From NCBI GenBank assembly GCA_011051425.1, contig DRLF01000069.1, positions 1 to 16,448 of the forward strand: 16,448 nucleotides of DNA. The letters are read 5' to 3'. Source of the DNA: Thiolapillus brandeum (GTDB taxonomy: Bacteria; Pseudomonadota; Gammaproteobacteria; Chromatiales; Chromatiaceae). A model generated the notes under the pieces. It saw only the letters and a list, made by a program, of their open reading frames with translations, was not told where the DNA came from and did not search any database. Shown here piece after piece: positions 1-16,448 of this stretch. Within the stretch, counting starts at the first letter, position 1. Every line of letters begins with the position of its first letter. Both the position numbers and the translations under genes were made by a program.

Positions 1-506
1 AAACGCCCCGCCTCTCCCTGGCCAAGCTCAAGGCATGGACAGGCGCGGAAGAGAGGGAAGCCCACCAGTTGCTGTATCACCTGCAATCCCAATCACTGAT
101 TCACGGCCTGGAGGATCCCCTGACCTGCCCTTCGGGTCCACTTGAAGAAGTTCTTCCGACTCTACTGCCTGCTTTGTCCGGTGAGGGGAAATCTTTGCTC
201 GCCGATGATCAGGGCTTCTACGTGGCATCGTCCGGCTTTCCACATGAATCAGCCGAGGAACTGGCAGCCCTAAGCGCTGACTTGGGCATTTTGCACAAGC
301 GCCATATACACCTATTGGTCAACAATCTGGGTTACCGCGCCAATGCATGGATGCTGGGAGACGCAGCAGGCGATAGCCAGATCGGATTCTGGCCTCTCTA
401 TATAGGCCATCAGCGCTTTTCTCTTGTTGTCGGAGGCATACCTCGTCTCAGTCAACAAGCCTTTACCGAACTGGCTTGGATTCTGGGAGTACGCTATGGA
501 ATCTAG
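1..506 (+). CDS. Roadblock-like protein with N-terminal winged-helix-like segment (5' partial)
   Basis: The reading frame is open from base 3 to the TAG stop at 504-506, so the gene begins upstream of the window; about 167 codons are visible. The N-terminal part (LSLAKLKAWTGAEEREAHQL and onward) looks like a small helical winged-helix unit. From about residue 60 the stretch LLADDQGFYVASSGFPHE resembles the beta-strand core of roadblock/LC7 domains, and AEELAALSADL matches the helix that follows. The end (FTELAWILGVRYGI) looks complete. Roadblock domains dimerise and serve as regulators or scaffolds of small GTPases; MglB is the bacterial example. The next gene, 95 bases downstream, encodes a second roadblock protein, so the two may form a heterodimer (inference). 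A TTG at 69 could be read as a start, but the open frame upstream of it argues for a longer protein. Confidence 0.7.
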   Translation, partial: TPRLSLAKLKAWTGAEEREAHQLLYHLQSQSLIHGLEDPLTCPSGPLEEVLPTLLPALSGEGKSLLADDQGFYVASSGFPHESAEELAALSADLGILHKRHIHLLVNNLGYRANAWMLGDAAGDSQIGFWPLYIGHQRFSLVVGGIPRLSQQAFTELAWILGVRYGI

Positions 507-601
507 GCATCCTCTTATAACCAGACAAAACCTTCAACAGAATGCGCTTTGCGGCGCAAACTGTTTCTCAATACATCTCAACTAATACGGAGTAAAAGAA
601 A

Positions 602-964
602 ATGCGATCTGACATGCTCAATTCCATTTTAAACGAACTCAACAGCACTTCTGCGGATATCGAAGCCTCGGGTGTTATTTCCACAGACGGCCTTATGATG
701 GCATCGCAGTTGCCCGCCGGCCTGGATGAAGATCGCGTTGGTGCGATGAGTGCGGCAATGCTGTCTCTTGGTGACCGAACCGCTTCCGAACTGGGCCGTG
801 GTGAACTTGACCAGGTATTGATCAAAGGAAAAGAGGGTTATGTACTCATGGTATATGCCGGCAGTGAAGCCGTAGTTACCGTCATGGCAAAAGCAAACGC
901 TAAACTCGGGCTGATCTTTCTTGACGTAAAGCGGGCGGCTGAACAGCTCGCCAAGCTGTTGTAA
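602..964 (+). CDS. Roadblock/LC7 domain protein (MglB-like)
   Basis: This 120-residue protein is a single roadblock/LC7 domain. The diagnostic run is GVISTDGLMMASQLPAGLDE (about residues 24-43), followed by DRVGAMSAAMLSLGDRTA and the closing strands VLIKGKEGYVLMVYAG and AVVTVMAK. Length and layout match the free-standing bacterial roadblock family that includes MglB, the GTPase-activating partner of the polarity GTPase MglA. There is no signal peptide or membrane segment, so it is cytoplasmic. The ATG at 602 has a GGAG at 589-592 at good spacing. It lies between a larger roadblock-like protein and a CZB protein on the same strand, which suggests co-transcription. No GTPase gene is visible in the window; if one exists it is upstream or elsewhere. 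The family call is secure, the partner and pathway are inference. Confidence 0.9.
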   Translation: MRSDMLNSILNELNSTSADIEASGVISTDGLMMASQLPAGLDEDRVGAMSAAMLSLGDRTASELGRGELDQVLIKGKEGYVLMVYAGSEAVVTVMAKANAKLGLIFLDVKRAAEQLAKLL

Positions 965-1034
965 TCACTTATAACTAATTGCAAGACAGCTGAAACATGC
1001 TTCGTTTTGTCACTAGCCGTCTTGGGAGGTAATT

Positions 1035-1394
1035 ATGGTTGGCAATGCATTTTTCTTTCAACGTCTCAATGATCATATCCAGTATCTGAGAAAGATTCAG
1101 GGCGCAATTGAAGACAAGAACAATTTTGAAGGTACCGATCCCCATCACTGCAAACTAGGCGAATGGCTGTATGGCACTGGCCCTGAAGAAGCCGCTGCTA
1201 TAAGTAATGAAACGAGAACCATTTTTGATGAACTATTCGAGCCACACGAGCGTTTCCACAATGCCAGTCATCGGGCGCTGGAAAAGCATGCCGCTGGTGA
1301 TCACGAGGGTTGCGAGAAAGAAATGACAGAAATGCACACCCTTTCTGGTGTATTGGTGAACATTCTTATCAAACTGGACGACCTGTCTCATTAG
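1035..1394 (+). CDS. Stand-alone CZB (chemoreceptor zinc-binding) domain protein
   Basis: A 119-residue helical protein that is one CZB domain and nothing else. The expected zinc ligands are visible: His14 in LNDHIQYL, Cys39 in HHCKLGEWLYG, and His71 and His75 in EPHERFHNASH. The CxLGxW signature and the four-residue spacing of the last two histidines match the CZB of chemoreceptors and of the diguanylate cyclase DgcZ, where zinc binding controls activity. In those proteins the domain is fused to an output module; here it is free, so it would have to act on a partner in trans (inference). No signal peptide is present. The start is supported by the strong GGGAGG at 1024-1029, five bases before the ATG. 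The next gene starts 36 bases downstream and encodes a PAS protein, which fits a shared sensing complex. Confidence 0.9.
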   Translation: MVGNAFFFQRLNDHIQYLRKIQGAIEDKNNFEGTDPHHCKLGEWLYGTGPEEAAAISNETRTIFDELFEPHERFHNASHRALEKHAAGDHEGCEKEMTEMHTLSGVLVNILIKLDDLSH

Positions 1395-1430
1395 CATCTA
1401 AACGACAACAGACAGGAGGAGAACCAAACC

Positions 1431-1904
1431 ATGCAAGACATGAGCCCTTCAGACATACAGGGTGATTTCCGTAAAACAACGCTCAATCACTACGATGGCA
1501 GCCAGCGGGTTGTACTGGTCACAGACAACGAAACGCCCTATCCGGAAGGAAAACTGATCGTATCCCGTACGGATACAAACGGCAACATCACCCACTGCAA
1601 CCGCTCTTTTGTAGATATGTCCGGGTACGATGAATCCGAAATCATCGGACAGCCACATGCATTGCTGCGGCACCCGGACATGCCTGCAGCGGCCTTCGAG
1701 GATTTGTGGAAAACAGTACAAAACGGTAACAAATGGCACGGATATGTCAAGAACCTGCGTAAAGACGGAGGTTACTATTGGGTCTACGCGACAGTTATTC
1801 CCAATGTGCGTAACGGAAAAATTGTCGGCTATACCTCGGTACGCCGCAAGCCTTCACGTAAAAAGGTGGAAGAAGCCATTTCAACCTACGCCAACATGAG
1901 TTAA
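1431..1904 (+). CDS. Stand-alone Aer-type PAS domain protein
   Basis: A 157-residue cytoplasmic protein with one PAS domain at about residues 43-143. It closely resembles the N-terminal PAS of the aerotaxis receptor Aer: SRTDTNGNITHCNRSF, then the hallmark LLRHPDMPAAAFEDLW (about 78-93), then KNLRKDGGYYWVYATV and VGYTSVRRKPSR. In Aer this fold binds FAD and reports redox state; the RHPDMP loop (Arg80, His81, Asp83 here) and an Asn in the NRSF position (Asn57) form part of the flavin pocket, so FAD binding is a reasonable inference. The HAMP and methyl-accepting domains of Aer are absent, and the protein ends soon after the PAS with a short helix. A strong AGGAGG at 1414-1419 precedes the ATG; a second in-frame ATG at 1440 is possible. 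Confidence 0.9.
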   Translation: MQDMSPSDIQGDFRKTTLNHYDGSQRVVLVTDNETPYPEGKLIVSRTDTNGNITHCNRSFVDMSGYDESEIIGQPHALLRHPDMPAAAFEDLWKTVQNGNKWHGYVKNLRKDGGYYWVYATVIPNVRNGKIVGYTSVRRKPSRKKVEEAISTYANMS

Positions 1905-1924
1905 CCATCGCTGGAGAAAACCCA

Positions 1925-2668
1925 ATGCCCTATCAATTTACCGTCAGCCCGGATTTTGGACCCGATCAACTCGCCGGATGGCACATTTTCAACACCTGGC
2001 TACAACGTCAGCTGGAAACAGACATCCATTTCGAGACTTTTGACAATTTTGATAGCCAGCGTCAGGCTATTGCCAAAGACCAGGTGGATATCATTTATGC
2101 CAACCCTTACGATGCTTCTTTCCTGGTGCGCGAGAAAGGCTTCGTAGCAGTCGCAACACCTCAGAAGCCGGACGAAACAACCATTGTTGCTCTGGCAGAA
2201 GGTCCGACCCAAAGCATCGAAGAGCTCACACCTGGCTGTAAAATCGCTCAAACAGATGACCCGGATATCAGCATGATGGGTATGATGATGCTGGAACCGG
2301 CAAATCTGGACAGTAACAATACCGTACTCCTACCCCAGAACAGCTATATTCAGGTGGCAAAAGCGCTGATTCAGGGCAAGGCTGATATCGGATTCTTTTT
2401 AACAGATGCCTTCGATTCACTATCGACTCTGATCAAGGGCCAGCTGCGGTCCCTGGTAACCAGTGATATACAAGTGGTTTCCCATGCCTTGCTATTGGGG
2501 CCGGAACTGGCCGCAAGGAAACAGGAACTTAGCCAGAAACTCGCTGACATGAGTAACGATGCCCAAGGTAACAGTTTACTGGAAAGCCTGGGCTTCACTG
2601 CCTGGACTCCGATGGATGAAGAGGAAATGGAGTTTATGATCGACTTGATCGAAGCATTGGCAGCCTAA
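1925..2668 (+). CDS. PhnD-like substrate-binding domain protein without signal peptide
   Basis: A 247-residue protein of the PhnD / phosphate-phosphite-phosphonate binding family. Typical parts are the N-terminal helix AGWHIFNTWLQRQLE (about 17-31), the conserved DIIYANPYDASFLVREKGF (55-73), and QVAKALIQGKADIGFFLTDA in the second lobe. Family members are normally exported lipoproteins feeding an ABC transporter. Here the protein begins directly with MPYQFTVSPDFGPDQ, with no hydrophobic leader or lipobox, and no permease or ATPase gene is nearby. It is therefore probably cytoplasmic and may be a ligand sensor rather than a transport component (inference); the ligand cannot be read from the sequence. 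The start is supported by GGAG at 1913-1916, and the gene follows the PAS gene by 20 bases. The C-terminus is acidic and helical. Confidence 0.85.
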   Translation: MPYQFTVSPDFGPDQLAGWHIFNTWLQRQLETDIHFETFDNFDSQRQAIAKDQVDIIYANPYDASFLVREKGFVAVATPQKPDETTIVALAEGPTQSIEELTPGCKIAQTDDPDISMMGMMMLEPANLDSNNTVLLPQNSYIQVAKALIQGKADIGFFLTDAFDSLSTLIKGQLRSLVTSDIQVVSHALLLGPELAARKQELSQKLADMSNDAQGNSLLESLGFTAWTPMDEEEMEFMIDLIEALAA

Positions 2669-2686
2669 AAAATCGCGCCATACGTC

Positions 2687-2715
2687 CGCCCACTGTCGCT
2701 GTTCGACAATGGGCG
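2687..2715. other. Inverted repeat between the PhnD-like and TPR-like genes
   Basis: Two 12-base arms, 2687-2698 and 2704-2715, pair with a single mismatch around a 5-base loop. There is no T-run directly after the stem on either strand, so it is not a textbook intrinsic terminator. It could be an attenuating or stabilising mRNA hairpin between two genes of the same run. Confidence 0.45.
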
Positions 2716-2746
2716 AATTCTCTCGTCGACATTGCAACATGGAACT

Positions 2747-3475
2747 ATGATGACCAAACTTCTCATCGAGTATAATGGTGATCCAGAAACACATTTCAGC
2801 ACAAATGTGTTTTCGGAACCGGCATTCCTGGTTCCCAGTAGCAGGAAACTACAGCTAGGTGCCCTTGCGCAAGAAAGAACCCTCCATTCCTACCTGGCGC
2901 ACCGCATAACCCGCAACCCACTGGATCTTAAAGCGCACACGCAACGAATCTTTCTTAATCTGGAACAGGAACGTCGGGCAGCCACTTACTCTGCTCTGCT
3001 GGATTTGTTCATCGCGCTGGGGGATCGTGCGCAATCATTGCGAAAGCATTTGCTTCAGCGCCGCAAACCTTTATTGGAACCTGAGCAGCAAAAGTTTTTT
3101 CAGAATTGGCTGGAACACCCCTCTGAAAGTATTCCGGATCATGCACAAAGCGACAGCAGTTTACTCTATAAAATCGAAAAATCTTCTCTGCCGCTTATCG
3201 AAAAAGTTAAAAGCAAGCCTGATTCCAAAGCATGCGAACCTTTGACCGAAGCACGCGAATACTTGGAATATGGCCAGTTTGAACAGGCAATGGATGTATT
3301 GGAAACGGCCACGATAGAAGGAACAGCTACTGATCCCGAACTGCTGAACGAGCTGCTTGCCATATATGAGCATGCCCGGCTATTCGAACGCTATGACGCC
3401 CATACAAAAGCGATGCAACGAGCAGGTCATCACTTATCCAACCATTGGCTATCCTTCAGAAACAACAAACGCTGA
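2747..3475 (+). CDS. Helical TPR/FimV-C-like protein of unknown function
   Basis: The product, 242 residues from the ATG at 2747, is not recognised with certainty. The first 40 residues look loosely structured, and the rest is helical. About residues 166-225 (PLTEAREYLEYGQFEQAMDV, then PELLNELLAIYEHARLFERY) look like one or two TPR hairpins and recall the C-terminal helical domain of FimV-type proteins tied to type IV pilus and polar assembly. A middle block (about 64-125) is also helical and repeat-like. No signal peptide or long hydrophobic segment is visible, so it is likely cytoplasmic. A TTG at 2732 would add five residues; neither start has a strong ribosome-binding site, so the start is uncertain. 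It follows the sensory genes on the same strand, 78 bases after the PhnD-like gene and after a hairpin, and may be an adaptor for them (inference). Confidence 0.65.
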   Translation: MMTKLLIEYNGDPETHFSTNVFSEPAFLVPSSRKLQLGALAQERTLHSYLAHRITRNPLDLKAHTQRIFLNLEQERRAATYSALLDLFIALGDRAQSLRKHLLQRRKPLLEPEQQKFFQNWLEHPSESIPDHAQSDSSLLYKIEKSSLPLIEKVKSKPDSKACEPLTEAREYLEYGQFEQAMDVLETATIEGTATDPELLNELLAIYEHARLFERYDAHTKAMQRAGHHLSNHWLSFRNNKR

Positions 3476-3748
3476 ATACTCGAAACATAGCCCCTCCCTC
3501 AGATTCGGCCTGACGTGATCGAACACTATCGTCTCTGGACCTAAAAACGAGGGTCGCCTGCCACCGAATCCTAAGACTCCCCACTGCTTACCCATCACAC
3601 CGTATCAGAAGGAAAACAGTGCATATCTGATACATCAACAAAGACAAGTGAACATGACCCAGAGGTGTACCAAAGTCTTTCACCAAGCCGACGATATGTT
3701 TGCCATCCTCCTGTTTCACCTTTTTCCATAATCTATTTCACAATCTGG

Positions 3749-3769
3749 TCGGGTATTTTATATACCCGA
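3749..3769. promoter_or_regulatory. Perfect 8-base inverted repeat, possible operator
   Basis: The arms TCGGGTAT (3749-3756) and ATACCCGA (3762-3769) are perfect reverse complements around a 5-base AT loop. It lies about 150 bases upstream of the PilJ-like gene. It could be an operator for a dimeric regulator; no specific regulator is recognised and no T-run follows. Confidence 0.45.
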
Positions 3770-3796
3770 AATTGCACCAGCCGTTCCTTATTTTCA

Positions 3797-3812
3797 TGTG
3801 ACACAGACCACA
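3797..3812. promoter_or_regulatory. CRP/Vfr-like binding site
   Basis: TGTGA-cacaga-CCACA matches the CRP consensus TGTGA-N6-TCACA at nine of ten defined positions. It is about 110 bases upstream of the ATG at 3922, a usual place for class I activation. It overlaps a longer inverted repeat (3799-3827), so another regulator could be the real reader. Confidence 0.4.
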
Positions 3813-3827
3813 GCATAATTTGTGTCA
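3799..3827. promoter_or_regulatory. TGACACA-N15-TGTGTCA inverted repeat
   Basis: Perfect 7-base arms at 3799-3805 and 3821-3827 are separated by 15 bases, so the half-sites sit 22 bases centre to centre, about two helical turns on the same DNA face. This spacing suits a dimeric activator or repressor upstream of the PilJ-like operon. The regulator is unknown. Confidence 0.35.
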
Positions 3828-3921
3828 GTTGAAACACATCACAGACATTCTTGCAGAAATTCGATCAAGAAACGCCCATTGCATTGTTTCTGCCATGAAC
3901 AAAACGATCAGGTGACAGGTA

Positions 3922-4725
3922 ATGAATAGCAATCAATCAATTTTCGGTAAAGGCCTAACAGTTGTATTGCCGGCACTGCTGCTTATGTGTGGCTTTACCT
4001 TGACAGCAGTTTCAGCAAATGAGCTGACGATTGGAGCCGCCATTAACAAGGCCGGCAAACAGCGCATGATAACCCAGCGTGTCCTCAAGGACTACGCGCT
4101 CGCCGGCATGCATATCGAACTCGGTGATCCTGCAGGGGACCTGAAAAACCTGATCGCGCTGTTCGACAGCAGCCTCGCCGATCTGAAACAGTTTTCCACC
4201 AGTGACGAACTGAACAAGAGCCTTGCATCCATCGAAAAGCAATGGACGCCCATCAGGGCCACGCTGCAGGATGCTCCTGACAGAGCCAGGGCAGCCAGCC
4301 TGCAGGAAGAGCTGGACGAGCTTCTGGCGGCCTGCCACAAGAACACCCTTCTGATCGCGAAGAGCGCCAACAACAAGACAGGCGATATCGTCAACCTCGC
4401 CGGCAGACAGCGCATGCTTTCACAGCGTATGGCGGCATTGTACATGCTGAAAGCATGGAAGCTGGACGATCCGAAATTCCGGGAAAAACTGACCGGCGCC
4501 ATGGACGAGTTTTCGGCCGCGCAAAAAACCCTGGAAGCGTCCCCCCTCTCCAGCGATGAAATTCAGGCCCTGCTGGCGAGGGTAAAAAAATCCTTTGCCT
4601 GGTTTGAAATGATGGGCAGGTCATCCTCAAACCGTGTGATCCCCAATCTCATCAACAAATCGGCCAACAGCATCCAGGCCGATATGGACAAGGCTACGGC
4701 ACTGTATGCCCATGCCAATCAATAA
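3922..4725 (+). CDS. Exported protein with two PilJ/NarX-type P-box motifs
   Basis: A 267-residue protein with an N-terminal signal sequence (hydrophobic about residues 11-30, likely cleavage near SA-NE at 32). The mature part holds two copies of the PilJ-type methyl-accepting N-terminal domain (PF13675-like): INKAGKQRMITQRVLKDYAL at 41-60 and VNLAGRQRMLSQRMAALYML at 157-176, each starting a long helix. The same motif is the nitrate/nitrite-binding P-box of NarX/NarQ sensors and occurs in the periplasmic part of the pilus chemoreceptor PilJ. Here there is no second membrane segment, HAMP, kinase or receptor tail, so the protein is probably a free periplasmic four-helix-bundle binding protein. 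The ligand (nitrate, nitrite or other small anion) is inference. AGGTGACAGG just before the ATG supplies the ribosome-binding site. A paralogue follows 31 bases downstream. Confidence 0.85.
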   Translation: MNSNQSIFGKGLTVVLPALLLMCGFTLTAVSANELTIGAAINKAGKQRMITQRVLKDYALAGMHIELGDPAGDLKNLIALFDSSLADLKQFSTSDELNKSLASIEKQWTPIRATLQDAPDRARAASLQEELDELLAACHKNTLLIAKSANNKTGDIVNLAGRQRMLSQRMAALYMLKAWKLDDPKFREKLTGAMDEFSAAQKTLEASPLSSDEIQALLARVKKSFAWFEMMGRSSSNRVIPNLINKSANSIQADMDKATALYAHANQ

Positions 4726-4756
4726 ACCCTTACCTGCAATACATGGAGATAGACTC

Positions 4757-5569
4757 ATGAACCAACTCAAGAAATCCATCCGGATCCTTCTCGTTTGTAC
4801 AGCAGCATTCCTGTTTGCCGGTACTGCTTTTGCCAATGCCGAAAAACCCGCAAGCAGCGGTGACAGCAATCTGGCCAATCTTATCGATATCGCCGGCAAA
4901 CAGCGCATGCTTTCACAGAAAATCGCCAAGGCGTATTTTTTCTACGGCAAAGGCATTCGTCCGGACAAAACCCGCAAACAACTCCTCGACAGCATCCGGG
5001 AATTCGACCGTAATTTCGAGGTCATCAGGAAATCCACAGATAACCCCGGCGTGCAGGATATGCTGGTTTTTATCGAAATGGCGAAGGATGAGCTGGCCCA
5101 GCTGGCCAAGCAGCCCTACAACAAGGAAAACGCCTCACTCGTATTGGACTACAGCGAAACCATGCTGGAAGGCAGCCAGGATATCGTGTCCCGGCTGGAA
5201 GCAGAATCCAAGCTGAAGAAAGAAGCCATCGTCAACCTGGCCGGACGCCAGCGTATGCTCACCCAGCGCATCGCGAAATACTACATCGCCTATCAGGCGG
5301 GCTTCCACGATCACAACACGGTGGATCAGCTGAATACGGCCGTGAAGGAATTCGAGCAGGCCCAGACCGCGCTCATCAAAGCCAAGCGCAATACACCCCA
5401 GATCAAGGCAGAGCTGGAAAAGGTCAAAAAACTGTGGCACGTGGTAGCCAAGTTCTACAAGGACGTGGAAAGAGGTGGCCTCCCCGTCATCGTGCTGGCC
5501 ACCACCGATAACATCATGGCTACCATGAACCAGGTTACTCACCAGTATGTGGAACTGTTGGGCTCCTGA
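4757..5569 (+). CDS. Exported paralogue with two PilJ/NarX-type P-box motifs
   Basis: A 270-residue protein with a clear signal peptide (MNQLKKSIRI, a hydrophobic core to about residue 25, cleavage near AFA-NA at 26-27). As in the preceding gene there are two P-box units: IDIAGKQRMLSQKIAKAY at 43-60 and VNLAGRQRMLTQRIAKYY at 159-176. The helices between them are charged and amphipathic. Only the architecture and motifs are shared with its neighbour, so the duplication that made the pair appears old. No membrane anchor or output domain is present. The ATG at 4757 is chosen because GGAG at 4745-4748 is well spaced and the signal peptide starts right there; an in-frame ATG at 4706 overlaps the end of the previous gene and would bury the leader. 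The two products may form a heteromer (inference). Confidence 0.85.
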   Translation: MNQLKKSIRILLVCTAAFLFAGTAFANAEKPASSGDSNLANLIDIAGKQRMLSQKIAKAYFFYGKGIRPDKTRKQLLDSIREFDRNFEVIRKSTDNPGVQDMLVFIEMAKDELAQLAKQPYNKENASLVLDYSETMLEGSQDIVSRLEAESKLKKEAIVNLAGRQRMLTQRIAKYYIAYQAGFHDHNTVDQLNTAVKEFEQAQTALIKAKRNTPQIKAELEKVKKLWHVVAKFYKDVERGGLPVIVLATTDNIMATMNQVTHQYVELLGS

Positions 5570-5608
5570 GTCCTGCGCATCAATCCCTAACCGTTTGGAG
5601 TACAAGAC

Positions 5609-6295
5609 ATGAATTACACAATTATCAGCGCACTCGTGTTCGGTGTCATGCAGATACACGGACACGCCACCTTATCAACAGCCACCGCCGGCGAAATCGA
5701 CCTGGTGGGCAAGCACCTGGTAGCTGACCGGGATATGGCTGTGGAATGGACCAGAGATGCCAATCTCGTCAAGACCCTGTGCAGCAATGACAGCCCCTTG
5801 TGGAAAAGCTTCGACCCGGCTTCCGTCAAACAGGGTACCGGCAGAAGCGCCGCAGAAATCTGTGCCCAGAACGGACTCATGAACTGGTACGAGGCCAAGG
5901 CCTGGATCGGCGTGCTCAACAAGCACGCCTACCTCGGGCACAGTGACTGGCGGTTGCCCCGGATACAACAGAAGGACAGCAGTTGCTCCCTGCACATTCA
6001 GGCCGATCAGGCCGGTAACACCGTCAGTCTGGGTCACGGTTGCCTCAACAGCGAACCCGGACACCTTTTCCATGCTTCCCTGGACAATCCGGTCTATGAG
6101 GGTTCGGCATGTCAGGACAATTGTCTGACCAACCACGGTCCTTTCAGCAACCTGTCAGGCAACATGTACTGGACAGATACCGAAATAGCTTTCGATACTT
6201 CCCTGGTCGGTGTATTCGATCCCAGCAACGACTGGCAGGATGCTGAAAAGAAAACCTCCGATCTGCTGCAGGTCTGGCCCGTACACGCGTTGTAA
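5609..6295 (+). CDS. DUF1566 / Lcl C-terminal domain protein
   Basis: A 228-residue protein of the DUF1566 (Lcl_C) family. The signature appears as MNWYEAKAWIGVLNKHAYLG (91-110) directly followed by HSDWRLPRI, then YWTDTEI near residue 187, and the typical closing VWPV at 222-225. Family members are usually secreted or surface proteins with a C-type-lectin-like fold; the name-giving Legionella Lcl is an adhesin that binds glycans. The N-terminus (MNYTIISALVFGVMQIHGHA) is moderately hydrophobic and may be a weak signal peptide. At least seven cysteines suggest disulfides and an extracytoplasmic location. The GGAG at 5597-5600 sets the start. The gene follows the second P-box protein by 39 bases on the same strand and probably shares its operon, so the three products may act together in the periplasm (inference). 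Confidence 0.8.
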   Translation: MNYTIISALVFGVMQIHGHATLSTATAGEIDLVGKHLVADRDMAVEWTRDANLVKTLCSNDSPLWKSFDPASVKQGTGRSAAEICAQNGLMNWYEAKAWIGVLNKHAYLGHSDWRLPRIQQKDSSCSLHIQADQAGNTVSLGHGCLNSEPGHLFHASLDNPVYEGSACQDNCLTNHGPFSNLSGNMYWTDTEIAFDTSLVGVFDPSNDWQDAEKKTSDLLQVWPVHAL

Positions 6296-6648
6296 ACCGC
6301 CACCTGATTGGCTGCTGGGCCTCACGGATATTGGAGTTTTAGTTTTAATCCGGATATTTCACCGGAATGCACATTTTCCCCGGAGAGATTTTCGTCCAGA
6401 TCGTTAGTGTGAAAATAAGCTTAAACCATTGATATTGTTGCATTCTGTATGATACGGTTTCGCGCCATGGCTGTAGGGCTTCAGCCCGACAACGGCGGCC
6501 ACAACGGAGCAATGTCGGACTGAAGTCCGACCTACGGACACGGGCTTTTCCATCATCAGGGGTGTGACCAGAGGACTCATGAAGGTTAGAACGGCCTGCA
6601 CCGGAATGACATTTTTTACAGCTGCTTTGTCGTAATCCTCCCCCAAAC
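6296..6648. other. Gene-free region with dispersed repeats
   Basis: About 350 bases between the DUF1566 gene and the groEL terminator. It holds a REPIN-like pair (6472-6535) and two similar stretches containing CACCGGAATG (near 6359 and 6599). Short open frames on both strands run through these repeats and look spurious. No promoter or RNA gene is recognised. Confidence 0.6.
6472..6535. repeat. REPIN-like pair of inverted REP palindromes
   Basis: Two short palindromes face each other. The first (6472-6491) pairs TGTAGGGC with GCCCGACA around TTCA with one mismatch. The second (6514-6531) pairs GTCGGAC with GTCCGAC perfectly around TGAA. The reverse complement of the second, including its CTAC edge at 6532-6535, matches the first closely. 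Such pairs are typical of dispersed REP/REPIN elements mobilised by RAYT enzymes; no RAYT gene is in the window. Confidence 0.6.
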
Positions 6649-6689
6649 AAAAAGCCCCCAGCCCTGTAAAAGGCCGGGGGCTTTTTGTT
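6647..6689. terminator. Bidirectional intrinsic terminator after groEL
   Basis: Arms at 6649-6663 and 6672-6686 form a 15-base stem with one mismatch and an 8-base loop. Each side starts or ends with five A/T bases, giving a T-run on both strands. It lies 14 bases beyond the groEL stop and ends the groES-groEL transcript; it can also stop readthrough from the DUF1566 side. Confidence 0.9.
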
Positions 6690-6702
6690 CGCGGCAGGTG
6701 GC

Positions 6703-8358
<1,656 letters not shown>

Positions 8359-8446
8359 TTAATTTCTAAAATTGATCAGTAACAGGGGACAGCTTCAAAC
8401 CGATATATACGGGCGCTGAATCCCCAATCCCGGGAGCGACAGACAA

Positions 8447-8737
8447 TCAGTCTTCGATCACACCCATGATGTCTTCTTCACGCATGACCAGCAGCTCCTC
8501 GCCGCCAATCTTGACTTCCGTGCCGGCATATTTGCCAAACAGCACCTTGTCACCCACCTTCACATCCAGAGGACGAACCTCACCACTGTCGGTGATCTTG
8601 CCGTTGCCTGCGGCGATGACTTCACCCTGAATGGGCTTTTCGGTGGCGCTGTCCGGAAGCACGATGCCACCGGGGCTGGTGTGCTCTTCTTCTGTGCGAC
8701 GGATGACCAGTCGATCATGCAATGGACGGATCTTCAT
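8447..8737 (-). CDS. groES: Co-chaperonin GroES (10 kDa subunit)
   Basis: A 96-residue GroES, which forms the seven-fold lid on GroEL. It begins [14 protein letters not shown], carries the mobile loop near residues 17-31 ([15 protein letters not shown]), then [10 protein letters not shown] and [16 protein letters not shown], and closes [17 protein letters not shown]. An upstream in-frame ATG would add 19 residues but lies inside the CIRCE operator and promoter start region, so the ATG at 8737 is taken; it has TAGGAG at good spacing and gives the normal family length. The gene is first in the groES-groEL operon. Confidence 0.98.
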
Positions 8738-8787
8738 AGATAAACTCCTAAAATATCTTGATTTTGTAGGTTTACGATACGAGAGTG

Positions 8788-8814
8788 CTAGCACTCCCCT
8801 GTAGTGAGTGCTAA
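8788..8814 (-). promoter_or_regulatory. CIRCE operator (HrcA-binding site)
   Basis: The element reads TTAGCACTC-N9-GAGTGCTAG on the - strand and differs from the consensus TTAGCACTC-N9-GAGTGCTAA at one end base. It lies about 50 bases upstream of the groES start and just downstream of the -10 box, so bound HrcA would block initiation. An extra half-site at 8783-8789 makes a perfect 14-base palindrome with the groES-proximal arm. Confidence 0.93.
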
Positions 8815-8841
8815 TAATAGGGGCGAAAAAGGGAAAGTCAA
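8814..8841 (-). promoter_or_regulatory. groESL promoter (sigma70-type, overlapped by CIRCE)
   Basis: On the - strand TTGACT (8836-8841) and TATTAT (8814-8819) are 16 bases apart, a strong housekeeping promoter. The spacer ends in CGCCCC next to the -10, which slightly recalls the sigma32 -10 motif CCCCATNT; a second heat-shock promoter is possible but weak. Transcription would start inside the CIRCE element. Confidence 0.8.
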
Positions 8842-8977
8842 CCCTTGCCTTCCAGAAAAATACGGGCTTATTGGGCGGGCAGCCCGCTCAAGGTATTGAT
8901 GACAATGTAAGCGACAATCCTTTCAGAACAGTTCCTGGGCAATTTTCAGGCCTCGGACAACCGAACAGACCGCCGGG

Positions 8978-9430
8978 TCAGTCGTCGTCCCGGCGATACT
9001 CGCCCTGGATGATATGAATCTGCTTTACCCCGGCATCAGGCATATCAACCGACCCGGGGACAGGTTGCAGATTGCCACTGCGCCTCAGCATGGCCAGAAT
9101 GAACTTGCGGCGCAAAGGCGGCACCAGCATGAGGAAGCCGAAGATATCGGTGATGAATCCCGGGAACAGCAGCATCACCCCGGACATCATGATCATGGCG
9201 CCTTCGAGCATTTCCAGCGCCGGTGCCTCGCCCCGCACCAGGGTATTCTGCACCCGCGTGAGCACCGACACACCTTGCAGGCGCACCAGATAGGCTCCCA
9301 GTATGGCGGTGAATATACTCAACAGGATGGTCGGCAATGCGCCGATCTCGGAACCTACCTCGATGAGCACGTAGAGCTCCACCAGGGGAGCCCCCACCAG
9401 TATCAGTAAAAAAATAATTCCCGGATTCAT
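8978..9430 (-). CDS. fxsA: FxsA family inner-membrane protein
   Basis: A 150-residue protein matching FxsA, an inner-membrane protein whose overproduction in E. coli relieves exclusion of phage T7 by the F plasmid; its normal role is unclear. The N-terminal membrane segment (IIFLLILVGAPLVELYVLIE), the second (ALPTILLSIFTAILGAYLVR), the conserved VRGEAPALEMLEGAMIMMSG and the third hydrophobic run LFPGFITDIFGFLMLVPPLR are in family order. The C-terminal tail is polar and ends in RRDDD. AAGG lies about 10 bases before the ATG. It is transcribed in the groES direction and sits immediately upstream of groES, but groES has its own promoter in the 163-base gap, so it need not share regulation. It diverges from cutA. 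Confidence 0.93.
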   Translation of the reverse strand: MNPGIIFLLILVGAPLVELYVLIEVGSEIGALPTILLSIFTAILGAYLVRLQGVSVLTRVQNTLVRGEAPALEMLEGAMIMMSGVMLLFPGFITDIFGFLMLVPPLRRKFILAMLRRSGNLQPVPGSVDMPDAGVKQIHIIQGEYRRDDD

Positions 9431-9494
9431 CTTGCATACCTTGGGGCAAATACGTTTAATTCAAGCTTCTGTCTTTCCATCTACACATTCTTGC
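9431..9494. promoter_or_regulatory. Divergent promoter region between fxsA and cutA
   Basis: This 64-base gap must hold promoter elements for fxsA (-) and possibly cutA (+). It is AT-rich, but no clear -35/-10 pair can be named on either strand. Confidence 0.4.
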
Positions 9495-9845
9495 ATGAAA
9501 AACACCGAAATGCCGGTCTCTACTCCTGAGCTTTTGCTGGTATTGTGCACCTGTCCGGACGAGAACACCGCTGTGCAACTGGCACAAACCCTGGTGGAGA
9601 AACGGCTGGCGGCCTGTGTCAACATCAACGGCGCCATACGGTCGGTCTATCGCTGGCAGGGAGAGATACAGCAGGATCAGGAAGCCCTGCTGATGATAAA
9701 GACCACAAAAAACGGTTGGGCGAAACTGGAACAAACCCTCCTTGAACTGCATCCTTACGATGTGCCCGAAATTATTGCCGTGCCTATCAGCGCCGGCAGC
9801 AAAGACTACCTTAACTGGGTAGGGGAAAACATATGTACCGATTGA
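9495..9845 (+). CDS. cutA: CutA divalent-cation tolerance protein
   Basis: A CutA1 protein of 116 residues from the ATG at 9495. Conserved runs are LLVLCTCPDENTAVQLAQTL, LVEKRLAACVNI, VYRWQGEIQQDQEALLMIKT and ELHPYDVPEIIAVPIS, in family order. CutA forms a very stable trimer with a ferredoxin-like fold and is linked to copper tolerance, though its molecular role is not settled. A frame extension to 9432 exists, but the extra residues match nothing in CutA. The ATG at 9510 is an alternative; neither has a strong ribosome-binding site. The gene overlaps the start of dsbD by 13 bases, so the two are translationally coupled; this cutA-dsbD pairing is common in gammaproteobacteria. Confidence 0.93.
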   Translation: MKNTEMPVSTPELLLVLCTCPDENTAVQLAQTLVEKRLAACVNINGAIRSVYRWQGEIQQDQEALLMIKTTKNGWAKLEQTLLELHPYDVPEIIAVPISAGSKDYLNWVGENICTD

Positions 9846-12223
9846 TCCTGTTGTTTTCATTCCTCATACTGTCGCCAGCGCTGCTTGCCGACGAGGAACT
9901 GCTCAAGCCCGATCAGGCTTATTCCATTTCGGGCGAAGCGGCCGGCGACAGGATCATCGTGCGCTGGGATATTGCAGACGGTTACTATCTTTACCGCAAC
10001 AAGTTCCGCTTCAAGGCAGACAGCAAGGAAATCTCCCTGGGCAGCCCTGATCTGCCGCCGGGCAAGGTCAAGAAAGACCCTTTCTTCGGCGATATTGAAA
10101 TCTACCGCAAGCAGGTGGCTGTGGAACTGCCCTACCATATCACCGGCAAGGCGCCCAGCATGCTGGAACTCGAGGCCCGCTCCCAGGGCTGCGCCGACGC
10201 CGGCATCTGTTATCCACCCCATACCCAGAAGCTGCTCATTGCCTTGAACACCCAGGCCGATCTGCCCCCACCGGTGACACCGGCAGCAGCAGCCGACGCA
10301 CAGGAAACGCTGGTGCAGGTCAGCGGCTCGGAAATCCCCGAAGCCCAGTCCAGCCCGGCCGAACCGGCAGCTACGCCTTCTCCGCTGGATGCCCTGGGTG
10401 CGCTGGGCGACGATCTCGGACTGGAGGACGACGATGGCATCCTGTCTCCGGACCAGGCCTACAGGCCCTTCGTCGAATCGAAAGACGGAAAGAATCTCGA
10501 TGTTCACTGGGAAATCGCCGATGGCACCTATCTGTATGAAGACAAGGTCAAGGTCAGCATTGAGGGCAAGGACGTTTCACTGGGGACGTTCAAACTGCCC
10601 CCTCCCAAGATAAAACACGATTCCATCAAGCCTGACGGCAGCATCGGTGACGTGGCGGTGTTCGTGCACCAGCTGGACCTTAGCATCCCTCTGGTCCGCG
10701 GCAGCACGGAGGCCACAGAAGCCACCGTGACCCTGAAATACCAGGGCTGCGCCGAACGGGGTATTTGCTATCCGCCACAAAAGAAGCAGTTCAAAGTTCA
10801 GCTGCCGCCGGTCGATCAGGCTGCTGTCCCGACTGCCAAGCCTGCAGTCGCAACCCCTGTAGCGACACCGGCACCAGCGCCGCAACCGGCTCCTTCAGCA
10901 CCCGCCGTGGAACAGTCCGAACAGGACCAGATCGCCTCCATGCTGGGAAGCAGCAGTACCTGGCTGATTCTACTGACATTTTTTGGCATCGGCCTGTTGC
11001 TGGCCTTCACTCCCTGCGTGTTCCCCATGATTCCCATCCTGTCTGGCATCATCGCCGGACAGGGGGCCGGCATCACCACCCGCAAGGCTTTCACCCTCTC
11101 GGTGGTCTATGTGCTTGCCATGGCCGTGACCTACACCATCGTCGGTGTGCTCGCTGGCATCTTCGGCGCCAGCCTGAACCTGACTGCCGCCTTCCAGAAT
11201 CCCTGGATACTCAGTGCCTTCGCCCTGCTGTTCGTGCTGCTGTCCCTGTCCATGTTCGGCTTCTATGACCTGCAACTGCCTGCCAGCTGGCAGAGCAAAC
11301 TGAGTGAAATAAGTAACAAGCAACACGGCGGCGAACTCAGCGGCGTGGCCATCATGGGCCTGCTGTCCGCGCTCATCGTCGGCCCCTGCGTCGCTCCGCC
11401 ACTGGCCGGGGCCCTGATCTATATCGGCCAGACCGGTGATGCCGTACTCGGCGGCGCCGCCCTGTTTGCCATGGCCCTGGGCATGGGCGCCCCCCTCGTG
11501 GCCATCGGCACTTCGGCCGGCAAGCTGTTGCCCAAAGCCGGCAGCTGGATGGACGCAGTGAAAGGCGTGTTCGGCGTGATGATGCTGGGCCTGGCCATCA
11601 CCATGCTGGAGCGCTTCCTGCCCCCAGTCGTCATCATGGGGCTGTGGGGCGTACTACTCATCGTCTCCGCCATCTACATGGGCGCGCTGCAGCAGCTGAG
11701 CGTGGAAGCCAGCGGCTGGAGCAAACTGTGGAAAGGCCTGGGCATGGTGCTGCTGATCTACGGTGGCCTGTTCCTAGTAGGCGTGGCCGCCGACGGCAAA
11801 GACACGCTGCAGCCCCTGCGCGGCCTGTCCGCTGGCGGTGGAACTGGCGGCGTACCCTCACACCTGCAGTTCAGAAAAGTGAAGAGCGTTGCCGATCTGG
11901 AACGCGAACTGGCCTTGGCCAAGGCCGCGGGAAAACCCGTGATGCTGGATTTCTACGCCGACTGGTGCATCTACTGCAAGCAGATGGAAAGGAACGTGTT
12001 TTCCCGGCCTGATGTGGTTGCCGCCATGAGCAACTTCGTGCTGCTGCAGGCGGATGTCACCGAGCAGGATGAGAAAGACATGGCGCTGATGGAGAAAATC
12101 GGCATACCTGCGCCACCCGCCATGATTTTCTGGGGCACGAACGGTGATGAAATGAAACACTTGCGCCTCATGGGCTATATGGGCGTGGGTGAATTCAAGA
12201 ACCACATCAGCAAAGTGAAATAA
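9833..12223 (+). CDS. dsbD: Thiol:disulfide interchange protein DsbD with duplicated N-terminal domain
   Basis: DsbD passes electrons from cytoplasmic thioredoxin across the inner membrane to periplasmic thiol proteins. This 796-residue version is much longer than the roughly 565 of E. coli because the periplasmic alpha domain is present twice. After a signal peptide (to about residue 19), alpha domain 1 has the redox pair Cys120/Cys126 (SQGCADAGICYPP); after a Pro/Ala-rich linker, alpha domain 2 (about 200-325) has Cys306/Cys312 (YQGCAERGICYPP). The membrane domain (about 375-650) has Cys395 in FTPCVFPMIPILSG and Cys519 in VGPCVAPPLAG. The C-terminal thioredoxin domain has FYADWCIYCK (Cys712/Cys715) and the cis-Pro loop APPAMIFW. 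All redox cysteines are intact. AGGGGA upstream of the ATG, inside cutA, is the ribosome-binding site. The likely client, a TlpA-type protein, is encoded next. Confidence 0.97.
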   Translation: MYRLILLFSFLILSPALLADEELLKPDQAYSISGEAAGDRIIVRWDIADGYYLYRNKFRFKADSKEISLGSPDLPPGKVKKDPFFGDIEIYRKQVAVELPYHITGKAPSMLELEARSQGCADAGICYPPHTQKLLIALNTQADLPPPVTPAAAADAQETLVQVSGSEIPEAQSSPAEPAATPSPLDALGALGDDLGLEDDDGILSPDQAYRPFVESKDGKNLDVHWEIADGTYLYEDKVKVSIEGKDVSLGTFKLPPPKIKHDSIKPDGSIGDVAVFVHQLDLSIPLVRGSTEATEATVTLKYQGCAERGICYPPQKKQFKVQLPPVDQAAVPTAKPAVATPVATPAPAPQPAPSAPAVEQSEQDQIASMLGSSSTWLILLTFFGIGLLLAFTPCVFPMIPILSGIIAGQGAGITTRKAFTLSVVYVLAMAVTYTIVGVLAGIFGASLNLTAAFQNPWILSAFALLFVLLSLSMFGFYDLQLPASWQSKLSEISNKQHGGELSGVAIMGLLSALIVGPCVAPPLAGALIYIGQTGDAVLGGAALFAMALGMGAPLVAIGTSAGKLLPKAGSWMDAVKGVFGVMMLGLAITMLERFLPPVVIMGLWGVLLIVSAIYMGALQQLSVEASGWSKLWKGLGMVLLIYGGLFLVGVAADGKDTLQPLRGLSAGGGTGGVPSHLQFRKVKSVADLERELALAKAAGKPVMLDFYADWCIYCKQMERNVFSRPDVVAAMSNFVLLQADVTEQDEKDMALMEKIGIPAPPAMIFWGTNGDEMKHLRLMGYMGVGEFKNHISKVK

Positions 12224-12225
12224 TC

Positions 12226-12771
12226 ATGAAGTTCAGACAGCTCGCCTTGCTGGCAGCCATCGGCCTGGGCCTGGGCGCCGTGATCACCGGCGTGTATCAG
12301 TGGCGCCAGCAGCACCATGAAGTGCTGCCGGATTCCCATGGCATCTACACCCAGATACCGGATTTCACCCTGCCTAATCTCGACGGCAACCCCTGGCGTG
12401 CAGAGGAATGGCGCGACAAGATACTGGTCATCAATTTCTGGGCCACCTGGTGTCCACCCTGTCAGGAGGAGATGCCACTGTTCGTGAAACTGCAGGAGCA
12501 GTTCGCCGACCGCAACGTCCTGTTCGTGGGCATCGCCATCGATGACAGGCAGGCGGTTCAGGACTTTGTCGATACCCACGGCATCGAATTCCCCATTCTG
12601 CTTGGGGAAGACAAAGCCCTGGAGCTGTCCACCCGGCTGGGTGACCGTTTCAACGCCCTGCCCTATACGGTGGTTGCCGACCGCGGCGGCAAAATACTGC
12701 TGCGCCAGGCGGGTGAAATGCAGGAAACAAAACTGCGGCCGCTGCTGGACGCCCTCACCGCCTCGCCCTAA
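12226..12771 (+). CDS. TlpA/ResA-type membrane-anchored thioredoxin
   Basis: A 181-residue redoxin. An N-terminal hydrophobic segment (LALLAAIGLGLGAVITGVY, about residues 6-24) without an obvious cleavage site should anchor it in the inner membrane, with the thioredoxin domain in the periplasm. The TlpA/ResA features are IPDFTLPNLDGNPWRAEEW and the active site INFWATWCPPCQEEMP, with Cys76 and Cys79; the cis-Pro is in NALPYTVV. Such proteins reduce apocytochrome c or other periplasmic disulfides and are kept reduced by DsbD or CcdA. Only two bases separate it from the dsbD stop, so the two are surely co-translated, and the pair forms a complete electron path. It could also be called ResA, CcmG-like or a general periplasmic reductase; the substrate is not evident. 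Confidence 0.93.
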   Translation: MKFRQLALLAAIGLGLGAVITGVYQWRQQHHEVLPDSHGIYTQIPDFTLPNLDGNPWRAEEWRDKILVINFWATWCPPCQEEMPLFVKLQEQFADRNVLFVGIAIDDRQAVQDFVDTHGIEFPILLGEDKALELSTRLGDRFNALPYTVVADRGGKILLRQAGEMQETKLRPLLDALTASP

Positions 12772-12848
12772 CAGGGTGATGATGGGTTTCGTTCCTCAAA
12801 CCATCCTGCAAAATACGGGTTGGAACCGATAAACGATCACAACCGGGT

Positions 12849-12915
12849 GGTATGCGGTGAGGTACGAACCGCATCGCAACCGCTTTCTTGATGCGGTTCG
12901 TGCCTTACCGCATCC
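12849..12915. repeat. Long inverted repeat (dispersed-repeat type)
   Basis: Arms at 12850-12875 and 12890-12915 are 26 bases each with 23 pairing positions, around a 14-base loop. The core ACGAACCGCATC and its complement are perfect. There is no T-run. The form is that of a REP/MITE-like dispersed element between two convergent genes; it may also fold as an RNA hairpin and impede readthrough. Confidence 0.65.
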
Positions 12916-12971
12916 TACGAAAATACAGGCGTTTTCCTGCTGTCCGTCGTCCGGCGGGAAACCGCTCCAAC

Positions 12972-14774
12972 CTACCGCGCCAGCTTGAGATCACCGTTGA
13001 TCCTATCATGATAGCTGATCACCGGTTGGCCGCTGGCATCCAGGGACAGGGAGGTGTATTCGCCCACCCAGGCCGCACTGTCCACCGTGGTGAGGATGAC
13101 GCTGGTGCAGGTGGCATTGTTGCAGCGCGCCAGCTTGAGATCACTGTGGCTGACATCCCTATAGCTGATCACCGGATTACCGATGGCATCCAACACCAGG
13201 GAGGTATACCAGCCCACATCACCTGCACTGTGCACCGCGGTGAGGGTGGCACTGGCGCAGTAGGCGTCGTTGCAGTGCGCCAGCTTGAGATCACCGTTGT
13301 CGGCATCATAATAGCTGATCACCGGATTACCGCTGGCATCCAGGGCCAGGGAGGTGTAAAGGCCCACATCGCCCGCACTGTCCACCGTTGTGAGGATGAC
13401 GCCAGTGCAGGTGGCATTGTTGCAGTGCGCCAGCTTGAGATCAAGGTTGGTGACATCATAATAGCTGATCACCGGGTAGCCGCTGGCATCCAGGGCCAGG
13501 GAGGTGTACCGGCCCACATCGCCCATACTGTCCACCGGGGTGAGAATGGCGCTGGTGCAGTTGGCATCGTTACAGTGCGCCAGCTTGAGATCACCGTGGG
13601 TCCTGTCGTAATAGCTGATCACCGGATGACCGATGGCATCCAGGGCCAGGGCAGTAAATTCGCCCACATTGCCCGTGCTGTCCACCGTGGTGACAGCAGC
13701 GGTGGCGCAGTTGGCATCGTTGCAGTGCGCCAGCTTGGGATCATCGTGGGTCCTGTCATAATAGCTGATCACCGGGTAGCCGCTGGCATCCAAAGCCAGA
13801 GCGGTGTGCCGGCCCACATCGCCCGCACTGTCCACCGGGGTGAGGGTGGCGCTGGTACAGGTGGCATCGTTGCAGTGCGCCAGCTTGAGATCATTATTGG
13901 TGGCATCATAATAGCTGATCACCGGGTGGCCGCTGGCATCCAGGGCCAGGGCAGTAAATTCGCCCACATTGCGCGCACTGTCCACCGTTACGGTGTCGAG
14001 CCGGCGCGGCACCAGCACGTGCGCGCCCTGGCACTGCACGCTGCCGTCGGCGTTGATGGTGATCATGTGATAGCCGGTGGGACAACTGCCGGTAACACGG
14101 CGTTGCACCTGGTTGGGTTTGATGTGGGCTGCGCCGATGGCGCCCGCCTGGATCATCGACCCGGTGATGGCGTGGTTGGCCACGCTGACGGTACCGCTGG
14201 TGGTGATCGGCCCGCCGGTGAGACCGGCGCCGGTGTCGATCCGGTTGATGCCGCCGCCCACGTCATCGGGCTCGCAGGTCACGTTGCCGCTGGCATCGAT
14301 GGCGCGGATGCTGGAACCGGCGGCGCAGCTGCCCGTGCCCCCGAGCACCTTGTCCAGCGCCACGGTATTGGCCGCCGAGGTCTGCACGCTGTTGTCGGGG
14401 AAACGGAATCCGGACTTGCTGTAGATCTCTCCGGCGGCGGTCAAATCCCCCGGAGCGTTGAGCGCGGCGCGATCAGCCAACAGCTCATCGTTCATGCGCA
14501 CTTCCGCCCACAGGGGCAGCGGCAGGTTGGTGTCGATGATGCCTTGCAGGCGCGAAGCTTCAGCTTCCCCTGCCTCCAGCTGCCACTGGCTTTGCGACAA
14601 GAGATGTGTTTCCAGCGCCTCGCCTCCTTCGGCCTGCCGGTAGAGGGTGACCACCACCTGGGCGGGAGCGGTAGTGGGCGCCTCCGGCAGCTTTGTGGCG
14701 AGCCGGTACTCGCGCGCGCCGGCTGCGGCAGCCAGGGTACATAACAAAACAAGGATGGGTGTAAAGCGAATCAT
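12972..14774 (-). CDS. Secreted protein of seven 50-residue repeats, probable beta-propeller
   Basis: A 600-residue protein with a signal peptide ([20 protein letters not shown]). Residues about 21-115 form an unrecognised N-terminal domain, followed by [14 protein letters not shown], a motif seen in surface and tail-fibre-like proteins, and a Gly/Ala-rich stretch with [20 protein letters not shown]. Residues 270-600 are 50-residue repeats: six complete and a seventh of 31 residues. Each has the pattern [21 protein letters not shown], then [12 protein letters not shown], then LTTVDSAGD. The missing last strand of repeat 7 is supplied by [11 protein letters not shown] just before repeat 1, as in the strand-swap closure of a seven-bladed propeller. 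The paired cysteines (CNxxxC) suggest a disulfide in each full blade. Location is extracellular or cell surface; the ligand is unknown. AGGAGGAG six bases before the ATG sets the start. Confidence 0.85.
12975..13967 (-). repeat. 150-base tandem coding repeats
   Basis: Six full 150-base units and one partial unit lie head to tail and encode the propeller blades. A landmark such as CAGCTTGAGATCA (+ strand) recurs at 150-base steps from 12981. The units are very similar at DNA level, including silent positions, which points to recent expansion or gene conversion. Confidence 0.95.
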
Positions 14775-15058
14775 GGCGTTCTCCTCCTGGTGGCACTTTG
14801 GTGCCCCTTTCCTGGGTAACGAGGGCGTTACAACACCATTCGATAAATGATTGCCCTTCTTATTGCTTTAAAAGTAGACCAAATTTTGGGCCTTGTCTGG
14901 CGGGAAACCGCCGCTGAAAGGCCCGGCGAATGGCTGAAACAGCGAAAACGAATCCGCTCCATTGCTGGACATAATTTCCAGATTAGCGCAGAATTGCAGA
15001 AATTAAACGCTGTATCAGCGCAGTTCCCGACAATTAACTTTTCTGGACCCGGTTTTCG
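14775..15058. promoter_or_regulatory. Divergent intergenic region between propeller gene and aroQ
   Basis: This 284-base gap must hold promoters for the propeller gene (-) and, since the redox operon is cut off by the - strand gene, for aroQ-accBC (+). Two small stems are seen (GGCAC-TTTG-GTGCC and GTAAC-GAGGGC-GTTAC) close to the propeller start. No clear -35/-10 pair can be named. A 71-codon open frame at 14847-15062 has no ribosome-binding site and is not called. Confidence 0.45.
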
Positions 15059-15517
15059 ATGAGCAAGATTCTGGTAATCAACGGACCCAACCTCAATCTT
15101 CTAGGCTCCCGGGAACCCGGCCACTACGGGCAAGTCACCCTGTCGGATATCGAGAAAGCGCTGCTGAGTCTTGCCATGACCCAGGGAAATGAGCTGGAGT
15201 TCTTTCAGTCCAACGCAGAACACCAGCTCATCGACAGAATTCATCAGGCCGGCCGCGATGGTGTGGATTTCATCCTCATCAACCCCGCCGCCTTTACCCA
15301 CACCAGCGTCGCCCTGAGGGACGCTCTGCTCGGTGTGAACATTCCTTTTATAGAGGTGCATCTTTCCAACGTGTTTGCCCGCGAGGCATTCCGCCATCAC
15401 TCCTATCTTTCTGATGTGGCAGTGGGCGTTATCAGCGGGTTGGGCGCCCAGGGTTATGAACTGGCCCTGCAGGCAGCCGACAGACACCTTGGCGCATCCA
15501 CAGATACAGGGTCATAA
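15059..15517 (+). CDS. aroQ: 3-dehydroquinate dehydratase, type II
   Basis: AroQ catalyses the third step of the shikimate pathway, dehydrating 3-dehydroquinate to 3-dehydroshikimate in the cytoplasm as a dodecamer. The 152-residue protein has the family motifs in order: [17 protein letters not shown] (4-20) with Arg18 and the catalytic Tyr23 in [16 protein letters not shown] (49-59), [17 protein letters not shown] (74-90) with Asn75 and His81, and [19 protein letters not shown] (98-115) with the proton-donor His101 and Arg112. Length is normal. No strong ribosome-binding site is seen before the ATG. It is followed five bases later by accB, the usual gammaproteobacterial aroQ-accB-accC order, and the three are likely co-transcribed. 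Confidence 0.97.
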
Positions 15518-15521
15518 TTTC

Positions 15522-15968
15522 ATGGATATACGCAAGGTAAAGAAACTCATCGAGCTCCTCGAAGCCTCCGATATTGCCGAAATCGAGATACACGAAGGCG
15601 AGGAATCGGTACGCATCAGCCGCCACGGTACCCTGCCGCCGCCGCCCGTCGCCGCTGCTCCCGTCGCCGTGGCTGCTGCTCCTGCCTCCGCTCCTGCTGC
15701 CGAGGCCGAGGAAAAGCAGGAGCCGGAACTGGAAGGCCATATCATTCACTCCCCCATGGTGGGCACTTTCTACCGCGCTCCCAATCCCGGCGCCAAACCT
15801 TTCGTCAATGAAGGCCAGAGCGTCAGCGCAGGGGATACCCTTTGCATCATCGAAGCGATGAAGATCCTCAACCAGATCGAATCGGACAAAACCGGCGTGG
15901 TCAAACGCATTCTCGTGGAAAACGGTCAGCCGGTGGAATACAACCAGCCTCTGTTCATCATCGAGTGA
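15522..15968 (+). CDS. accB: Biotin carboxyl carrier protein of acetyl-CoA carboxylase
   Basis: AccB carries the biotin arm between the carboxylase (AccC) and carboxyltransferase (AccAD) in the first step of fatty acid synthesis. The 148-residue protein begins [20 protein letters not shown], has a Pro/Ala-rich linker (about 38-62), and ends in a biotinyl domain: [15 protein letters not shown] (76-90), the biotin site [12 protein letters not shown] with Lys114, and a closing [14 protein letters not shown]. The site is EAMKIL rather than the commoner EAMKMM/EAMKLM, which is within family variation. The frame is open upstream to 15375, but that part overlaps aroQ and does not match AccB; the ATG at 15522 gives the family start. 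Only 10 bases separate it from accC. Confidence 0.97.
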
Positions 15969-15978
15969 GGCAGCAGCC

Positions 15979-16448
15979 ATGATCGAAAAAATCGTCATAG
16001 CCAACCGTGGCGAAATCGCCCTGCGTATCCAGCGCGCCTGCCGTGAACTCGGTATAAAGACCGTCGCAGTACATTCCGAAGCCGACCGCGATCTCAAGCA
16101 TGTGCGCCTGGCCGATGAATCTGTCTGTATCGGCCCGGCCGCTTCCGCCGGCAGTTACCTGAATGTGCCCGCTCTCATCAGCGCTGCCGAGGTCACCGAT
16201 GCCAACGCCATTCATCCCGGTTACGGTTTTCTTTCAGAGAACGCGGACTTTGCCGAGCGTGTTGAACAGAGCGGGTTCATCTTCATTGGCCCGAAACCTG
16301 AAACCATCCGCCTCATGGGCGACAAGATTACCGCCATCGAAGCCATGAAGGAATCCGGTGTACCCACGGTACCCGGTTCCGACGGTGAGATCGACGACAA
16401 TGAAAAGCGCAGTATCCTTCTGGCCCGGGAGATCGGCTACCCGGTCAT
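15979..16448 (+). CDS. accC: Biotin carboxylase of acetyl-CoA carboxylase (3' partial)
   Basis: The first 156 codons of AccC, cut by the window end; the full protein is usually about 450 residues. AccC uses ATP and bicarbonate to carboxylate the biotin of AccB. The start [20 protein letters not shown] is the classical opening, followed by [19 protein letters not shown], the conserved [31 protein letters not shown] and [10 protein letters not shown], all in the biotin carboxylase N-terminal domain; the last visible residues enter the ATP-grasp region. GAGG at 15967-15970 is eight bases from the ATG. The gene is the third of the aroQ-accB-accC run. Confidence 0.98.

Follow-up and report, generated by a model that had tools for sequence, protein, structure and literature searches.

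The closest described relatives of the genes reported here are the Group 3 MglA systems, whose catalogue of 2014 gave them neither a signal nor a function and which, according to the accessible text of that catalogue, occur almost only in beta- and gammaproteobacteria (PMC4316618). As in the loci studied here, where the winged helix is putative, adjacent genes encode a receiver-like/winged-helix protein, an MglA homologue and one or two MglB homologues, the MglA homologues being recognised by 'DAR' at G5 and by the fact that they 'often lack the lysine' at G4 (PMC4316618, accessible text). The same text has 0 occurrences of 'PAS', names no PAS, PhnD, CZB, globin, FIST or TPR protein as a part of these systems and reports no experimental function for them. 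A literature search whose reach largely excluded subscription papers listed no study of what Group 3 MglA does or of the sensor genes described below. The core of the system is known, and its sensor arm is apparently undescribed.

Gene row and upstream core

The window is the whole 16,448-nt stretch of Thiolapillus brandeum DNA that was analysed, and the six genes of interest (A to F) occupy positions 3..3475 on the same strand (Table 1). The original prediction saw in them separate domains of soluble proteins, in agreement with the domain matches. It also saw no output domain, an apparent absence that arises because the contig begins inside gene A: the candidates for the output, a small GTPase and a receiver/winged-helix protein, are encoded upstream in sister genomes. 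The N-terminus of the gene A product is probably a helical, winged-helix-like domain. Downstream of gene F, the product of the first PilJ gene has an N-terminus that looks secreted and no output domain; this gene is a genus-level neighbour with counterparts at the equivalent position in L019-L021 and L028, while the second PilJ gene has counterparts in L019-L021 and the Lcl_C gene in L020, L021 and L026.

Table 1 Coordinates and domain matches of the genes in the window
Feature	Positions	Strand	Description	Profile match
Gene A	3..506	+	5' end lost at contig start; degenerate roadblock domain, second MglB-type subunit	
Gene B	602..964	+	Single-domain roadblock/LC7 (MglB/CvnB-like)	Robl_LC7, E 4.5e-15
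Gene C	1035..1394	+	Free CZB zinc-binding domain	CZB, E 9.1e-14
Gene D	1431..1904	+	Free Aer-type PAS	Aer PAS 8dik, E 7e-36
Gene E	1925..2668	+	Leaderless PhnD-like ligand-binding protein	Phosphonate-bd, E 1.4e-37
Gene F	2732..3475	+	Weak TPR protein; start codon uncertain	TPR_14, E 0.92
PilJ gene 1	3922..4725	+	Flanking gene, PilJ N-terminal domain	PilJ PF13675, E 7.9e-21, two stretches
PilJ gene 2	4706..5569	+	Flanking gene, PilJ N-terminal domain	PilJ, E 2.6e-24, two stretches
Lcl_C gene	5609..6295	+	Flanking gene, Lcl_C domain; genus-level neighbour	Lcl_C, E 3.5e-10

In four sister genomes the row extends upstream of A into the genes for the small GTPase and the receiver/winged-helix protein. 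The search for an MglA/Ras-like GTPase that the original prediction had proposed was thus successful, with the gene directly upstream in these four genomes and in the vicinity of B in 71 of 80 related loci. Neither the GTPase nor the receiver/winged-helix gene was found in the T. brandeum assembly with queries that match 4/4 of the sister genomes searched; presumably this genome also carries both genes upstream of A. The GTPase matches the MglA profile 3t12 (E 8.4e-7), and in the sister and related genomes it has D-A-R at G5 in 30/30 sequences and no G4 lysine in 24/30. The conserved partner protein carries a receiver domain devoid of the usual acidic pair, and a winged helix according to the published prediction (PMC4316618, accessible text). 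Gene B matches the profiles of CvnB5 (3leq) and MglB (6h5b), and A and B together correspond to the 'one or two adjacent MglB homologues' of Group 3. The sister contig L031 comes from a Sedimenticola sp. of the class Gammaproteobacteria, which fits the Group 3 host range, and the other genera with related loci are, we assume, gammaproteobacterial as well. Judging from these sequence features, the core made up of the GTPase, the receiver/winged-helix protein and the roadblocks corresponds to the Group 3 MglA system of the literature.

Some open reading frames join members of this core. In P0177, A is fused to B. P0136 fuses the receiver to B but lies on a single 1.5-kb contig that may be an assembly chimera, and a second receiver-B fusion, P0210, is joined at a conserved stretch and is probably chimeric.

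Conservation of the row and exchange of its sensors

The original prediction had asked whether the genes stay together in other genomes, and a same-strand row does recur across related loci. B has at least 450 relatives, of which the 80 top-ranking ones define the named loci, and these are therefore biased toward similar systems. In the 64 related loci that are clear of contig ends, the GTPase occurs together with the two roadblocks in 60, the receiver/winged-helix protein in 60, and PAS plus PhnD in 47. The common set is TPR-receiver/winged-helix-GTPase-A-B-PAS-PhnD; the predicted order with all six domains, CZB included, holds only in Sedimenticola-type loci, the set lacking CZB being commoner. 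Gene F has a homologue in 68/80 loci, and in most loci other than this one the homologue comes first in the operon; gene F matches neither FimV_core nor FimV_Cterm at E 0.1.

A less biased control is offered by a pair of searches that covered 369 genomes from the class to which the window belongs. B is present in each of the 19 genomes that have this PhnD, and the two genes are within 1 kb of each other in 16; in the remaining three the best PhnD is located elsewhere. Two of the 16 B-adjacent copies are broken (split in G107, interrupted by a stop in G349). Of 14 further genomes from the genus, B was found in 5, and the system is absent from most of the genus. The only observation in favour of unrelated neighbours that share no joint function is that some members, or the whole set, are missing in some lineages. 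Nevertheless, the same-strand order and short gaps are kept in Sedimenticola, Methylococcales, Thiothrix and Cellvibrionaceae, with the core plus CZB in Thiodiazotropha, and this conservation across several lineages contradicts such a reading, which we regard as extremely improbable.

The sensors next to B vary by lineage: PAS plus PhnD, CZB, protoglobin or FIST (table of 112 loci, which includes the duplicates L031=L021 and L032=L020, one locus in two pieces as L027/L028, and 20 loci picked for having no PhnD found beside that copy of B). In 26 of the 112 the GTPase is present but all five sensor types are missing from the surrounding 2.5 kb, some of these loci being cut by contig ends; sensors are therefore not obligatory. 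In two genomes a globin+B pair has no GTPase nearby, although a complete operon lies elsewhere on that record (L073 with L054, L084 with L046). On a 91-locus tree, a quick reconstruction with several long branches that was restricted to loci having GTPase, A and B together and left out L031 and L032, the sensor set requires a minimum of 22 changes, as against 39.4 in shuffles. The sensor sets are thus clustered on the tree, and many loci therefore share one inheritance. The figure of 22 is probably somewhat high, since L027, L083, L104 and L105 (scored as 'none') and L078 (scored as 'PAS') adjoin contig ends.

The cofactor residues of the sensors fit the prediction that CZB and PAS sense metal or oxidant and redox state, respectively. 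In gene C, H14, C39, H71 and H75 and the motif C-x-(L/F)-G-x-W-(Y/L) are invariant in 10/10 sequences; a 3His/1Cys site and this motif define the CZB domain (PMC8262984, accessible text). From their spacing and conservation, the three histidines are the likely zinc ligands. The product of gene D has 157 aa, with PAS as the sole domain above the cut-off and no HAMP or MCP part of the Aer receptor. Its positions aligned with the FAD contacts H53, R57, W70, N85 and R115 of Aer (taken from the accessible text of PMC9668731) are invariant in 21/21 sequences, and the position aligned with Aer M69 is L in 18 and M, V and A in one each; this PAS is predicted to bind FAD. Gene E matches the profiles of PtxB and ArrX, it has invariant residues near its C-terminus and its sequence has no export leader. 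The R-A-S-T-S-S stretch of PtxB, which we take to be the oxyanion-binding loop, aligns with D-D-P-D-V in gene E, and because this loop is not conserved, ligand binding by gene E is only putative. The sensors would apparently respond to redox, to zinc or oxidants, to oxygen and to a small ligand or metabolite. The fusion search yielded, as a by-product, a 332-aa protein with two Aer-type PAS domains (P0003).

Possible function of the operon

Several scenarios may explain this gene row. The one that we consider somewhat probable sees in the cluster the 3' portion of a Group 3 MglA-type operon, in which exchangeable free cytoplasmic sensors would control the GTPase by way of a roadblock platform, and the GTPase would in turn act on the receiver/winged-helix protein. 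A (winged helix plus roadblock) and B (roadblock) would form an MglB-like platform for the GTPase encoded upstream. The FAD-PAS would read electron-transport or redox state, CZB zinc or oxidant, and the PhnD-like protein a small ligand; in other lineages protoglobin would read oxygen, and FIST would take the place of the sensor. The sensors would bind the A/B platform or one another and move the GTPase from one nucleotide state (GDP or GTP) to the other, and the GTP form would be read by the neighbouring receiver/winged-helix protein, leading most simply to a change in transcription. Gene content and order, their conservation, the cofactor residues and the folds of A and of the receiver are observed, whereas we infer the physical contacts, the direction of effect, the ligands and the output; the single complex of the original prediction is putative. 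The idea of plug-in sensors is supported by the fact that unrelated sensor types occupy the place beside B, and the fused frames P0177 and P0136 also speak for this scenario.

Alternatively, the sensors could be independent regulators, such as adaptors of histidine kinases or chemoreceptors, which have nothing more in common with the GTPase than their operon and a physiological theme, and which do not act via roadblocks. No sensor-B fusion was found among the best 120 of 5536 (PAS+B), 317 (CZB+B) and 386 (globin+B) matches to three concatenated queries, as judged by query coverage and Pfam domains with nine sequences inspected; the length range of the CZB+B search began at about 131 aa, so that free CZB proteins fall outside it. 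In L123 the gene after B encodes a GAF-histidine kinase, the receiver/winged-helix homologue of L130 carries GAF and HisKA_2 domains, and the upstream region of the Sedimenticola locus (L019:6382-11288) encodes a LuxR-type regulator and a hybrid kinase that itself contains PhnD and PAS domains. CZB-only proteins are also known elsewhere (PMC8262984, accessible text). Yet unrelated sensor folds adjoin B in different lineages, globin+B pairs occur apart from the GTPase, PhnD is mostly close to B (16/19 at <1 kb), and the common row has no kinase among its own members. Independent regulators are, in our view, quite improbable.

The same system could also have a spatial output, the GTPase setting polarity or type IV pilus activity and the sensors tuning surface motility to redox, oxygen and metals. 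The role of MglA in Myxococcus is a precedent for this polarity/pili output, which the original prediction raised as a possibility. FimV/HubP-type genes lie directly 3' of the operon in six of 110 loci (L080, L089, L092, L097, L109, L115), with FimV_Cterm above the cut-off in 3/3 tested (L080, L092, L115) and FimV_core only in L080; L116 has pilB, a pilC-type gene and a presumed pilD downstream, PilJ-domain proteins adjoin the operon in Sedimenticola, and an MCP gene follows B in L127. Nevertheless, this support is scattered and weak: the six FimV loci all belong to one seven-row clade and may reflect one event, PilB/C/D/T-type matches occur in only 2/110 loci (in L025 at about 7-9 kb), and the conserved partner is a receiver with a predicted winged helix. 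A spatial output thus seems rather unlikely.

The sensor genes suggest what Group 3 MglA may sense: redox via FAD, oxygen via haem, zinc or oxidant, and a small ligand. The hosts are methane- and sulfur-oxidisers, for which redox position is vital, and include named isolates, e.g. Methylotuvimicrobium buryatense (strain 5G, locus L066), Methylomonas and Thiothrix.

Comparison with known roadblock and sensor systems

The actinobacterial conservons (CvnA-D) are likewise sensor-fed operons, which encode a small GTPase and, besides an MglB-type roadblock, one more conserved protein. Their sensor is a histidine kinase, whereas here each sensor is a small soluble protein on its own and a CvnA-type kinase is absent from the common row, kinases being found near or within the single loci L019, L123 and L130 only. 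CvnC is, we assume, DUF742, a domain with no Pfam match at E 0.1 in A, the GTPase or the receiver/winged-helix protein of L019. The Myxococcus MglA/MglB/RomR module also combines a GTPase, a roadblock protein and a receiver-domain protein, but its GTPase belongs to Group 1 instead of Group 3, and we know of no free sensors for it. The genes for the response regulators of that module do not lie next to mglA (PMC4316618, accessible text). In the methanotroph Methylacidiphilum, HGbRL couples a haem globin sensor to a roadblock; this published fusion speaks for sensors that act through a roadblock, although its domains are fused, its globin is of another type and it apparently lies outside any Group 3 operon (PMC4476040, accessible text).

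Genes D (PAS-FAD), C (CZB) and E (PhnD) share families with Aer, DgcZ/TlpD and PhnD/PtxB/ArrX, respectively, but unlike them have no HAMP/MCP, no GGDEF, and no signal peptide or transporter. In eukaryotes, the roadblock scaffold of Ragulator-Rag acts on small GTPases under metabolic control; its likeness to A/B plus GTPase is an analogy only. It is possible, if somewhat short of probable, that flavin-PAS, haem protoglobin, zinc CZB, PhnD-like and FIST proteins form a general class of plug-in sensors docking interchangeably on A/B and a Ras-like GTPase, so that one switch would integrate redox, oxygen, metal and metabolite with neither kinases nor second messengers, as a working analogue of Ragulator-Rag nutrient sensing. 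If true, this would add a further input logic for prokaryotic Ras-like switches to the Frz/RomR and histidine-kinase (conservon) routes.

The six-gene cluster and its setting in the genus

The original prediction placed a cluster of six soluble sensory genes at the start of the window, and the coordinates and Pfam assignments of genes A to F bear out this description in substance. The window covers contig 69 from end to end, one of 479 contigs in a 2.74 Mb assembly that is 84% complete. The cluster takes up the first 3.5 kb of the window, and its genes are separated in turn by 95, 70, 36, 20 and 63 bases. A gap of 446 bases separates gene F from two genes for PilJ-domain proteins and one for an Lcl_C protein, beyond which groEL and groES lie on the opposite strand. 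The two PilJ proteins lie side by side and are apparently secreted; each contains two stretches of the PilJ N-terminal domain and lacks an output domain. The pair is kept beside the operon in Sedimenticola, and in L026, a locus of the same-genus genome G009, it still adjoins the operon though flipped to the other strand. Further along the window, a 600-residue protein has a leader-like N-terminus and repeats of about 45 residues (...LKLAHCN); its sole match is a weak BNR one, and the opposite strand is open for 618 codons.

The contig start falls inside gene A. Four sister genomes from this genus have the row A-B-C-D-E-F (split over two contigs in G003) and, upstream of it, genes for a small GTPase and for a protein of about 400 residues, here called the receiver/winged-helix protein. 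Searches with a GTPase alignment and with the latter protein each matched in all four of these genomes and found neither gene in the window's own assembly; we thus infer both genes, rather than see them, for the window's genome. Of 14 other genomes in the genus, 5 were found to contain gene B, as were 10 of the 55 relatives that were searched (own genome counted); the operon system is not constant across the genus. The row of G009 comprises the receiver/winged-helix protein, the GTPase, A, B and a second B, without C, D and E; the tandem duplication also includes an unnamed gene of 79-80 aa with no Pfam match. Upstream of the operon in Sedimenticola (L019) lie a LuxR-type response regulator and a hybrid histidine kinase that itself contains a PhnD domain and three PAS stretches.

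Coordinates of the cluster genes and of other features in the window and in related loci
Feature	Position	Strand	Remarks
Gene A (winged-helix-like/roadblock)	3-506	same as B-F	5' end missing; Pfam match below cut-off
Gene B (roadblock)	602-964	same	Robl_LC7 well above Pfam cut-off
Gene C	1035-1394	same	CZB well above Pfam cut-off
Gene D	1431-1904	same	PAS well above Pfam cut-off
Gene E (PhnD-like)	1925-2668	same	Phosphonate-bd well above Pfam cut-off
Gene F	2732-3475	same	Pfam: TPR hint only
PilJ pair	3922-5569		
Repeat protein	12972-14774	-	
B duplication	L026:11579-12988		
Hybrid kinase, LuxR-type regulator	L019:6382-11288		
GTPase-kinase fusion	L024:1596-3089		judged by eye
GTPase-kinase fusion	L122:6344-7846		Pfam-tested
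Enlarged receiver protein	L130:10865-13501	-	
B-AAA fusion, ODP protein	L129:3968-6476		

Spread of the operon

B was used to scan a genome collection; of at least 450 relatives, the top 80 were kept as loci. Among these 80, the GTPase is present in 71, A and the receiver/winged-helix protein in 72 each, a TPR homologue in 68, PAS in 57, PhnD in 56 and CZB in 7; in the 64 away from contig ends, GTPase and A are found in 60, PAS and PhnD in 47. The commonest order is TPR - receiver/winged-helix - GTPase - A - B - PAS - PhnD (Methylococcales, Thiothrix, Cellvibrionaceae and other records). As a less biased control, 369 genomes were searched, all from the class to which the window belongs, identified through the Sedimenticola sister as Gammaproteobacteria (B at E <= 1e-15, PhnD at E <= 1e-20). 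In GTDB, this class takes in betaproteobacteria too. B was found in 52 genomes and cluster-type PhnD in 19, all of them within the 52; the other 33 B-bearing genomes are without it. The best PhnD lies less than 1 kb from B on the same contig in 16 of the 19 (2 of these copies are broken); in the remaining 3, PhnD sits on a different contig from B and matches less well (185-202 bits, 291-295 codons).

Three roadblock proteins 71-75% identical to B (P0155, P0181, P0182) are labelled Acidimicrobiales/Microthrixaceae, which suggests lateral transfer or misbinned contigs. In Methylomonas records, a class-I adenylate cyclase gene lies two genes past PhnD, its domain confirmed in L054 and judged by a same-size gene in L057, L058, L061 and L085.

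Sensor exchange beside the core

Five free sensor domains were scored within 2.5 kb on B's strand in 112 loci, of which two are duplicates and two are pieces of a single locus. Where a GTPase is in reach, the sets are PAS+PhnD (48), none (26), CZB+PAS+PhnD (5), CZB (4), globin (4), globin+PAS+PhnD (3), FIST (2), globin+CZB (2), PAS alone (1) and PhnD alone (1); with no GTPase in reach, they are globin (7), none (5), PAS+PhnD (3) and CZB+PAS+PhnD (1). All four globins tested are PF11563 protoglobins, and the FIST protein of L024 has both FIST domains. Methylomonas fluvii and Methylobacter marinus each have a lone globin+B pair (L073, L084), with a full operon at another place on that record (L054, L046). 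On a quick tree of 91 loci (GTPase+A+B), at least 22 sensor-set changes are required, a count somewhat inflated by contig ends, versus 39.4 for shuffled labels, so the sets were partly inherited and partly swapped. The case for the sensors working with the roadblock/GTPase core rests mainly on unrelated folds replacing one another in the same position. Some ORFs fuse A to B (P0177) or the receiver to B (P0136), and a published protein of a different methanotroph genus joins a globin to a roadblock domain (PMC4476040).

In L024 and L122, a Ser/Thr protein kinase domain is joined to the Group 3 type GTPase, and a FIST protein is encoded downstream. The receiver/winged-helix homologue of L130 is an 878-residue ORF that also matches GAF and HisKA_2; judging from these matches, one protein of this lineage may unite kinase and receiver. 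In L129, a single protein combines a B-type roadblock with an AAA ATPase domain and is followed by a metallo-beta-lactamase-fold protein of the ODP family, a di-iron oxygen sensor family. P0003 (332 residues) has two tandem Aer-type PAS domains without output domain.

Sensor residues, proposed mechanism and known systems

The third-best solved relative of the PAS protein, 3ewk, bears just the label 'Sensor protein'; we take it to be MmoS, a methanotroph redox sensor. Positions that correspond to FAD contacts of Aer (H53, R57, W70, N85 and R115; PMC9668731) are invariant in 21/21 gene D-type PAS sequences. The CZB motif, as defined in PMC8262984, was found in all ten CZB sequences, with H14, C39, H71 and H75 invariant (10/10). 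The PhnD-like protein is related to PtxB and ArrX. Since its alignment has D-D-P-D-V where the PtxB loop has serine/threonine, and E236, F237, I239 and D240 near the C-terminus are invariant (26/26), the protein is unlikely to bind phosphonate and may serve to bind a partner.

The genes, their order, their folds and the cofactor residues are the observed steps of the mechanism that we propose. We infer that the sensors most likely touch the A/B roadblock pair, which, once contacted, would set the GTPase, with a direction of effect and a ligand that are presumed. The receiver/winged-helix protein would then read the GTPase state, giving a putative transcriptional output. The main alternative output would be polarity or pili. 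Six loci have FimV/HubP-type genes after the operon (L080, L089, L092, L097, L109, L115), all six in one clade of the 91-locus tree; in L116, pilB and a pilC-type gene follow it.

The operon core is already known as Group 3 MglA. The consulted part of the paper on that system (PMC4316618) makes no mention of the sensor arm ('PAS' has 0 occurrences in its text), and among the papers listed by literature searches we saw none on the sensor arm of Group 3 MglA operons. The sensor arm is apparently a previously undescribed addition to this known core.
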